From assembly GCA_949156565.1 (NCBI GenBank), contig CASCZI010000006.1, forward strand, positions 1 through 64,000: DNA of 64,000 nucleotides, read 5' to 3'. The stretch comes from an uncultured Alphaproteobacteria bacterium (lineage in GTDB: Bacteria > Pseudomonadota > Alphaproteobacteria > Rs-D84). Shown here one piece after another: positions 1-64,000 of this stretch; within the stretch, counting starts at the first letter, position 1, and each line of letters opens with the position of its first letter. Made by a program: the position numbers and the translations under genes. The notes beneath the pieces were generated by a model that worked only from the letters and a program-made list of their open reading frames with translations, did no database searches and was not told the DNA's origin.

Positions 1-14
1 TTTTTTCAGCGCGT

Positions 15-52
15 TATTTTACCTTTAACGACCACTAACGCCCAACCACCAA
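15..52 (+). repeat. R2 repeat, copy 1 (5' part outside window)
   Basis: These 38 bases are identical to 37180-37217 and similar to 36961-36985. The core is TTTTACCTTTaaCGaCCACTAA followed by CGCCCAACC. In the 37 kb copy the last segment is the right arm of an inverted repeat whose left arm lies about 50 bases upstream; here that part would fall before the window. No protein is conserved between the copies, so the conservation is at nucleotide level. Confidence 0.75.
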
Positions 53-130
53 TTTTAAAAGATAAAATATTTAGGATGGAATCAGGAAAACCCGGTAAAA
101 AGGATTGTCCCATCCATATTATCCGTAAAA

Positions 131-579
131 ATGAACAGTTTTTTTTCGGGATATGGTTGGCGTAGTGCGAAATCGGGCCCCACAAAATTGAAAATTTTTG
201 TGGGTGATACCGACGGGGTGGTTATGCTATACCACTGTTCATGGTTCAGAGTGCAGCGTGCAGGTAAAGACCACTTCCCCCCTTCGGGGTTACTCCTCCA
301 CAGGCGGAGAACTTGTCTTTGTGCCACGCTGAGTTTAAGTTCCCCCGCCAGAATCCACCCACGGAAATTTAACAATTTCCGCGAGGCCCGGGGTGTTTAA
401 ATTTAAGGACAGAGAAAAGTTCCCCTCCGGTGGGGGGGGCGAAGCCCGGGGTGGTCTTTTTATAATTATTTAGGCCCAGATGTATGTACGGTTGGTGAAC
501 CCGTCCCCCCCCCCAATTTTTCCCCTTATCAAAAATCGGGCAAGCGGATATAACTCCTGGGGTTGGGCGTGATTTAACT
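131..579 (+). repeat. R1 dispersed repeat, copy C1
   Basis: This stretch shares long blocks with 43141-43622, with the reverse strand of 61611-61965 and, more weakly, with 51131-51366. Visible modules are a hairpin around 180-205 (CCACAAAA / TTTTGTGG arms), a block like GTTCAGAGTGCAG near 245, a block near 320-395 with the hairpin GGAAATT-taac-AATTTCC, and a run of ten C at 505-514. The copy ends at a promoter and an ATGCC start. The ORFs that can be drawn across it do not persist between copies and look spurious. Confidence 0.8.
526..554 (+). promoter_or_regulatory. Promoter at the end of R1 copy C1
   Basis: The -35 is TTATCA (526-531) and the -10 is TATAAC (549-554), with a 17-base spacer. 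It aligns with the promoters at 43569-43597 and, on the other strand, 61649-61677, which read TTGTAA-17-TATAAT. The C10 run ends 34 bases before the -10, the same distance as in the 43 kb copy. Confidence 0.6.
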
Positions 580-759
580 ATGCCACCATGGGCACATACA
601 CAACCGGTATTGGGGGCCCAGGCCAGTGGATATGCCGACACCTATGGGACAGCGTCTGTGTCGTTTCGCGGCGAACTATTTATTGCAGGGATTGTGGGAA
701 CTTTAGGTGGCATTTTTCCATCATCGTCGATGGCCGGCCCCGGGCACCTTAACATGTAA
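580..759 (+). CDS. Small ORF behind an R1 promoter, 59 codons
   Basis: I do not recognise this product. It begins at the ATGCC that ends the R1 leader (after GATTTAACT), the same position where the glycosyltransferase at 43709 and the Cys-rich protein at 61538 start with Met-Pro. The 59-residue product is rich in Gly, Ala and Ser and has a hydrophobic stretch at about residues 33-46. Good Shine-Dalgarno spacing is not evident. It could be the remnant of a truncated surface-protein gene or a chance ORF. The only support is the conserved promoter and start context. Confidence 0.3.
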   Translation: MPPWAHTQPVLGAQASGYADTYGTASVSFRGELFIAGIVGTLGGIFPSSSMAGPGHLNM

Positions 760-803
760 TCAAATTCATGGCGTTTGGGTTATGTCCAATGCATGATCCG
801 ATA

Positions 804-834
804 GAAAAACACCGGTAAATACCGGTGTTTTTTT
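804..834. terminator. Bidirectional terminator
   Basis: The inverted repeat AACACCGGTA / TACCGGTGTT is flanked by A residues on the left and T residues on the right, so it can act in both directions. It lies directly after the stop of the dksA-like gene on the minus strand and after the small ORF region on the plus strand. Confidence 0.85.
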
Positions 835-836
835 GA

Positions 837-1259
837 TTAACGTCGATTTTCATATTCTTCTTGTTCATCGACCGTCATGGTTGCCAATGGGCGTGCCAAC
901 ATACGCGATAAACCGATTTCTTCGCCGGAAACCACACTATATCCATAGGTGCCATTTTCCATGCGTTCCAGTGCCCCATTGATTTTCCGCAACAGGTTAT
1001 TATCCCGTTGCGACAGGTGTTCATTCATAACCATTTCCTGTTCCAATGCGGCGTTATCTGCATCGTCACCAACGCTTTCGGAATTGTCACCCATCCGAAC
1101 ACTATTAAGATTCATATCCTTGTCATTTAGAATTTCTTCGCGTTGTGCCACAAGAATTTGGTAAAAATAGGCCAAATGCTGGGGGCACATATATGGATCT
1201 GATTTTTTAGGAATGTATTTTGGTGGTAATTCCAGTGTTTTATAATCTGTCCCAGACAT
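837..1259 (-). CDS. dksA: DksA/TraR-family protein lacking the zinc cysteines
   Basis: The 140-residue protein has the DksA layout: an N-terminal helical part, a long coiled-coil middle (about residues 40-105) and a C-terminal segment resembling the DksA zinc-finger region (GTYGYSVVSGEEIGLSRM, then LARPLATMTVDEQEEYE). DksA proteins bind RNA polymerase in its secondary channel and tune transcription with ppGpp. Classical DksA has four zinc-binding Cys; here all are replaced (YGYS instead of YGYC, Arg/Leu later), and the only Cys is near the N-terminus. I use the ATG at 1259 because AAGGG precedes it by about 10 bases; a longer start at 1289 would overlap trxA. It lies 5 bases after trxA and probably forms an operon with it. 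Confidence 0.88.
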   Translation of the reverse strand: MSGTDYKTLELPPKYIPKKSDPYMCPQHLAYFYQILVAQREEILNDKDMNLNSVRMGDNSESVGDDADNAALEQEMVMNEHLSQRDNNLLRKINGALERMENGTYGYSVVSGEEIGLSRMLARPLATMTVDEQEEYENRR

Positions 1260-1264
1260 TGTTA

Positions 1265-1582
1265 TTAACCCTTTAATTCCATAATCCATGCCGCCAGTGT
1301 ATCTGCATCCATCAGACCTGTTCTGGTTTCTACCAATTCGCCATTTTTAAATGCCAAAATGCTGGGGATGCTGCGAATGCCATATTTTGCAGGTGTGCGG
1401 CGGTTCGATTCGTCGATTTCAAATTTAACAAATGAAACATCCGGGAATTTTGTCGATGTTCCTTCGAAAATAGGGCCAAACATTTGGCATGGGCCACACC
1501 AAGATGCCCAGAAATCCACCAGTGTTAAGTCCCCACCAATTAAATCAGCAAAGTTTGTATCATTTGCATGTTCCAAAGCCAT
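1265..1582 (-). CDS. trxA: Thioredoxin
   Basis: The 105-residue cytoplasmic protein has the redox motif WCGPC at residues 28-32 and the cis-proline segment SIPSI near residue 74, within a complete single thioredoxin fold. It reduces disulfides in target proteins using electrons from thioredoxin reductase. The start has a strong AAGGAG site seven bases upstream. A -10-like TATAAT lies at about 1621-1626 on this strand, back to back with the sufS promoter. The dksA-like gene follows after 5 bases. Confidence 0.95.
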   Translation of the reverse strand: MALEHANDTNFADLIGGDLTLVDFWASWCGPCQMFGPIFEGTSTKFPDVSFVKFEIDESNRRTPAKYGIRSIPSILAFKNGELVETRTGLMDADTLAAWIMELKG

Positions 1583-1600
1583 CTTTTTCTCCTTGTGTAG

Positions 1601-1628
1601 TTGATATTTTTTTAGAGTTTATTATAAT
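1601..1628 (+). promoter_or_regulatory. sufS promoter, overlapping a divergent -10 for trxA
   Basis: TTGATA (1601-1606) and TATAAT (1623-1628) are 16 bases apart on the plus strand. The sequence ATTATAAT is symmetrical, so the same bases can also form the -10 for trxA on the minus strand. The two directions may therefore compete. Confidence 0.6.
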
Positions 1629-1656
1629 CGTTTTAAAATGCAAGAGAAATCATAAA

Positions 1657-2772
1657 ATGAATAAAATCATATACTTAGATGCTGCCGCCAGTGCCTTAAA
1701 AAGTCGTGCCGTTATAGACACGGAAATGGATTTTTTGCGCGAACATTACGCCAACGCGGGCCGGGGTGTGTGCGCGCGTGCAACGGCGGTGGATGGCATG
1801 GTGAACCATACGCGTCATCGGGTGGCAGATTTCATTGGGGCGAATGCCACCCAGATTGTTTTCACATCCGGCACAACAGACGGGATGAATCGAATTGTGC
1901 AAATGATTCGGTCCATGTATCCCCAATCCCATTTTGTGGTGGCGGTTTCTGATCTGGATCATCACAGCGCGCGTATGCCGTGGCAAAATTTGGCCAATCG
2001 TGGGGAATGTGATCTTGTTCTGTGTCCATTAAACGCGGCATTTGATATTGATGTTGATCAAATTCCGGTGGCGGATGTGATGGTGATAACGGCCATGTCG
2101 AACGTATTGGGTGTTCCCCAAGATGTGGCATCAATCATTCGTCATGCACGTCGCAAGAATCCCCATGTCATTACCATTATTGATGCAGCCCAATATGTCG
2201 CCCATGCCAAGATAGACGTACATGAATGGGGTTGTGACTTTTTATGTTTTTCTGGACATAAAATTGGGGCAGATACCGGATTGGGTGTGATGTATATTCG
2301 GGATCCCGATGCAACGGCCGCCGATAAATTTGGGGGGGGGATGGTAAACAAGATTTTGGATAATGGGGAATTTATCTTGAACCCATCCCCCGAAAAGTTT
2401 GAAGCGGGGACCATGCCGTTGACACAGATATCTGGATTGGGGGTGGCCATCGACGAATGGACGGCATGGGATGGGGCATCTGAATTGATTTCGTATATGT
2501 ATGATGCATTGGTGAAAATACCGCGGATTAATCTGTTGACGGGGCGGGGGGCGGCATTGATATCATTTACCGTTGATGGGATGCATATCTTGGATTTCGG
2601 TATGCGTGTTGGCGCACGTGGAATTTGTATGCGCGTTGGGAACATGTGTGCGACATGGATTCATCGGGCATTGGGGATTGCGGGATCGGCACGTTTATCG
2701 GTTGGACCGTGGAATACGCGTGCCGATGCCGATCGGGCCATTGAAATTATTCGTGATGTGGTGGGACAATGA
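1657..2772 (+). CDS. sufS: Cysteine desulfurase SufS
   Basis: The 371-residue protein is a class V aminotransferase-fold PLP enzyme that takes sulfur from L-cysteine for Fe-S cluster assembly. The PLP lysine is K202 in FSGHKIGAD. The persulfide cysteine is probably C331 in MRVGNMCATW, matching the RxGxxC motif of SufS. The N-terminus (MNKIIYLDAAASA) matches the family, so the start at 1657 is preferred; an upstream in-frame start would run through trxA antisense. The stop overlaps the start of the next gene by four bases. With sufT and sufE it forms a sulfur-mobilising operon, while sufB and sufC are about 29 kb away. Confidence 0.95.
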   Translation: MNKIIYLDAAASALKSRAVIDTEMDFLREHYANAGRGVCARATAVDGMVNHTRHRVADFIGANATQIVFTSGTTDGMNRIVQMIRSMYPQSHFVVAVSDLDHHSARMPWQNLANRGECDLVLCPLNAAFDIDVDQIPVADVMVITAMSNVLGVPQDVASIIRHARRKNPHVITIIDAAQYVAHAKIDVHEWGCDFLCFSGHKIGADTGLGVMYIRDPDATAADKFGGGMVNKILDNGEFILNPSPEKFEAGTMPLTQISGLGVAIDEWTAWDGASELISYMYDALVKIPRINLLTGRGAALISFTVDGMHILDFGMRVGARGICMRVGNMCATWIHRALGIAGSARLSVGPWNTRADADRAIEIIRDVVGQ

Positions 2773-3083
2773 TGACAGATACCAAGGAAAAGATTATTAC
2801 AGCATTAAAAACGGTATATGATCCAGAAATTCCGGTAAATATATGGGATTTGGGATTGGTATACGATATTGACGTCAATCGCGATCCAATTCAAATCACG
2901 ATGACATTTACATCCCCCACATGCCCCATGATGGAAGAAATCTTGGAAAATGTGCGTATGGCGGCGGCCGATGCGGCGGGGGGGGCGGTTGATGTAAATT
3001 TGGTGTGGGAACCGGCGTGGGACATATCCCGTATGTCGGATTCAGCGCGTCTGGATTTGGATTTAACAGACCAAGGGTGGTGA
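2769..3083 (+). CDS. sufT: SufT-like MIP18/DUF59 Fe-S assembly protein
   Basis: The 104-residue protein is a single MIP18 (DUF59) domain. It shows the YDPEIPVNIWDLGLVYDI start, the FTSPTCPM segment with the conserved Cys, and the VNLVWEPAWD end. Members of this family assist Fe-S cluster maturation or transfer. It is translationally coupled to sufS (ATGA overlap) and followed after 4 bases by sufE. A second Met three bases downstream is an equally possible start. Confidence 0.88.
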   Translation: MMTDTKEKIITALKTVYDPEIPVNIWDLGLVYDIDVNRDPIQITMTFTSPTCPMMEEILENVRMAAADAAGGAVDVNLVWEPAWDISRMSDSARLDLDLTDQGW

Positions 3084-3087
3084 TACA

Positions 3088-3450
3088 ATGGAATATGGGC
3101 AAATCAAAGAAATGTTATGTTGCACCGATGATCCGGTTATGCGGTTGGAAATGGTAATGGATTTGGGCGCGCATTTATCGCCGGCGCCGGCATCGGCAGC
3201 GTGTCATGATGTGGTGGGTTGTGCATCCCGGGCCGTGATATGTCGTGATGGAAATCGATTTTATGGTGATGCAGATGCGGGTGTGGTGCGTGGTATTATT
3301 GCCATTTTAATCGCCATGGTTGACGGCCGTACCCCCGATCAGATACGTGCCATGGATATCGCGGGCGAATTTGCGTCATTGAATCTAAATCTTGGGGCGG
3401 GGCGGTTAAATGGGGTAAATTCTATGATTCGTTTTTTACAGAATTTGTGA
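3088..3450 (+). CDS. sufE: SufE-like sulfur acceptor
   Basis: The 120-residue SufE-family protein accepts persulfide sulfur from SufS and passes it to the SufBC scaffold. The acceptor Cys is C45 in DVVGCASRAV, the SufE active-site loop. The C-terminal LNGVNSMIRFLQNL also fits the family. It is the third gene of the sufS operon. The length is slightly short for SufE but complete. Confidence 0.92.
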   Translation: MEYGQIKEMLCCTDDPVMRLEMVMDLGAHLSPAPASAACHDVVGCASRAVICRDGNRFYGDADAGVVRGIIAILIAMVDGRTPDQIRAMDIAGEFASLNLNLGAGRLNGVNSMIRFLQNL

Positions 3451-3476
3451 TACAATGATATTTGTTGGGGGCACGT

Positions 3477-3764
3477 ATGAACGAAGACGAAAAGATGTTT
3501 CATCTGGGATTGGTGATGGTGGTGGCGGTGTTACTGGTAACATCGGTGTTACAGGTATGTTATCGCAACCAGAACAAGATACGTAATCGTGTGCGTGCCG
3601 ATATTGTCAAGACACAACAAGAAACAGCCGATCGGGCGGCAAAATTTGCATCATATGTTCGGCCGGAAATTTTGCGTAATTTAGTCACCAGTATTTATCC
3701 CAAGGCCGAAGTTATTGGGTTTAATAAAACGGTTTCGATTGACCAATTACAGGCACGCGAATAA
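3477..3764 (+). CDS. ftsL: FtsL-like cell-division protein
   Basis: The 95-residue bitopic membrane protein has a short cytoplasmic start, one transmembrane helix (about residues 9-27) and a periplasmic helical, coiled-coil-like part ending in YPKAEVIGFNKTVSIDQLQ. This size, topology and position directly before ftsI match FtsL of the FtsQLB divisome subcomplex; sequence identity alone would be weak. The start at 3477 has GGGGG upstream. A TACAAT -10 at 3451-3456 suggests its own promoter. One base separates its stop from the ftsI start. The usual mraW and mur neighbours are missing, so the division cluster is broken up in this genome. Confidence 0.75.
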   Translation: MNEDEKMFHLGLVMVVAVLLVTSVLQVCYRNQNKIRNRVRADIVKTQQETADRAAKFASYVRPEILRNLVTSIYPKAEVIGFNKTVSIDQLQARE

Positions 3765-3765
3765 A

Positions 3766-5391
3766 ATGTTTGATATTGGACGTGATATTTTTGATAACAC
3801 GGCGCGGCGCGTGATCGGGGACAAGACCGGACGCATTCGGATAAACATTGTTTTTTCGGTTTTTTTCTTTGTATTTGTTTTATTTGCGGTTTATACCATT
3901 TATCTGGGGGCCCAAGGGACAAATCATGCGCGTCGTACATCTGCATCCCAATGGGTGGTCCATCGCGGGGACATTATTGATCGTAATGGTGATATATTGG
4001 CCAAAAATATTATGTCGGGCCATATTGTATTGCGCCCCGGCCGGGTGACGGATACGGATGCGGCGGCACGGGTGATTCATGCGGCATTGCCGTATGAATA
4101 TACACTGGCCAAGGCATTAAAACTGGTCCAATCAAATCGCCGATTTTTGTATGTCAAGAAATTTGCCAGCCAACATCAACGTGATATGATCCGTGATGCC
4201 AAAGTTGCCGGTTTAGAGGTAGAGGCGATCCAAGATCGCCGTTACCCCAAGCGACGATTGTTTTCCCATGTGGTGGGGTTTGTTGGTGCCGATGGTCAAG
4301 GACTCGAAGGGGCAGAACGCACATATGATAAATATCTTGTGGAAAATACGGATCCCTTGCAATTGTCGCTTGATGCGCGGATTCAATCGGTGTTTTATGA
4401 TGAATTAACGCGGGCCATGCAAACGTATCAGGCCCGTGGCGCCATGGGAATGTTAATGAACGCGCGTACCGGGGAAATGATCGCCATGGTGTCATTACCG
4501 GATTTTGATCCGGAAAATCTGAATGCTGATCCGGCGCGAAATCGGACATTTGTCCCGATGCGTGGGGTGTTTGAAATGGGGTCGATATTCAAGATTTTCA
4601 ACACCGCTATGGCCATGGAAAACGGCATAGACAAAGAATATTATGTGGCAGAGCCGTTTAAGGTATTGGATAAATTTGGACGGGTGGCGCATCAAATACG
4701 TGATGTACGCAGTTTTAAGCCACCGCGTCCCCATCTTTCGGTTGAAGAAATTATGTTGCATTCTTGTAATGCGGGCAGTGCACAAATCGCCCTTGATCTG
4801 CCCGATGGGGCGCAAAAAGAATTTATGCATCGCATTCATATGGATCGGCCGTTGGATTTGGAATTTGGACGCACGGAACGGGGATTAATGCCGATCAAAT
4901 GGGGGCCGGTTGAACGGGCGACTGTATCATTTGGGCATGGTATTTCGGTAACACCCATGCATTTATTGTTGGGGGTAAATGCGATGACAAATGGGGGAAT
5001 TTATATCTATCCCACCATACAAAAACGCGGAATTGGTGCCGTCAAAGGAACGCGTGTCATCACCGACGATATATCGGCCCGTTTACGTGACGTGATGGTA
5101 CGCATCGCCGAAGAAACCAGTGGTAAAAAAGCGCGTGTTGCTGGTATTCAGATCGGGGGTAAAACCGCCACCGCAGAAAAGCGAAATCCCGATGGCAGCG
5201 TTGATCGGAAAAGAAACCTGACGGCATTTGCGGGAATATTTCCCGCATCGGCGCCCCAGTATACGATTTTGGTGATATTGGATGAACCCAAAGGAACCAA
5301 AGAATCATGGGGATTGCGGACGGCGGCATGGAATGCGGTGCCAACAACGGGAAAAATTCTTGATAGCATACTGCCGTTGCTATTTGAATAA
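3766..5391 (+). CDS. ftsI: Peptidoglycan transpeptidase FtsI (PBP3)
   Basis: The 541-residue class B penicillin-binding protein cross-links septal peptidoglycan with FtsW. It has one N-terminal transmembrane segment (about residues 27-47), a dimerisation/pedestal domain opening with HRGDIIDRNGDILA, and a transpeptidase domain. Catalytic motifs are SIFK at S273, SCN at S333 and KTA at K466. The third motif is usually KTG, so Ala here is a mild deviation. The longer in-frame start at 3715 would run inside ftsL and is rejected. It follows ftsL directly. Confidence 0.93.
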   Translation: MFDIGRDIFDNTARRVIGDKTGRIRINIVFSVFFFVFVLFAVYTIYLGAQGTNHARRTSASQWVVHRGDIIDRNGDILAKNIMSGHIVLRPGRVTDTDAAARVIHAALPYEYTLAKALKLVQSNRRFLYVKKFASQHQRDMIRDAKVAGLEVEAIQDRRYPKRRLFSHVVGFVGADGQGLEGAERTYDKYLVENTDPLQLSLDARIQSVFYDELTRAMQTYQARGAMGMLMNARTGEMIAMVSLPDFDPENLNADPARNRTFVPMRGVFEMGSIFKIFNTAMAMENGIDKEYYVAEPFKVLDKFGRVAHQIRDVRSFKPPRPHLSVEEIMLHSCNAGSAQIALDLPDGAQKEFMHRIHMDRPLDLEFGRTERGLMPIKWGPVERATVSFGHGISVTPMHLLLGVNAMTNGGIYIYPTIQKRGIGAVKGTRVITDDISARLRDVMVRIAEETSGKKARVAGIQIGGKTATAEKRNPDGSVDRKRNLTAFAGIFPASAPQYTILVILDEPKGTKESWGLRTAAWNAVPTTGKILDSILPLLFE

Positions 5392-5435
5392 TTTTTGTTT
5401 ATAATATTTTTGATAATAAAAAAAAGAGCATAGCG

Positions 5436-7211
5436 TTGAGAAAGATTGTCGAAAAATCCATGCTGGGGCGTGCATGGATTGCGCCCGTATATAATGATGA
5501 TGATAATGACCCCAAAAACACGACGCCAAACGATTTGGTACGGCGTATATTGCATGCGCGGGGTATTTGTGATGATGGGGCGGTGGAAAAATTTTTAAAC
5601 CCCAGTATCAAAGAATACATGCCCGACCCGTTTGTTTTAAAAGATGCCCAGATTGCCGCCAATGTGATTGCAGATGCAATTGTGCGTGGGGATAAAATTG
5701 CGATCTATGGCGATTATGATGTTGATGGCATTACATCGACGGCGATATTTGTAAAATATTTACGTGATTTGGGGGCGGATGTCATATGGCATTTGCCCAC
5801 CCGTGACGGCGAAGGATATGGATTAAATACGGCGGCGATTGATGATATCGCGGCCCATGGGGCACGATTACTGATTACGGTTGATTGTGGCATTTCAGGC
5901 GTAGCAGAGGTGGCATATGCCAAATCATTGGGGATTGATGTGGTGGTTACTGATCATCATTCTCCAGATGGCGATATGCCCCCCGCCAATGCGGTCGTTA
6001 ATCCCAAGCGCACAGATGATACATCGGGATTGGAATATCTGGCGGGTGTTGGTGTGGCGTTTTTGATTTTGGTGGCGGTAAATCGTGAATTGAAAAATCG
6101 GACGGATGTGCCGGCCCCCATCCAAGAAAAATTACATAATGAAAATTTATTAAATTTTATGGATTGGGTGGCGTTGGGCACAATTTGTGACACGATGCCG
6201 CTCGTAAACCTAAATCGGGCATTTGTGGCAACCGGATTAAAAGTTATGGGGTTGCGCCACAATTTAGGATTGCGGGTCTTGATGGATCTGGCGGCGATCA
6301 AAACACCGTCTGTGTATGCCGCAGGATTTGCCATTGGGCCCCGATTGAATGCGGCGGGACGTTTGGATTCTGCGGCCCCGGCATTGGATTTATTATTAAC
6401 CGATAACCCATTAATTGCCCAAGATTTGGCGACAAAATTGCATCAAATGAACCAAGATCGAATTGATATTCAAAATGCCATTATGTTATCGGCCAGTGAT
6501 ATGGCGGATCGTGCGGCGGCGGCCGGCCGGTGCAGTTTGTTTGTCTGTGGTGATCGTTGGCATGGCGGGGTTATGGGGATTATTGCCGGTCGATTAAAAG
6601 ACAAATACAATTTACCAACATGTGTGGCGACACGTTCGGATGGGATGATCAATGGATCGGGTCGATCCATCCCCGGTGTTGATTTGGGACAAATAATTCA
6701 TGATGCATTGGGCGCCGGGATTCTGGCCGAAGGTGGCGGTCATGCCGCGGCGGCGGGATTTACGTTGCGGGCGGAAAACGAATCGCAATTCCGGGATTAT
6801 TTGGAAAATGCCGTTACCCAACAATTGGGGGGTGTGCGGCCGACTGTTGAAATTGCCATTGATGCAGAAATGGATGCCGGTGCGGCCACAATGGATTTGG
6901 TGGAACGTTTGACGGCACTGGAACCATTCGGCCAAGGAAATCCAGAACCCATGTTGGCATTGCGTGGTGCGCGTTTAAAAAGTGCCCAGACAATGGGCAA
7001 TGGGGCCCATTTGCGTGGTGCGGTTATGACACGGGGTGGGGGAACCCTTAATTTTGTTGGATTTAATATGGTGGCAACGCCGGTGGGGGATTTTTTACTC
7101 GATGATGCGAATATTAATACGCCCATCACTTTGGCCGGACGTTTAAAAAAGAATGAATTCAAAGGTCGGGTCAGTGCCCAGTTCTTTGTCGAAGATATAG
7201 CCGTGGAATAA
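5436..7211 (+). CDS. recJ: Single-stranded-DNA exonuclease RecJ
   Basis: The 591-residue DHH-family 5'-3' exonuclease acts in recombination and mismatch repair. Motifs are DYDVDG from D93, the DHH at 173-175 (VVTDHHSPD), GPRLNAAGR, and the DHHA1 end with AEGGGHAAAAGFTL. A C-terminal OB-like domain follows. The annotated start is a TTG with AAAAGAG upstream; an ATG at 5460 is possible but has no clear ribosome site. It is followed one base later by nrnA, another DHH phosphoesterase, so the two are probably cotranscribed. Confidence 0.94.
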   Translation: MRKIVEKSMLGRAWIAPVYNDDDNDPKNTTPNDLVRRILHARGICDDGAVEKFLNPSIKEYMPDPFVLKDAQIAANVIADAIVRGDKIAIYGDYDVDGITSTAIFVKYLRDLGADVIWHLPTRDGEGYGLNTAAIDDIAAHGARLLITVDCGISGVAEVAYAKSLGIDVVVTDHHSPDGDMPPANAVVNPKRTDDTSGLEYLAGVGVAFLILVAVNRELKNRTDVPAPIQEKLHNENLLNFMDWVALGTICDTMPLVNLNRAFVATGLKVMGLRHNLGLRVLMDLAAIKTPSVYAAGFAIGPRLNAAGRLDSAAPALDLLLTDNPLIAQDLATKLHQMNQDRIDIQNAIMLSASDMADRAAAAGRCSLFVCGDRWHGGVMGIIAGRLKDKYNLPTCVATRSDGMINGSGRSIPGVDLGQIIHDALGAGILAEGGGHAAAAGFTLRAENESQFRDYLENAVTQQLGGVRPTVEIAIDAEMDAGAATMDLVERLTALEPFGQGNPEPMLALRGARLKSAQTMGNGAHLRGAVMTRGGGTLNFVGFNMVATPVGDFLLDDANINTPITLAGRLKKNEFKGRVSAQFFVEDIAVE

Positions 7212-7212
7212 G

Positions 7213-8166
7213 ATGATGAATGAAAAAATTAATATTTTGGCGGATAAAATTCGTGATGCAAAATCGATTGTTATTATGGGTCACAAAAATCCAGATGGGG
7301 ATGCGCTGGGAGCGGTTTTGGCCATGGGACGGTTGATCGAATTAAACTTTGGCGTGCTTCCGGTATGCGTGTATGACGGCAATATTCCCGATACACTGGA
7401 TAATTTCCCATTACGGCAAACGGTGCGATATGTGGGGCGTTTGGATCCAGCCAAGACGTTTGATTTGGCATTGGTATTAGATTATGGGACCGTGCGTAAT
7501 TTGGGGGCATCGGCCGATGTCGCGCAAAAGGCTGCATATCGAATCGAAATTGATCACCATGAAAATGATGCGCCCATTGGGGATTTATGTATAAACGATG
7601 TTCATGCGGCGGCGACCACCCAAATTATTTATGAAATAATGACGACCGCGGGATGGAAATATGACGCCGATGTATGTAATTTGGTGGCGTTGGGATTGAT
7701 GACAGATACGGGAATGTTTAAATATATATCTGATTCACGACCCTTGCGGATTATGGCAGATTTGGTGGATGGGGGCATTCACGTGCGCCGTTTGGCCGAT
7801 GGGTTAAATAATCGACCCGCCAAAAGTGTTCAGGCCGAAGCCACCGTTGTTGCCCGTGCGGAATTTCTGTATGGGGGACGATTGGCATTGGCCACGGTCA
7901 TGTCGCGCGAATATAAAAACCTGGACGGGCGGGGCGACATGATTTTGGGCATGTTGGGCCAGATAAAGGGTGTGGAATACATCGCCGTGTTAAAACAGCA
8001 ACGGGAAAATCAAACCGGTGTTTCATTACGTGGCCGTACGCGCCCGGTGCGTCAGATTGCGACGGCATTGGGGGGTGGGGGACACGAATATGCGGCCGGT
8101 GCGGTGATTGCAGATCGGATCGATCGTGCCCGTGCCCAAATTATAGAAATGTTCGAGGGGGAATAA
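7213..8166 (+). CDS. nrnA: NrnA-like DHH phosphoesterase (oligoribonuclease / pAp phosphatase)
   Basis: The 317-residue protein has the DHH domain motifs GHKNPDGDALGA (about residues 24-35), VLDYG, IDHHEND and LMTDTGMF. The DHHA1 domain ends in GGGGHEYAAGA. NrnA-type enzymes degrade RNA oligonucleotides of 2-5 residues and can hydrolyse 3'-phosphoadenosine 5'-phosphate. There are two Met codons at the start; the first follows recJ by one base. It lies between recJ and lolA. Confidence 0.9.
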   Translation: MMNEKINILADKIRDAKSIVIMGHKNPDGDALGAVLAMGRLIELNFGVLPVCVYDGNIPDTLDNFPLRQTVRYVGRLDPAKTFDLALVLDYGTVRNLGASADVAQKAAYRIEIDHHENDAPIGDLCINDVHAAATTQIIYEIMTTAGWKYDADVCNLVALGLMTDTGMFKYISDSRPLRIMADLVDGGIHVRRLADGLNNRPAKSVQAEATVVARAEFLYGGRLALATVMSREYKNLDGRGDMILGMLGQIKGVEYIAVLKQQRENQTGVSLRGRTRPVRQIATALGGGGHEYAAGAVIADRIDRARAQIIEMFEGE

Positions 8167-8169
8167 ACC

Positions 8170-8781
8170 ATGAAAAAAATACTGATATTGGTGGGATTAA
8201 TCATAACCGGTGGCGCCCATGCGGCGGTAGATTCGGCATTGGTTGGGCGTGCGGAAAAATATCTTAATTCGATCACAGGATTGACCGGTGATTTTGTTCA
8301 AACATCGAATGGCACACATCAAAAAGGGACATTTTCAATGTTGCGCCCGGGGCGGGTACGTCTGGATTATGATAAAATGCCCATTCAACTAATTGCCGAT
8401 GGTGCAGATTTATATTTTTTTGACAAATCATTGGATCAAATCACAACCGTCCCATTGACCAGTACACCGGCCGGCATTCTGGTGCGGAAAAATATTGATT
8501 TGAAAAATGCGGATATTCATGTCATCGATACCGCCGATTTGGGTAAAACATTTTCATTAACCATGAATTTGCGTGGCCAAGAAGGCATTGGACAGATGAC
8601 GGTCATTTTTAATGCCAATCCGGTTCAATTAAAATCTTGGTCGGTCACAGATGCGACTGGTTCGACAACAGATGTGGCGTTCGGGACATTGAAAGCAAAA
8701 ACAGATTTTGGAAAAAATTATTTCCAAATCAATCGTCATAAAACAGTTTCCACATCGGGCGGCGATTCGTTTTATGATTAA
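8170..8781 (+). CDS. lolA: Outer-membrane lipoprotein carrier LolA
   Basis: The 203-residue periplasmic protein has a signal peptide ending in GGAHA-A (about residues 1-19). The LolA fold elements are visible: LTGDFVQTS, KGTFSMLRPGRVRLDY, DGADLYFFDKSLDQ and the late LKSWSVTDATG segment. It carries lipoproteins from LolCDE to the outer membrane. The start codon is preceded by GGGGGAATAAACC. It lies 3 bases after nrnA and 12 before tatB in one apparent transcription unit. Confidence 0.9.
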   Translation: MKKILILVGLIITGGAHAAVDSALVGRAEKYLNSITGLTGDFVQTSNGTHQKGTFSMLRPGRVRLDYDKMPIQLIADGADLYFFDKSLDQITTVPLTSTPAGILVRKNIDLKNADIHVIDTADLGKTFSLTMNLRGQEGIGQMTVIFNANPVQLKSWSVTDATGSTTDVAFGTLKAKTDFGKNYFQINRHKTVSTSGGDSFYD

Positions 8782-8793
8782 CAAGGGTACAAA

Positions 8794-9081
8794 ATGTTTG
8801 GTATCAGTTGGGGCGAATTTTTGGTGATTTTGTTGGTTGGTGTGGTGATTATTCCCGCGCGTCATTGGCCCGACGTGGTTCGTATGTTGGGTCGCGGTGT
8901 GCGGATGGTGCGTGAATTTTTATGGCGTCTGACGGATATGTCGGAAAACATTCGCAATCAAATTGATTTGGAACGACCAATTGATGAAATGATTTCATCA
9001 ACCACGGATAACATGTTGGATGCGATATCACAATTGCGCCCCAAAGGGACGCGCCCCCCAAAGCGCAAGGTACACAAATGA
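8794..9081 (+). CDS. tatB: Twin-arginine translocase subunit TatB
   Basis: The 95-residue protein starts MFGISWGEFLVILLVGVVI, the single TatA/B membrane helix with the TatB-type Glu at residue 8. An amphipathic helix with PARHWPDVVRMLGRG and a charged tail follow. TatB with TatC forms the receptor for twin-arginine signal peptides. The stop overlaps the tatC start by four bases, which supports TatB rather than TatA. No separate tatA is seen next to it. Confidence 0.88.
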   Translation: MFGISWGEFLVILLVGVVIIPARHWPDVVRMLGRGVRMVREFLWRLTDMSENIRNQIDLERPIDEMISSTTDNMLDAISQLRPKGTRPPKRKVHK

Positions 9082-9812
9082 AGCGTATGACATTAACCCA
9101 ACATTTTGCTGAATTGCGCCGCCGTATTTTATGGACGGTGGCGTTTTTTGCCGTTGGATTCGTTTTGGGATGGGTTGGGGCACCGCAATTATTACAATTC
9201 CTTACGCGTCCTTTGTTTTCTGTGTGGGCGGGGGGGGAATTACTTTACACCGGGTTAACAGATGGATTGATGATTCAATTTTCGTTGGCAACGATGGTGG
9301 GGTTGATGGTTATGGCACCGGTGGCCTTGTATCATATTTGGGCATATGTGGCACCGGGGTTGCGTGTTGGTGAACGTCGTGTTGTCTGGCCTATATTGGT
9401 TATGTCGCCGATTTTATTTATTACCGGCGCCGCATTTGCATTTTATATTTTATTCCCATTTGCCTTTCGATTTTTTATCGAATTAAATTTGGCATCATCG
9501 GTGCCCACGGTATTAATGCCGGCGGTGCGAGATTATTTGGGATTTGCGATCGGCATGTTAAAAATTTTTGGAATTGCATTTCAATTACCATTGATCATGG
9601 TGTTGTTAAATCGTATCGGAATTTTGGATCGTGCGGCCGTTTTGCGTATGCGTCGTTATGCCATTGTCATTATTGTTATTGTGGCCGCGATTTTAACGCC
9701 CCCAGATGTGGTATCACAAATCTTGTTGGCGTTGCCGATGTGGGGATTATTCGAAACAGGATTAATATTCATGCGTCGTGATGGTGATCAAAACAGCTTA
9801 CGCCGTCCATAA
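9078..9812 (+). CDS. tatC: Twin-arginine translocase subunit TatC
   Basis: The 244-residue inner-membrane protein has six predicted helices. It shows the TatC N-terminus MTLTQHFAELRRRILW, the loop APGLRVGERRVVWP and the late segment ILTPPDVVSQILLALPM. It recognises twin-arginine signals and forms the core of the Tat pore complex. Translation is coupled to tatB. Confidence 0.95.
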   Translation: MKRMTLTQHFAELRRRILWTVAFFAVGFVLGWVGAPQLLQFLTRPLFSVWAGGELLYTGLTDGLMIQFSLATMVGLMVMAPVALYHIWAYVAPGLRVGERRVVWPILVMSPILFITGAAFAFYILFPFAFRFFIELNLASSVPTVLMPAVRDYLGFAIGMLKIFGIAFQLPLIMVLLNRIGILDRAAVLRMRRYAIVIIVIVAAILTPPDVVSQILLALPMWGLFETGLIFMRRDGDQNSLRRP

Positions 9813-9826
9813 ATTTGTGGTATAAT
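9798..9826 (+). promoter_or_regulatory. Leaderless-type promoter of the NlpD-like gene
   Basis: An extended -10 (TGgTATAAT, TATAAT at 9821-9826) lies exactly six bases before the GTG at 9833. A weak -35 (TTACGC) is 17 bases upstream. Transcription would start at or one base from the start codon, and no Shine-Dalgarno site is present. Confidence 0.6.
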
Positions 9827-9832
9827 GCGTTT

Positions 9833-11281
9833 GTGAAATTTCTGGTGCGATTTTTATTCCCAATTTGTGTGTTGGCGGCGTGTGATCTGCAGCCGCGGAT
9901 TGTGTCATTGCCCGATACGGTGGGGGAATTTATTTCTGCACGCTATCCTGCGTTGTTGGCAGACCCAGATTTAGAACCTGAAATTTATAATTCGGCGGCA
10001 ACCGATTATGGGGTGTATGCATCACCCGAATTGTATGGATCGGTCACGGCGGATGATTATATTTTATACGCCAGTGTGAACGATTATGTCTTGGCACCAT
10101 CGGGTGATGGGGGGGATGTATCGACGGATTCGGGTTCTGATACCGATATTGGTGCCCCCATTGCATCCGAAGTGACGCCGGTGCCGGTGGATGAATATTT
10201 GGTGGTGCCTATGTATGGGGTACCCCCGGGGACATCAACCACGCCCCCAGATACCATTGTTGTGGGGCGGGGCGATACACTCTATGCGATATCACGGCGT
10301 ACGGGTATTGATGTTAAACAATTGGCCAATGTCAATCATTTGGCACCCCCGTATACATTGCGGGTGGGGCAAAAACTAAATATTCGTCCCGATTCCCAGG
10401 TGTCGGGTGTTTCGGATCAAATCACGGTGCCGACGCGCCCACCGGTGGTATCACAAGCGACGCCCGTCGGGGGCACTACAACAATGGTGGAATTAAAAGA
10501 AATTACAGTGGGGCCGGGGGATACGCTTTATTCTTTGTCACGTCGTTTTGCGGTCCCGGTTAACGATTTGGCGGTGATGAACAATTTGTCGGCGCCATTT
10601 TCCCTGCGGGTGGGACAAAAGGTAAAGGTACCCAATCTGGATGATGTGGCAATGGCCACGTCGAAACCGGTTCAAAAAACAGGGGACCAAACGGCAAAAA
10701 AAACATCAACAAAAACATTAACAAAGGCATCGGATCATAAAATCAAAACATCTGTGCCGGTGGGATCCCCCGTGGTGACGCCGAATGCGGGAAACAAATC
10801 ATCCACCGTTTCCGCAAATCAAAAAAAGACCCAGGTTGCATCGCAAAAGCCCAAAAAGATTTCATCGGATCCGACAAAAAAATTGCCGACGATTACGGCG
10901 CGGTCATCATCGAAATTTTCATGGCCGGTGCGTGGAACCATATTGTCGCATTTTGGGGCGAAAAATGGGGGACTGTTTAACGATGGGATAAATATCGGTG
11001 CATCACGGGGGACGTCGGTTAAGGCGGCAGAAAATGGGGTTGTTGCCTATGCCGGTAACGAAGTCAAAGGAATGGGAAATTTGGTTATTATTCAACACAG
11101 TGGTGGGTGGATGACGGTTTATGCCCATATGGATTCCATTGGTGTACGGCGCGGTACGCGTGTATCGGTTGGACAGAAAATTGGTTCTGTGGGGACCACT
11201 GGCAAAGTTTCTCGTCCCCAATTGCATTTTGAAATCCGCAAAGGGACCAAAGCATATAATCCATCAACATATTTGAAATAA
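9833..11281 (+). CDS. nlpD: NlpD/EnvC-like lipoprotein with two LysM domains and a degenerate M23 domain
   Basis: The 482-residue lipoprotein has a signal peptide with lipobox LAAC (Cys near residue 15). Two LysM peptidoglycan-binding domains span about residues 142-184 and 224-266, a Lys/Thr/Ser-rich linker follows, and a LytM/M23 domain spans about 362-482. The M23 domain keeps YAHMDS and LHFEIRKG but lacks the first metal ligands (FNDGINIG instead of HxxxD), as in NlpD and EnvC. Those proteins activate cell-wall amidases rather than cut glycan themselves. The GTG at 9833 is chosen because TATAAT lies inside the longer ORF's first codons. Confidence 0.87.
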   Translation: MKFLVRFLFPICVLAACDLQPRIVSLPDTVGEFISARYPALLADPDLEPEIYNSAATDYGVYASPELYGSVTADDYILYASVNDYVLAPSGDGGDVSTDSGSDTDIGAPIASEVTPVPVDEYLVVPMYGVPPGTSTTPPDTIVVGRGDTLYAISRRTGIDVKQLANVNHLAPPYTLRVGQKLNIRPDSQVSGVSDQITVPTRPPVVSQATPVGGTTTMVELKEITVGPGDTLYSLSRRFAVPVNDLAVMNNLSAPFSLRVGQKVKVPNLDDVAMATSKPVQKTGDQTAKKTSTKTLTKASDHKIKTSVPVGSPVVTPNAGNKSSTVSANQKKTQVASQKPKKISSDPTKKLPTITARSSSKFSWPVRGTILSHFGAKNGGLFNDGINIGASRGTSVKAAENGVVAYAGNEVKGMGNLVIIQHSGGWMTVYAHMDSIGVRRGTRVSVGQKIGSVGTTGKVSRPQLHFEIRKGTKAYNPSTYLK

Positions 11282-11285
11282 GGAA

Positions 11286-12371
11286 ATGATTTTCATAAAT
11301 CATGATTTATTGGATTTAACCCATCTGCGGTTGTGCGCGGGCCATGATCCGAAACACATGACAATGTTACGGGCCGATGCCAAAAGGGCCGCCGACGTTG
11401 GATGCACATCTGTTATCGATTATCCCGGTTTTCCCGATAATCCACATGATTATTATAGTTTGGCCCGCTATTACCATCCGAATCCCGAAACGGCGGATGG
11501 GTTACCCTATGTTTCACGGGATGGAATTTTAAACCCGTCATCGATCACAGGACCCAAACGGGCCATGCAACAATTGGCGGCCGATGTGTTGTGTTTGGCC
11601 GTCGCGTCTGTATTAATTGATGGTGCGTATGCACCAGTTATTATGGCCCGTTTGGAAAAATGGTTTTTAAATCCACAAACGGCCATGCGGCCCCATTTAA
11701 ATCATGCCCAGGCAAAGCGCGGCATCAACACTGGTACGGCCGCCGGTGTAATTGATGCCCATATATGGATTAATATTGTGTTGGGATTAGAAATCTTGGA
11801 AACATGTCAACCCAATGATCAATTCTTTGGGGGAATGCGCGATTGGTTTGGGCGTTTGGCCGATTGGCTATACACCAGTGATCATGGCATATCGGCACGG
11901 GCAATTGGAAATAATATTACCGCATGGTGGGCCGCCATGGTGATGGTTTTTGCGCGATATGGCGGAAATCGGCATCATATGGTGGATGATGTCACCCATA
12001 TGTATCGGGATTTATTGGATACAAAAATGGATCGATGGGGATGTTTTTATGGGGAACTTGGGCGAACACGGTCAATGCATTATAATTTATTCTTTTTAAA
12101 TGCGTTAGAGGTATTGGCAACGTGTGGAAATCTTTGGGGGATAGCGGGGCGTCATGGATCAGTTTGTTGTGCCATTGATTATATGATGCCATATTTGCAA
12201 AACCCACGCATATGGCCCCATCCACAAATTATGAAAGAAACGTATCGTGGATCGGCATTAATTGCCATTGCGGCCCGAAAATTATCACGGCCGGATATCG
12301 GGGATGTTAATAATACGTTGGCCCGTCCCCGTTGGGGTGATATTTTGGGGCCAACATGGTTGTGGATATAA
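11286..12371 (+). CDS. Alginate-lyase-superfamily protein without signal peptide
   Basis: The 361-residue protein matches the alginate lyase family (PF05426 type). It has NPHDYYSLARYYHPNPET, DGLPYVSRDGILNP, a WFLNP block, HLNHAQAKRG and the late segment MHYNLFFLNALE. Such enzymes are alpha/alpha-toroid lyases cleaving uronate polysaccharides by beta-elimination. No signal peptide is visible, so a cytoplasmic role on imported or internal oligosaccharide is possible. It begins 4 bases after the NlpD-like gene. The substrate cannot be told from sequence. Confidence 0.75.
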   Translation: MIFINHDLLDLTHLRLCAGHDPKHMTMLRADAKRAADVGCTSVIDYPGFPDNPHDYYSLARYYHPNPETADGLPYVSRDGILNPSSITGPKRAMQQLAADVLCLAVASVLIDGAYAPVIMARLEKWFLNPQTAMRPHLNHAQAKRGINTGTAAGVIDAHIWINIVLGLEILETCQPNDQFFGGMRDWFGRLADWLYTSDHGISARAIGNNITAWWAAMVMVFARYGGNRHHMVDDVTHMYRDLLDTKMDRWGCFYGELGRTRSMHYNLFFLNALEVLATCGNLWGIAGRHGSVCCAIDYMMPYLQNPRIWPHPQIMKETYRGSALIAIAARKLSRPDIGDVNNTLARPRWGDILGPTWLWI

Positions 12372-12382
12372 AATTTAAGTCT

Positions 12383-15016
12383 TTATGAAATTTTTTCACA
12401 ACGGATGTTTATAAAAATTTTACGGATCATGTCTGTGACAAAGACCATAGCGGCGCATCCCAATATAAACAACCATTGCGTTCCCGTTAATCCATAACCG
12501 CGTAATATATTTCCCCCCAAATAGACCAAGACCATCTGAACCACGGCAATAGATCCCATTACAATAATGAACATTTTGTTCTTGGTGATACCATCTGTAA
12601 TATTTAATGTATCGGTCCGGGCGTTTATGGCATTAAATATGGCCGCCAAGACAAAAAAGGCAAAAAAACCGGTGTAAAGCGTTTGACCCGCCATCAATGA
12701 ATGGGGATATCGGCCCATCAAGATATACATTCCAATGCCGATGATGGCAATCCCAGACGTGATAATTTGCCCCCACATCGGTCGGGAAACCAATGGGGAT
12801 GTTCGTGCAATCGGGGGGCGGGACATATACGTCGCGCGTGGGGCGTCACCCCCAAATGCCAATGCGGCAAATGTATCCATCACCAGGTTGATCCACAGAA
12901 TTTGGACCACGCTAAGGGGGGATCCCAATCCCATGAGCGGTGCCAAAAAAGATATGCCAACGGCCGCAACATTAATCGTTAATTGAAATACAATAAATTT
13001 TCGTATGTTAAAGAAAATTGTACGCCCATAAAGAACGGCCTGGGCGATGGATGAAAAATTATCGTCCAGGATGATGATGTCCCCGGCTTGCTTGGCAACA
13101 TCGCATCCCGATCCCATGGCAAATCCAATGTCTGCGGCCTTTAGCGCGGGCGAATCATTGACCCCGTCGCCGGTCATTCCCACAACCAAATTCATTGATT
13201 GGGCCACCCGCACCAAACGCGATTTATCGGTAGGCATTGCGCGCGCCACCACACGCAATTTGGGCAAAAGACGTCGCAGTTGAACATCCGACATGGCGGT
13301 CAATTGATCGGATGAAACGATTCGGTCATGATCGGATGTAATCAATCCGATATCACGGGCAATTGCGGTGGCCGTATCAATCCGGTCGCCAGTAATCATA
13401 ACAACATGAATACCGGCATGATGCATCTTGGCAACCGCCGTCGGTGCATCGGGGCGAATATCATCGCGAATGGCCATGATCCCAACCAATCGCCAATTCT
13501 TGGCGGGGATATCATCACCCCGGATGGGGTGGGGCGTATCGGCCATTGCCACCAAGCGCATGGATGCATCTGTTAATCTTTTGATGGCGCGCATTAATTT
13601 TTGGGGTGATTGGATCGGTTTTATATGGCCGGCGGCATCATAAAACGATGTACATCGGTCCAGAATTTTTTCAGGTGCCCCCATAACAAGAGTTATATTT
13701 TCAGGTGTCTTTAATTGCGTTGCCGCGTATTTACGGGTACTGGAAAATTCGATTTGTTGCAAAGATTTTACGTTTTTGGGCGCACCCATTTTGGCGGCAA
13801 AATTTAAAACTGCCCGATCTGTGGCGTTTCCCCCAACGGCGACGCCGTCGGTCAATGTTGCCGCGGTGTTACAATACGCCCCCAATGCGATTCGTTTAGA
13901 CAATTGGGGTGGAATGTCATCGGCGTTGTTATATGTTAATCCATTCCCATCCAGAAATGACACCACGTCCAAAACCCCACGTGTTAGGGTGCCGGTTTTA
14001 TCACTAAATAAAAAATTCATGGCGCCGGCGGTTTCAATCCCAGAAATGGTACGCACCAATACATTTTCGGATAACATTTTATACATGTTCATCGATGAAA
14101 CGATCGCCACCATTAATGGTAATCCTTCGGGAACGGCCATGACGATAATGGTTACCCCCAGTATAAGGGCATTGATAACGTCACCCAAAAATACAGGCCA
14201 TTGGGTGACATAGGCAATTATCTGGGGCAAGTCAAATCCATTTTGGATAAATATGTTTTGAAACAAAATTAACAATGTAATCGTCGCGGCCCCGATATAG
14301 CCAAATCGACTGATGTGGGTGGCCAGATGGCGTAACTTTACCTGAAGCGGGGTGTCCGGCGTTGTATCGATTTGAAGTTCGGCGGCAATTTGCCCATAAA
14401 GGGATTGATCCCCAACAACCGTGACGGTCATAATTGCCGATCCAGAATAAACAACAGATCCACGAAAAACCGTGTGGGGGTTATCGAAATCGATTGTTTT
14501 GGGCATATGCCATCCCCGCGGGGCGGGTTGTTTAATGGCATCACGCGCTTCGCCATTTAATGCCGCCTGGGACAGAGAAACGGTTCCATCAATCAAGAAT
14601 CCGTCGGCGGGAACTTTATCGCCTGGTTGTAATAATACGGCATCCCCCACCACAATATCATCAATCGGAATTTCGATCAGTGTGTTATCCCGATAAACCT
14701 TGGCACGGGTATGTGACGCCGATTGTTGCAGGGCGCGAAAGGCCCCTTCGTTTTTATATTCTGAATATGCCGAAACAAATACCGCCAATAAAACCGCAAT
14801 GCTAATTCCCACAGATTCATACCAATGGCCATATCCCAATGCAGCAAATAGCATATTTAATCCCAATGCCACCATTAAAATCCGGATCATAGGATCATTT
14901 AATTTTTCCCCAACCATATGCCAAAACCCATGACGGGTGCGAATGGTGATGGCATTTGTGCCGTGCATGTCGCGCGATGCCAATGCGGCGTGTGTGGATA
15001 ACCCGAATTTTTGCAT
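12383..15016 (-). CDS. Calcium-type P-type ATPase (P2A/P2B group)
   Basis: The 877-residue ion pump has about ten membrane helices. Motifs are the actuator segment LNGEAR, the M4 motif PEGLP, the phosphorylation motif DKTGTLT with D339, and TGDGVNDSPALKAADIG. The M6 segment WINLVMDTFAALAFGGDAP closely resembles plasma-membrane Ca2+-ATPases. It therefore probably exports Ca2+ from the cytoplasm. It is monocistronic, convergent with the alginate-lyase-like gene and near tRNA-Lys. Ion specificity is inferred from family motifs. Confidence 0.9.
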   Translation of the reverse strand: MQKFGLSTHAALASRDMHGTNAITIRTRHGFWHMVGEKLNDPMIRILMVALGLNMLFAALGYGHWYESVGISIAVLLAVFVSAYSEYKNEGAFRALQQSASHTRAKVYRDNTLIEIPIDDIVVGDAVLLQPGDKVPADGFLIDGTVSLSQAALNGEARDAIKQPAPRGWHMPKTIDFDNPHTVFRGSVVYSGSAIMTVTVVGDQSLYGQIAAELQIDTTPDTPLQVKLRHLATHISRFGYIGAATITLLILFQNIFIQNGFDLPQIIAYVTQWPVFLGDVINALILGVTIIVMAVPEGLPLMVAIVSSMNMYKMLSENVLVRTISGIETAGAMNFLFSDKTGTLTRGVLDVVSFLDGNGLTYNNADDIPPQLSKRIALGAYCNTAATLTDGVAVGGNATDRAVLNFAAKMGAPKNVKSLQQIEFSSTRKYAATQLKTPENITLVMGAPEKILDRCTSFYDAAGHIKPIQSPQKLMRAIKRLTDASMRLVAMADTPHPIRGDDIPAKNWRLVGIMAIRDDIRPDAPTAVAKMHHAGIHVVMITGDRIDTATAIARDIGLITSDHDRIVSSDQLTAMSDVQLRRLLPKLRVVARAMPTDKSRLVRVAQSMNLVVGMTGDGVNDSPALKAADIGFAMGSGCDVAKQAGDIIILDDNFSSIAQAVLYGRTIFFNIRKFIVFQLTINVAAVGISFLAPLMGLGSPLSVVQILWINLVMDTFAALAFGGDAPRATYMSRPPIARTSPLVSRPMWGQIITSGIAIIGIGMYILMGRYPHSLMAGQTLYTGFFAFFVLAAIFNAINARTDTLNITDGITKNKMFIIVMGSIAVVQMVLVYLGGNILRGYGLTGTQWLFILGCAAMVFVTDMIRKIFINIRCEKIS

Positions 15017-15123
15017 AATCTTTTACCCCCATTTACAAAAAAGTATATCATATTTAACAGCATGCGAAAATCAGATGATATACATATAAATAAAAATCAC
15101 TGCCATGGCAGTGATTTCAATGT

Positions 15124-15199
15124 TGGTGGACGCGCAGGGACTCGAACCCTGGACCCACTGATTAAGAGTCAGTTGCTCTACCAACTGAGCTACGCATCC
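15124..15199 (-). tRNA. tRNA-Lys (CUU)
   Basis: The minus-strand sequence folds into a complete cloverleaf. The acceptor is GGATGCG with CGCGTCC, the D-arm contains AGCTCAGTTGGTAGAGC, the anticodon loop CTCTTAA gives CUU, and the T-arm is GGGTTCGAGTCCC. The 3' CCA is encoded (15124-15126). Confidence 0.97.
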
Positions 15200-15269
15200 A
15201 GAACTTTGTCCAAAAGTCCTGGGCATTATATATCTTTTTCGTGTATTTGCAAGAAATTATTATGATTGC

Positions 15270-16154
15270 CTACATCGTATGATGGCCGCCGGTCACACCA
15301 TAAATTTCGGCGGTGGTATAACTGGACGCGTCAGAGGCCAGCAAGACATACGTCGCCGCTAGTTCCGCCGGTTGTCCCGCCCGTTTCATGGGGGTATCGG
15401 CCCCAAAACTTGGGATGTCGGATTGTTTCTGGCCGCCGGCAATTTGCAGGGCGGTCCATATGGGGCCCGGCGCCACGCCATTTACACGGATTTTTTTTGG
15501 TGCCAATTGTTTGCCCAATGCACGTGTAAAGGCCATAATGGCCGCCTTTGACGCGGCATAATCAAGCAGGCCTGCGCTGGGCTGATAGGCCTGAATAGAT
15601 GTGGTTGTAATAATGGATGCGCCGGGTTTCAAGATAGGCAGTGCCGCCTGAACAGTCCAGAACATCGAAAACAGATTCACATCGAATGTGCGGCGCAATT
15701 GTTCTGTGGTTAAATCAGCAATGCTGTCGCAATGTTGTTGATAGCCCGCGTTCAGCACCAGTGTATCAAGTCCCCCCAGCGTACGCGCCGCATCATGGAC
15801 CATTTGGTGGCAGAATTCTTCGTCCCCAACGTCGCCCGGAATGAGCATCGCGATGCGGCCAGTCGCCCGAATATATTTGGCGGTGTCGCGGGCATCTTTT
15901 TCTTCGGTTGGGTAATAGGACAGGGCGACATCTGCCCCTTCGCGGGCAAAGGCAATCGCCACCGCGCGTCCGATTCCGGAATCGGCCCCCGTGATTAATG
16001 CACGGCGTCCGACCAATCGTTCGGCACCAATATATGATTTTTCACCACAATCGGGGCGTGGGGTCATGTTTGCCTGAATCCCGGGCCATTGTTGACGTTG
16101 TTTGGGGTATTTTTTATCATAATATTTATGTTGTTTTTGTCTGTGGATGGACAT
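15270..16154 (-). CDS. Short-chain dehydrogenase/reductase (YghA / general-stress type)
   Basis: The 294-residue SDR enzyme has the cofactor motif TGADSGIG at 55-62, NAG at 135-137, and catalytic S186, Y199 and K203 (YAASK). The N-terminal extension with [18 protein letters not shown] is typical of the YghA/YhxC/GsiB-like stress-induced SDR subgroup. The natural substrate of these enzymes is mostly unknown. Its base composition is richer in CTG/GCC codons than its neighbours, so it may be acquired. No operon partner is visible. Confidence 0.88.
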
Positions 16155-16356
16155 GTCATTCTCCGGTTTATAAATAAGATATAAGAAATGTTAATTATTT
16201 TCTTTGATCTCATCCATAGGATAAAAAGTCTGAATTTCTGGGATGTGTGGCGGAATCCATACCTATGCAAAGATGTAAAATCCTTTGATAGAATAACAAC
16301 GTTGACATGAAATAAACATTCAAGACAACCACCAACTAAACAAAGGAGAAAGAAAA

Positions 16357-16965
16357 ATGAAAAAAATAGTTATCTCTGGTCTGGCAGCGCTGATGGCTTG
16401 CCCGGCATTTGCAGGTATGAATCCGAACAACAGCAGCTGGCAGTTGTGGGGGTTGGATCCGTATATCGGCCTGCGCGGCGGTTTGGGGTACACCAACCTG
16501 AACTATCGTTTTGCCGGTGATAAACAAGGCATCAGCGATATGGAATGGCATGGGCGTGCGGCATTAGGTTTAGAAGTATGTGATACCGTTCGTAGCGAAG
16601 TTGAATGGTCTATCTATTCCAAAGTGAAAGATCATGACAGCTTTGACACACCGGCCCAAGTTGATGTCCATGCAAAAATGCAGACATTGTTGTTCAACAC
16701 CTATATGGAACTGGGTCAATACCGTGTTGTCCGTCCGTTCGCGGGTATTGGCGCCGGTGTGGCGTTCATGGACGTGAAACGCTTTGGCGATTTGGTTCCA
16801 GAACACAGCAAGAGCGACACAAAATTCTCGGCGATGGGAACGCTGGGGGTTTCGTTCGACATGAAATATTTCGCGGTTGATTTGGCGGCCCGTTATAACT
16901 ATGTCGATGTTGATTCCGGTCTGCATAACTTTGGCGGCGATTTGGGCATTCGTTTCATGTTCTAA
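16357..16965 (+). CDS. Small outer-membrane beta-barrel protein (opacity-like)
   Basis: The 202-residue protein has a clear signal peptide (MKKIVISGLAALMACPAFA-G). Alternating beta strands follow from GLRGGLGYTNLNYRF to the final strand LGIRFMF, whose terminal Phe is the usual BAM signal. It resembles OmpA-like or Opa-type eight-stranded porin domains. A strong AAAGGAGA ribosome site and codons such as CTG, AAC and GTT unlike its neighbours suggest high expression. A terminator follows. Function beyond surface barrel is unknown. Confidence 0.82.
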   Translation: MKKIVISGLAALMACPAFAGMNPNNSSWQLWGLDPYIGLRGGLGYTNLNYRFAGDKQGISDMEWHGRAALGLEVCDTVRSEVEWSIYSKVKDHDSFDTPAQVDVHAKMQTLLFNTYMELGQYRVVRPFAGIGAGVAFMDVKRFGDLVPEHSKSDTKFSAMGTLGVSFDMKYFAVDLAARYNYVDVDSGLHNFGGDLGIRFMF

Positions 16966-16991
16966 ACCGTCCGGCAGATGTATTGATAAAA

Positions 16992-17020
16992 AAAATCCCC
17001 CATTTGGGGGATTTTATTTT
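16992..17020. terminator. Terminator after the barrel gene
   Basis: AAAATCCCC / GGGGGATTTT forms a hairpin with an A run before and a T-rich run after. It can serve both the barrel gene and the convergent gene ending at 17031. Confidence 0.85.
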
Positions 17021-17030
17021 GATGTTTTGT

Positions 17031-17537
17031 TTACCGGGGTTTGGACTGATTTTGTCTGATAATGCCATTATATATCTTATCCATGCAATCCATTGTTTGT
17101 TGCATCCGTTGATCCCCCAAGCCATAGTCACCGTAAATAACCTGTGTTGTGGGATGAACAATTAATTCATGGGGGATTGTATCTTTGTTAATGTGAATCG
17201 TTGAATTCTTTAATTTTGGTAAATAGATATACATCACGCCGTCCAATTGAACCAATTTGGCCGATTCCAATGATTCTAGACGCAAGCTGTCTGTGGACTG
17301 TACCAATATTTTACCATTAACTTTTTTTAATTTTTTGGCAAAAAAACGTGCGCCCGTGTAAATCCCCAGGTTGCCCGATATATGTTCCAAACGTCGGGCG
17401 GTAAATTGCCCTTCGTCCATCAGTTTAAGATTGCCATTGATCTTTTTAACCTGTTCCAAGCCGTCTTGGACATGGGCCAGGGCATAGATATGCCGGAAAG
17501 AGCGGCGTTGTGAAAAAAGCTTTTTAAACAGCATCAT
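17031..17537 (-). CDS. Hypothetical protein with repeated beta-strand segments
   Basis: I do not recognise this 168-residue protein. It has no signal peptide or membrane helix. Residues about 30-110 contain repeating units of 18-22 residues: INGNLKLMDEG, ISGNLGIYTGA, VNGKILVQST and LDGVMYIYLP. This suggests a small beta-solenoid or receptor-L-like ladder. The C-terminal part is helical with two Met-rich turns. It is monocistronic with a short untranslated leader. Confidence 0.6.
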   Translation of the reverse strand: MMLFKKLFSQRRSFRHIYALAHVQDGLEQVKKINGNLKLMDEGQFTARRLEHISGNLGIYTGARFFAKKLKKVNGKILVQSTDSLRLESLESAKLVQLDGVMYIYLPKLKNSTIHINKDTIPHELIVHPTTQVIYGDYGLGDQRMQQTMDCMDKIYNGIIRQNQSKPR

Positions 17538-17668
17538 AAACTCCTTAAGTTTCTAATATATAATACATTGTTGATAATTTGTCAAATTTGTTTTCAGAGT
17601 GTGTTTATTTATTATAATAAATCGTGATCCGATTCGCATAGATAAAATAAAAGAAAAAACGAATCGGT

Positions 17669-17700
17669 AAAAAATAACCCGCGATGGCGGGTCATTTTTG
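17669..17700 (-). terminator. Terminator of the ferritin-like gene
   Basis: On the minus strand the hairpin ACCCGCCATCGCGGGT is followed by a T run. It begins directly after the stop codon at 17702. Confidence 0.85.
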
Positions 17701-17701
17701 T

Positions 17702-18058
17702 TTATTTTAACTCTGCCAGGGCTAATTTATTTAAAAATTCTTCTTCGATCGCGCTCAGCAAGGATCCCAGTCCTTCGTTAAGGTCATCATCGTCTTGTAA
17801 TTCTTCGAGATGCATAATAATCGATTCGCACATTTTAGGAATATTTCGTTCAATCATTTTAGGATTAAGCAGGGTGGGGCCGAATACTTTCTTGTCGCCG
17901 CCCGCCATGAAAAATTTTTCTGCGATCCCATCAACCATGTCGTCAATACGTTCGGTTAAACGGTCAAATAACAAATGCATGCTATAGTTATCTGTGGACC
18001 AATGATTGATTTTACAGGCATATTTAAACGCAATCAGGTGTTGCATTAATTCGTACAT
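17702..18058 (-). CDS. Ferritin-like / DUF5856-like small helical protein
   Basis: The 118-residue all-helical protein begins MYELMQHLIAFKYACKINHWSTDNYSMHLLFDRL. This KxxHWxTxxYxxHxxFDxL pattern is found in Dps-like and DUF5856 proteins, whose His/Asp residues can bind metal. Later acidic helices include HLEELQDDDDLNEG. It could store or handle iron, but it is shorter than typical Dps (about 160 residues), so the function is a weak inference. It is transcribed alone. Confidence 0.55.
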   Translation of the reverse strand: MYELMQHLIAFKYACKINHWSTDNYSMHLLFDRLTERIDDMVDGIAEKFFMAGGDKKVFGPTLLNPKMIERNIPKMCESIIMHLEELQDDDDLNEGLGSLLSAIEEEFLNKLALAELK

Positions 18059-18243
18059 GTGTTTCCCCTTTGGTTAATATACAGGCAATGTAGCACGCAT
18101 AACATCACCATCACCATAGGAGTCTATTGAAAACTGTGTATGTGCATGAAATCCGCCAATTCCTAGGGATTGAAACCTGACGAAAATTGAAAAAAAATAT
18201 TATACAATAGCTGACGTAACCAAAAGGAAAAAAGGAGACCTTT

Positions 18244-18762
18244 ATGAAAAACTTAATCAAAAAACTTTTTGCTTTTGCATCTGTGATGGGCGTTGCCGTC
18301 GCTGTATCTGGGTGCTGCCACAAGAAACCGGCGCCGGCGGTTGTTGCGACCGACACGACCGTTTTCTATCAAACATACGAAGATGCCGATGTTAGCCGCG
18401 TTCATGCCAAAATGTACACCCGCAGCAGCCATGGTGGCGAATCCAGAATGGGTTATATGAAATTCTATGAAACAAATGCTGGTCTGAAAATGGAAGTTGA
18501 CTTAAAAGACCTGCGCCCGGGTGTTGATTATACCGTTCGCGTCTATCAATGCGGCAGCTGCAACAACAATTCTATGTGCTGTGACAAGGCCCCGTTGAAC
18601 GTGAACTTCCCGACATTGTCAACCGGTGCCAGTGGCAGATTAGAAGAATCATTCATCATTCGTGGTCTGACGGCGGCCCAATTGCGTAATGCCAAGGTCT
18701 ATCTGGAACGTGATGGTGGATACAAAGCGGCATGGGGCACGTTGGAAAAGAACATGTTCTAA
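18244..18762 (+). CDS. Lipoprotein with a possible metal-free SodC-like fold
   Basis: The 172-residue protein has a signal peptide with a lipobox-like AVSGC (Cys about residue 24). The mature part (KFYETNAGLKMEVDLKDLRPGVDYTVRVYQCGSC, then LEESFIIRGL and late VYLERDGGY) follows the strand order of Cu/Zn superoxide dismutase: xPGxH, Cys loop, sheet. The metal-binding His cluster is absent, so catalysis is unlikely. The Cys-rich loop CGSC...CC could form disulfides. Strong AAGGAGA ribosome site and a terminator suggest good expression. The fold assignment is tentative. Confidence 0.6.
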   Translation: MKNLIKKLFAFASVMGVAVAVSGCCHKKPAPAVVATDTTVFYQTYEDADVSRVHAKMYTRSSHGGESRMGYMKFYETNAGLKMEVDLKDLRPGVDYTVRVYQCGSCNNNSMCCDKAPLNVNFPTLSTGASGRLEESFIIRGLTAAQLRNAKVYLERDGGYKAAWGTLEKNMF

Positions 18763-18795
18763 AAAACGCAAAATATAGTATATCTAACGGCATGC

Positions 18796-18823
18796 AAACC
18801 CCGGAGTTTCCCGGGGTTTTTAT
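18796..18823 (+). terminator. Terminator after the lipoprotein gene
   Basis: AAACCCCGG / CCGGGGTTT with a four-base loop is followed by TT, 30 bases after the stop codon. Confidence 0.88.
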
Positions 18824-18908
18824 AAATGATAATAACCGATGCATGTTTTCCTTGTGAATCAATTCCTTTGTGATACGGTTTTGTCCCATACGGGAGAGAG
18901 AGGAATAT

Positions 18909-20465
18909 ATGATTCGTCATATAGGCGCGGCTTGCCTGGTCGCGTTTTTAATTGTCGGGTCCACGGCGTGGGCCGGACCATATGATTTAATACATAGATC
19001 TGATTATTTAACATGGATCCAAGATATGCATTTGGGGGCGGATTCATCTATCCAAAGTGATATAATTAATGTTGATCGTTCGATCATTATTGAAAATTAT
19101 GGAATTGTTTTGGGTGATTTACATATTGGCGATGGGCGTCATGTATATTTGAAAAATTCGGGAATTTTTGATGGTGATATCTTTTTAGGTAAACGGGCAC
19201 ATTTGACCCAGATTGTCGAAGGGCCATCAGATATGAAAAATTTGGGTTTAACATCTGATTTTTCGGTATTGGTTCAAAACACAGATGCAAATACCACAAT
19301 TCGATTATCGGATATTTTGGCGTTGGCACAGTATGCAGATGAGATTATTTTTCAAAACGCCGCCATTATTTTAGATGTCCCATGGCCAAATATCGATGAC
19401 GGGCCAAGGATAACAATGTTGGGTGAAATTGTGTTAAAAGTGGATAATGCATCCAATATTGAAAACAACGTTTTAATTGATGGTGTCCAAGGGGATGCAT
19501 CTATTGTTGTTATGTCCCCCGAAGGTGGGATTATATTAAACCCGGTTATTCGTTGGGAAGACGAGAGTGCGATTCTTGAAATGTGGCGTGAAACCGATTA
19601 TCAAAAAATCTTGGGCCAGGGAAGTGTCGGGCAATTTTTAAATATAATGCGGGATAATTTTTCCCATGATAAATTAATGACAGTATTAAATGCGGCCCAG
19701 ACGCGTCATGAAATATTTGATATCATTGACCGATCGGTACGCATAAACCCAATCAATCTAATGACGCCGGTACGAATGTTGCATGACATGGAATTGATGG
19801 ATGGATATGATCCCAACGGGGTGGGGGCATCAACATGGTCGGTTTATTCAAATCAATTGAATATGCGTGGTGTATCTGTGTTTGCCGGGGCAACCGTGGC
19901 GGCGTTGTCATTTGGTGTACGTGGGCATGTTGCCACATTTGATTATTCAGACGAAATTAACGAATATACCGGTTCAATGTATGGGGGTGATGTGCGCGGT
20001 CATCTAAAACTTAAACATATGTGGATTCGGGGTGCATTGGGGATAACGATGGCATCATTTGATGTGGGGCCTGTGCTGGGGGATGATCGTGTTTTGTGGG
20101 ATCCAGATGGTCAATCAATTTACGGGGGCGCCGATATCGGTGTGCCATTTCATCTTGGAAAAAGATTTTCGTTGGCGCCATTTGTCGGTGTGATGGGTGG
20201 CCATGATCGTGTTGCCGATGATCGGGATCAAGATATTCGACCCCGTGGCGGAATGCGTTCGGAATATATTTATGAAATGGATGGGTTACGATATGGCTAT
20301 ACTCTTAACATAATGGCGGATACAAACGGGATGATTATTATGGGTACGGGTGTTGATGTATTTTCCGATGCCGATGGGGCCGGGGGTGGATTACGGGTGG
20401 ATATGTATCACGATAATGATATCACATCGTGGCGCTTGGGAATCAATGGGCGTATGATGTTTTAG
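18909..20465 (+). CDS. Autotransporter-like surface protein
   Basis: The 518-residue protein has a signal peptide ending in STAWA-G. About 170 residues of beta-helix-like sequence follow (SIIIENYGIVLGDLHIGDGR, YLKNSGIFDGDIFLGKR), then a linker, and a C-terminal half of about 200 residues of alternating beta strands ending in WRLGINGRMMF. This is the layout of a type V autotransporter with a short passenger. The start at 18909 has AGGA seven bases upstream. The last nine bases separate it from convergent miaB. The passenger has no recognisable enzyme motif. Confidence 0.72.
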   Translation: MIRHIGAACLVAFLIVGSTAWAGPYDLIHRSDYLTWIQDMHLGADSSIQSDIINVDRSIIIENYGIVLGDLHIGDGRHVYLKNSGIFDGDIFLGKRAHLTQIVEGPSDMKNLGLTSDFSVLVQNTDANTTIRLSDILALAQYADEIIFQNAAIILDVPWPNIDDGPRITMLGEIVLKVDNASNIENNVLIDGVQGDASIVVMSPEGGIILNPVIRWEDESAILEMWRETDYQKILGQGSVGQFLNIMRDNFSHDKLMTVLNAAQTRHEIFDIIDRSVRINPINLMTPVRMLHDMELMDGYDPNGVGASTWSVYSNQLNMRGVSVFAGATVAALSFGVRGHVATFDYSDEINEYTGSMYGGDVRGHLKLKHMWIRGALGITMASFDVGPVLGDDRVLWDPDGQSIYGGADIGVPFHLGKRFSLAPFVGVMGGHDRVADDRDQDIRPRGGMRSEYIYEMDGLRYGYTLNIMADTNGMIIMGTGVDVFSDADGAGGGLRVDMYHDNDITSWRLGINGRMMF

Positions 20466-20474
20466 TGGGGAAAT

Positions 20475-21779
20475 TTAATCAACAAATTCCCCACGCAATG
20501 ATGCCTTGTTGGCGTCGGTGATACGTATGCGCGCCATCGGGGGTGTATGACCATTTTGTTCTCGTACGACAATGGTTTGTTGCATAAACGGTGTTCGATA
20601 AACCAAATGGCGGCCGGTTTTATCAGGACCTTCGAACAGACAGTCAAAGATTTTGTCCCGGCATGATTCATTAAATGTACGCTGTATTTCATTCAATAGT
20701 CCATCTAATTTTGCCAGACGAACCGCCTTTATCTGATCAGGGATTTGATTGGGCATCGTTGCCGCCGCCGTATGCGGGCGTGGTGAATATTTAAAACAAT
20801 ACGAATTAATGTATCCAATGTGTTTGGCGATGGCCATCGTTTGATCAAAATCAGTGTCTGTTTCGCCGGGGAATCCAACAATAAAATCACTCGAAATTTG
20901 AATGTCCGGGCGTGCGGCACGTAACCGCGTCACAATATCTATATATTGATTGGCGTCCGATGGGCGATTCATTCGTGTCAATACATCGGGGCTGCCACTT
21001 TGTATAGGCATGTTTAAAAAAGGTAATAATTTTGGCTCTAAACGGAACATATCGATTAAATCATCCGTCATTTCGGTGGGATAACTGGATGTAAAGCGGA
21101 TACGTTTAACGGCATCAATTTTCGCCGTTTCCCGGATCAGTTCAGACAATCGATGTGTCACGCCATTTTCGTCGATATAATTATAACCATTGACATTTTG
21201 TCCCAGAAAACAAATTTCAATGGCACCGCCGTCCACGGCCGTTTTGACATCACGCATCACATCAATTGGTGCGCGCGATATTTCACGTCCCCGTGTATAG
21301 GGAACAATGCAGTATGTGCAACAATGATTGCATCCTTCTTGAACAGGGATATAGGCAACCAAGGGCGATTTCGTCATCGGGGGCAGGGCATCAAACTTTT
21401 CCAGCCCCCCCATATCGATATTTAACAGTTTGGTGTCCGGATTATCCAAAATATCAATTATTTTATGATAACTTTGTGGCCCCAGGACAAAGTTCAAATC
21501 GGGAACACGACGAAATGCATCACCCCCCGATTCGCGTGCAACACAACCCACAATCCCCATCAGGGCGTCGGGCTTTTTCACACGGCGAATTCGACCCAGT
21601 GCGGAATAAACCTTGTCCGTGGCCTTGGCCCGGACCGCACATGTGTTTAATAAAATAACATCGGCATCGGCCACATCTGTGGCGGGTGCCATACCCCGCT
21701 TTTCAAGTAATGCGGCCAATCGTTGCCCGTCATAGACGTTCATCTGGCAACCAAAGGTTTGGATAAAGAATTTTTTCAT
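20475..21779 (-). CDS. miaB: tRNA-2-methylthio-N6-isopentenyladenosine synthase MiaB
   Basis: The 434-residue radical-SAM methylthiotransferase adds the methylthio group to i6A37 of tRNAs reading UNN codons. It has the N-terminal UPF0004 domain (FGCQMNVYD, NTCAVR, GCVAR with the three cluster Cys), the radical-SAM motif GCNHCCTYCIVPYTRG, the FLGQNVNGY block, and a C-terminal TRAM domain. It does not match RimO more closely. It is followed by gatB 64 bases upstream on the same strand. Confidence 0.95.
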   Translation of the reverse strand: MKKFFIQTFGCQMNVYDGQRLAALLEKRGMAPATDVADADVILLNTCAVRAKATDKVYSALGRIRRVKKPDALMGIVGCVARESGGDAFRRVPDLNFVLGPQSYHKIIDILDNPDTKLLNIDMGGLEKFDALPPMTKSPLVAYIPVQEGCNHCCTYCIVPYTRGREISRAPIDVMRDVKTAVDGGAIEICFLGQNVNGYNYIDENGVTHRLSELIRETAKIDAVKRIRFTSSYPTEMTDDLIDMFRLEPKLLPFLNMPIQSGSPDVLTRMNRPSDANQYIDIVTRLRAARPDIQISSDFIVGFPGETDTDFDQTMAIAKHIGYINSYCFKYSPRPHTAAATMPNQIPDQIKAVRLAKLDGLLNEIQRTFNESCRDKIFDCLFEGPDKTGRHLVYRTPFMQQTIVVREQNGHTPPMARIRITDANKASLRGEFVD

Positions 21780-21842
21780 CGTGTCTTATTTTTGTTGGTA
21801 TATAAACGGCGAACAGATATTTTTTTGTTGGCCTTTTATTTT

Positions 21843-23369
21843 TTACCCTAATTTTTTCTTTAAGATTTCATTTACAACCGCGGGATTGGCCTGGCCTTTG
21901 GTGGCCTTCATCACAGCGCCCACGAAAAAGCCCAGCAATCCAACCTTGCCGGCCCGATATTGTTCAACCTGGGGGGCGGATGCGGCAATGACGGCATCAA
22001 CCGCCGATTCGATGGCGCCGGTATCAGTGATTTGTTCCATACCAAATTTCTTGGCGATGTCACGCGGTGTGCCGGTTTCCCCATCTAACATTTTGATAAA
22101 GATTTCTTTGGCCTGTTTACCATTGATGGCGTTGTCTATCACCATATCAACCAATTCGGCCAAATCAGACGGGCGAATAATGCGCGGGGCGTCTGGTTCT
22201 TGGGTGGTGATTTCGTTTTTCACGTCCCAATTTTCGCCATGTGCAAACAGTTCGGATATCATCCAGTTGGCAACCCCCTTGGCGCGTTCTTTTTTGCCCG
22301 AAACCGCCGCATCAAACCAACGGGAAATGTCCGTTGTTTCGGTCAAACGTGCCGCATCATATTCCGCCAGCCCCAGGTCATTTATATACCGCGCACGTGT
22401 TGTTGCAGGTAATTCGGGCATTGTATGGCGGATGCGTTCAATCCGATCATCGTCGATCACCAATTCCAATAAATCCGGATCGGCAAAATACCGATAGTCC
22501 AAGGCATCTTCTTTGGATCGCATCACAGATGTGGTCCCGTCGCCTTGGTTATAGCGCATGGTATCCTGGGGCACGGTACCGCCGTTTTCATAGATTTCTA
22601 TCTGGCGGCGGGCCTCGTATTCAATGGCGGTCTTGATGAATTTGAATGACACCATATTTTTGGTTTCGGTGCGGGTTCGAAATTTATTCGATCCGGCGGG
22701 GCGTACGGAAACGTTCACGTCTGCGCGCATAGAGCCTTCTTCCATATTTGCCTTGGATACCCCAAGCGCACGTGCAATCTCCCGAATTTCGCGCAGGTAA
22801 CGTTCCGCTTCGTCTGGGGATGCGATAAACGAATTATTTTCCGGATTTTTAACATCCAGCCATGTGACAATTTCCAATAACGTGACGCCCGCACGATTAT
22901 AGTCGGCAAACGATTTTGTCGGATGGGCATCGTGTTTTAACTTGCCGGCGTCTTGTTCCAGGTGTGCCCGTTCAATCAAGATTTTTTTCGGCGACCCATC
23001 ATCGCCCATAATTTCAACCCATCCACGACCAACCACAGGCGGCCGATCAGCGGGTTGGGTAATTTGATACCCCTGGGGCAGGTCAGGGTAAAAATACTGT
23101 TTTCGGGAAAAACGACTGCGCCGCGTGATGTCGGCATTAATCCCCAGGCCGAATTTTATCGCCTGATCAACGCAATAATCGTTTAATACTGGCAACATTC
23201 CCGGCATGGCCGCGTCCACCATCGATACCTGGGTATTGGGGGCAATCGTTGGATTATAATCGGCGGAAGCACCGCTGAATAATTTGGCGTTTGACAGAAC
23301 CTCTATATGTGTTTCCAGACCGATAACAACTTCCCAATCGCCTGTTTTGCCCTTGATTACATATGTCAT
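21843..23369 (-). CDS. gatB: Asp/Glu-tRNA amidotransferase subunit B
   Basis: The 508-residue GatB is the kinase subunit of GatCAB, which amidates misacylated Glu-tRNA-Gln and Asp-tRNA-Asn. Landmarks are WEVVIGLETHIEVLS, PDLPQGYQITQ, the MRADVNVSVR block, and the C-terminal YqeY-like tail ending in VVNEILKKKLG. The start at 23369 is chosen because AAGGGAAAG precedes it; the ORF could extend eight codons upstream. It is separated from gatA by about 2.1 kb containing tRNA-Phe and decayed genes. Confidence 0.95.
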   Translation of the reverse strand: MTYVIKGKTGDWEVVIGLETHIEVLSNAKLFSGASADYNPTIAPNTQVSMVDAAMPGMLPVLNDYCVDQAIKFGLGINADITRRSRFSRKQYFYPDLPQGYQITQPADRPPVVGRGWVEIMGDDGSPKKILIERAHLEQDAGKLKHDAHPTKSFADYNRAGVTLLEIVTWLDVKNPENNSFIASPDEAERYLREIREIARALGVSKANMEEGSMRADVNVSVRPAGSNKFRTRTETKNMVSFKFIKTAIEYEARRQIEIYENGGTVPQDTMRYNQGDGTTSVMRSKEDALDYRYFADPDLLELVIDDDRIERIRHTMPELPATTRARYINDLGLAEYDAARLTETTDISRWFDAAVSGKKERAKGVANWMISELFAHGENWDVKNEITTQEPDAPRIIRPSDLAELVDMVIDNAINGKQAKEIFIKMLDGETGTPRDIAKKFGMEQITDTGAIESAVDAVIAASAPQVEQYRAGKVGLLGFFVGAVMKATKGQANPAVVNEILKKKLG

Positions 23370-23442
23370 GTTTTCTTTCCCTTCGATTAACATTTATTTG
23401 TTTAACTGATGTGCGTTGCACCGATATTTTAAATAAAATTCA

Positions 23443-23871
23443 TTAAAATATCGAGATATACTTTCTATTTGTTTGGATAACATTCCGTGATGATATTTTC
23501 TTGCTGTTTTTTTGCGCTGTTTTAAATAATAATTTGGCCCGTTTATCTTGCAAATCCAAGAATTTCCCATCGGGCATCACAATATATGCCATGTGTACTT
23601 TGATCTGTGGACGAATAACATACGGTTTAACAGGAATACTTATTATTTCATCTGATTGACCATAGGCAATGGTCATTTTTATCAAAGAATTTAAGACATA
23701 TGCATCCACCCAAAAGTTTTCCCCCGAATGAGAATATTCAAAAAGTTGGGATAATTGATCACCATTTTGACATATTTCATGGCGAATTTTTTCGAAATCG
23801 GCGCGTTGATCCCGTGTCATGCCATACAGACGGATATAATTTTTAATTTTTTGAAAAAACAATACCGCCAT
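23443..23871 (-). CDS. Hypothetical protein, 142 residues
   Basis: I do not recognise this protein. It has no signal peptide, begins with a basic hydrophobic helix (VLFFQKIKNYIRLYG), is acidic-helical in the middle, and ends in a Lys/Arg-rich tail. The composition is AT-rich compared with flanking gat genes. It sits between gatB and tRNA-Phe on the gat strand, within a region showing several signs of rearrangement. Confidence 0.5.
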   Translation of the reverse strand: MAVLFFQKIKNYIRLYGMTRDQRADFEKIRHEICQNGDQLSQLFEYSHSGENFWVDAYVLNSLIKMTIAYGQSDEIISIPVKPYVIRPQIKVHMAYIVMPDGKFLDLQDKRAKLLFKTAQKNSKKISSRNVIQTNRKYISIF

Positions 23872-23923
23872 GTTCTTTTTCCTTGCTTTTTGTTTTTCGT
23901 TATTTTAATATGCATCTCACGTT

Positions 23924-23999
23924 GGCTAGGTAGCTCAGTTGGTAGAGCAAGGGACTGAAAATCCCTGTGTCGGCGGTTCGATTCCGTCCCTAGCCACCA
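23924..23999 (+). tRNA. tRNA-Phe (GAA)
   Basis: The plus-strand cloverleaf is complete: acceptor GGCTAGG / CCTAGCC, D-arm AGCTCAGTTGGTAGAGC, anticodon loop CTGAAAA giving GAA, T-arm GGCGGTTCGATTCCGTC, and encoded CCA at 23997-23999. Confidence 0.97.
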
Positions 24000-24235
24000 T
24001 TATTTCCGCGGGGTTCACAAGATTGTGGATTTCGCGGTTTTTCTTTGTAAGCGTATTGTAAGCAACATACAAAGTTTTGGATTGTTTTGTTTGTTTTATC
24101 CAAGTTGGTTAGTTTTCGGCGCATTATACCCCCGTTATCTCCCGTTTTCAATAATAAAATCCGCCGGATGCATTTAATGACTATATTTATATGGTAGAAT
24201 GTCAAAGATGTTTATATATAAGGGTAAAATAAATA

Positions 24236-24711
24236 ATGGCATTTATTTATGAAACTGAAAACTTTGAAGTAGTTACTCACGAAGTGCCGTTTGTTTCGCG
24301 CGAAGAAGGCGGTCATATTAAAATTGTGACTAAACACGGTGTTGTGAAGACAGGACAAAACTAACCCCGCAGGCAGCAATAGAATTGTCGCGATTAACAA
24401 TGCTTATTGGGGAAGCAATGGAAATCGCTATGAATAGCCGTGGCATTCCCGTCGTTAAGGTAAATTATGAAGACTTGGGTAATTGGGCTTGGAAAAAAGG
24501 CAAAAAGCCGCATCTGCACATACATTTATTCGGGCGTGTCGAAAATGCTGTAAAGCAAGTATTCCCAGAAACGATCTATTTGCCAGCACGCGAAAGCGGT
24601 TTTTATGATGGTTTTGTTGCATTAGACAAAGACGATATAGCCGAAATTCAAAAACAAATTGCCGTATTGGAAAACACCGACAAATACGATTTAAAAAATT
24701 GGGGGTTGTAA
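24236..24711 (+). pseudogene. HIT-family hydrolase, broken by a one-base frameshift
   Basis: Two reading frames together spell one HIT (histidine triad) protein. The first starts at 24236 after AAGGG and reaches ...EEGGHIKIVTKHGVV before shifting near 24346. The second resumes ...KLTPQAAIELSRLTM and contains NYEDLGNWAWKKGKK and the triad HLHIHLFGR. Inserting one G after GTG at about 24346 restores the continuous EDRTKLTP sequence expected for the family. HIT proteins hydrolyse dinucleoside polyphosphates or AMP conjugates. Its codons (less G-rich) differ from neighbours. It may be a real pseudogene or a sequencing error. Confidence 0.8.
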
Positions 24712-24713
24712 GT

Positions 24714-24788
24714 ATGCCGACAAATAATGATGGGTCAGGAAAAGAAAAATTATCAAAAGAACATCATAAACGCGCGCCTCCTTGGTAA
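24714..24788 (+). CDS. Tiny hydrophilic ORF (24 codons)
   Basis: Starting with ATG two bases after the HIT stop, the ORF encodes MPTNNDGSGKEKLSKEHHK and a short Pro-Trp end. It is strongly charged and unlike its surroundings. Close spacing suggests translational coupling to the HIT gene, but with only 24 codons it may be chance or a truncated gene cut by the junction at about 24789. Confidence 0.25.
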   Translation: MPTNNDGSGKEKLSKEHHKRAPPW

Positions 24789-25528
24789 TCGGCATGCCGA
24801 TGTGAAAGGTTTCATGGCGAAGCCGGGGATTCTCGTGTAACATTTTTTTAATCGCACGCTGATTCTGGGGCATCGTGTTGCTTTCGAAAATCCGCACATT
24901 TCCCGTGGCGGGGTCGATTATGCGATGCAGCATGGTGCCAAAGGTATAAAACATCGGATTTAAATCCAGCTTGCGTCGTGCAACAATGCCCAGGCCCGGT
25001 TCAGAAAACATCAGCATGGCGGTTGAATTGATGTTGCAGATATTGGGAAACGATTTTATGAACTTTGTCTTTCAGTGTCATCTCTGGCGTCATAGAGAAA
25101 TCGACATTGCAGGTATAGGGCCAGCGATGTTTGGCCGATTATACCGAGTTTTTGAGAAACAGGGAGTCCAAATTTCTTTCCTCTGCCCATTTGGCAATCG
25201 CGGCGGCTGCTGTTGCCACCTGCATGGCACCCATGCGCGCACCGGGGCCGGTAAGTTTAAATTCGTGCATGCCACTGACCCGAAATGCCTCAAACGACAG
25301 GGGAATATAGAGCGTTTCTGGCGTTGGTACCAGCTGGGCCGCGGTCGGCCCCAAAAGGCGTATGAATCCTTGCTGGAACGAAACACATCCTCTATCCCTG
25401 GGTCAATGGGTATCTGCGCCAGGGTGTTGGAGAGTTGGTTCAGGTCGGCCTCCTGCCATCAGCGTATCAATCGCATCACGGTCGGCGGCCGCCAAGTCCC
25501 AGGAAAGAGCGTTGTTTTTACGTGGCAT
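24789..25528 (-). pseudogene. Decayed gene of unknown function
   Basis: Several short frames on the minus strand connect into one former gene. It starts MPRKNNALSWDLAAADRDAI at 25528, six bases after gatA, shifts frame near 25450 and again near 25345, and has an in-frame stop near 25138. It continues in other frames to ARRKLDLNPMFYTFGTML and KKMLHENPRLRHETFHIGM before ending near 24790. The pieces keep one codon style, consistent with recent decay. I do not recognise the family. Position suggests it was once the last gene of the gatC-gatA transcript. Confidence 0.65.
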
Positions 25529-25534
25529 TGCGTT

Positions 25535-27010
25535 TTATCGCCCCATAACGATTGTTGGGCGGTTGTCCAGATTTGCCATTTCTTCGATACATTTGGCCAC
25601 CGCGAGCACGCGTACATCATCGCCGAATGCCCCCGCCACATGCAGACCCAACGGCAAACCCGATTCATTGTGTGCGGCCGGAACACTGCACCCGGGCATA
25701 CCGGTCATGTTCATTGGGACCAGCATGGCGTTCGAAATCCGTGCCGCGTCATCGCCCAGGTCGGCGTCCAATGCGATGGCCGCACCCGGTGCCGATGGTG
25801 TTAAAATAACGTCACATTTTTCCATTGCCATGTCAAATTCATGTGTCAACAGGTACCGCACCTTGGCCGCATGAACGAACAAAGGATCATAAAATTCTTT
25901 GGTTTGGGTAATGGCACCCGTTAGCATACGGAATTTAACGTTTTCACCAAAACCTGCGGCCCGTGTTTTCATATAGGTGTCGATTAAATCATCCCCTTCG
26001 ACCCGCAGACCGTACCGCATCCCGTCATAACGGGCCAGGTTGGATGCCGCCTCGGCCCGGGAAATAATGCCATATAATGTTGCCGTATGCATGATGTGGG
26101 GAATTGAAATTTCCACAATTTCGGCACCCGCCGCCGTCATGTCATGGATATATTTCATAAATGTTTTTTGCATATCATCATCAATACCCGGGGCATTTGC
26201 AATTTCGCGAATGATACCAATGCGTAATCCTCGAATGGGGGCCGAATGAATCCCCCCCTTCAATGCATCCACCACCGAATCCGCCCCGGGATAGGATGTA
26301 GAATCATGAACGTCATATCCCGCCATGCCCGCCAATAACGCCGCGGCATCGTCCACCGTACGGGCGATTGAACCGGGGTGATCCAAACTGGATGCATAGG
26401 CAAAACATCCATATCGCGAACACAGGCCATATGTCGGTTTTATCCCGACCAAACCGGTTAATGATGACGGAAAACGAATTGAATCGCCTGTATCAGAACC
26501 CGTCGCCGCCATGCACATGCCGGCCGACACCGCGGCCACAGATCCACTGGATGAACCGCCGGGCATTAATTTAACATCGCGGCTGTATGGGTTGACCGAT
26601 GGCCCAAAAAATGATGTGCGGCCGGTGCCAGACATGGCAAATTCATCCATATTGGTTTTACCCAATAAAACCGTTCCGGTGTTAATCAGATTCTGGGATA
26701 CGGTTGATTCATATTGCGGAACAAAGTTTTCCAGCATCCGTGACCCGGCCGTTGTACGTATATCACGGGTGGCAAATAAATCTTTCATGCCGATGGGAAT
26801 CCCATCCAATGGTAATGCATTCCCCGCATCATATCGTGCATCCGCCGCCACCGCATCTGCCATGGCCCGATCGGCCGTAACGGTGATATAGGCGTTTAAT
26901 TCCGGGTTTAATTTTTCAATTCGGTCCAGATGGGCACGCGTTAATTCCGTGGCGCTAATCTCGCGAGATTTTAGTTTGCATAGGGCTTGGGTCAATGTCA
27001 GGTTAATCAT
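25535..27010 (-). CDS. gatA: Asp/Glu-tRNA amidotransferase subunit A
   Basis: The 491-residue amidase-signature enzyme supplies ammonia from glutamine for GatCAB. The Lys-Ser-Ser triad regions are visible: GIPIGMKDLF (Lys), PGGSSSGSVAA (Ser) and GSDTGDSIRFPSS (catalytic Ser in SIRFP). The usual DTGGSIR reads DTGDSIR, a small deviation next to the active site. It follows the HhH protein and gatC on the same strand, so gatC-orf-gatA is one transcript. Confidence 0.95.
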   Translation of the reverse strand: MINLTLTQALCKLKSREISATELTRAHLDRIEKLNPELNAYITVTADRAMADAVAADARYDAGNALPLDGIPIGMKDLFATRDIRTTAGSRMLENFVPQYESTVSQNLINTGTVLLGKTNMDEFAMSGTGRTSFFGPSVNPYSRDVKLMPGGSSSGSVAAVSAGMCMAATGSDTGDSIRFPSSLTGLVGIKPTYGLCSRYGCFAYASSLDHPGSIARTVDDAAALLAGMAGYDVHDSTSYPGADSVVDALKGGIHSAPIRGLRIGIIREIANAPGIDDDMQKTFMKYIHDMTAAGAEIVEISIPHIMHTATLYGIISRAEAASNLARYDGMRYGLRVEGDDLIDTYMKTRAAGFGENVKFRMLTGAITQTKEFYDPLFVHAAKVRYLLTHEFDMAMEKCDVILTPSAPGAAIALDADLGDDAARISNAMLVPMNMTGMPGCSVPAAHNESGLPLGLHVAGAFGDDVRVLAVAKCIEEMANLDNRPTIVMGR

Positions 27011-27041
27011 CTTTTTTTGCCTTGGTTATGTTGTCGTGATA

Positions 27042-27551
27042 TTACCGGGGTTGGGAATACTGATGCATTTTATCGGTGATAATTTTTAACTTTTTTTTGT
27101 ATGCCGCAATCCTTTCTCGATACATCAATGCCTGGGCTTGCAATTGATCATATTCGGTTGAAAAAATCATTTTTTTTAACGCCAAATTATGTTTCAACAA
27201 AATATTTTCAATTCGATCAATCAACGGTTTGCATATACCAGCATCTTCAAGGTCTAATCGTGTCCGCATGACAAAGTCACCAACCCCAACAAAGGGCAGG
27301 TACATTGGCACATCCAGCCCCAGTTCATAAATGCTTTTTCTTAAAATATCGTCACAGGGATTGGGGTTTAAAATCGTATAAAATTCGGCATAGGTATGTG
27401 CCCCCATACCATTAATATGAAATATATTTTTCCCATGCAGATCCAAAAAATTTTGAAGTTCAGCCGGTGTGTTAATATTATACCGCTTTAAAATATGACG
27501 TGTATGCGGGCAAAGCATGTGATCAGGAAATGGTTTTTGTATTGTTGTCAT
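27042..27551 (-). CDS. Hypothetical protein with an RpoA-CTD/HhH-like domain
   Basis: The 169-residue protein has an N-terminal half (LCPHTRHILKRYNINTPAEL, then INGMGAHTYAEF) with the spacing of the RNA polymerase alpha C-terminal domain or other helix-hairpin-helix folds. The C-terminal half is helical and coiled-coil-like, rich in Lys, Tyr and Arg. It overlaps the gatC stop by one base and precedes gatA by 31 bases. It may bind nucleic acid, but this is inference from the HhH-like pattern. It is an unusual passenger inside the gat operon. Confidence 0.6.
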   Translation of the reverse strand: MTTIQKPFPDHMLCPHTRHILKRYNINTPAELQNFLDLHGKNIFHINGMGAHTYAEFYTILNPNPCDDILRKSIYELGLDVPMYLPFVGVGDFVMRTRLDLEDAGICKPLIDRIENILLKHNLALKKMIFSTEYDQLQAQALMYRERIAAYKKKLKIITDKMHQYSQPR

Positions 27552-27844
27552 TATTCATCCATTACTTTGGGTACGGCAAAATATCCCCGCGCGACGCCGG
27601 TTGTATCCGGGTCATTGGCCAGAACGGCCGCGCGCATATTGCCGTCGGTAACCGTATCGGCGCGCATTGGTGCGGTATGGCGGGCGGGACTAAACATCGG
27701 GTCTATGTCATGGGTGTCGATATTTTTCAATTCGTCCAGCCATTGAAACACCACCTCTGTTCCCATTTGTTCTAATTGATCTTCGGGGATATCAATCCGG
27801 ATAAGATTGGCAAATTTTTTTAATTGTTGCTTGCTAAACGCCAT
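27551..27844 (-). CDS. gatC: Asp/Glu-tRNA amidotransferase subunit C
   Basis: The 97-residue GatC stabilises the GatA-GatB complex. It has the family start FSKQQLKKFANLIRIDIPEDQL, the central LDELKNIDTHDIDPMFSP, and the closing segment on release of the modified tRNA region (GVARGYFAVPKVMDE). It is the first gene of the minus-strand gatC-orf-gatA operon, divergent from ruvX. Confidence 0.93.
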   Translation of the reverse strand: MAFSKQQLKKFANLIRIDIPEDQLEQMGTEVVFQWLDELKNIDTHDIDPMFSPARHTAPMRADTVTDGNMRAAVLANDPDTTGVARGYFAVPKVMDE

Positions 27845-27883
27845 TTTGCATCCTATGATTTTATAAAGCAGGAAAATTATATA

Positions 27884-28342
27884 ATGATTTTATCAAATTT
27901 CAAGGATTTTCCACGTCATGGGCGTGTGATCGGTATCGATTGGGGCGGGCGTCGGTGCGGTGTTTCGGTGACCGATCAAGACCAAGATTTTTTCTTTGTA
28001 CGCCCGCCCATTGTTGTGCCCAGGGGGGGGAAAAAAGATTTTATTGCATCCACGGTGATAGATATGGCCCAATCCATTCACGCTGTTGCCATCGTTGTGG
28101 GGATGCCATTGCGGATTGATGGGACATCATCGGATACGACCCAAATGGTACGTGAATTTATTGCCCAAATGGACCAAATGACCGAAATACCCATTTTTGC
28201 AATTGATGAAATATTGTCCAGTCGTGCGGCCCAAGATGATATGGGACGTGTTCGACGCAAAGATATCAAAGAAAAATTAGATTCCAATGCGGCCCGTGTT
28301 ATCTTGGAAAATGCGATTGCGTTGTCCCGGCGTTCATCATAA
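27884..28342 (+). CDS. ruvX: Holliday-junction resolvase-like RuvX (YqgF)
   Basis: The 152-residue RNase-H-fold protein has RVIGIDWGGRRCGVSVTD (first catalytic Asp), GMPLRIDG, the acidic IFAIDEILSS, and late SNAARVILENAI. YqgF/RuvX processes Holliday junctions or 16S rRNA precursor ends. The ATG at 27884 has AGGA upstream, and an upstream in-frame extension inside gatC antisense is rejected. Divergent from gatC; a short intergenic region may hold both promoters. Confidence 0.9.
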   Translation: MILSNFKDFPRHGRVIGIDWGGRRCGVSVTDQDQDFFFVRPPIVVPRGGKKDFIASTVIDMAQSIHAVAIVVGMPLRIDGTSSDTTQMVREFIAQMDQMTEIPIFAIDEILSSRAAQDDMGRVRRKDIKEKLDSNAARVILENAIALSRRSS

Positions 28343-28384
28343 AAAAATCCCGGAAATCATGCATATTGCGCGTTTCCGGGTGGG
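28343..28384. terminator. Terminator between ruvX and the AI-2E-family gene
   Basis: CCCGGAAA / TTTCCGGG arms with a 20-base loop are preceded by an A run just after the ruvX stop and followed by a T-containing stretch. The site separates two convergent genes. Confidence 0.65.
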
Positions 28385-28388
28385 TTTG

Positions 28389-29432
28389 TTATTCTTCGCT
28401 TTTTGCGGGAATTTTTCCGTCTGCGGATAATAAGATGGCGATCCAACGCGTTGAATCAAATTGGGCCGTGATGATAAATGTTGCCACCAACAGGGGGACA
28501 CTGAAAAACATGCCGGCAACACCCCATATCATCCCCCAGAACACCAGGTTTATCAGGATGGCCAATGTTGAGAGGTTTAGCGTTTTTCCCGTCAATTTGG
28601 GTTCAATAATATTACCAAATAATATTTGCAATCCAATTAATCCGCCTGCGGTAAGTAGTGGTTGGTTTAATCCATCTGTGGTGACCAATGAATAAAGAAT
28701 GGGTAATCCGCACGCTACAATGGCTCCGATGGTGGGAATATAACTGGTGATAAAGACGATAAAGGCCCAAACACCGGCAAATGGTAATCCGATTGCGGTT
28801 AACCAGAAATAGGACAAAATCCCCGTGACACCAGATATAAGTGTTTTCATAAATAAATATTTTTTCATGTTGGCGTCGATACTGCCCAGGATATAGCGCA
28901 TTTTTTTAGATCGCTTTTTATTGGGAAACAGGGCGGCAAATTTTTTATTAAACGTACTTTGTTCAACAAACATAAAGATCATATAAACCAATATCATTCC
29001 AATTGTTGTGGCCATGCCGACCGCCGATGCACCCACCGTAGACGCAATTTTCGAAATATTTGGTAACATCGATGCATCAAATCGAATACCTATTTCCCCC
29101 GATAGATAGTGTCCAAAATCGACCAGTTTTTGTTGCAATTCGGGTAATGCCGCCATTAATTCGTTGGACATGGGACGTACCTGGGTACTGAACAAAAACA
29201 TCGCCCCAATAATGGTTAATCCTGCCAAGATACCCGACACCCAATCCAATGCCAATGACAGATGTCGTCCGTGGACAGAATTGGTTGTCTTGACCGGAAT
29301 TGCCCGACGATAATATGATGCAATGGCGTTTATTAAATACCATAAAATCACCGCCGCCAACAATGGGATAAATATTGATCGACCCAACCAGAGCAATAGC
29401 AGCCCACCAGCAAAAAGTATTAATCCATTCAT
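28389..29432 (-). CDS. AI-2E-transporter-family (PerM/YdiK-like) membrane protein
   Basis: The 347-residue protein has the AI-2E/PerM family layout. Paired N-terminal helices are followed by a helix at about 58-80, a long periplasmic amphipathic segment (VRPMSNELMAALPELQQKLV), and five C-terminal helices with FITSYIPTIGAIVACGLPI and FGNIIEPKLTGKTLNLS. Members are exporters or antiporters of varied substrates. The start at 29432 has AAGGATG upstream and overlaps the stop of the preceding gene as ATGA, so the two are coupled. Confidence 0.85.
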   Translation of the reverse strand: MNGLILFAGGLLLLWLGRSIFIPLLAAVILWYLINAIASYYRRAIPVKTTNSVHGRHLSLALDWVSGILAGLTIIGAMFLFSTQVRPMSNELMAALPELQQKLVDFGHYLSGEIGIRFDASMLPNISKIASTVGASAVGMATTIGMILVYMIFMFVEQSTFNKKFAALFPNKKRSKKMRYILGSIDANMKKYLFMKTLISGVTGILSYFWLTAIGLPFAGVWAFIVFITSYIPTIGAIVACGLPILYSLVTTDGLNQPLLTAGGLIGLQILFGNIIEPKLTGKTLNLSTLAILINLVFWGMIWGVAGMFFSVPLLVATFIITAQFDSTRWIAILLSADGKIPAKSEE

Positions 29433-30373
29433 TGTTGTACATCCTTTGGTTGCATATGCACGATTTCTGCGTTTGTGTGTTGTGTACCAACCGCATGCCA
29501 TGCCATAAAATTGATCGATAATATTGTTATCAGGATAAAGATATTTACGATAATGGCAACGGTACCAAATGCCCCAGAAATCTGTTTCTTAATCTTTTCC
29601 GGACCGGCGATGACATACCATAATGCGGTGATAATTACAGGCATCAGGAACAGTGGCCACATCCCCCACGGCAGGCCATAGAACAGCATAGATATCCCCG
29701 CCATAATAATCAATATTGTCCATGCATTGGCGGGGGATTTGATGATCCAATCGACAAATGCCCCAAAACCTTGATTGGTTGTTACCGTATTTTTTTTATG
29801 GGTATCGTCAAGTATGTATCCCGCCATCGAAAACATAGAGCAGGGCAATGATAACAATATCTTGGTCCGGGGGACACCCAAATGGCGTGCACGTAAATAT
29901 GTTGCATAAAGCGCGGTTATCTGAACCCCGATAATATACATACCCCCAATCCCGAAAATGATCATAAGCATGGTCATCAAAAAGGTTTTTCCCAGATTCA
30001 CTGTGGGGGCTAAAAATGCACCCATCATGGGGAAATAGAATAAACCAAAAATGATTAACAGGGCCATCCCCACCAGGCGTGCCGTTATAAAGGTTGCGGT
30101 ATCAACGGCAACAAAACTGCGTCGATCTAAAAATTGGTTGGGTAATCGGCGTATTAAACCAACCAATGCCACAATAAATCCAATCCCGGCGCACATTAAC
30201 ATCGGCCATACGGCGACCGGATGGCCCGGTGTTCGTATTGACGCGACAATCATGGTATAGAGCAAGATCAGTCCCAACGGCAGAAAGAATGCACATAGCG
30301 CAAAACGTAGCGGGGCATATGTTAACCATGATGTCATGGTAGATGATTGATTGGTTGAATTTTTTCGGGGCAT
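29429..30373 (-). CDS. Polytopic membrane protein, unknown function (paralogue A)
   Basis: The 314-residue protein has about eight predicted membrane helices and no recognised transport motif. It shares its layout with the gene at 30462-31280: DRRSFVAVDTATFITARLVG here against DRLSYVATDNAITLLSLGAG there, and LYATYLRARHLGVPRTKILLS against LYAVYLRCVKMGVAKWKIIL. These point to tandem duplication. It is coupled to the AI-2E-family gene and lies downstream of sufB-sufC on the same strand. Confidence 0.65.
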   Translation of the reverse strand: MPRKNSTNQSSTMTSWLTYAPLRFALCAFFLPLGLILLYTMIVASIRTPGHPVAVWPMLMCAGIGFIVALVGLIRRLPNQFLDRRSFVAVDTATFITARLVGMALLIIFGLFYFPMMGAFLAPTVNLGKTFLMTMLMIIFGIGGMYIIGVQITALYATYLRARHLGVPRTKILLSLPCSMFSMAGYILDDTHKKNTVTTNQGFGAFVDWIIKSPANAWTILIIMAGISMLFYGLPWGMWPLFLMPVIITALWYVIAGPEKIKKQISGAFGTVAIIVNIFILITILSINFMAWHAVGTQHTNAEIVHMQPKDVQQ

Positions 30374-30429
30374 TAATATTCCTTTGTTATTCGTGGTGTT
30401 ATTGTATCACATCTGGGGGCATCTATCAA

Positions 30430-30458
30430 AACAAAAAGGGGGCGGTATATTGCCCCCA
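30430..30458 (-). terminator. Terminator after paralogue B
   Basis: On the minus strand GGGGGC / GCCCCC with an eight-base loop is followed by TTTTTTG, a few bases beyond the stop at 30462. Confidence 0.8.
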
Positions 30459-30461
30459 TCA

Positions 30462-31280
30462 TTAGCCAATAAGTTGGCCAACAGATAAAATGATAAATCC
30501 AATATTGATAAAAATACTTAAAATAACATACCAACCGGACAATGCATGTATGCGGCGTGCGGCCGGTGTGATCAACAGAAACAGTCCAAATAATCCCAAC
30601 AGCATAACCGTAAAGACGATGTTATCAATGCTGGGGGATTGCCACACAGACAGGGCCATTAACAAAACATAACACACCAGTGCGCGTATCGGTTTGGCAA
30701 CGATCCATCGGTTAAAGCGTTCAAACCATGATGGCCGGATATCAATTGCCGTCCGTGCAGGTGTTTTTTCAGACATAAAGTATGCCGGACAATACAGCAT
30801 TGTAAAGGGCATCGTTAGGATAATTTTCCATTTTGCCACGCCCATCTTTACGCAACGCAAATAAACCGCATAAAGGTTTAATAACACCAATCCAAATGTA
30901 TAGTATGTGAGCAAAAAGATCGCAAACAACGCAATTGCATAGGCACCCGTTGACGTATTAATTGCCTGGGCAATGGTGGTGGGAATATGTGGTGCCCAGA
31001 GGGCCAATAACAACCCGGCGCCCAAGCTTAACAGTGTAATGGCATTATCGGTCGCCACATAGGAGAGCCGATCAATCGCTTGGCTATGTGCGGTGCGAAT
31101 CGCCGGGACGCCGGCAATAATAAAGATAACCGGTGTCATAACCGCAATGTATTGTGGGGCCATCCCCATTAAATTTAAGGCCGTAAATAATGCCGCACAC
31201 AGGATGCCAAACACCAACGGTGCACCCCATACCCATGTGCCCAGCCGCGTTGCGGTGGATTTTGTTGTCTTGTTAATCAT
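30462..31280 (-). CDS. Polytopic membrane protein, unknown function (paralogue B)
   Basis: The 272-residue protein has about eight membrane helices. Its alignable segments with the neighbour at 29429-30373 include the TM hairpin near DRLSYVATDN and the conserved loop YLRCVKMGVAKWKIILTMPFTMLYCPAYFM, which matches PCSMFSMAGYIL there. The function is unknown. It follows sufC by 25 bases and ends at a terminator, so it may be cotranscribed with sufB-sufC. Confidence 0.6.
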   Translation of the reverse strand: MINKTTKSTATRLGTWVWGAPLVFGILCAALFTALNLMGMAPQYIAVMTPVIFIIAGVPAIRTAHSQAIDRLSYVATDNAITLLSLGAGLLLALWAPHIPTTIAQAINTSTGAYAIALFAIFLLTYYTFGLVLLNLYAVYLRCVKMGVAKWKIILTMPFTMLYCPAYFMSEKTPARTAIDIRPSWFERFNRWIVAKPIRALVCYVLLMALSVWQSPSIDNIVFTVMLLGLFGLFLLITPAARRIHALSGWYVILSIFINIGFIILSVGQLIG

Positions 31281-31305
31281 GGTTCCCTTCCTTTGGTTTA
31301 TACGC

Positions 31306-31983
31306 CTATTTTATCACAATTTCACCGTGGGACAAAGCGGTTGTTGCCGTGGGTGCAATCATGTCGGTAAAGGCATTTTGATGACTGATGAATAAAAATG
31401 TTGTTTCAGACATCAAAGCAATGGTGTCGGCAATTTGTTTTTGTGTTGCCGCGTCTGCGCCCGAATCGGGTTCATCAAGAATGGCCAATCGTGGTTGCGT
31501 CATCAACAGTTGCAAGAGCATTAAACGCTTTCGTTCGCCACCAGAAAAACCAACATTCATGGATCGATTTAACCATTCTTTGGGAATGTCTAATTGGGTG
31601 CGTATCTGTTCCAGGCGGGTTAAAAATTCACCCATAGATAAATCGCGCCCTGTTTGAAAATGGGTATGTGCCGCCGCAGAATGTTTCAGAAAACTGATCA
31701 CGGTCAATCCGGGTATTTCCGGAACGTTTTGTGCCCCAAGAAATATCCCGAGCAATGCGCGCGTTGTTGCATTATCACCGGTGACATCACGACCGTCAAA
31801 AATAATTTGACCACAATCCACGCTATATGCACTGTTTCCGGCAATGACAGATGCCAATGTGGATTTTCCAGATCCATTGTGGCCGGTTAATAAATGGCGT
31901 GCCCCATTCGCAACGGTCATGGTAATGTCGCGCAATAAAATGCGGTTGTCCAATGATACGGTTAAATTTTTAATCTCTAACAT
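31306..31983 (-). CDS. sufC: Fe-S assembly ATPase SufC
   Basis: The 225-residue ABC-type ATPase works with SufB in de novo Fe-S cluster assembly. It has Walker A GHNGSGKST, the Q-loop region, the signature SGGERKRL, Walker B LAILDEPDSGAD with the SufC-type aspartate, and the His switch FISHQ. It follows sufB after 4 bases. No sufD lies next to it or elsewhere in the window. Confidence 0.95.
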   Translation of the reverse strand: MLEIKNLTVSLDNRILLRDITMTVANGARHLLTGHNGSGKSTLASVIAGNSAYSVDCGQIIFDGRDVTGDNATTRALLGIFLGAQNVPEIPGLTVISFLKHSAAAHTHFQTGRDLSMGEFLTRLEQIRTQLDIPKEWLNRSMNVGFSGGERKRLMLLQLLMTQPRLAILDEPDSGADAATQKQIADTIALMSETTFLFISHQNAFTDMIAPTATTALSHGEIVIK

Positions 31984-31987
31984 AATT

Positions 31988-33313
31988 TTATTCTTTTGAT
32001 AATGCCATTTTAATCAGTTGTTTTGATTCCACCAGAAATTCCATCGGCAGACGTGCGATCACCGGTGCCGCCGCCCCGCCCACAATCAATGCCGTTGCGG
32101 TATCTGTATCAATGCCGGCCATTTCAAGGTACTGCAACGCGGCTGCGTCAATGGTGCCGGTGGTTGCTTCGTGGCTTTGATCATTGTCGCCATTGGTATG
32201 AATTATTGTGGGGATTGTATTTGCCACCGCGTTGTTAATAATCCGGGTGTCACATTTTGATGCATTACGGCATCCATGGCCGGTAAAACTAACCAGACTG
32301 CGGAATGTTTGGTGGGATTTGTCCAACGCAACACCATAAGATACGATGTTCGATACCGTATGGTCACCGATATGAATCATCTTGGTTCCGGTATCGGCCA
32401 TTTGTGCACCACGCGTAATGGCCAGGGAATAAAAATCACTGGTGGCGCCGTCGCCGGCCAAAATAGTTGATGGATATTTCCATGTCAATGCCGACCCAAT
32501 TTCCACCTGGGTCCAATCCAGGCGTGCATGTGCATCGGCGCGGCCGCGTTTTGTCACAAAATTTAAAATGCCCCCGATGTTTTTCCCATCCCGATAATCA
32601 CCCGGGAACCAGTTTTGGACCGTGGCATATTTGACGGTCGCATTTTCTTGGACGATGATTTCGACCACGCCGCTGTGTAATTGGTGGGCGGGACGGCGCG
32701 GGGCACTGCACCCTTCCATATAGGACAATTCGGATCCCGGCCCGGCAATAATCAAGGTGCGTTCAAATTGACCAATTTTTGCGGTTTCTATGCGAAAATA
32801 ACTGGCTAAATCAATGGGACATTTGGTGTTAGGTGGGACATAAACGAATGTACCATCGGAAAACACCGCCGCGTTCAATGCGGCAAAGAAATTGTCATTT
32901 GCCGGCACAACCGTTCCCAAATATTCTTGGATTAATTCGGGGTATTGTTTAACCGCCTCTGACATGGGTAAAAAAATGATGCCGCGTTTTTTTAACTCTG
33001 CGCTATATGACGTATGGACAGACACACTGTCGATGACAGTATCTGTTGCCATCCCCATTAATGCCCGTTGTTCTGATTCGGGCAAACCCATTTTTTCATA
33101 TGTCGCCTGTAGATCAGAATTATCAATGGCACCCGGTTCGTTGTAATAGTTGAGGGTGTCATAATCAATCGGCGCATAATCAATATCACCCCAATGGGGT
33201 TCATCCATTTTTTTCCATGCCGCAAACGCCGCCAGTCGCCATTGGGTTAACCATTCTGGTTCGCCGCGGCGTCGGGAAATATCAATAACAACATCGCGTG
33301 AAAGTGTGGTCAT
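31988..33313 (-). CDS. sufB: Fe-S scaffold subunit SufB
   Basis: The 441-residue SufB scaffold is identified over SufD by TVQNWFPGD, NFVTKRGR, WTQVEIGSALTWKYPS, MADTGTKMIHIG and HEATTGTIDAAALQYL. Cys-containing segments include YMEGCSAP and ASKCDTR; the latter corresponds to the assembly Cys region of SufB. It is the first suf gene of this operon, with a small membrane-anchored protein upstream (33323-33859). Confidence 0.95.
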   Translation of the reverse strand: MTTLSRDVVIDISRRRGEPEWLTQWRLAAFAAWKKMDEPHWGDIDYAPIDYDTLNYYNEPGAIDNSDLQATYEKMGLPESEQRALMGMATDTVIDSVSVHTSYSAELKKRGIIFLPMSEAVKQYPELIQEYLGTVVPANDNFFAALNAAVFSDGTFVYVPPNTKCPIDLASYFRIETAKIGQFERTLIIAGPGSELSYMEGCSAPRRPAHQLHSGVVEIIVQENATVKYATVQNWFPGDYRDGKNIGGILNFVTKRGRADAHARLDWTQVEIGSALTWKYPSTILAGDGATSDFYSLAITRGAQMADTGTKMIHIGDHTVSNIVSYGVALDKSHQTFRSLVSFTGHGCRNASKCDTRIINNAVANTIPTIIHTNGDNDQSHEATTGTIDAAALQYLEMAGIDTDTATALIVGGAAAPVIARLPMEFLVESKQLIKMALSKE

Positions 33314-33322
33314 GACATTCCT

Positions 33323-33859
33323 TTATTCGCCCGCCAATTGGATCGCCTGGGTGAAAAAAGTTACCGATTGTCCCAACAGTCCATCTGTAAAGGTTGCCCC
33401 CAAGATCCCATCAGGATCGGTGGTCGTTAGATGATGCAGAAATGAATCGGCCCGGGAAATATAATTATTAAGATTCCGTGCCACTTCGGCATTTAATTTA
33501 ATGGCCCGGCGCAGTTTTTCCAAGACAAAGGGATCACGGGCGTATTCATCCAATATCCCCCCCAATGCCCGCCACAGTGGGTGTTCTGGTGTGTTTCGCG
33601 GCATCACATCAATGGCCGCCATCACCGGGATCAGGTTTTGTAGCAAATCTTGGTATATCATTTCGGCATTTTCCGCAACAGCGTTTGTGGCCGTTTTGTT
33701 TTTTAGTGCCGCCCCAATCCGCAAAATCATGTTATATTGCATGGCGGTCGTTCGGGCCATTTCCCGCGTGCGTGCGGCGGCAATTATGCCGGCCGTTGTG
33801 GCAATAATTTGTAATAAAATCAATACGATGATGGTCGCCAAAACCATATTTAATGTCAT
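33323..33859 (-). CDS. Membrane-anchored hypothetical protein upstream of sufB
   Basis: The 178-residue protein begins with one transmembrane helix (LATIIVLILLQIIATTAGII). A helical cytoplasmic or periplasmic domain with many Ala, Asn and Arg residues follows, including YQDLLQNLIPVMAAIDVMP. It has no motif I recognise. It precedes sufB by about 9 bases, so it is probably cotranscribed with the suf genes; a link to Fe-S assembly is only suggested by position. Confidence 0.6.
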   Translation of the reverse strand: MTLNMVLATIIVLILLQIIATTAGIIAAARTREMARTTAMQYNMILRIGAALKNKTATNAVAENAEMIYQDLLQNLIPVMAAIDVMPRNTPEHPLWRALGGILDEYARDPFVLEKLRRAIKLNAEVARNLNNYISRADSFLHHLTTTDPDGILGATFTDGLLGQSVTFFTQAIQLAGE

Positions 33860-33950
33860 TTTTTATCCGTTACTTGTATTTTTTCAACCCCCAGTATAAC
33901 ACCTTTTGGCGATTCGTGCGATTTTATCTTGGGTGGCGTATTTTTAAGTC

Positions 33951-33979
33951 TTGCACAGATTCGGTCAAGTTGTTATAAT
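33951..33979 (+). promoter_or_regulatory. Promoter of the TcpQ-domain gene
   Basis: TTGCAC (33951-33956) and TATAAT (33974-33979) are 17 bases apart, about 36 bases before the start region at 34022. A purine-rich AAGGAAAAGGA ribosome site follows. Confidence 0.75.
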
Positions 33980-34021
33980 AAGATTACTAATAGGGAAAGT
34001 TTTAAGGAAAAGGAACCATTT

Positions 34022-34951
34022 ATGTTTCGCAGAATTTTGATTGTCGCCATGTTTGCAACGGCCGCGGGATATTGCTTTGCCGCGCAAAATCCCATGCCCC
34101 AGGTCGTCACATCAGAGGTGTTTTACCAAGACGATACGGGTCGGCGTGATATCGCGGAATATGACGAAACCGTTTATGCTGAACCCGCGGCGCCGGTACC
34201 TACATGGCCATTGGCGGGGACCGATGCGGACGTGGATGTGTCGTGTGAAACGGGTGCCTGTGCCCAGGCAGGGGGTGGGGCAACCAAATCTGATAATATC
34301 AAAATTGTGTCCAAGATTGGGGCCGACCTGGTCGTTGAAAATAATTTTAATATGGGCCCGCGTGGTGATTTTGCCGGTTGGTCGGGCGGTGCGAATATGA
34401 TTCATGGGACCCAGGTACCGTATGGATTTGATGACGAATGTTTAAATGGATCCGAAATGCCATTGTTGAACCGTGAAATGTTAGAAGATGATGGGGGTGG
34501 TATTTTGTCTGTATCGCGCAGCGGGCGCCGCAATTGTATTCGCCGTGGTGGTGACGAATATGTGAATTTCGCCATGCGGAACAATATGGTGACGACCAAG
34601 ACATTGCCCGATGGATCCATTGTTACCGAAGAAGAAACCGAAGAAATTATGGTTGATGAATCTGCCGACGCAGAGGCACCCAAAGAATTACCGGATCAGG
34701 TGCGTTCATGGGTTGTGGCCAATGGTCAGACATTGCGTGAAATTCTGCAAAACTGGTGCGACAAAGAAGGATGGGATTTGGTTTGGACAACATCACGTGA
34801 ATACCCCGTAGAGGCGAGTGCCGTGTTCAAAGGGCGGTTTGTTGATGTGGCGTCGGCATTGGTGCGTAATTTCGGGCGTGCGACACCCACCCCCTATGCG
34901 AAATTTTATAAGGGAAATCGTGTGTTGGTTATATCCACCACCGAAGAATAA
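34022..34951 (+). CDS. TcpQ-domain pilus/secretion protein
   Basis: The 309-residue secreted protein has a signal peptide (MFRRILIVAMFATAAGYCFA-A). A low-complexity middle follows with a Cys pair. The C-terminal domain (WVVANGQTLREILQNWCDKEGWDLVW, then FKGRFVDVASALVRNFG) matches the TcpQ/PilL-C family of type IVb pili and type II-like systems. Such proteins assist secretin assembly in the outer membrane. The ATG at 34022 has AAGGAA upstream; an earlier start at 33929 would include the promoter. The secretin follows after 42 bases. Confidence 0.85.
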   Translation: MFRRILIVAMFATAAGYCFAAQNPMPQVVTSEVFYQDDTGRRDIAEYDETVYAEPAAPVPTWPLAGTDADVDVSCETGACAQAGGGATKSDNIKIVSKIGADLVVENNFNMGPRGDFAGWSGGANMIHGTQVPYGFDDECLNGSEMPLLNREMLEDDGGGILSVSRSGRRNCIRRGGDEYVNFAMRNNMVTTKTLPDGSIVTEEETEEIMVDESADAEAPKELPDQVRSWVVANGQTLREILQNWCDKEGWDLVWTTSREYPVEASAVFKGRFVDVASALVRNFGRATPTPYAKFYKGNRVLVISTTEE

Positions 34952-34993
34952 CGTGTTTAGTATCACAGGCAAGCGAGATTCAGGGAGATTCAT

Positions 34994-36622
34994 ATGAATA
35001 AATCAATCAGACTTTGTGCCGCGTTCTGCGCCCTGTGCGCGATTGTTGCCGGATGTACCACACGGCAATCGGCCCACGTTGCCGCCGCCGTTGATCAAGA
35101 CTTTGTCAATGCATATGATGCGTTTGAAATGTCGAAAAACCCCCGTGCCAAGGTGGCAACAGGTGACACGGTGTCTATGTCCGATGGTATTTGGCTGGGG
35201 AATAAATCCACCGTGCTGGCGCATCGTAATAATTTACCGGGCCAATATGAAACCGACACCGGTATTACCATCCTATTAAATGAACCGGTATCGTTACAGG
35301 TATTGGCCAATGATATTTATTCCATCACCGGTATCCCGGTTAAAATCGACAGCCAGGTGAACGCAGAAAAATTAAAAAAGACCATTAATGTTGCCTATAC
35401 CGGGAAATTATCTGGATTGTTATCCCAGGTGGCGACGGATTTAGACTTGCTCTGGTATTACGATAAAGATGCCATTGTTTTCTATGAAACAGAAACCAGG
35501 ACATTTACCCTTTATGCGTTGGGAACGGATGTATCATATCAGTCATCCGTGACAACTAATGACGGAAATCTGGTAACACTGGAAACGAATTTAAAAGAAT
35601 GGGACGAAGTAGAGCAGACCATCGCGTCCATTATTGGTAAAACAGACAACGCGGATTTCACCGTTTCGCGCAGTTTGGGTACAGTTACCGTTACGGCGTC
35701 GCCATCTATTTTGGCGCGGTGTGCCGAATATATCGAACGTCAAAATAAACGCTTAAGTCAATTAGTTACGATCGATGTTAAGGTGTTACAGGTATCGATT
35801 TCAAACAATTCGGCATTTGGGTTAAATTTGGCGGCGGCCATTAATTCGGCGTCGGGGTTAAATATCGTGGCGAATCCGAAAAATAACCTTGCCTCGACCG
35901 AGGCCAGTTCTATGAACATTGCCGTTTTGTCCAATGCGGTGTCGGCATTGACGGGGGCGACGCATATGGAAAATGGGGAACAGGTTGCTGGGGCCTATAC
36001 CGCAGACAAGATTAATAACGGATCTTTGTCGGGTGCCGCAGGCAGTAATGCGTTAATTCAGGCATTGGCCAAACAGGGTAAGGTATCGTTGGTGACCAAT
36101 GTGGGTGTCACAACCCGTAATAATCGTGTGGCACCGGTGAATAATACCCGTACGACCGGTTATATTAAGCGATTTGAATCACGTAATTTTACAACCGTTG
36201 AATCCAGTACCGTGGATCAGGATGATTTGGAAACAGGATTTTCGATGCAACTCTTGCCCAATGTCTTGGAAAATGGACGTATCTTGTTACTCTTTAAAAT
36301 GTCTGTGCGTGAACTGTTAAATATGTCAACCCAAACGATTGGAGAGGTTACCCTGCAATTGCCAGAGGTTGAAGAACGCAGCTTTATGCAAGAAGTGATT
36401 ATGGAATCGGGTCAAATGTTGGTTGTGTCGGGATTTGAAAAGCAGACAAACAATGACACACGCTATGGGTTGGGAGATCCGGACTTTATGGCGTTATCGG
36501 GATCACGTGAAACGGCCGCCCAACGCGATGTATTGGTGATCATTCTAACCCCGCAAGTATTGGTCAGTCCGATGGATGTCGAACGCAGTATTCAACAACA
36601 TTGGGGGGCCCCGTTAAATTAA
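34994..36622 (+). CDS. pilN: Type IVb pilus secretin (PilN/BfpB-like lipoprotein)
   Basis: The 542-residue outer-membrane secretin begins with a lipoprotein signal peptide (lipobox IVAGC). N-domains follow (LNEPVSLQVLANDIYSITGIP, VTIDVKVLQVSISNNSAFGLN), then the secretin core with TVDQDDLETGFSMQLLPNVLENGRILL and the end segment RDVLVIILTPQVLV. The lipoprotein form and the preceding TcpQ gene match PilN/BfpB rather than GspD. Secretins form the pore for pilus or secretion output. No ATPase or prepilin gene is in this window. Confidence 0.9.
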   Translation: MNKSIRLCAAFCALCAIVAGCTTRQSAHVAAAVDQDFVNAYDAFEMSKNPRAKVATGDTVSMSDGIWLGNKSTVLAHRNNLPGQYETDTGITILLNEPVSLQVLANDIYSITGIPVKIDSQVNAEKLKKTINVAYTGKLSGLLSQVATDLDLLWYYDKDAIVFYETETRTFTLYALGTDVSYQSSVTTNDGNLVTLETNLKEWDEVEQTIASIIGKTDNADFTVSRSLGTVTVTASPSILARCAEYIERQNKRLSQLVTIDVKVLQVSISNNSAFGLNLAAAINSASGLNIVANPKNNLASTEASSMNIAVLSNAVSALTGATHMENGEQVAGAYTADKINNGSLSGAAGSNALIQALAKQGKVSLVTNVGVTTRNNRVAPVNNTRTTGYIKRFESRNFTTVESSTVDQDDLETGFSMQLLPNVLENGRILLLFKMSVRELLNMSTQTIGEVTLQLPEVEERSFMQEVIMESGQMLVVSGFEKQTNNDTRYGLGDPDFMALSGSRETAAQRDVLVIILTPQVLVSPMDVERSIQQHWGAPLN

Positions 36623-36625
36623 ATA

Positions 36626-36651
36626 ATCCCGGCGTTGCCGGGATATTTTAT
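36626..36651 (+). terminator. Terminator after the secretin
   Basis: ATCCCGG / CCGGGAT with a short loop is followed by ATTTTATGT directly after the stop codon. Confidence 0.75.
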
Positions 36652-36916
36652 GTCATGTCCATTGAACACACGGCCGGTATGGAATGCCCCGGCAATGTAT
36701 GGCATAGATCAAATTATGTGGCATTCCCCCGTTGATAGAAGCCATCTTTAAACGTCGCGGGTGAAATTTTATGTTTTTGGCGTGGTTCATGACTGTTTTC
36801 TGGGTCGTCATGAACAAAATTAAAAAAAGATATCAGGTATTTTTAAGGGTGAAATCATTGGAATATTTTCCGGGGGTCTGGGTGTCATGGCCTTTGCGCG
36901 TTATAAAAAATTAATG
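36652..36916 (+). other. Gene desert with a degenerate frame
   Basis: From the secretin terminator to the R2 repeat no gene with a good start is seen. The plus frame from about 36824 to 36949 reads ISGIFKGEIIGIFSGG and later AFARYKKLMGGSVCRD before a stop, looking like the end of a small protein. It lacks a start codon in frame. An alternative overlapping frame begins at an ATG near 36790 and encodes about 42 residues. I take this as a decayed small gene or chance. Confidence 0.35.
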
Positions 36917-36997
36917 GGGGGATCGGTGTGCCGTGATATGAAAAAATAAGCGACACCGTATTTTTTTACCTTTGGCGGTCACTAAACACCGATCCCC
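36917..36997 (+). repeat. R2 structured repeat, diverged copy
   Basis: The copy is bounded by a perfect 12-base inverted repeat (GGGGATCGGTGT at 36917-36928 and its complement at 36986-36997). The right part TTTTTTTACCTTTggCGgtCACTAA aligns with the core of the other R2 copies. The arm sequence differs entirely from that at 37150, yet remains complementary. Confidence 0.65.
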
Positions 36998-37149
36998 AGA
37001 TGTTTGGGTATGATGTTCAATGGGTAAAGATTAAATTGAGTATAAAAAACCACTGGAAAAAATTCGGCTAATGTATCATATTGGTTGAGTGCAAAGGCGA
37101 ATTTGCGCCGGGTGTAGTGGCCCGATAAAAGGTAAAGCCAACCAGAAAA

Positions 37150-37217
37150 GGTTGGGCGGCTGATGTTTATCAGCACGTTTATTTTACCTTTAACGACCAC
37201 TAACGCCCAACCACCAA
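37150..37217 (+). repeat. R2 structured repeat, copy identical to the window start
   Basis: A left arm GGTTGGGCG (37150-37158) pairs with CGCCCAACC (37204-37212). Inside is a small hairpin GCTGAT-gttt-ATCAGC and then the core TTTTACCTTTAACGACCACTAA. Upstream, AAAGGTAAA and TAGTGG can also pair with core segments, suggesting an extended fold. The 38 bases ending the copy are identical to 15-52. A minus-strand ORF of 72 codons overlapping it does not persist in the other copies. Confidence 0.75.
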
Positions 37218-37269
37218 ATATTTTCCAGAATATATAATGAATTTATTTTTGATTATTCAAAAACAAGAT

Positions 37270-37299
37270 TAAAAAAATCCGCCATCTGGCGGATTTTTA
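37270..37299 (-). terminator. Terminator of rpsT
   Basis: On the minus strand AAAATCCGCC / GGCGGATTTTTTT forms a hairpin with a T run just after the stop at 37302. Confidence 0.88.
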
Positions 37300-37301
37300 A
37301 A

Positions 37302-37562
37302 TTATGCAATCTTTGCAATTTTTTTAGTCAGGCGTGATACCTTGCGCGCCGCGCGTTTTTTTGGCATGATTTTGCCGGCGGCCTTCATAATTTTGCTTTC
37401 CGCGGAACGAACCGCAGCTGTTGCAGCAACTTTGTCCCCGGATTCGATTGCCTTTAACGCTTTTTTGGTTTCTGTTTTAACCGCACTGCGCCGGGCGGTG
37501 TTAACAGCATTCTTTTTGGCGGTGACCAAAATTCTTTTTTCAGATGACTTATGATTTGCCAC
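37302..37562 (-). CDS. rpsT: 30S ribosomal protein S20
   Basis: The 86-residue basic protein starts MANHKSSEKRILVTAKKNAVNTARRSAVKTETKK, as S20 does, and ends in the Lys/Ala-rich KKRAARKVSRLTKKIAK helix. It binds 16S rRNA helices at the foot of the small subunit. AAGGAAAATAAAG forms the ribosome site. Confidence 0.96.
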   Translation of the reverse strand: MANHKSSEKRILVTAKKNAVNTARRSAVKTETKKALKAIESGDKVAATAAVRSAESKIMKAAGKIMPKKRAARKVSRLTKKIAKIA

Positions 37563-37636
37563 TTTATTTTCCTTTTATTTAGTCATGTTTTTTGATATTT
37601 TATAGAAAACAAACATAAAATCAAGGAAAAATAGAC

Positions 37637-38224
37637 ATGATTTATGCAATAGCGATTATTTTTTCATATTTGTTGGGCAGCATTCCGTTCGGATTACTGG
37701 TTACGCGCATGGCGGGCAAGGGCGACTTGCGTCGCGTCGGCAGTGGAAATATCGGTGCCACCAATGTTATGCGGGCCGGGGGATTTCGTTTGGCGGTGCT
37801 GGTGTGGATCTTAGACATGGCCAAGTCAGCCGCCGCGGTGGCGATCGGATGGGCCCTGGGGGACGTTGGGTTTGGTGCATGGTGCGGCTTTGCCGCCATT
37901 GTCGGACATTGTTATCCCATTTGGTTGCGTTTTCATGGGGGCAAAGGGATTTCATCCTTGTTTGGCGTTATTTTAACAATCAGTCCATTAACATTTATCT
38001 TTTGTGGGATTCAATGGTTGTTGTGTGCACTGGGAAGTGGGTATTCGTCCCTGGGGGCGACGGTCGTGTTTTTATTGTTGCCATTATATGGATTTGCCAT
38101 CGGGCATGTCGTGGGATGGGCCTTTGTGGCAATTGGTTTACTCTGTCTTTGGCGGCATCGGGGGAATATCGGCCGATTGGTGTCGGGGGCCGAATCCAAA
38201 ATTGTATGGAAATGGAAAAAATAA
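37637..38224 (+). CDS. plsY: Acyl-phosphate:glycerol-3-phosphate acyltransferase PlsY
   Basis: The 195-residue inner-membrane enzyme transfers the acyl group from acyl-phosphate to glycerol-3-phosphate, the first step in phospholipid synthesis. It has five helices and the family blocks SIPFGLLV, GSGNIGATNVMRAGG, HCYPIWLRFHGGKG and GYSSLGA. The partner PlsX is not in the window; PlsC, the next enzyme, is at 61966. Confidence 0.95.
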   Translation: MIYAIAIIFSYLLGSIPFGLLVTRMAGKGDLRRVGSGNIGATNVMRAGGFRLAVLVWILDMAKSAAAVAIGWALGDVGFGAWCGFAAIVGHCYPIWLRFHGGKGISSLFGVILTISPLTFIFCGIQWLLCALGSGYSSLGATVVFLLLPLYGFAIGHVVGWAFVAIGLLCLWRHRGNIGRLVSGAESKIVWKWKK

Positions 38225-38331
38225 AGGGGCCGCGTTTATCGCGGTCTTTTTGGGTCGCTCTATTTATTTTGTTCTTTATTTTTAACGCCGTTTGTGATAT
38301 AATATATTCATATAAAATGTAGGATTTTTTC

Positions 38332-39174
38332 ATGAAACGAATTGCCTGTATGATGATTATTGGATTGTTGGCCCCATCGGCATTTGGTGCATCGACGTCC
38401 GGTCGTCGTGCCATGTCGGATCAATTTACGTCCAATGCACGCGTTGGGGCATCGGCCCCAAATGTGGCGGCAATGGCCACAATTCGTAAACCAGGTATTG
38501 CTGTGATCAACCCGCCGGCAACCCAAAAACCATCCCAAGACGAAGAAGATAAAAAGCAAGAGGTTGATCGTCGCGAAAAAGAAAAGGCGGCCTGTTTGGG
38601 AAATAATATCGGTTTGGGGAACACGTTTGTTTGGGCATCAAAGTTTAGTAATGTCGGCAATTATTCATCCATGGTCGAAGATCTGGATAAACCTGAAAAC
38701 AATGTCTGTTTTGTGCGGGTGGAATTGAAATCGGATGACGCCAAAATTAATGTTTCAGATATCGCGGCGGTATATTATCCGATGGGAACCACAATTACAT
38801 GTGGTTCATGGGCGGACGAAGGCAAAATCAAAGACCGTATTTTGGATGCGAAAAAGTCTGGTCGTACATGGGGTACCGTGGCCGGGGTCGTTGGTGGTGC
38901 GGGTGTTGGCGTCGGCGCGATGGAATTATTTGGCAACAGTTTGATCGGTGGCAAGGTCGAAGGTCAGAAATATCTTGAAAAGAAAGACGAGATTGCCTTG
39001 GTCCGATCCCAGTTATTGGTTTTAAAGAAGGAAAATCCCACCGAGTTTGAAGCGTTTAAGGGCGCGTTACGTCAATTAGAACAGGCATGTGAAAATCCGG
39101 TCTGGGCCGGAAATGCCCCCAAAGGGTGCCAGGCATATCAATACAAAGAACTCTTGGAATTATTAAAGGAATAA
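38332..39174 (+). CDS. Secreted hypothetical protein with a glycine-zipper segment
   Basis: The 280-residue protein has a signal peptide (MKRIACMMIIGLLAPSAFG-A). A Ser/Ala-rich N-terminal stretch is followed by a charged KPSQDEEDKKQEVDRREKEK helix, and four Cys positions suggest two disulfides. A Gly-rich hydrophobic segment VAGVVGGAGVGVGAMELFG lies at about 185-205. The same type of segment occurs near the end of the protein at 41965. A TATAAT at 38298-38303 may be its -10, and AGGA lies before the ATG. Function unknown. Confidence 0.65.
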   Translation: MKRIACMMIIGLLAPSAFGASTSGRRAMSDQFTSNARVGASAPNVAAMATIRKPGIAVINPPATQKPSQDEEDKKQEVDRREKEKAACLGNNIGLGNTFVWASKFSNVGNYSSMVEDLDKPENNVCFVRVELKSDDAKINVSDIAAVYYPMGTTITCGSWADEGKIKDRILDAKKSGRTWGTVAGVVGGAGVGVGAMELFGNSLIGGKVEGQKYLEKKDEIALVRSQLLVLKKENPTEFEAFKGALRQLEQACENPVWAGNAPKGCQAYQYKELLELLKE

Positions 39175-39179
39175 TCACG

Positions 39180-39208
39180 GGGCGTCCATGGGCGCCTTTT
39201 TTTTGTTC
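39180..39208 (+). terminator. Terminator before dprA
   Basis: GGCG and CGCC arms with an eight-base loop are followed by TTTTTTTTG, a few bases after the stop at 39174. Confidence 0.75.
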
Positions 39209-39247
39209 ATTGCGCGAATGGGGGGAAAATATACCGTGCCTTTGTCA

Positions 39248-39276
39248 TTGCGGAATTTTTCCCATCAGGATATAAT
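39248..39276 (+). promoter_or_regulatory. Leaderless-type promoter of dprA
   Basis: TTGCGG (39248-39253) and TATAAT (39271-39276) are 17 bases apart. The dprA ATG at 39284 lies seven bases after the -10, so the transcript would start at or next to the start codon. Confidence 0.7.
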
Positions 39277-39283
39277 TATCATT

Positions 39284-40300
39284 ATGAATGAATTGTATCA
39301 TAAATTATTGATTATTCGTACCCCCGGGATCGGGCCCATTAAATATGCGGATCTGATTCGTCGATTCGGGGATGCCACCACGGCCGCAGGGGCGATATCC
39401 CCAAATGATGCCGTGCGTGATGGGGTGCGGCGTGAAATGGATCGGGCGGCGGCGTTGAATATTCATTATATATGTGATGATGATGTGCGTTACCCCCCAC
39501 GATTACGTGAATTAAAAAATCATCCGCCCATTTTAACGGTGCGGGGCAATGTAGATGTGTTACGTCGTCCCATGGTTGCCATGGTGGGTACCCGTCATGC
39601 CAGTGCGGCCGGCATGACATTTATGGCCAATATGGCCGAACAATTTTCGTCACATGGGATAACGGTGGCGTCTGGGATGGCGATGGGAACCGACACGGCC
39701 GCCCATCGGGGGGCGTTGCGGTCATCAAATGATGGGGCGACGGTGGCGGTTTTGGCGGGTGGGGTGGATTATATTTGGCCGATAGAAAACGAATCATTGT
39801 ATGACGATATCATGGCCCGCGGCGCCATCATCAGCGAGATGCCCGTCGGATATGTCCCGCTTGCAACCAATTTTATTCAGCGTAATCGTTGGGTGGCCGG
39901 TATTGCCGATCAATTAATCTTGGGCGAAGCAGATCCCAAATCGGGCAGTGTGACGACCGCCCGATTCGCCATTGAAATGAATCGTCCGGTTTTTGCGGTT
40001 CCGGGCCACCCCAGCGATCCGCGTTCAATGGGACCAAATGGCCTGATACGGGATGGGGTGGCAAAAATATGCATCAACATAGATAATTTTTTTGATAAAA
40101 AGACACATCAAAACACAAAAAAAGAAAAAAAATTCGATGCGGAAAATGTCATATTGGATGCGATCGGCACAATTCCAGTCACAGAATCTGTATTGGCAGA
40201 TATTGTCCAAAAATCGATTTCGGAAATCAAGCGTGAATTGGTCGTCTTGGAATTGCAGGGTTTGGTGCGAAATACCGGCGCGGGATATGTTCGGATGTGA
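39284..40300 (+). CDS. dprA: DNA-processing protein DprA
   Basis: The 338-residue protein loads RecA on single-stranded DNA taken up during transformation. It has an N-terminal helical SAM-like part, the Rossmann core (MVGTRHASAAG, GITVASGMAMGTDTAAHRGAL, LAGGVDYIWP, NRWVAGIADQLILGEADPKSGSVTTA), and a C-terminal winged-helix part (DAIGTIPVTESVLADI). The start at 39284 is chosen because the longer frame covers the promoter. Together with the secretin operon it raises the question of competence. It is upstream of dnaA. Confidence 0.93.
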   Translation: MNELYHKLLIIRTPGIGPIKYADLIRRFGDATTAAGAISPNDAVRDGVRREMDRAAALNIHYICDDDVRYPPRLRELKNHPPILTVRGNVDVLRRPMVAMVGTRHASAAGMTFMANMAEQFSSHGITVASGMAMGTDTAAHRGALRSSNDGATVAVLAGGVDYIWPIENESLYDDIMARGAIISEMPVGYVPLATNFIQRNRWVAGIADQLILGEADPKSGSVTTARFAIEMNRPVFAVPGHPSDPRSMGPNGLIRDGVAKICINIDNFFDKKTHQNTKKEKKFDAENVILDAIGTIPVTESVLADIVQKSISEIKRELVVLELQGLVRNTGAGYVRM

Positions 40301-40611
40301 ATAAAGTCATGTCTATACAGTGTCTATACAAGTGGCAGAAATCTGGCAAAAAACCGAATCGGTGTCAAAAAATAAATCTGAAAAAATCGGGTAACATTGG
40401 GTTGCAAATAGAAATTAATCATATACCTTAATCGACGTATCCAGGGTTGCAAACAACCCAAAAAATAAAGCGTGAGAGAGTGAATAAAAAACAGTAGGGC
40501 ATATAGACGGTATGTTTTGAAAATCCCAGAACATGGCGTTTATGCGTGGGTGGTTTTTACACTCTTGCGCGGGGCAGGAAACTCTTTTAGGGAAGGAAAG
40601 GAGAAAACAGC
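40301..40611 (+). promoter_or_regulatory. dnaA upstream region with tandem 10-mers
   Basis: This 311-base gap carries no gene. TGTCTATACA occurs twice (40310-40319 and 40321-40330), 11 bases apart, about one helical turn, and is roughly palindromic. Further on, GGGTTGCAAA occurs twice (near 40399 and 40443), the second as part of a hairpin GGGTTG-caaa-CAACCC. The gap ends in AAAGGAGAAAACAGC before dnaA. These look like binding sites for dnaA regulation; the classical DnaA box TTATCCACA was not seen. Confidence 0.45.
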
Positions 40612-41877
40612 ATGCAGACAGCGGCAAAAAAAATCGTCAATCTGGATTCTATTCGGATGGCCATCGCATCAAAAATGGAATCTGGGGATTTTGAATCCTG
40701 GATTGCGCCGCAAAAGTTTGACATTGTTGATAATGATCTTGTTCTGGTGGCACATAATCAATTTTCCGCAGATTATATTCGTGGGGTATACACCAATATT
40801 TTGACTGATGTGGCGGCGGCGTCCGGTTTGGGGTTGCGTATTATGGTTCGTGGCGCGGCGCGGCCGGCCCCATCGAATGACAACCGGATTCAAACCTTTG
40901 CACCGGCTGCGCGCGCGGCGGCGGTGGCCCCATCGTCATTTGATGCATTTGTGGTATCGGACGAAAATATGTTTGTGGTATCGGCCGCGAAAAAGATCGC
41001 AATGGGTGCCGCGGCATTTTCGCCCCTGTTTATCTATGGGCCGGCGGGGTGTGGCAAATCAATGTTGGCATCGTGCATTGCGGGTACGTCGCGCACGATT
41101 ATGATGTCGGGTGGGCAATTTGTGGCCGAATTTGCACGCAGCCTGCGCGAACACACGATTTTTGCATTCAAAGATTTTTGTCGTAACTGTGATACATTTA
41201 TCCTTGATGATGTTCAGGTATTGGGTGGTAAACGCGCGACATGTGATGAATTTATTCAATTGGTGATGGATTTGCGTGCGGCGGGCAAGAATATTGTCAT
41301 CACCGCAGATGCGGCGCCGGCAAATTTGACCGGGTTTGATCGTCGGGCTATGTCTTTGATGGCGTCGGGATTGGTTGCGGATATGGTGGCCCCAACGGCG
41401 GCCGTGCGTCGGACCATGTTAATCCGGGGTGGGGTGGATGCATCGGTTGCTGATTATATTACGACGCGGGTGGCGGCCAACGGACACCTGGTGGTGGGGG
41501 TAATCAAAAAGATTGCGGCATATGTTGAATTAATGGGCGCACGGGTTGATACAAATGTTGCGGCGCGATTATTGGCCGATACATTGACACGTGCGAAAAC
41601 GCCGGCCGCCATGGTGCGTTCAATGTGCGAAAAAATGGGGGTTTCGTATGATGCGGTTTGCGGCACATCGCGTGCGCGCGCCATTGTCCGTGCGCGTCAA
41701 ATTATGATGGCCGCGATGAAGAACGCAACAAAATTATCCTTGGCCGAAATTGGAACGGCATGTGGTGGGCGCGATCATGCAACAGTGCTGTACGCGATTG
41801 CACAAACCGAAAAATTAAAGGCGACGGATCTGATGATTGCGGCCGAAATTGATCAGATGATTGACCTGTGCCGATAG
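40612..41877 (+). CDS. dnaA: Chromosomal replication initiator DnaA
   Basis: The 421-residue protein has domain I (about 1-85, IRMAIASKMESGDFESWIAPQKF), a short variable linker, the AAA+ domain III and domain IV. Walker A is GPAGCGKS at 143-150 and Walker B is FILDDVQ near 200. The DnaA signature in the C-terminal helix-turn-helix is LAEIGTACGGRDHATVLYA near 378-396. The full domain IV distinguishes it from HdaA, which lacks it. It is slightly short for the family because domain II is reduced. The start has a strong AAAGGAG site. Confidence 0.93.
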   Translation: MQTAAKKIVNLDSIRMAIASKMESGDFESWIAPQKFDIVDNDLVLVAHNQFSADYIRGVYTNILTDVAAASGLGLRIMVRGAARPAPSNDNRIQTFAPAARAAAVAPSSFDAFVVSDENMFVVSAAKKIAMGAAAFSPLFIYGPAGCGKSMLASCIAGTSRTIMMSGGQFVAEFARSLREHTIFAFKDFCRNCDTFILDDVQVLGGKRATCDEFIQLVMDLRAAGKNIVITADAAPANLTGFDRRAMSLMASGLVADMVAPTAAVRRTMLIRGGVDASVADYITTRVAANGHLVVGVIKKIAAYVELMGARVDTNVAARLLADTLTRAKTPAAMVRSMCEKMGVSYDAVCGTSRARAIVRARQIMMAAMKNATKLSLAEIGTACGGRDHATVLYAIAQTEKLKATDLMIAAEIDQMIDLCR

Positions 41878-41905
41878 ATAAAAATAAAATTTAACATTTT
41901 CATGG

Positions 41906-41934
41906 TTGTACATCCCATAAAAATATGATATAAT
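41906..41934 (+). promoter_or_regulatory. Promoter of the secreted protein at 41965
   Basis: TTGTAC (41906-41911) and TATAAT (41929-41934) are 17 bases apart, followed by a 25-base leader with GAAGAGTGGGA before the ATG. Confidence 0.75.
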
Positions 41935-41964
41935 GTACGTAATTATATGGGAAGAGTGGGAATG

Positions 41965-43068
41965 AAAAAACATGCCTTGATTTCATTATTGATGACTTTG
42001 CCCGGGATGGCACTCGCGGATGTTGCCATTGTTTCCGGGGGTGGGGCATCATGTGGTGAAAGTGAGATTTCCCTGCGACTCCAAACATATACAGATAACG
42101 AATTTTTATATGATGCCGATGCATGGAAGACCAAGTTTTTTCCGGTAAATGGCGTCAAGACCACATCTGGTATGATTTTTGAATGCGACAATTCACATTG
42201 TTCGGCCGGGACAATTGTTCGGGCATCGGCGGGATCTGTATTCCAGGGATCCACACTGAGCCAAGAAACATGTTTTAAATGTGATGCCAGTGGTGGCGAC
42301 AGCTGGGATATTATCACGTGTCCGGGCGGATCGAACAATCTGGACACTGGCAATGTCAATTTTACATTTGATGTGGGATTAAATAATCGCAATGAATGTT
42401 TCTTTAAGGGGGGGAATTTCCGTGTCGGCGAATGGTTTTTTGAAACGCCATTGGCGGCGGGGCAGAAATCATATGTGACGCGCCAAGATTGCTTTAACAA
42501 AGGTGCGGTCGCAGGCGATCATGCAGACAAGTATTATGCGCGTTGTGATCAGGTTGGAAACGCATACGATATGCATTGCGTTATCGCCACATGCGAAAAG
42601 GGATATAGCCTGAAATCGGGTCAATGTATCAAGATCAATACATCCAATGGGAATAACAATGTTATTGCGCCCAATCCCAATACCCCAGAACCCAATATAC
42701 CCAATTCAACGCCGGATAATAATAATCAACCCGATGGTGATACATCCCCGGTGGTTTCAACACCAGATCAAAATGTTGTTATCAAGACGCAATTAAACCA
42801 AAGAATTGATGCATCGGTGGCCGTGCTTGATAAAATTAAATCAGATTTTGAGGTCAGTCGCTGGAAAGATGCCGATGGTAATTTCAATACGTCACGTTTG
42901 GTATCGGATTCGGTGGCGGGCGTGGTGCTGGGGACGGCCGGTGGGTTGATTACCAGTAATGTGATTAAAAAGAACCAGGTAAAAAATGGTTTCGACGATA
43001 TAAGCTGTACGGTGGGCGGTCAAGTGGTAGCAGGCTGGGACGACCAATTCAGCGTGGGGATCCGATGA
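41965..43068 (+). CDS. Secreted Cys-rich hypothetical protein
   Basis: The 367-residue protein has a signal peptide (MKKHALISLLMTLPGMALA-D). Paired Cys occur throughout the N-terminal two thirds, including CDNSHC, CFKCDAS and CEKGYSLKSGQC. An Asn/Pro-rich linker (about 215-260), a helical stretch and a hydrophobic Gly segment (GVVLGTAGGLITSNVI) before a last Cys complete it. The pattern CxxGYxxxxGxC resembles EGF-like or tyrosine-kinase-receptor-like Cys repeats seen also in the protein at 60693. Function unknown; a surface or envelope role is likely. The ATG at 41965 follows GTGGGA. Confidence 0.65.
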   Translation, partial: KKHALISLLMTLPGMALADVAIVSGGGASCGESEISLRLQTYTDNEFLYDADAWKTKFFPVNGVKTTSGMIFECDNSHCSAGTIVRASAGSVFQGSTLSQETCFKCDASGGDSWDIITCPGGSNNLDTGNVNFTFDVGLNNRNECFFKGGNFRVGEWFFETPLAAGQKSYVTRQDCFNKGAVAGDHADKYYARCDQVGNAYDMHCVIATCEKGYSLKSGQCIKINTSNGNNNVIAPNPNTPEPNIPNSTPDNNNQPDGDTSPVVSTPDQNVVIKTQLNQRIDASVAVLDKIKSDFEVSRWKDADGNFNTSRLVSDSVAGVVLGTAGGLITSNVIKKNQVKNGFDDISCTVGGQVVAGWDDQFSVGIR

Positions 43069-43087
43069 AAGTCGGATGGAGAGAGAA

Positions 43088-43122
43088 GGGTTCCCCTTGC
43101 CAGTCGGCAAGGGGCCTTTTTT
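43088..43122 (+). terminator. Terminator after the Cys-rich protein
   Basis: CCCCTTGCC / GGCAAGGGG with a short loop is followed by CCTTTTTTTT. It marks the boundary with R1 copy C2. Confidence 0.9.
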
Positions 43123-43140
43123 TTATTAAAGTTCATCCAT

Positions 43141-43622
43141 CTGCGCCGAGATCAGTGTTCAGAGCTCAGATAAAAGACCATCTCCCCGGCTACGCCGTTA
43201 CTCCCTCGAGGGAGGAGAAGTTGTCTTTGTGCCACGCTGAGTTTAAGTTCCCCCGCCAGAACCCACCCATGGAAATTTAACAATTTCCGCGGGGCCCGGG
43301 GTCGGGGTGACCGCCCATAAGTTTTCAGAGTGCAGTGTTCAGAGTTCGGGTAAAGACCACCTCCCCCCTTCGGGCTACTCCCTCTAGGGAGGAGAACTTG
43401 TCTTCGTGCCACGCCGTTGCAAAGTTCCCCTCCGATGGAGGGGTGGACGCGCAATCGGGCCCCGCAAAAATTGAAAGTTTTTGTGGGTGATACGGACGGG
43501 GTGGTCTTTTTTTTTAGATCCCATACGGGGGGGGACGGTGAACCCGTCCCCCCCCCCCAATTTTTCCCTTGTAAAAAATCTCTGTATCCGGTATAATTCC
43601 TGTGGTTAAACGTTATTTGACT
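43141..43622 (+). repeat. R1 dispersed repeat, copy C2 (internally duplicated)
   Basis: The copy contains two versions of the opening module (GATCAGTGTTCAGAG near 43150 and CAGTGTTCAGAG near 43332). Both are followed by a CTCCCT / AGGGAG hairpin and a GTGCCACGC block. It also has the hairpin GGAAATT-taac-AATTTCC near 43275, the CCGCAAAAA / TTTTTGTGG hairpin near 43465 and a G8 / C10 hairpin (43527-43557). It ends at a promoter and an ATGCC start. It separates a secreted-protein gene from the glycosyltransferase operon. The ORFs over it vary between copies and are not considered genes. Confidence 0.82.
43569..43597 (+). promoter_or_regulatory. Promoter at the end of R1 copy C2, reading into the glycosyltransferase operon
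   Basis: TTGTAA (43569-43574) and TATAAT (43592-43597) with a 17-base spacer are shared with the reverse-strand copy at 61649-61677 and nearly with 526-554. The ten-C run ends at 43557, 34 bases before the -10. The transcript would begin near 43604. Confidence 0.75.
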
Positions 43623-43666
43623 ATGCCTAATCCAAAGGGTGGTTTGGATTAGGCATATTTTTTGAT
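43622..43666 (+). terminator. Intrinsic terminator or attenuator in the leader
   Basis: ATGCCTAATCCAAA and its exact complement TTTGGATTAGGCAT enclose a six-base loop and are followed by ATTTTTTGATTTT. The hairpin begins about 20 bases after the likely transcript start and contains a ten-codon frame (MPNPKGGLD, stop). The left arm is repeated at the glycosyltransferase start (43709), so an alternative pairing with that sequence is possible. Confidence 0.7.
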
Positions 43667-43708
43667 TTTAAAATCCCTGATTTCTGCATTTGTTTACACC
43701 TTCTTACT

Positions 43709-44677
43709 ATGCCTAATCCAAACCACGGTTTAAAGGCATCGGGGGTGGTATCCCCCATGGGGCAAAATAACATCAAGATATCGGTTATTATACCGGTGTA
43801 CAATGTCGCGCAATATATTGCCCAGACATTAGATTGTATTTATGCCCAAACGATCGATCGCCAGGCATTAGAGATTATATGTGTTTTGGATGCATGCACC
43901 GACAACAGTGCCGATATTATTCGTCGGTGGGGGCGGGATAATAACGATATAACCATGCATATCATTATGAACAAAAAGAACAGGGGGCCGGCCATTTCCC
44001 GGAATCAAGGATTGCGCCATGCCCGGGGTGAATTTATTCACTTTATGGATTCAGATGATGTGATCAATACCGATTTTTACAAATCCATGTTTACGGCGGC
44101 AACCGGCGCATCGGCAGATTTGGCGGTATGTTGTTTTTATAATGAACGTCATCCCCACAGTAGTGTTATTTATCATTCAAATGTTGTTTATTCCAATCCC
44201 CAGGACAAGGTAGATCAAACATGGGTTGATACACATGGGTATATGGTGCGTTATCTTATTCGGCGTCAATTTTGGGATGCAAACAAGTTTAAGTTTCCAG
44301 AAAATATAAGATTTTGCGAGGATTGGTTACTGGCCAATGAAATGGTTTATGCGGCGCGACGTCTGGTGACGGTGGCGGATGCCCGGTACATATATAAATT
44401 CCGTAAAAATTCATTAATGATGCAATCCAAAACAAATACTGATTATCAGGTGATGGGGGCATCGGCGGGTCGTGCGGTGGATAAATTTTTGGTGGGCCAT
44501 CACTTGTTCCCGCATTTTATTGATGTACATACCACGGATTGGCGGTTGTTTGGGATGCGTTTGTTCAAGATTGAACGTGATTTGAATCACGTGTGTGTTC
44601 GATTATTCGGGCGGATAAAAATAATACGTCAATCCCAGCGGGTTAAATACAAACGTCGAGAGGTTTCCCATGATTAA
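43709..44677 (+). CDS. Family 2 glycosyltransferase
   Basis: The 322-residue GT-A enzyme begins its fold at KISVIIPVYNVAQYIAQTLD (about residue 23). It has LDACTDNSADII, the NRGPAISRNQGLRHARGEFIHFMDSDD motif with the metal-binding DSDD, and a late FCEDWLLANEM with the ED catalytic pair. It probably adds a sugar to a surface polysaccharide or LPS. The first 16 residues are encoded by the R1-derived ATGCCTAATCC block; a second Met at 43757 would give the usual length. The next gene overlaps by eight bases. Confidence 0.88.
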   Translation: MPNPNHGLKASGVVSPMGQNNIKISVIIPVYNVAQYIAQTLDCIYAQTIDRQALEIICVLDACTDNSADIIRRWGRDNNDITMHIIMNKKNRGPAISRNQGLRHARGEFIHFMDSDDVINTDFYKSMFTAATGASADLAVCCFYNERHPHSSVIYHSNVVYSNPQDKVDQTWVDTHGYMVRYLIRRQFWDANKFKFPENIRFCEDWLLANEMVYAARRLVTVADARYIYKFRKNSLMMQSKTNTDYQVMGASAGRAVDKFLVGHHLFPHFIDVHTTDWRLFGMRLFKIERDLNHVCVRLFGRIKIIRQSQRVKYKRREVSHD

Positions 44678-45635
44678 ACCAACAAATTTTCTTAATGTTG
44701 CGCGTCCATCGCGCATTCGCAAAACAATGGGGCATGTGGTATCATCGCTTGTCCCAAATCGGTGTTGGCGCAATCGTGTTCGTGCCATTTTTCAATTTGG
44801 CATATGGCGCACGTTGGCGACATTTTGGCGTGAGGGTCGGGAAACATTTCCCTATTATTTTTCGATTGCCGCGATTATTCGGGATGAAGGACGATATCTG
44901 CGTGAATGGATTGAATATCATCAGATGGTGGGCGCAGAAAAATTTTACATTTATGACAATCAATCAACCGATAACACGCGTCAGATTTTAAAGCCCTATA
45001 TCGATGCCGGAATCGTTGAATATCATTATGTGGTGGGTGATGGGATTCAACATGCGGTGAATTTATTTGCCGCGCGTCGTGCGGCGCACGAAACCAAATG
45101 GTTGGCGGTGATTGATCTGGATGAATTTATAATGCCCATGCGCGATGCCACAGTGCCGCAATTTTTGCGTCAAATGAACCCCCGCATCGCCCAGATTTTT
45201 ATCCGATGGTGTTTATATGGGTCGTCGGGACATGTGGCGCGGCCCCGTGGATTGGTAACCCAGAATTACAAATATCGTAAACACGATAACAGCGACCAAG
45301 CCAACAAGATGATTGTCAATCCCCGCATGGTTGTTTCATGCCCCAGTGCACACACATTTTCCGTTATCGGACGCAGTGTGGATGAAACCGGGCGGTCTGT
45401 TACACCATCGCCGGTCATCCCGGGTATCCCCCAAGATATTATTCGCATTAATCATTATCGGTGTAAATCATGGGCCGATTCCCAGGAAAAGCATATCAAA
45501 GGGGACGCCACATTTGGACGGGATTATGTCCGATATACCCGGGCAGATTTTGATCGGTATGACACCAACGATGTTCGTGATGATTCAATGGATAAATATG
45601 CGGATCAATTACGGCGTCGGTGCGGTATCGATTAA
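44670..45635 (+). CDS. GT92/Glyco_tranf_2_4-like glycosyltransferase
   Basis: The 321-residue protein has the core IAAIIRDEGRYLREWIEYHQMVGAEKFYIYDNQSTDN, the acceptor-side VIDLDEFIMP (DxD-type motif), and the late RINHYRCKSWADS block, as in glycosyltransferase family 92 and related proteins. It overlaps the family 2 gene by eight bases and has GAGAGG before its start, so both act together, probably in one glycan pathway. The acceptor and the sugar are unknown. Confidence 0.82.
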   Translation: MIKPTNFLNVARPSRIRKTMGHVVSSLVPNRCWRNRVRAIFQFGIWRTLATFWREGRETFPYYFSIAAIIRDEGRYLREWIEYHQMVGAEKFYIYDNQSTDNTRQILKPYIDAGIVEYHYVVGDGIQHAVNLFAARRAAHETKWLAVIDLDEFIMPMRDATVPQFLRQMNPRIAQIFIRWCLYGSSGHVARPRGLVTQNYKYRKHDNSDQANKMIVNPRMVVSCPSAHTFSVIGRSVDETGRSVTPSPVIPGIPQDIIRINHYRCKSWADSQEKHIKGDATFGRDYVRYTRADFDRYDTNDVRDDSMDKYADQLRRRCGID

Positions 45636-45692
45636 TGGACACGTCGGCATTTGCCGGTTGCATTTTTATCCCCAACGCGTCATGATAAGGGT

Positions 45693-46238
45693 ATGATTTT
45701 AACGCGTGACTTTTATATGGGCCCGCCCATTGATGTGGCCAGAAATTTGTTGGGATGTTTTTTATGCTGTCAAACAGACGATGGGCATATCATTCGTGCC
45801 CGCATCGCAGAGGTTGAATTGTATCATGCCTGTGAACGCGGGTGTCATGCATTTGGTAATAAATGTACATCGCGCAATGATGCCATGTTCATGGGCGGGG
45901 GGCATGCCTATGTCTATTTATGTTACGGATTACACAATATGTTTAATGTTGTTATTGGTGATACGGGCATGGCCGCGGCGGTTCTGGTCCGGGCGGTGGA
46001 ATACGACGGATGCGACGGGCCGGGCAAATTAACCCGACGGTTAAATATTACACGGGATTTAAATAAATGGGATTTAACCCAGGCCCAGAAATTATGGATT
46101 GAATCCGCCACAGATACCCCAAAAATTGCCGTGGGGACACGCATTGGAATTGATTACGCCGGTGATGATGCCCAATTACCGTGGCGGTTTGCCATTGAAG
46201 ATAGTTGTTATCTTAGTCGGCCAATGAATAAATCCTGA
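45693..46238 (+). CDS. 3-methyladenine-DNA glycosylase (AAG/MPG family)
   Basis: The 181-residue enzyme excises alkylated bases. It has the family start LTRDFYMGPPIDVARNLLGC, the catalytic block IAEVELYHACERGCHAF, the MFMGGGHAYVYLCYGLHNMFNVV tyrosine region and GPGKLTRRLNI. The ATG at 45693 follows AAGGGT. The end overlaps the convergent YrdC gene by 26 bases. Confidence 0.92.
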   Translation: MILTRDFYMGPPIDVARNLLGCFLCCQTDDGHIIRARIAEVELYHACERGCHAFGNKCTSRNDAMFMGGGHAYVYLCYGLHNMFNVVIGDTGMAAAVLVRAVEYDGCDGPGKLTRRLNITRDLNKWDLTQAQKLWIESATDTPKIAVGTRIGIDYAGDDAQLPWRFAIEDSCYLSRPMNKS

Positions 46239-46803
46239 TGGCCCCGTCGCGGACAACATCCCATGATCCGTCATTATGGGTGACGACAACCGTACTGGGG
46301 CATCCACCCATGGGGGCGGTGGCATTGTCAATCACCAAGACATCGGGAAAGGTTTTTTGAATATCGGCGGCGCATGTTAACGTCGGGCAGTCCGAGAGGT
46401 TGGCCGACGTCGTCGCCAAGCAGTGTCCATCCACCACCCGGCACAAATCGCAAAAAGGCCCATATTCCGGCACACGCACGCCGCCCATCCAATCATTATC
46501 GTTCGATCCCCCATCACGCCCGATGGTCAATGCCCCGGGCCAATATCGCGCCGCCATGTCAAATGCTATTTTGGGGAAATCGGTCATATGTGGACGTATG
46601 TGGTCAATACTATCCGACATGATAATCAGCCGTTTGTTCCGGGGCCGGTGTTTTATTTCATATAATGCATTTGCCCCCACATCATTGGGTAATGCGCCCA
46701 ATCCCCATACCGTGTCGGTGGGAAATGCGATCACGCCGCCACGTTTCAGATGTGTGTTTAATTTCTTTATAAAATCTTTGTCGTGTATATGGGTTAGCAT
46801 CAT
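46213..46803 (-). CDS. tsaC: YrdC/Sua5-family threonylcarbamoyl-AMP synthase
   Basis: The 196-residue YrdC-domain protein makes threonylcarbamoyl-AMP for the t6A37 modification of tRNA. Landmarks are GGVIAFPTDTVWGLGALP, a basic KHRPRNKRLIIM loop, WPGALTI, GVRVPEYGPFCDL and ATTSANLS. It is a short form without the Sua5 C-terminal domain. Its start overlaps the preceding stop by one base (TAATG), so it is coupled to the PagL-like gene. Confidence 0.9.
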   Translation of the reverse strand: MMLTHIHDKDFIKKLNTHLKRGGVIAFPTDTVWGLGALPNDVGANALYEIKHRPRNKRLIIMSDSIDHIRPHMTDFPKIAFDMAARYWPGALTIGRDGGSNDNDWMGGVRVPEYGPFCDLCRVVDGHCLATTSANLSDCPTLTCAADIQKTFPDVLVIDNATAPMGGCPSTVVVTHNDGSWDVVRDGAIRIYSLAD

Positions 46804-47360
46804 TAAAAACTATAATTCATCCCAAGACCGATATAGTTGAATCCATGATTGATTTCTGTGAAATCACCGTTTGAAAAGTGCAGGGTAAATAATTCCGCGG
46901 CCCAGCAATCATTGATCCGTGCCCCAATAAATACTTTTTCACCAAAGACCAATCGACTTGATACATATCGGTCATGGGAATCACGCATATAGGGACCAAT
47001 CCCACCGCCGACATATAATCCATGCCAATGAAAAACAACAACGTCCCATGAAACCCCCACACCGAAAAAAGATAATCCATGATTGGATTCGTACGCCGTA
47101 TTTTGAACCACGTTGACATTCATTCGCGCGGGTAAACGCATGATTTCCATCGGTTGGCTGTATTGGGCCATGACCAGTGTCATGGGCGAAATATCCCATC
47201 GAACGGCATCAATTAATTTGATCAAGCTGCCGCCGCCAGTACCCTGGGCCGCATAAAGAGAAATGGCGTTTTGTGCGCCATCGCCAAACATGGGGTTATG
47301 GATCGCACATGCCGGTGCCGTCCACAAAAATAAACACAAATATCCGAATAATTTTTTCAT
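46803..47360 (-). CDS. PagL-like lipid A deacylase (outer-membrane barrel)
   Basis: The 185-residue protein has a signal peptide (MKKLFGYLCLFLWTAPACA-I). Alternating strands follow, and the C-terminal segment LHFSNGDFTEINHGFNYIGLGMNYSF matches the PagL catalytic region with His and Ser in HxS and the NxGxN turn. PagL removes the 3-O acyl chain of lipid A. The third catalytic residue, Glu, may be the E in FTEIN. The start at 47360 is six bases after a TATAAT, so it is probably leaderless. It is coupled to the YrdC gene. Confidence 0.72.
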   Translation of the reverse strand: MKKLFGYLCLFLWTAPACAIHNPMFGDGAQNAISLYAAQGTGGGSLIKLIDAVRWDISPMTLVMAQYSQPMEIMRLPARMNVNVVQNTAYESNHGLSFFGVGVSWDVVVFHWHGLYVGGGIGPYMRDSHDRYVSSRLVFGEKVFIGARINDCWAAELFTLHFSNGDFTEINHGFNYIGLGMNYSF

Positions 47361-47366
47361 GACCGC

Positions 47367-47395
47367 ATTATACACGATATGACGTATAGATTCAA
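47367..47395 (-). promoter_or_regulatory. Leaderless-type promoter of the PagL-like gene
   Basis: On the minus strand TTGAAT (47390-47395) and TATAAT (47367-47372) are 17 bases apart. The ATG begins six bases after the -10, and no ribosome site is present. Confidence 0.7.
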
Positions 47396-47405
47396 TAATT
47401 ATGGA

Positions 47406-47435
47406 TTGACGCTGTGGGGTTTAAGATCCTATGAT
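47406..47435 (+). promoter_or_regulatory. Promoter of the small secreted protein at 47473
   Basis: TTGACG (47406-47411) and TATGAT (47430-47435) are 18 bases apart, followed by AAAGGAAA before the ATG at 47473. It overlaps the divergent PagL-like promoter region closely. Confidence 0.6.
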
Positions 47436-47472
47436 ATACCCAAAGATAATTTTTTTAAAAAAAGGAAATATA

Positions 47473-47922
47473 ATGCGTAAAATTTTTATGATCGGGGTGA
47501 TTATAATGTGCGCTGGGGCATCGGCCCATGCCGGGATTTTTGATGCGCTGGGGCTGGGGCAGAAAAAAGAACCCACCACATTGGCCGATGCATGCGATAC
47601 CGCCGAAATTAAAAAAATCTGTCCAGAAATTATTCTGGGGGATATGACAATGGCGCAATGTTTAATGAAAAATATCAAAGAATTATCGGCACAATGTGCA
47701 ACATATGTTAAAAAGACCGCCGGTGAAACATTAAATCATTTCGCGGTGGGGCAAATAAATGCCGGCGATGATGTCAAAATTGCCGCCGCCAAACAAAAGC
47801 AAGCCGCCGCCCAGCATGCGGATGATGCCCGCACCGCCGCCAAAGGATTGGGGGACCATATGCGTGTCATGAAACAGTCGGCAAAAAAATTAGCAGAAAC
47901 GATTCAGCCAATCGCGCAATAA
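47473..47922 (+). CDS. Small secreted hypothetical protein
   Basis: The 149-residue protein has a signal peptide (MRKIFMIGVIIMCAGASAHA-G). The mature part is helical with four Cys in its first half (DACDTAEIKKICPEI, QCLMKNIKELSAQC), and an Ala/Lys-rich coiled end (AAAKQKQAAAQHADDARTAAK). The function is unknown. The AGGAAATATA ribosome site sets the start. It lies just upstream of the large secreted protein at 48073, which has similar Cys spacing, so both may belong to one envelope structure. Confidence 0.65.
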   Translation: MRKIFMIGVIIMCAGASAHAGIFDALGLGQKKEPTTLADACDTAEIKKICPEIILGDMTMAQCLMKNIKELSAQCATYVKKTAGETLNHFAVGQINAGDDVKIAAAKQKQAAAQHADDARTAAKGLGDHMRVMKQSAKKLAETIQPIAQ

Positions 47923-47959
47923 TGAATGCGTCCCGATGAGATGGGTGCGGGTTTTCTTG

Positions 47960-47988
47960 TTTACAGGATGCGGTGAAAATGCTATAAT
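47960..47988 (+). promoter_or_regulatory. Promoter of the large secreted protein
   Basis: TTTACA (47960-47965) and TATAAT (47983-47988) are 17 bases apart, leaving a leader of about 78 bases. The leader contains TTTGCCATAAATGGCAAA-like complementary blocks near 48022-48038. Confidence 0.7.
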
Positions 47989-48072
47989 ATAAACTAAATA
48001 CGGGTCTATAAAATCGATTAATTTGCCATAAATGGCAGAAAACCGGGCTATTTGGCCAAAAGGGGAGTATTT

Positions 48073-50247
48073 ATGAAAAGCCGTAATTTTATTGATTTTT
48101 GCAAGAATGCGGTGGGCACGGTCTTTTTACTGGCCGCGGCATTTTTTGTTTGTTCGACATTGGTTTCGATGCGGGCGGTTCTGGCGGACCCGATCGCCCC
48201 GATCCAAGATACATCGATTTATGCCCCCCAGGCAACGCGTGCGGGAAATACGTCACGTGTATCGCGTGCCAATCCGCGTGGTACCACGTCAACCGTGTCA
48301 CGTGGTACAACATCGCGTGCAACCACATCACGGGGGACCACCGCCCGCACGGCCACCGCGACCGGCGTTGTGGGCGCGACAACCGCCACCACACCATCAC
48401 GTGCCGCCGCCACGCGTTCGGGCGCCACAGGTACGCGTACAACCGTGTCGCGTGGAACAAATTCTGTGGCGACCCCAACAACATCAACCCGCGGCGTGAC
48501 GGCCCGCAGTACCACCCCCAGCAATAGCCGCAGTGCCACCACCGCGCGCACCGTGCGCGCCCGCAGTGGGACAAATGGTGCCACCACCGCCCGTGTTTCA
48601 TTACAAGGGGCGGCCATCCGGGGCAGCAAGACAACATCAGGCAGTACATTGCTCTATTCAAACAGTAAATTGTTTACAGGGAATTATTCCAACATTAAGG
48701 ATCCAACAACAGGGATGATTTCTGCCGAAGCGTACAGCAACTGTATGGAATCATATTACACATGTATGGATGAAATTTGCACGGCGCGTAATCCGGCCCA
48801 GGGTCGGTGTGCATGCGCGGCGCGGACAAAATCTTTTGCCACGGCCGAAGCGGCCCTGGAAACCGCCAACGAAGAACTGATCAAGGTGTCGGGCGAATTG
48901 GCGTTGTTGATTGCAACCAAGGGCAAAGATGTCACGAGTGCGTTCACCTTGACCGATGCGGAAAAAATCATGAATTGTGCATCATATCAAGAAATAAAAT
49001 TGTCTGGGGACAAGACTGAAATGGAAAAATGGTGCAAAAACCATCTTGAATATAAGCTAAACGGGGACAAGATAGACAGCTCTACTTGTTCGCTGACCAA
49101 TGCCCCATCGTATTGTGCCGATGGTACTTTTGGTAATGGGTTTAGTTTGGACAACCTAAATGGCAGTGGCAGTGATATTTTGGCCCAGTTGAGATCCATG
49201 GCCGATGCCAAAGATGCGGCGGCAAAAATGAAAATTGCGGATGGGCAAAATCTGATCGATAGTGTAAATAATATGTTGGGCGCGGTCAGTGGCCTTGGGG
49301 TGACGGATACATTGGTGTCTGATGATACGAATTCGCTGGATAGTCTGGCCAATACATGGGGATATGAATTATTCCAGTATGCACACAATAATGTATGTGG
49401 ACGTGTGTTGGATTCATGCTTTAATGGTATTTATGAAGCGTGTGGTAAACCACCCGCCGGATTCCATTGCGCCGATGGGTCAACGTCAAATTGTGCCTAT
49501 AATTTTAACAGTCGGATCAGTATCAGCAAAGATGGATCCGATGTTGAAATTGCCGACAAAGACAATACGAACAACGTTGGTACCGCGGCATGTTTTGGTT
49601 ATTCAGGGACAACAAAGGATCCGTACTATGATCTGCGTGGACCGGTGGCCGATGCGCGTCGGGGGATTATGCAAAAATACCTGTTGGATGTGAACGCATC
49701 ATGTGACACATATGGGGACCAATTGCGCGCGACCGCCCAAAATGTTGCCTATCAAAAGGTGGCGGCACAACAGGCATTACAACAAAAGCGTTTGGAATTT
49801 GCCCAAGAAGAAGAGGAAAAAATCTTGGCCGATGCCAATGCGGCACGATCCAACTTTAATCAATGTCTAAGTGATTTGCTCGATTGTTATGAAGACAAAA
49901 AAGGCAACAAGGATTGGTCAGCGGCACGTATAAAGACATATTGTGCCCAGGTTGCCAATGTCCCCACATGTTATCAGACAATGATTTGTGAAGTGAATAA
50001 CAATATAAAGGCGGTTATTGACGTCCAAGACACCACGCGTTGCAATAATTCATCCGATCCGGAAAAAAATACGTGTCGAAATGTCGTGACCCTAAATGAT
50101 ATCTTGTATGGCGCGTCCCAGACAGAGGCCGCCGATGGGGCATGCCCACCGGATAGCAATGGTGAAGATTGCGATTCACAAAAGTTGCGCGAAAGATGTC
50201 TAAGCAAAAGTTTTGTGGATGAGATTCGTTCATGGAAAGGTGAATAA
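48073..50247 (+). CDS. Large secreted protein with a Thr/Ser/Arg-rich region
   Basis: The 724-residue protein has a long signal or anchor segment (VFLLAAAFFVCSTLVSMRAVLA). About 135 residues of low-complexity sequence follow (about 45-180), made of Thr, Ser, Arg, Gly and Ala with repeated RGTT and TARS units. The C-terminal part has Cys pairs (CMESYYTCMDEICTAR, CNNSSD, CPPDSNGEDC) and a coiled coil with QQKRLEFAQEEEEKILADA. The function is unknown; the region may be glycosylated or intrinsically disordered at the surface. The start at 48073 has GGGGAG upstream. Confidence 0.7.
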   Translation: MKSRNFIDFCKNAVGTVFLLAAAFFVCSTLVSMRAVLADPIAPIQDTSIYAPQATRAGNTSRVSRANPRGTTSTVSRGTTSRATTSRGTTARTATATGVVGATTATTPSRAAATRSGATGTRTTVSRGTNSVATPTTSTRGVTARSTTPSNSRSATTARTVRARSGTNGATTARVSLQGAAIRGSKTTSGSTLLYSNSKLFTGNYSNIKDPTTGMISAEAYSNCMESYYTCMDEICTARNPAQGRCACAARTKSFATAEAALETANEELIKVSGELALLIATKGKDVTSAFTLTDAEKIMNCASYQEIKLSGDKTEMEKWCKNHLEYKLNGDKIDSSTCSLTNAPSYCADGTFGNGFSLDNLNGSGSDILAQLRSMADAKDAAAKMKIADGQNLIDSVNNMLGAVSGLGVTDTLVSDDTNSLDSLANTWGYELFQYAHNNVCGRVLDSCFNGIYEACGKPPAGFHCADGSTSNCAYNFNSRISISKDGSDVEIADKDNTNNVGTAACFGYSGTTKDPYYDLRGPVADARRGIMQKYLLDVNASCDTYGDQLRATAQNVAYQKVAAQQALQQKRLEFAQEEEEKILADANAARSNFNQCLSDLLDCYEDKKGNKDWSAARIKTYCAQVANVPTCYQTMICEVNNNIKAVIDVQDTTRCNNSSDPEKNTCRNVVTLNDILYGASQTEAADGACPPDSNGEDCDSQKLRERCLSKSFVDEIRSWKGE

Positions 50248-50257
50248 ATGCTTTATG

Positions 50258-50283
50258 ATACCGTCCCGATGGGGCGGTATTTT
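50258..50283 (+). terminator. Terminator after the large secreted protein
   Basis: ATACCG / CGGTAT arms with additional CCC-GGG pairing are followed by TTTTTTATA. Confidence 0.85.
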
Positions 50284-50326
50284 TTATACCGGTATTGGAG
50301 TTTGGTGAAAATTTTCGACAAAACCC

Positions 50327-50355
50327 TTGACTTTTTGATTAAAAAAGGGCATATT
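50327..50355 (+). promoter_or_regulatory. Likely promoter of rplU-rpmA
   Basis: TTGACT (50327-50332) is 17 bases from CATATT (50350-50355). The -10 is weak, but no better candidate lies before rplU. Confidence 0.45.
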
Positions 50356-50428
50356 TGCATAAACTTTTCGACAAATGGATAAAATACCCTGTCAAAAGCA
50401 CAGATAACAACGAACAAAGAGAAAGAAT

Positions 50429-50728
50429 ATGAGCAATTATGCAATCTTTCAAACCGGCGGCAAGCAATATCGTGTTGCGGTTGGCGACGTGGTTAAGGTT
50501 GAAAAACTGGACACCACGGGTACGGTTGAATTTGACCAGGTTTTAATGGTTGGTGACAAGGTGGGAACACCCACGATTGCGGGGGCCAAAGTGATTGCCG
50601 ATGTGTTGGAACAAAAACGCGGGGCCAAGGTTTTGGTGTTTAAGAAAAAACGGCGTCAAAATTATCGTCGTACGCGCGGTCACCGTCAATATATCACCGT
50701 CTTGAAAATCAAAGAAATCAAAGGTTAA
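50429..50728 (+). CDS. rplU: 50S ribosomal protein L21
   Basis: The 99-residue protein begins [27 protein letters not shown] and ends with [22 protein letters not shown], both typical of L21, which binds 23S rRNA. It is followed after 40 bases by rpmA, the usual pair. AGAAAGAAT precedes the ATG. Confidence 0.97.
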
Positions 50729-50768
50729 TTTCTGGTTTAAAGTAATCAGAATTTAAAAGGAGTTCATT

Positions 50769-51038
50769 ATGGCACATAAGAAAGCGGGTTCCGCAACCAC
50801 GAACGGACGCGACACACCGGGGCGTCGTCTGGGTGTGAAGAAAAGCGGGGGCAGTCGTGTCCGCGCCGGAAATATCATTATTCGTCAACGCGGCACAGCC
50901 GTGCATCCGGGTAAAAACGTTGGTATGGGCAAAGATCACACGCTGTTTGCGAAAATTGCCGGTATCGTGACGTTTAAAAAAGGATTGGGTGACAGAAAAA
51001 CTGTTTCTGTTGTTCCCGACGAAACGGACGCAAAATAA
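50769..51038 (+). CDS. rpmA: 50S ribosomal protein L27
   Basis: The 89-residue protein has the L27 start [25 protein letters not shown] and [19 protein letters not shown]. Its N-terminal tail reaches the peptidyl-transferase centre. AAAGGAG precedes it. It ends at a long hairpin terminator. Confidence 0.97.
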
Positions 51039-51106
51039 TCAATCTCGCCGTTGGGTTTCTGTGCAACAATGGTTTGCGTGGGTGAACCCCGGCGGGATTT
51101 TTTTAT
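51039..51106 (+). terminator. Long-stem terminator after rpmA
   Basis: AATCTCGCCG...GGGTT (from about 51038) pairs with AACCCCGGCGGGATT (51084-51098), and TTTTTTT follows. The stem is about 15 pairs with a loop of about 30 bases. Confidence 0.7.
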
Positions 51107-51130
51107 CTTCATTTTTCATATTTTTTTGCC

Positions 51131-51366
51131 GGGATCAGTGTTCAAGTGGCAGAGTTTATCTGTATCTGCTTGTCTTTGCCGGGATCAGTGTTCAGAGTCC
51201 AGATAAAAGAGATTAAATTCGGGTCTAAGTTCCCCCGTCAGAACCCAGCCACGCGAACGCTTGTTCGCGCACGGGGGCGGCATCGGGGTGGCCGCCGGCG
51301 TCGTCGTGGCGCAGCGTTGGCGAAGACGGTCGGGCGGAAAATCGTTGACGGGGTTTTTACAAAAAT
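51131..51366 (+). repeat. R1 dispersed repeat, diverged copy C4
   Basis: The opening module GATCAGTGTTCA occurs twice (51136 and 51183); then GTTCCCCCGTCAGAACCCA matches the other copies. Where those have GGAAATT-taac-AATTTCC, this copy has GCGAAC-gctt-GTTCGC: both arms are changed but still pair. The downstream part is strongly diverged and ends near GGGGTTTTTAC. No promoter or ATGCC start is visible here. It sits between rpmA and dnaQ, both on their own terminators. Confidence 0.65.
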
Positions 51367-51423
51367 ATGACGTTCAGTTTGCCTCTCTGATTCCGGGATA
51401 TAGAAAATTGTTTCATACATAAA

Positions 51424-51455
51424 AACACCCGCGGGATTGACATTGCGGGTGTTTA
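51424..51455 (-). terminator. Terminator of dnaQ
   Basis: AAACACCCGC / GCGGGTGTTT with a 12-base loop is followed on the minus strand by TTTTATG, 20 bases after the stop. Confidence 0.8.
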
Positions 51456-51474
51456 GTTTGGTGGGAACCATAAT

Positions 51475-52155
51475 TTATTTCTTGATTTTATCCATAAAGG
51501 CGCGATGATTTTCCAATTCGTCCGGGTGGGCCGGGAAAGCGCGCCGCGGAAAATCGCCCCCAATTTTGGGATGTGATTCCATGGCCGCATGTTGTTTGGC
51601 AATAATTTCAGAAATATCGGGTGCGGGTTCGGTATTTTCAAGTTCCAAATAAACCTTGGCCAGGATTTCCGCGTCAATTAACGCGCCGTGGGCATCGGCA
51701 CGTGCCGTCAATGATATCCCATACCATTTTGCCAGGGCGTCCAAAGTATAACTTTTGGGACCAAACACGCGGTTGCGTGCAATGATCAGGGTATCTTGTT
51801 GTTGTGAACGCGGAATTTGGGGCATACGTAATTGTCCCAATTCATAGTTAATAAATGGAAAGTCAAAGTCGATACCGTTATGGGCGACAACCGGACTGGG
51901 GCCGATAAAATCCAAGAAAGATTGGGCGATGGCGGCAAATTTCGGTTTATCTTCCAAAAAGGCATTAGAAATCTTGTGCACCATATATGATTCGGGGGGA
52001 ATAATTTTTCCATCGGGATTAATATATTCGTGAAATGTGTTGTCTGTTATCTTGCCGTCGATAATTTCAACCGCACCGATTTCAATGCATCGATCCCCGC
52101 GCGTGTATTCGAATCCGGTTGTTTCAATGTCAAAGCATATCACGCGTCCCATCAA
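51475..52155 (-). CDS. dnaQ: DNA polymerase III epsilon subunit (proofreading exonuclease)
   Basis: The 226-residue DEDDh exonuclease has ExoI CFDIETTGFE, ExoII VAHNGIDFDFPFINYE and ExoIII (ADAHGALIDAEIL with the His and Asp). It removes mismatched 3' nucleotides during replication. A C-terminal tail links it to the alpha subunit. It is divergent from the helicase gene at 52219. Two in-frame Met codons begin the frame. Confidence 0.94.
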   Translation of the reverse strand: MMGRVICFDIETTGFEYTRGDRCIEIGAVEIIDGKITDNTFHEYINPDGKIIPPESYMVHKISNAFLEDKPKFAAIAQSFLDFIGPSPVVAHNGIDFDFPFINYELGQLRMPQIPRSQQQDTLIIARNRVFGPKSYTLDALAKWYGISLTARADAHGALIDAEILAKVYLELENTEPAPDISEIIAKQHAAMESHPKIGGDFPRRAFPAHPDELENHRAFMDKIKK

Positions 52156-52183
52156 TTAATTCCCCCATGTAAAAAATAAACTT

Positions 52184-52212
52184 TTGCGAATGCAATCAAT
52201 GCGTATTATAAT
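52184..52212 (+). promoter_or_regulatory. Leaderless-type promoter of the helicase gene
   Basis: TTGCGA (52184-52189) and TATAAT (52207-52212) are 17 bases apart. The GTG start at 52219 begins six bases after the -10, and no Shine-Dalgarno site is present. Confidence 0.7.
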
Positions 52213-52218
52213 GGATCC

Positions 52219-54348
52219 GTGAATTTAATGCTAGAAAATCTTAACGTGGAACAACGCACAGCGGTGGAAACAACGGACGGGCCGGTGTTGGTGTTATCGG
52301 GGGCCGGTACGGGCAAGACGCGGGTATTGATCACACGTATTGCCTACATTTTGTCCCGCGGCTATGCTGCGCCGTGGCAGATTTTGGCATTAACATTTAC
52401 CAACAAGGCCGCCATTGAAATGAAAAACCGTTTGACGGCCATACTTGATGACGCGGGCGCGGCGCGGGATGTATGGTGTGGGACGTTTCATTCGGTGTGT
52501 TTACGTATTTTGCGTTATAACGCGGATCGGGCCGGGTTGCGACGTGATTTTTTGGTCTTTGGCGAAGATGATCAAAAGACCATTTTAAAAAACATTATGG
52601 CCGATATGCAATTGGATCCCAAGGAATTTTCGCCCGCCGATTGGGTAGAAAAAATTTCAGGGATCAAGGACCGGGGGCGGGGGGGGGCGGAAAATCTGGA
52701 TGGCATCAAGAAAAAGATTTATGATGCGTATAATGCACAACTGGCGCGGTTAAATGGTGTGGATTTTGGTGATATTATACTGAAAACACTGGAATTATTT
52801 GATAATGCGCCGGATATCTTAGAACGGTATCAGCGTCAATTTCATTATATCTTGGTTGATGAATTCCAAGATACCAACAATGCCCAGATGCAATTTTTGA
52901 TGGCATTAACACCGCGCGGTGGGGTACAAAATATCTGTTGCGTGGGGGATGATGATCAATCGATTTATTCATGGCGCGGTGCAGAAATTAAAAATATCTT
53001 AGATTTCGACAAGACATATGACAATGCGACAATTATTCGGCTGGAAACCAATTATCGGTCAACGGCCAATATTTTGGGGGCGGCGAATTCATTGATCCGG
53101 GGCAATGTGGATCGGTTGGGCAAGGATTTACGTCCGGCGCCCGGGGCACAATCGGGGGATGCGGTTTATGTTTTAACTGTGCCGACCGATTGGGACGAGG
53201 CACGCGCCATCACCGATACGATTGTTCGAAATGGAAATGGGCGATATTCTGATTTTGCGGTACTCATTCGTGCCGGCAGCCTGTCGAGATCATTCGAAGA
53301 AGAATTTAACACCCGGGGTGTTCCCTATCGTTTGGTTGGGGCGACCAAGTTTTATGATCGGATGGAAATCCGGGATGCGGTGGCGTATATACGGTTAATG
53401 GTACATCCGTTTGATGATCTGTCGTTTTTACGCGTGATTGCAAAGCCCCGGCGTGGCTTTGGCCCGGCGGCGATTGCAAAATTGCGTGAATATGGGGAAA
53501 ATCTGATGGCGGGGTTGCGGACGGCACCGTTATCGACGCGTCAACGGGCGATGGCGGATGAATTTTTACGTGCGTTTGATTTCCCGTGGGACACAATGGC
53601 ACCGCGGGATGCGGCGCGGGAATTGCTGGAACGGGCGGGGTACATGAGCATGTGGCGTGCGTCAAAGGATACGGACGCCCCCGAACGTCTGGAAAACATT
53701 CGCGAATTAATTGAAAATGTGATTTCGAAATATGATACCATGCCAGAATTTCTGGAACATGCCGCATTGATGATGACCGATGATAATGATGTCGAAGATA
53801 TAGAAAACAAAAACGCGGTTAGTATTATGACCATCCATGCGGCCAAGGGATTGGAATTTGATACGGTATTTTTACCGGCATGGGAAGATGGAATTTTCCC
53901 CAATGAAATGGCCATTGAATGTGGTGGAATTGAAGAAGAACGGCGTCTGGCCTATGTGGCGATTACACGTGGGCGCCAACGCGTCGTGATCAGTAATGCC
54001 GTGTCGCGTATGGTCTTTGGGGAACGCAAGTACAACGCCCCCAGTCGATTTATCGGGGAAATGGATCCCCAATATTTATCTTTCCAGGGAATTAATCCCC
54101 GTGGCAATGCCCCGACGATGGCACATGATGGGTTGTCGTCGCGTTATCGTGGTGTCCCGACATCATATGCCGCCGCGCCGCGCCGACATCACGTCCCGAA
54201 AATGGCATCGCCGGTGGGAAAATTGGTAACGCATGCCGAAATGGGCCAGGGCGTTATCATAGAAGTTGATGGCGACATCATGACCGTTGCATTCCGTGAT
54301 CGTGGCATTAAAAAGGTGGATCGGCGGTTCTTGGATATTTTGGGATAA
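52219..54348 (+). CDS. uvrD: UvrD/PcrA-type DNA helicase
   Basis: The 709-residue superfamily 1A helicase acts in nucleotide-excision and mismatch repair. Motifs in order are NVEQRTAVETTDGPVL, Walker A SGAGTGKTR, TFTNKAAIEMKNR (Ia), the VDEFQDTNNAQ Walker B, GDDDQSIYSWRGA (III), RLETNYRS, and late TIHAAKGLEFDTVFLP and EERRLAYVAITRGRQ. The C-terminal end with KLVTHAEMGQGVI and the FRDRGIKKVDRRFL Tudor-like domain matches PcrA/UvrD. The GTG start is chosen for its promoter; an internal ATG is three codons later. Confidence 0.95.
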   Translation: MNLMLENLNVEQRTAVETTDGPVLVLSGAGTGKTRVLITRIAYILSRGYAAPWQILALTFTNKAAIEMKNRLTAILDDAGAARDVWCGTFHSVCLRILRYNADRAGLRRDFLVFGEDDQKTILKNIMADMQLDPKEFSPADWVEKISGIKDRGRGGAENLDGIKKKIYDAYNAQLARLNGVDFGDIILKTLELFDNAPDILERYQRQFHYILVDEFQDTNNAQMQFLMALTPRGGVQNICCVGDDDQSIYSWRGAEIKNILDFDKTYDNATIIRLETNYRSTANILGAANSLIRGNVDRLGKDLRPAPGAQSGDAVYVLTVPTDWDEARAITDTIVRNGNGRYSDFAVLIRAGSLSRSFEEEFNTRGVPYRLVGATKFYDRMEIRDAVAYIRLMVHPFDDLSFLRVIAKPRRGFGPAAIAKLREYGENLMAGLRTAPLSTRQRAMADEFLRAFDFPWDTMAPRDAARELLERAGYMSMWRASKDTDAPERLENIRELIENVISKYDTMPEFLEHAALMMTDDNDVEDIENKNAVSIMTIHAAKGLEFDTVFLPAWEDGIFPNEMAIECGGIEEERRLAYVAITRGRQRVVISNAVSRMVFGERKYNAPSRFIGEMDPQYLSFQGINPRGNAPTMAHDGLSSRYRGVPTSYAAAPRRHHVPKMASPVGKLVTHAEMGQGVIIEVDGDIMTVAFRDRGIKKVDRRFLDILG

Positions 54349-54355
54349 AGAAAAT

Positions 54356-55276
54356 TTACCGATCAAACGTTTTCAAATTATGGGAAATAAAGTCAAAGCA
54401 TTCGTTGCGTCGATCAGATATCAATTTGGATACCGGTGTGGGGGATATATCTGATTCTGGGTAAAGTTTATATGTATTTAACATTTTATTACGTGCATCT
54501 GTCATGAAATATTTGGCAGACAATGTAAATGATGAAATATTTTGTGTTTGGCGAAATGTATTGATTGCATGACGAAGTGCAGATGTTTTATAATTTAACG
54601 AAATCATTCCCATATAATTTGCAATCGGATCATATTGGCGTACAGAAATCTGATGCATGTTTTTAATCGTGTCGATATTAATCTGGTTATAAAATAAATT
54701 ATGGCATTCGGTATTAAAATCACGAATATTTATATTGTTTTTATTTAAAATCCCACTTGCTTCACGTGTGGCACGGGCCAGACGTTCGCGCAAGAATATC
54801 CGCGCCAATTTCAAGTATTGTGGTTGGATCGATTGGATGGGATGCGCGTCGGGATCGGAAAAATAGATCCGGCCGAACAATCCGCCATCAATGGGATTAT
54901 CTGGGTTTAACAATGCCCATGCCCCAAAATTTGTTAGCCATGCATCCTGGGCGTCGGTCATGACATGTGTGACACTGTTTGTGGTTAATTCATAGGTATC
55001 TTGAAAGGTTGTAATGTGGTGACGTAAAATATCGCTAAGGACGGTATCAGGTGATATCTTGGCCCGACGTCGGGCATTTTTATATGTAATCCATGCACCC
55101 ACATAGCGTTCATTAGATTGAATAAGATTCTTTATATTCCAAATGGCGTCAATGCGATGATTCCAGGGCAGGTTATAAAGCGTCACCAGATCAGATACCC
55201 GCCAACGGGGGCCAAATGGGGTATTGTTTTTTGCGGCCTGTAAAACATCATAAAATTCTTTATTTGTTTTCCCCAT
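54356..55276 (-). CDS. Hypothetical protein in an RHH operon
   Basis: I do not recognise this 306-residue protein. It has no signal peptide or membrane helix, is helix-rich, and has aromatic-rich patches (GAWITYKNARRRAKI, QDAWLTNFGAWALL). A basic segment (ARIFLRERLARATRE) lies at about 176-190, and the tail is charged. It follows an RHH-type regulator after 20 bases, behind an operator-covered promoter. This arrangement resembles a toxin-antitoxin pair, but the length is greater than most toxins. AT-rich codons differ from the flanking helicase and tolB. It could also be a phage-type regulator target. Confidence 0.6.
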   Translation of the reverse strand: MGKTNKEFYDVLQAAKNNTPFGPRWRVSDLVTLYNLPWNHRIDAIWNIKNLIQSNERYVGAWITYKNARRRAKISPDTVLSDILRHHITTFQDTYELTTNSVTHVMTDAQDAWLTNFGAWALLNPDNPIDGGLFGRIYFSDPDAHPIQSIQPQYLKLARIFLRERLARATREASGILNKNNINIRDFNTECHNLFYNQINIDTIKNMHQISVRQYDPIANYMGMISLNYKTSALRHAINTFRQTQNISSFTLSAKYFMTDARNKMLNTYKLYPESDISPTPVSKLISDRRNECFDFISHNLKTFDR

Positions 55277-55296
55277 GGTCTGGTCCTTTGGCTGGT

Positions 55297-55521
55297 TTAT
55301 TTCTTATCCTCTATATTCGCCAATGAAAACAAGACAGACGAAATTAATGATTGATAGGGGACATGTTGTTGTTCGGCCAATTCTTTGATCTTGTCCAAAA
55401 TGGGACGGGGGATACGCATATTAATTACGCAATCGGATTTATTAAACGTTTTGTATGCCGCATATTCCCGCAACAGCGATTCAATATTCATGATAAAAAG
55501 TTGTTGCATGACATTTGGCAT
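55297..55521 (-). CDS. Ribbon-helix-helix (CopG/BrnA-like) regulator
   Basis: The 74-residue protein has an N-terminal helical region and a C-terminal RHH domain: INMRIPRPILDKIKELAEQQHVPYQSLISSVLF. The INMRIPR strand would pair with a second subunit and the helices LDKIKELAEQ and YQSLISSV follow. This is the pattern of BrnA and CopG antitoxins that repress their own operon. GGAG lies 10 bases before the ATG. It precedes a 306-residue gene of unknown function, and the promoter overlaps two tandem operator-like repeats. Confidence 0.75.
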   Translation of the reverse strand: MPNVMQQLFIMNIESLLREYAAYKTFNKSDCVINMRIPRPILDKIKELAEQQHVPYQSLISSVLFSLANIEDKK

Positions 55522-55553
55522 TACATACTCCTATACAACCGTCACCACAAAGA

Positions 55554-55586
55554 ACTATACCATTGTATTTACAATTGTCAATACAA
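55554..55586 (-). promoter_or_regulatory. Promoter and tandem operator of the RHH operon
   Basis: On the minus strand the -35 is TTGACA (55576-55581), the -10 is TATAGT (55554-55559), and the spacer is 16 bases. Two tandem 12-base units, TTGTATTTACAA (55563-55574) and TTGTCAATACAA (55575-55586), each with TTGT and ACAA half-sites, overlap the -35 and spacer. RHH proteins commonly bind such short repeated inverted sites and repress their own promoter. Confidence 0.75.
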
Positions 55587-55737
55587 ATGTAAATGCGGCT
55601 GTCACTACGGCTGTGCGGGCATTTGTATGGGTTGGTGTGTATGCGGATGGGTGGGGTTCGGGGGGTTGCAATTTAAATTTTTTGACGTTAAAATGCATGG
55701 GTAAATGGGGGCAATGGGCCCCGGAAAGGATTCAAAT

Positions 55738-57057
55738 ATGCGAAAATTATTCATGGGGTTGGTGGCGGCGTTGATCGTTATGGTCGGGTCGGCCCACGCC
55801 GAATTAAAGATAGATATTGTGGCGGGTGCCACAGAACCCATTTCGGTTGCGGTACAAAAATTTGAGGTTGGGCCCCATGTTCGGTCCCGTGATGCGGCGA
55901 TGTTACGGGATGTGGTGGACGCCGATTTAAAATCCACAGGTCTGTTTCGGATCGTTGATCGGATGGCGTTGCCGGAATATGTGGAAATGGGAAATATGCC
56001 TAATTTTAAACTTTGGGCCGCCGTTCGTGCCCAGGTTTTGGTCCAGGCAAAATTAACCGCCGAACCCGATGATATGTATCGGTTGGAATTTTACGTATGG
56101 GATGTGACAGGTACCGAACAGATCGAGGCGCAGTCCCTGGTGGGATCAAAAAAATCATTGCGGCGTTTGGCGCATATTATGGCCGATGCCATTTATGAAC
56201 GATTAACCGGCGAAATTGGTTATTTTGATACCCAGATTGTGTTTATCACAGAAACCGGCCCCATCGGTGCCCGCGTAAAGCGTATGGCAATTATGGATCA
56301 AGATGGGTACAATATGCGTTTTTTATCGGATAAAAAAACATTTGTTATGTCGCCCCGGTTTTCGCCCAATATGCAATCGGTGGTCTTTTTATCCTATCGG
56401 GATAATGATCCGATGGTGTGGACACTGGATTTAGATACCGGGGAACAGCGCCGTTTGGGACAATTTGGGGGAATGAATTTTGCACCCCAATTTTCACCTG
56501 ATGGATCGCGAATTGCCCTCTCGATTGTTAAAAAGGGGATGACCCATATATATGAATATAATATTGCGGATAAAACATTACGTCAATTGACGTCGGGCGG
56601 CACGATTAATACCAGTCCGTCTTATTCCCCCGACGGGACAAAAATTGCCTATAACTCGAACCGATCAGGCAGCCAGCAGATCCATGTTTTGGATCTTGAA
56701 TCCGGGCAACAGGAACGGATTTCGTATGGGGCCGGGCGCTATGCGACGCCGGCATGGTCACCGGATGGACAATTTATTGCCTTTACCAAGATTGCCGATG
56801 ATACGTTTTATGTCGGGATTATGACGCCGACCGGCCGTAATGAAAAGATTCTGGCGGGTGGATGGTTTATGGAAGAACCATCGTGGGCCCCCGGGTCACG
56901 CCGAATTGTTTATTATGAAACGGAAAAAGACGATGATGATATTGAACGCCACAGTCATATTCGCAGCGTTGATATCACCGGTCAAAATTTATATGAAATT
57001 AAATTACCCGATGGGGTAAATGGGATGGAGCCCACATGGTCACCCCGTTTGCCATAA
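55738..57057 (+). CDS. tolB: Tol-Pal periplasmic protein TolB
   Basis: The 439-residue periplasmic protein has a signal peptide (MRKLFMGLVAALIVMVGSAHA-E). An N-terminal domain (about 22-150) includes DADLKSTGLFRIVDR, and a six-bladed beta-propeller follows with repeated blade motifs such as FSPDGSRIALS, YSPDGTKIAYN and WSPDGQFIAFT. TolB couples Pal to TolA/TolQR and supports outer-membrane constriction. The ATG at 55738 has AAAGGA upstream. Pal and TolQRA are not in the window. Confidence 0.94.
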   Translation: MRKLFMGLVAALIVMVGSAHAELKIDIVAGATEPISVAVQKFEVGPHVRSRDAAMLRDVVDADLKSTGLFRIVDRMALPEYVEMGNMPNFKLWAAVRAQVLVQAKLTAEPDDMYRLEFYVWDVTGTEQIEAQSLVGSKKSLRRLAHIMADAIYERLTGEIGYFDTQIVFITETGPIGARVKRMAIMDQDGYNMRFLSDKKTFVMSPRFSPNMQSVVFLSYRDNDPMVWTLDLDTGEQRRLGQFGGMNFAPQFSPDGSRIALSIVKKGMTHIYEYNIADKTLRQLTSGGTINTSPSYSPDGTKIAYNSNRSGSQQIHVLDLESGQQERISYGAGRYATPAWSPDGQFIAFTKIADDTFYVGIMTPTGRNEKILAGGWFMEEPSWAPGSRRIVYYETEKDDDDIERHSHIRSVDITGQNLYEIKLPDGVNGMEPTWSPRLP

Positions 57058-57287
57058 GAAAATTTGTTAATTCAAACAGATGTTGGGCGTCCTATGATCA
57101 AAATGCATATGGGGGCAATAACACGTATGGGTGGTGATGTCGTGTTCGCATCGTAACGTGGCACAGATCGCCCAATGCGGGTGGATGAATTTTGAAATGT
57201 GTTTATGGGTTCTCTATTTGTGTGAAATTTTTATAGATTAATTGGTTAAAATTGTGTTAAAATCGTTATAAAAATTCAAGGTAAAAT

Positions 57288-59024
57288 ATGTTTCCCAAAA
57301 CTATTTCAGGATTTTATTGGTCGGTTATTCGAAAATTTCCATTGTTCTTTATTGGCAATTTTATTTTAATCCTTGGCATATATTTTATTGATAATGTGAC
57401 ATATCCATTTACGGCCAAGTGGTCGTTAGAGATTTTCCAAGGCTTTGCCGATGGGGTTATTATTCAAAAGCTTTATTGGATTATTGGGATTTATGTGGGC
57501 ATTCTTGTTGTGGGGCCGGTGCGTCGGTGGATGCGGACCCATTGGGAACCGATAATCAGTCGTTACACCAAACATATTTTATTGCGGCGCGTGTATGAAA
57601 ATGATGTGGGTTTCTTTGTCAATCAACCGGCGGGTCAAACATTGAGCCAGATACAAGTAATTAATAATAACTTATTAAGTTTAACGTTGGATTTTTATGC
57701 CAATTTGACCAAGTATTCGTTTGGTATCGTTATTGTTGCGGGGGCGGCCCTGGGGATTGATTGGCGTGTGGGTGTTATGTTAATTGTGGCGGCCATTGGT
57801 CGTGTGGTGTGGATGTTGGCATGGCAACGCCCCATTAATCGTGTCACCGAAAAACGCCAACGTATTCGTTCAAAAATTAATGGTTTGATGACGGACAGTT
57901 TGGGTAATGCCATTACCGTCAAGATGTTTAGCAACGCAACCTATGAAACCAATTATGTGTACGACAAAACATGGGAATTTATACAGGAATCTTACACATT
58001 GGCCTTTTGGCAACGTGTTCGTGATATTCCGTTTCGATTTTGGTGGTTTTCATGGTTGATTATTATCATGGTCTTTTGTGGATTTTGTATACAGGACGGC
58101 GTCATGACGGTTGCCGATGCGGTCTTTGCGGTTGCGGCAACCCGCAGCGTATCGGGTGCATTTAATAATTTTTTGGAAGAATGGATTGATTATGTCCAAG
58201 ATCGCGCCGCCGTTCGTCAGGCATGGAAGGACATTATCCGCCCCATTGAAATTCAAAATGGGCCCCGGGCCAAAAAATTAAAGGCCAACAGTGGCATGAT
58301 TGAATTTGACGATGTATCGTTTGATTATGGGGGAAATCGGGTGATAAGCCACCTAAACCTCGGGATCAAAAAAAATGAAAAGATTGGGATTGTGGGCCTG
58401 TCGGGGGCAGGCAAGACAACCCTGGTGAATCTATTGGTGCGGGCATATGATGTCAAATCGGGGACGATTCGTATTGGGGAAATGGATGTGCGGGACATTA
58501 TGTTGGATTCATTGCGGCGTTCGATTGCGCTGGTGCCCCAGGATTTGGTTTTATTTAACCGCAGTTTGATGGACAATATCCGATATGCCCGCCCCAGCGC
58601 CCGTCGTCGTGATGTTATTGATGCCGCCCGCCGGGCCCATATCCATGATTTTATTATGACGTTACCCGATGGATATGACACATTGGTTGGTAATCGCGGG
58701 ATTAAATTATCAGGTGGCCAGCGTCAACGAATCGCCATTGCGCGTGCGATTTTAAAAGATGCCCCCATTTTTATTTTAGATGAAGCGACATCAGCCTTGG
58801 ATTCAAAAAGCGAGGTGATGGTTCAATCCGCGTTAAAGCGGGTGATGCGTGGACGCACAACCATCGCCATTGCACACCGATTGTCGACATTGCGTGATAT
58901 GGATCGAATTATCGTCTTGTCAAACGGTAAAATAATCGAATCGGGGTCGCATGCCCAATTGTTGCGGCGGGGCGGTGTCTATCGAAAGTTGTGGGATATG
59001 CAGACCGGGGGATATATTGCGTGA
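57288..59024 (+). CDS. ABC exporter, fused membrane and ATPase domains
   Basis: The 578-residue half-transporter has about six membrane helices in the first 320 residues and a C-terminal ATPase: Walker A GLSGAGKTTL, the Q-loop region VALVPQDLVLFNRS, the signature LSGGQRQRIAIAR, Walker B IFILDEATSALD, and the H-loop IAHRLS. The ATPase resembles MsbA/HlyB-type exporters of lipids or drugs. The ribosome site AAGG before the ATG sets the start. It overlaps the nuclease gene by four bases. Confidence 0.92.
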   Translation: MFPKTISGFYWSVIRKFPLFFIGNFILILGIYFIDNVTYPFTAKWSLEIFQGFADGVIIQKLYWIIGIYVGILVVGPVRRWMRTHWEPIISRYTKHILLRRVYENDVGFFVNQPAGQTLSQIQVINNNLLSLTLDFYANLTKYSFGIVIVAGAALGIDWRVGVMLIVAAIGRVVWMLAWQRPINRVTEKRQRIRSKINGLMTDSLGNAITVKMFSNATYETNYVYDKTWEFIQESYTLAFWQRVRDIPFRFWWFSWLIIIMVFCGFCIQDGVMTVADAVFAVAATRSVSGAFNNFLEEWIDYVQDRAAVRQAWKDIIRPIEIQNGPRAKKLKANSGMIEFDDVSFDYGGNRVISHLNLGIKKNEKIGIVGLSGAGKTTLVNLLVRAYDVKSGTIRIGEMDVRDIMLDSLRRSIALVPQDLVLFNRSLMDNIRYARPSARRRDVIDAARRAHIHDFIMTLPDGYDTLVGNRGIKLSGGQRQRIAIARAILKDAPIFILDEATSALDSKSEVMVQSALKRVMRGRTTIAIAHRLSTLRDMDRIIVLSNGKIIESGSHAQLLRRGGVYRKLWDMQTGGYIA

Positions 59025-59431
59025 AAAAGATTCTGGTTGGGATGATGTTGATGGGGTTTGTGGGGGCATGTCGGGCGACACCCGCCGCGGTTGATTATAT
59101 CTTTGACGGGGATACGTTTGCCGCATTTGTTATGTTGCCCGATGATATTCGTATTTCGGTACGTGTGCGTTTAATCAATGTGGATACACCCGAAATTCAT
59201 GGACAATGTGATCATGAAATCAATATGGCAAACCGGGCGCGGGATCGATTGGCCGAATTAATTCCGCTGGGGACGGTGGTTGAATTAAAAAATATCAAAG
59301 ATGATAAATATCTGGGGCGAATCGATGCCAATGTTATTATGGCAGATGGTCGGGATGTGGGACGCGTTTTAATTGACGAAGGTCTGGGGCGGCCCTATGC
59401 CGGTGGTCGACGGGAACCGTGGTGTCATTGA
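59021..59431 (+). CDS. Secreted thermonuclease-like (SNase) protein
   Basis: The 136-residue protein has an N-terminal export signal with a lipobox-like FVGAC. The SNase domain contains DYIFDGDTFAAF (catalytic Asp and neighbours), VRLINVDTPEIHGQC, RDRLAELIPLG, DKYLGRIDANVI and VGRVLIDEGLGRPYAGG. Family members cleave DNA and RNA with Ca2+. The GTG start overlaps the ABC stop, so both genes are coupled. Arg and Glu catalytic equivalents are present. Confidence 0.88.
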   Translation: MKKILVGMMLMGFVGACRATPAAVDYIFDGDTFAAFVMLPDDIRISVRVRLINVDTPEIHGQCDHEINMANRARDRLAELIPLGTVVELKNIKDDKYLGRIDANVIMADGRDVGRVLIDEGLGRPYAGGRREPWCH

Positions 59432-59450
59432 TCCATGATTGATGTGAAAA

Positions 59451-59473
59451 AATACCGGCGTGCCCGGTATTTT
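59451..59473. terminator. Bidirectional terminator
   Basis: AATACCGG / CCGGTATT with a short loop has A residues before and T residues after. It separates the nuclease gene and the convergent hypothetical. Confidence 0.88.
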
Positions 59474-59476
59474 AAT

Positions 59477-60577
59477 TTAATAACAATTGGTATAACTGTC
59501 TTCGAAAATAGCCTTTTTTAATTGATTGTAATGTGTATTATTGCTGACCAATACCATGCCGCAATCATCATTATTGTTCGATTCGATCGATACGTTATCC
59601 ATTTCGTTGTCATATATCCCAGATTTTAAATCCCATTCAATTGGGTAATCTGGGGTGTCATCAATTAATTGGTTTGAAATGGATTGGGAATTTGCCTGGG
59701 CCAAACCCGATGTATCCGATGCTTCTAAACGTTTTAAATGACGGGTATGAATTTTATCTGTGACACCCGGTTCCACAGTGACGGCGGCCTGTGCGTTTAA
59801 ACGGTTTAAAAATTCATCTGCGATTTGATCTTTGACGGCTTTTTCAAAAATCTGGCTAAGCGGTTTTCCCGGATTGATCGGCGCATGATTTTTGTTTTGG
59901 GCATGGGCACGAACATTGTCAGACGAATCGGCAAAGCGGTGTATTTTTGACATTGTCACATCATCATTATTGGTAAACGATGGGTTATAATCTTTGTCAT
60001 AGGCATTGACCGGAATATCGCGGCAATAACTGCGACATGTTTTAATATTGATTTTATTGTTCAAAGACGAAATCGTCACGATCATTTCATCCAATGCATT
60101 GTCCAATTCGGCCATGGCACTGCGGTCTTGCATTTCAAACGTTTGGGTGATGGGATAAATTGTCCCCGCGCGTGCAAATGTATTCATTTGTGTATCGAAT
60201 AAAAAGAAAGCCCCGCGTGCATGGATCAGCGTAGAATAGGAATCGTTAAATTTACATGTGGCAATTTCCAGATTGTCCGCCGTTAGCAATGATTCAATAT
60301 TCATTTCATCCGTCATTATATCCGGATTAAATGGGCGCAACAGTTCACAATAATACAATTTATTGTGTGCCGGTGCATTCCATGTCAAATCGTTTTTAAC
60401 CATATAGAATTGATCTTGGTGATAAACCATATTATTAATATGCACGCGCACAACCTTTCTTGTTTTGCCATCTGACGACTGCATATCATAAATGGTGCAT
60501 CGATAGGTCAGGTTTTTGTACCCGGCACAGTCTAATTCTGAATATCCAATTTCTGTTTTTTTAATAACCTCGTACAT
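59477..60577 (-). CDS. Hypothetical protein, 366 residues
   Basis: I do not recognise this protein. It has no signal peptide or membrane segment. The first third has beta-type segments (YRCTIYDMQSSDGKTRKVVRVHIN), followed by helical segments with conserved-looking Cys (KTCRSYCRDI). The C-terminal third is polar and Asn/Asp-rich, possibly disordered. AT-rich codon use differs from the flanking genes, like the hypotheticals at 54356 and 23443. It may be a secreted effector or acquired gene; neither is shown. Confidence 0.5.
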   Translation of the reverse strand: MYEVIKKTEIGYSELDCAGYKNLTYRCTIYDMQSSDGKTRKVVRVHINNMVYHQDQFYMVKNDLTWNAPAHNKLYYCELLRPFNPDIMTDEMNIESLLTADNLEIATCKFNDSYSTLIHARGAFFLFDTQMNTFARAGTIYPITQTFEMQDRSAMAELDNALDEMIVTISSLNNKINIKTCRSYCRDIPVNAYDKDYNPSFTNNDDVTMSKIHRFADSSDNVRAHAQNKNHAPINPGKPLSQIFEKAVKDQIADEFLNRLNAQAAVTVEPGVTDKIHTRHLKRLEASDTSGLAQANSQSISNQLIDDTPDYPIEWDLKSGIYDNEMDNVSIESNNNDDCGMVLVSNNTHYNQLKKAIFEDSYTNCY

Positions 60578-60655
60578 TTTTATCTCCTGCTTTTATTATA
60601 TTGATGATCAAAATATAACACTAAATAATATATTTGTCAAGTAGAAACACAAAAA

Positions 60656-60682
60656 GAAAAATCCCCACCCGTCGGGGGTGTT
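60656..60682 (-). terminator. Terminator of the Cys-rich surface protein
   Basis: CACCCCCGACGGGTGGGG forms a hairpin on the minus strand followed by ATTTTTC, after the stop at 60693. Confidence 0.75.
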
Positions 60683-60692
60683 TGATATTGCG

Positions 60693-61538
60693 CTATTCCA
60701 CCCGATATGTTGTGCCGGCGACGGTGACGTTAATGCCGGTACCACTACCCGGTGTCAAGTTTCCGTAACAAACGCCGCCCGCGGTGCGTACAATCAATGC
60801 CGGCGTCGTATGACGTGTTGCCCATAATGGGGCCACCGTATTATTGGCGCGAATTTTTGTAATACCGGCGGCGCATAATGGTTGACATGCGTCAACCGAT
60901 ACAGATGTCTTGGTAAACGTTGACGTCCCATCGGGGCATTGTGTGCGTGTTATGGGGTCATTATCTGGTGAATAAAATCCAAATCCAACGGCCTGGCACT
61001 GAAAGCTGGCGGCCTGTGTATGGGAATCTGTCCAGTAATAGGCTTCTTGGGTTGTGGTGTTATAACCACAACCGTCACAATAATATCCCCCCGGACATGA
61101 TTTTACCCACACCATACACATATTTTTGCCCGCTATCGGGGCATAACCATTGGTATTATATGCACAAGAAAATCGAAAATCGCCATATCCCCATTCTTTG
61201 CGACATCCCGCAATGCCGGCATGAATGCCATTTTCAGACCAATACCAATAATGACTATGATGTGTTTCATCAAAGGCTTGGGCCGGACATTTTTTGCATT
61301 CTGTGGCGCCGGCATCAGAATATAGGGCCGTTGAATCCCCAACGGGTACACATATTTTTTGGGAATCATCACCGGGACAATAATACCCGGCCAAACATTT
61401 GGTACATTCCCCGTTGTTTAAATAATATCCCGGGTTGCACGTCGCCCCCATCACCGGCGCACAGAGCAGGGATCCCACCCCACACGCGGCCGCCGCGACG
61501 GCGATCGCGTCCCAAAACCCGACAGTTTTTTTAGGCAT
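60693..61538 (-). CDS. Cys-rich surface protein with GYYCPG-type repeats
   Basis: The 281-residue protein has a signal peptide (VGFWDAIAVAAAACGVGSLLCAPVMG-A). The mature part is Cys-rich with repeats such as CNPGYYLNNGECTKC, LAGYYCPGDDSQK, CPGGYYCDGCGYN and the end TPGSGTGINVTVAGTTYRV. These resemble tyrosine-kinase-ephrin-type or GCC2/GCC3 Cys repeats found in surface proteins of gut bacteria. Function unknown; exposure or adhesion is likely. The start is the second ATGCCTAA in the R1 leader, 85 bases after the first, as at the glycosyltransferase operon. Confidence 0.68.
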   Translation of the reverse strand: MPKKTVGFWDAIAVAAAACGVGSLLCAPVMGATCNPGYYLNNGECTKCLAGYYCPGDDSQKICVPVGDSTALYSDAGATECKKCPAQAFDETHHSHYWYWSENGIHAGIAGCRKEWGYGDFRFSCAYNTNGYAPIAGKNMCMVWVKSCPGGYYCDGCGYNTTTQEAYYWTDSHTQAASFQCQAVGFGFYSPDNDPITRTQCPDGTSTFTKTSVSVDACQPLCAAGITKIRANNTVAPLWATRHTTPALIVRTAGGVCYGNLTPGSGTGINVTVAGTTYRVE

Positions 61539-61610
61539 AGTTGGGGGGAAAATTTGTCGCAGAAATTGGGGATTTTTTGTTTCATGGGGACCGCTCAGAA
61601 AACTGTCCCT

Positions 61611-61965
61611 TTGGATTAGGCATAGTCAAATCACGCCCAACCCCAGTAATTATACCCGTTTGCGCGATTTTTTACAAGGGGAAAATTGGGAACAAGGAAT
61701 GGGTTCACCGCCCTCCGTATGGGATCTAAAAAAAAGCCCACCCCGTCGGTATCACCCCCAAAAATTTTTAATTTTTGCGGGGCCCGATTTCGCGCCCACC
61801 CCGACCCCGGGCCCCACGGAAATTGTTAAATTTCCGTGGGTGGGTTCTGGCGGGGGAACTTTGCAACGGCGTGGCACGGTGCAAGTTCTCCTCCCTAGAG
61901 GGAGTACCCCAAAGGGGGGAGGTGGTCTTTACCTGAACTCTGCACTGTGAACACTGATTGGGCTA
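61611..61965 (-). repeat. R1 dispersed repeat, copy C3 (inverted)
   Basis: Read on the minus strand the copy begins with CAGTGTTCACAGTGCAGAG, then CTCCCTCTAGGGAG, GTGCCACGCCG, the hairpin GGAAATTTAACAATTTCC and the CCGCAAAAATT block, a TATAAT promoter and a leader reaching an ATGCCTAATCC start at 61623. It lies between plsC and the Cys-rich gene, reading toward the latter. Confidence 0.82.
61649..61677 (-). promoter_or_regulatory. Promoter at the end of R1 copy C3
   Basis: On the minus strand TTGTAA (61672-61677) and TATAAT (61649-61654) are 17 bases apart, identical in both elements to the copy at 43569-43597. It reads toward the Cys-rich gene. Confidence 0.75.
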
Positions 61966-62673
61966 TCATGCACTGTGGCGGTTAATGGCCGCCGAAATTT
62001 CATCCAGTGTGGCCGTACATGGTAATTCAGGTTCGAAATACACATTGGCGGTTCCACTATGAATCCGGCCTTTTTTAGGCCAATAGCATCCGGCATCCGT
62101 ACCCACCGGTAATATGGGTAATTTTAACGTTTCTGCCAAAAACAGTAAGCCACGACGCAACGGGGGCCGCATCCCGGGTTTAACCCGTGTACCTTCGGGG
62201 AAGATAATAAGGACCATGCCATTCCTGATTTTTTTGGCGACGGCATCGGCAAGCTTTTTCATATTGGTGGCCCCACGTGCACGGTTCACCGGTTGCAGAC
62301 CCATTCGCCAAAATGCCCAACCATAAATGGGAATCCAGAGTAATTCACGTTTAACAATAAAAAATGAATGGGGGATATTGGTTTCCAGGATGGCGATTTC
62401 CAAAATTGACATGTGTTTGGCGGCAATAATGCTTTTGCCATCCAGGCGGGCGTTTTCATTCGGTTGGGTCGGGACACCGTTTTCTTCGCGTGCCGGCCAG
62501 TGAATTTGGTATTTAATTCCCCCAATATACCGGGCCAACATCAAGACCCCCCGGGCATTGGTGGTCACCAAAAACCGGTTTAATCGGGACGACACCAATC
62601 CCACCAACATGATGGGCGCCCATCCGATAAACCACATGGCCAAAATTAATTTAAAAATCAATGTTTTTAACAT
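61966..62673 (-). CDS. plsC: 1-acyl-glycerol-3-phosphate acyltransferase PlsC
   Basis: The 235-residue inner-membrane enzyme makes phosphatidic acid. It has an N-terminal helix, the acyltransferase motif AAKHMSILE (HxxxxE instead of the usual HxxxxD, a variant known in alphaproteobacteria), the second motif GLQPVNR and the FPEGTR loop. The ATG at 62673 has AAGGGGG upstream. It follows the YdcF-like gene in a run with ftsX. Confidence 0.9.
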   Translation of the reverse strand: MLKTLIFKLILAMWFIGWAPIMLVGLVSSRLNRFLVTTNARGVLMLARYIGGIKYQIHWPAREENGVPTQPNENARLDGKSIIAAKHMSILEIAILETNIPHSFFIVKRELLWIPIYGWAFWRMGLQPVNRARGATNMKKLADAVAKKIRNGMVLIIFPEGTRVKPGMRPPLRRGLLFLAETLKLPILPVGTDAGCYWPKKGRIHSGTANVYFEPELPCTATLDEISAAINRHSA

Positions 62674-62686
62674 TTTTCCCCCTTGC

Positions 62687-63199
62687 TTAGAAATTTTCGC
62701 GAATGCCAAATAATGTACCGATATATTTAATATATTCGGTTGTCCAACGTTCAATGCGTTTGGCCACCGGCGTTCCATTTAATGGCACCGGACATGGTGC
62801 CACATCAACCCCGGGTAATTCGCGATGAATCAAGTACTTGGCACGGTTCATATGATCAACACTGGTGACCAAAACGATTCGGTTCAGGCCACTTTCTTCG
62901 GCAATTTCACGTACCGCAATGGCATTTTGATATGTTGATTTTGATGCCGATTCCACCGTCACCGGGCGTGTTGTGTTGTAATGTCCCGCCGCACCGGCCC
63001 CAATGATATACATATGCGTGTCGGGATGCATTCGCATCTGGCGCAGCCCAAATGGTATTCGCCGTGGGTCGCCCGTTAAAACAAAGATATGATCGTCGGG
63101 CATAATTGTGGCACAACGGGTGGGGGCCGTTGATTTAAACACCATCCCCCCCAGCACGAACGCCGATAAAACCAATAAAGATGGATTAATCAGTTTCAT
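62687..63199 (-). CDS. YdcF-like DUF218 envelope protein
   Basis: The 170-residue protein has an N-terminal membrane anchor (PSLLVLSAFVLGGMVF). A DUF218 domain follows with DDHIFVLTGDPRRI, MYIIGAGAAG, SASKSTYQNAIAVREIAEE and LVTSVDHMNRAKYL, as in YdcF/ElyC/SanA proteins linked to envelope maintenance. It overlaps ftsX by four bases and plsC follows after 14. Confidence 0.85.
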   Translation of the reverse strand: MKLINPSLLVLSAFVLGGMVFKSTAPTRCATIMPDDHIFVLTGDPRRIPFGLRQMRMHPDTHMYIIGAGAAGHYNTTRPVTVESASKSTYQNAIAVREIAEESGLNRIVLVTSVDHMNRAKYLIHRELPGVDVAPCPVPLNGTPVAKRIERWTTEYIKYIGTLFGIRENF

Positions 63200-64000
63200 T
63201 GATTATTTTTTAATATTCCCAATGTTGTTCGTCGGGTGATCCATATGGCAAAAATTGTAATGAATACCGGCATCAACATCAAGACCAACCACGATCCCCC
63301 CCCCAGGGTCAGTGTCGCCATCAATCCCACCCGGGCCGATCGTGCCGCCCCAATAACCAATAATAAAATCGGGGCCGCGGTGATAAAACCGATAACGCCC
63401 GCCGTGGTACAGATCTTGGCCACGATAATTTGCATTTGGCGGGCCACAAAGGAATCGCGTGCACCGATTTGGTTTAAAATTTCCAATTCCCGGCGATGCA
63501 ACAGGGCCGTGTTACGCGCGATATATGAAATACAAATCGCAATGGCCATCAGTGTTAGCCCCAACACCAATCCGGCAATCATGATCATTCGGACGCCGGC
63601 CGCAATCGGGTTACGTAATGCATCGGCATGCGTCAAAAAACGTGCCGACCGCCCCAGTGTTTCCCCCATTTCTTTGAGATCAGATACGTTTTTAAACCGT
63701 AATTCATACATGGTAGGTAAATAAGAATCCAATTTGGCACCGCCGGTAATCCATGGGCGCAACATACCGGCCATTTCGTCGGTGGAAACCATGGTAACAG
63801 ATTGGAATTTATCCTGATTTTTATCGATTATTTTTTTGACATCGGCGACGTTTTTGGGATCCATAACCTGAACCGTGGCGGTTCGATCCCATTGGGAATT
63901 CCAACGGGATACCCCCGTTCCGATGGCCAAACCGATTCCCAATGCCAATACCGCCAAGAATGTCAACAGGGCCATGATCGCCGTCATAAACAGCGATTGG
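63196..64000 (-). CDS. ftsX: Cell-division ABC permease FtsX (5' end outside window)
   Basis: The visible part has a first helix (MALLTFLAVLALGIGLAI), a periplasmic loop of about 120 residues (VQVMDPKNVADVKKIIDKN, YELRFKN), and three C-terminal helices with RRELEILNQIGARDSFVARQMQ. FtsX pairs with FtsE to couple septal amidase activation to division. The frame is open to the window edge, so the start lies upstream. FtsE is probably just beyond the edge. Cys-free and typical in layout. Confidence 0.9.
   Translation of the reverse strand, partial: QSLFMTAIMALLTFLAVLALGIGLAIGTGVSRWNSQWDRTATVQVMDPKNVADVKKIIDKNQDKFQSVTMVSTDEMAGMLRPWITGGAKLDSYLPTMYELRFKNVSDLKEMGETLGRSARFLTHADALRNPIAAGVRMIMIAGLVLGLTLMAIAICISYIARNTALLHRRELEILNQIGARDSFVARQMQIIVAKICTTAGVIGFITAAPILLLVIGAARSARVGLMATLTLGGGSWLVLMLMPVFITIFAIWITRRTTLGILKNNQ

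Follow-up and report, generated by a model that had tools for sequence, protein, structure and literature searches.

Introduction

The way in which small palindromic repeats spread when they lack a transposase is an old open question, especially for repeats that lie in frame within genes, and several described systems can be compared with the repeat analysed here (R1). In REPIN/RAYT (TnpA_REP), the non-autonomous repeat consists of two inverted palindromic units and single units flank the presumed mobilising nuclease gene in inverted orientation, an arrangement that is also found for R1 and its candidate partner. However, this partner is DUF559 (a Vsr/EDxHD-like PD-(D/E)XK nuclease) and not a Y1 HUH transposase, the R1 arms, with their two hairpins each, exceed the REP units in size, and inspection of the aligned arms by eye showed no GTAG/CGTC tag. 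Furthermore, inserts of the R1 family also occur in frame in genes and the nuclease genes are multi-copy in some genomes of the same genus (congeners). Since RAYT is missing from the source genome (G000), R1 is not a member of REPIN/RAYT, though similar in plan.

The Rickettsia palindromic elements (RPE), as summarised in PMC10969869, resemble R1 by description: they are palindromes of roughly 100-150 bp in a reduced-genome bacterium, located between genes as well as in frame in a housekeeping gene. Unlike RPE, R1 shares its queA site with a nuclease gene that has the same arms and is a candidate mobiliser, and in-frame R1 copies are a small minority with one clear case. IS MITEs and BIME or RIME mosaics are, like R1, small, non-coding units with inverted ends that form mosaic clusters. 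R1 differs from these in that its partner is neither a DDE_Tnp_1 nor a Y1 transposase (the families tested), and a Rfam scan of the window matched two tRNAs and no other family. Lastly, free-standing EDxHD/Vsr-like homing endonucleases of the I-Bth0305I type have a related nuclease (match to PDB 3r3p) and likewise occupy conserved gene positions with empty alleles in relatives. In contrast, no intron or intein was recognised for R1 and its kin; the insert keeps the reading frame of QueA, and the palindromic arms at its two edges are also found without the gene.

R1 Copies and Modules

The window, that is, the whole stretch of 64,000 nucleotides that was analysed, holds four copies of R1, for which module mapping gave the following coordinates:

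169-222, + strand: R1 copy 1, nested mini-hairpin m (GGGCCCC-hairpin-GGGTGATACCGA)
244-329, + strand: R1 copy 1, arm A (GTTCAGAG tract, AAAGACCACC, two hairpins, GAACTTG); the arm profile matches the reverse complement, E 7.6e-12
337-394, + strand: R1 copy 1, module B (nested GGAAATT/AATTTCC hairpin)
417-461, + strand: R1 copy 1, arm C (AAGTTCCCCTCC..GGGGTGGTCTTT); arm profile E 7e-8
43152-43244, + strand: R1 copy 2, arm A
43245-43309, + strand: R1 copy 2, module B
43333-43414, + strand: R1 copy 2, second arm A; arm profile E 1.3e-14
43422-43530, + strand: R1 copy 2, arm C, split by a nested m (43453-43506)
51131-51366, + strand: R1 copy 4, diverged, with an A-type 5' tract (51173-51210; 38 nt, 87% identical) and a B-like stretch from 51226
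61715-61791, - strand: R1 copy 3, nested m (61738-61791) and the end of arm C (61715-61745)
61796-61861, - strand: R1 copy 3, module B
61862-61952, - strand: R1 copy 3, arm A; arm profile E 1.2e-14

These coordinates bear out the four copies named in a preliminary description of this DNA. The modules of the ordered set that it had proposed are present too, but their order is not fixed, as copy 2 contains two arms A and copy 1 starts with m. The tract GTTCAGAG occurs four times in the window against 0.19 expected, a number reached in none of 100 shuffles. A profile of the R1 arms gave six matches in the window (E 1e-14 to 1e-4), with the window copies being among the sources of the profile.

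R1 is a mosaic, in which A and C are two related hairpin-bearing arms and B and m are nested hairpins. The smallest complete unit is A-spacer-C with a length of ~100-130 bp. Arm A runs from AAAGACCACC through a hairpin and a second hairpin (CTCCCT/AGGGAG or variants) to GAACTTG, and arm C from CAAGTTCCCC through two hairpins to GGGGTGGTCTTT. Structurally, arm C is the reverse complement of arm A, and the A-C unit therefore has matching ends (AAAGACCACC / GGTGGTCTTT) and folds into one branched hairpin. As single-stranded DNA the minimal unit reaches -37.8 kcal/mol, compared to -21.5 +- 2.9 kcal/mol in shuffles (z -5.56). Six aligned copies have 38 consensus pairs in common, and their ends are conserved. 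Covariation among these six copies is weak, with few compensatory changes and an unfavourable covariation term, so that the conserved pairing owes mainly to sequence conservation.

Judged by their sequences, B and m appear to be variants of a single, smaller nested hairpin (GGGCCCC-hairpin-GGGTGA) that is inserted into the arms in opposite orientations. The same kind of nested hairpin was read from the sequence of locus L132 in congener G046, where it lies in the loop of another arm's hairpin. A repeat search of the congeners gave matches in 15 of them, mostly to the nested mini-hairpin, which may be a separate mobile unit. Across congeners, a mini-hairpin GGGCCCC-[variable hairpin]-GGGTGAT was observed nested in arms in both orientations (L132 in G046, L114 in G006, and m and B of R1).

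Distribution of R1 in the Source Genome

The genome that contains the window has a size of 1.07 Mb in 10 contigs and is 95.8% complete. With copy 2 as blast query, 82 places were found. Re-mapping of the modules in the stretches around the blast matches yielded at least 42 R1 clusters, a lower bound since 40 of 74 candidates were scored. The modules were matched 48 (A), 28 (B), 38 (C), 28 (m) and 31 (D, see below) times. Several contigs start or stop within R1-type repeats, as is usual where an assembly is interrupted by true repeats.

DUF559 Genes and Their Arms

The DUF559 domain (PF04480) is encoded in 22 of the 59 genomes of the genus, each species being represented by one genome. In the congeners, short DUF559 open reading frames sit between inverted arms that are built like those of R1, and by eye each DUF559 protein subfamily seems to be paired with its own arm type. 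R1 itself has the arm form TTCCCC-hairpin-GGGGTGG-hairpin-GGGGTGGTC, which is homologous to the ends of DUF559 genes. The R1 blocks did not prove to be remnants of one protein-coding gene family, yet their arms terminate an element which in other genomes contains a DUF559 gene.

The association extends beyond the genus. Named genomes were scanned with a DUF559 alignment (A1), which gave 80 loci in many phyla. The nearest kin among them are alphaproteobacterial or proteobacterial bins labelled RUG, sheep or red deer, and from these labels the window genome probably belongs to an alphaproteobacterium of the ruminant gut. Flanking inverted repeats exceeded the 99th percentile of displaced controls in 39 of the 76 testable loci. 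The arm motif, a regular expression that misses the window copies owing to the nested m hairpin, was found 59 times in 48 kb of DUF559 flanks, compared to 10 occurrences in 280 kb away from the flanks at the same loci. An nhmmer profile built only from the R1 arms of G000 gave 87 matches near DUF559 genes (within 300 bp of them or inside their ends; 41 of the 80 loci), versus 11 elsewhere in 294 kb of those loci. Since the loci were picked by protein and not by repeat, this enrichment is not circular. The profile matches are also oriented relative to the gene: upstream, 37 lie in plus and 13 in minus orientation, and downstream, 10 in minus and 4 in plus. About half of the distant DUF559 loci have no detectable arm. 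In the open-access literature we found no paper on DUF559 with a title or abstract on repeats, though an earlier description elsewhere is possible, and a raw-sequence search of papers returned nothing relevant.

The DUF559 profile matches the solved proteins 3hrl (‘Endonuclease-Like Protein’, 1.4e-29) and 3r3p (‘Mobile intron protein’, 3.5e-4). The latter is I-Bth0305I, which belongs to the Vsr-related EDxHD family. Acidic and histidine residues are invariant in the alignment (E23, D51, E62, D64 and H68), which is compatible with an active nuclease. Congener G006 contains nine DUF559 matches, and three copies that were inspected share their terminal sequences but lie at unrelated sites, which favours recent mobility. 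At loci L117, L132 and L121, the element is flanked on either side by the 3' end of the host gene, in duplications of 54, about 62 and 45-55 bp, respectively, which at L117 and L132 include the stop codon. Similar long duplications flank the elements at L235 and L220, with an overall range of about 45-100 bp. Such long duplications would fit widely separated staggered nicks.

The queA Insertion Site

The site that R1 and DUF559 have in common lies in queA. In G000, the open frame of QueA (390 aa) continues through an A-C copy of R1, which is inserted in frame at residue 36 and contributes 44 aa. At the same position (aligned residues 32-36), a DUF559 gene is inserted in frame in G013, G016, G018, G065 and G069. 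At a second place, residue 263, DUF559 is in frame in G009, G046, G058 and G065, and 43 congeners have neither insert. Hence one queA position is empty in 43 species, is occupied by the palindrome alone in one, and in five contains a nuclease gene, in most cases with homologous palindromic arms.

The homology of the arms can be followed in the DNA of the inserts. The in-frame insert of L126/L136 reads CAAGTTCCCCTCC..GGGGTGGTCTTTT - DUF559 - TTAAAGACCACCCC..GGAGGGGAACTTGC, and the two flanking parts are arms C and A of R1. L124 has an R1-like A-spacer-C pair to the right of DUF559. The inserts at L112 and L113 have a different, GC-rich boundary, and R1-type arms are thus not part of every insert. 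L113 (G013) has a further small in-frame insert at QueA residue 72 (IPPQAQRGEGGLWACPTKPWRS), which may be another bare palindrome. The shared site suggests a little-studied mode of repeat spread in bacteria.

Origin of R1

We propose, with a probability of roughly 0.72, that R1 is a non-autonomous palindromic member of a DUF559 element family, that its arms A and C correspond to the right-end and left-end arms of the nuclease-carrying form, and that DUF559 mobilised it. The presumed autonomous form has the order C - nuclease - A with a short gene for the DUF559 nuclease, and R1 has the order A - short spacer - C, a head-to-head pair that can form a single long, branched hairpin. The folded arms would most likely be recognised by the nuclease, which would nick the DNA, after which repair or replication across the nicks could copy arm pairs or whole elements. 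By this nick-and-copy route, arm pairs would reach gene ends, terminator T-tracts and sometimes, in frame, genes such as queA. The pairs would outlast the nuclease gene, and G000 would have kept the arm pairs only, enlarged by the nested B and m hairpins. Since the order in R1 (A-C) is opposite to that of the nuclease-carrying form (C-ORF-A), R1 is not a simple internal deletion of the latter.

Besides the reversed order and the distant DUF559 loci with no detectable arm, two further observations weigh against this model. Firstly, no DUF559 gene was found in G000 at 95.8% completeness, so that the partner is absent and present-day mobility of R1 is unsupported. Secondly, several DUF559 elements have long duplications, whereas scanning for direct repeats of >=12 nt (target duplications) found none at the edges of R1 clusters that lack module D. 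DUF559 could also be a passenger that enters existing palindromes and not their mover.

The preliminary description had considered a MITE-like unit without visible transposase, and this is supported by the many dispersed copies, the symmetrical ends, the occupied and empty states of queA and the absence of RAYT and DDE_Tnp_1 genes from G000. As another reading, R1 could be the MITE of some conventional transposon (DDE or HUH/RAYT), with DUF559 genes simply landing beside such repeats. The symmetrical ends, small size and high copy number would suit an ordinary MITE or REPIN, as would the missing DUF559 partner. However, among the transposase families searched, DDE_Tnp_1 was not found in G000, and Y1_Tnp/RAYT (PF01797) is absent from G000 and present in one of the 59 congeners, compared to the 22 with DUF559. 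Moreover, across phyla the arms favour one orientation relative to DUF559, and in the in-frame insert they make up the coding ends. A conventional MITE is therefore unlikely.

If DUF559 is the mover, palindromic repeats would have a further route of spread in addition to RAYT and the transposases of classic MITEs, and RPE-like elements would have a candidate explanation. For the wider claim that DUF559 and its paired hairpin arms are an undescribed, phylum-crossing mobile system, we see an even chance. In such a system, a Vsr-type nuclease would move its own gene and nuclease-free arm pairs, between genes or in frame, with no transposase, recombinase, intron or intein, sometimes leaving long duplications of host DNA. 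DUF559 is a concrete, testable partner for a repeat family that lies near such genes in many phyla, and the family may account for part of the intergenic GC-hairpin ‘junk’ in many metagenome-assembled genomes.

Module D and Its Gene Family

Three R1 copies in the window adjoin a promoter module, D, which has the consensus -35 TTGTAA, 17 nt, -10 TATAAT. Its features in the window are:

512-584, + strand: module D beside R1 copy 1, with promoter TTATCA-17-TATAAC (526-554) and ATGCC start; outside R1 proper, with degraded sequence downstream
43556-43636, + strand: module D beside R1 copy 2, promoter TTGTAA-17-TATAAT at 43569-43597
43622-43735, + strand: D leader, containing TATGCCTAA three times (+ 43622, - 43649, + 43708) as well as a long inverted repeat (arm2/arm3)
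60693-61538, - strand: putative D-driven gene for a secreted Cys-rich protein starting MPKKTVGFWDAIAVAAA..GATCNPGYYLNNGECT
61610-61695, - strand: module D beside R1 copy 3, promoter 61649-61677 and first TATGCCTAA 61616-61624

The preliminary description had taken this 17-spaced promoter and the ATGCC start as the end of three R1 copies. The promoters are indeed there and adjoin these copies, but D can be separated from R1 and goes with the genes that follow it: 20 of 42 R1 clusters are without D and 9 of 31 D sites without R1. These numbers also count against the idea, raised in the same description, that R1 and D together are a mobile promoter cassette which switches on downstream genes. Such a cassette would account for R1 lying directly upstream at 22 of the 31 D sites, in one fixed orientation and with a similar junction, and for the consensus promoter elements of D. 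However, many genes downstream of D have a common start and a secreted Cys-rich N-terminus, as expected of gene-family duplication, and the D leader is complementary specifically to the start region of its own gene, which indicates that D evolved with that gene. We consider the cassette very unlikely. D is not part of R1 but forms the 5' region of about 30 genes of a dispersed family, and R1 probably came to lie upstream of these genes through co-duplication of gene, leader and R1.

Many of the genes behind D sites encode a secreted Cys-rich family (..ATCDPGYYLNNGxCTxC..CPG); a Pfam search with the member at 60693-61538 gave no match. Two glycosyltransferase genes were noted behind the D site at 43.6 kb. 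The D leader has three TATGCCTAA sites (+,-,+) with spacings of 27 and 58-59 nt, and the third site of the leader at 43622-43735 carries the start of the glycosyltransferase gene 43709-44677. Leaders, including those at 43622-43735 and 61531-61624 in the window, contain an open reading frame of 9 (MPNPKGQFF*, MPNLNHPLD*) or 30 codons. Arm 2 of the leader pairs better with the next start region at its own locus than with those at other loci. Over 24 loci of G000, the complementarity summed to 413.5 versus 281.7 +- 20.2, and none of 10,000 permutations, in which the kinship of the loci was ignored, exceeded 363. Real co-change is supported by the diverged loci, which have distinct arm types, each with a matching partner. 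From its sequence, the leader looks like a start-codon sequestration element or an attenuator. Three congeners have D-like leaders, but their small number and divergence make them uninformative here.

The spacer or loop of the leader is inverted at six loci (C1:170576, C5:20, C5:21869, C5:67382, C6:84681 and C10:24305). Site-specific inversion was considered as the source of this polymorphism and is not claimed, as the genome has serine and tyrosine recombinases but nothing links them to the TATGCCTAA sites. Some leader loops contain CCCGGATTTCCGGGATTTTTTT, which is terminator-like.

Position of R1 Relative to Genes

Many R1 copies lie just 3' of genes, and 10 of 39 A modules start directly after a terminator T-tract (4.5% expected per window). 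This position and the strong hairpins would suit a functional host element (a bidirectional terminator or an mRNA 3'-end stabiliser) that was amplified by recombination and is not mobile, but this is the least probable alternative, since the copies in question follow an existing terminator and would be redundant as terminators, one R1 lies in frame inside queA, where the comparison of occupied and empty sites speaks against it, and in many phyla a nuclease gene is enclosed by arms homologous to those of R1. At many 5' edges of R1, arm A is preceded by short, degenerate repeats that resemble GTTCAGAGTGCAGAGTTCAG, for example at 43150-43175 and 51173-51210, and GTTAGTGGTTAGTG-like repeats were observed at similar places in congeners.
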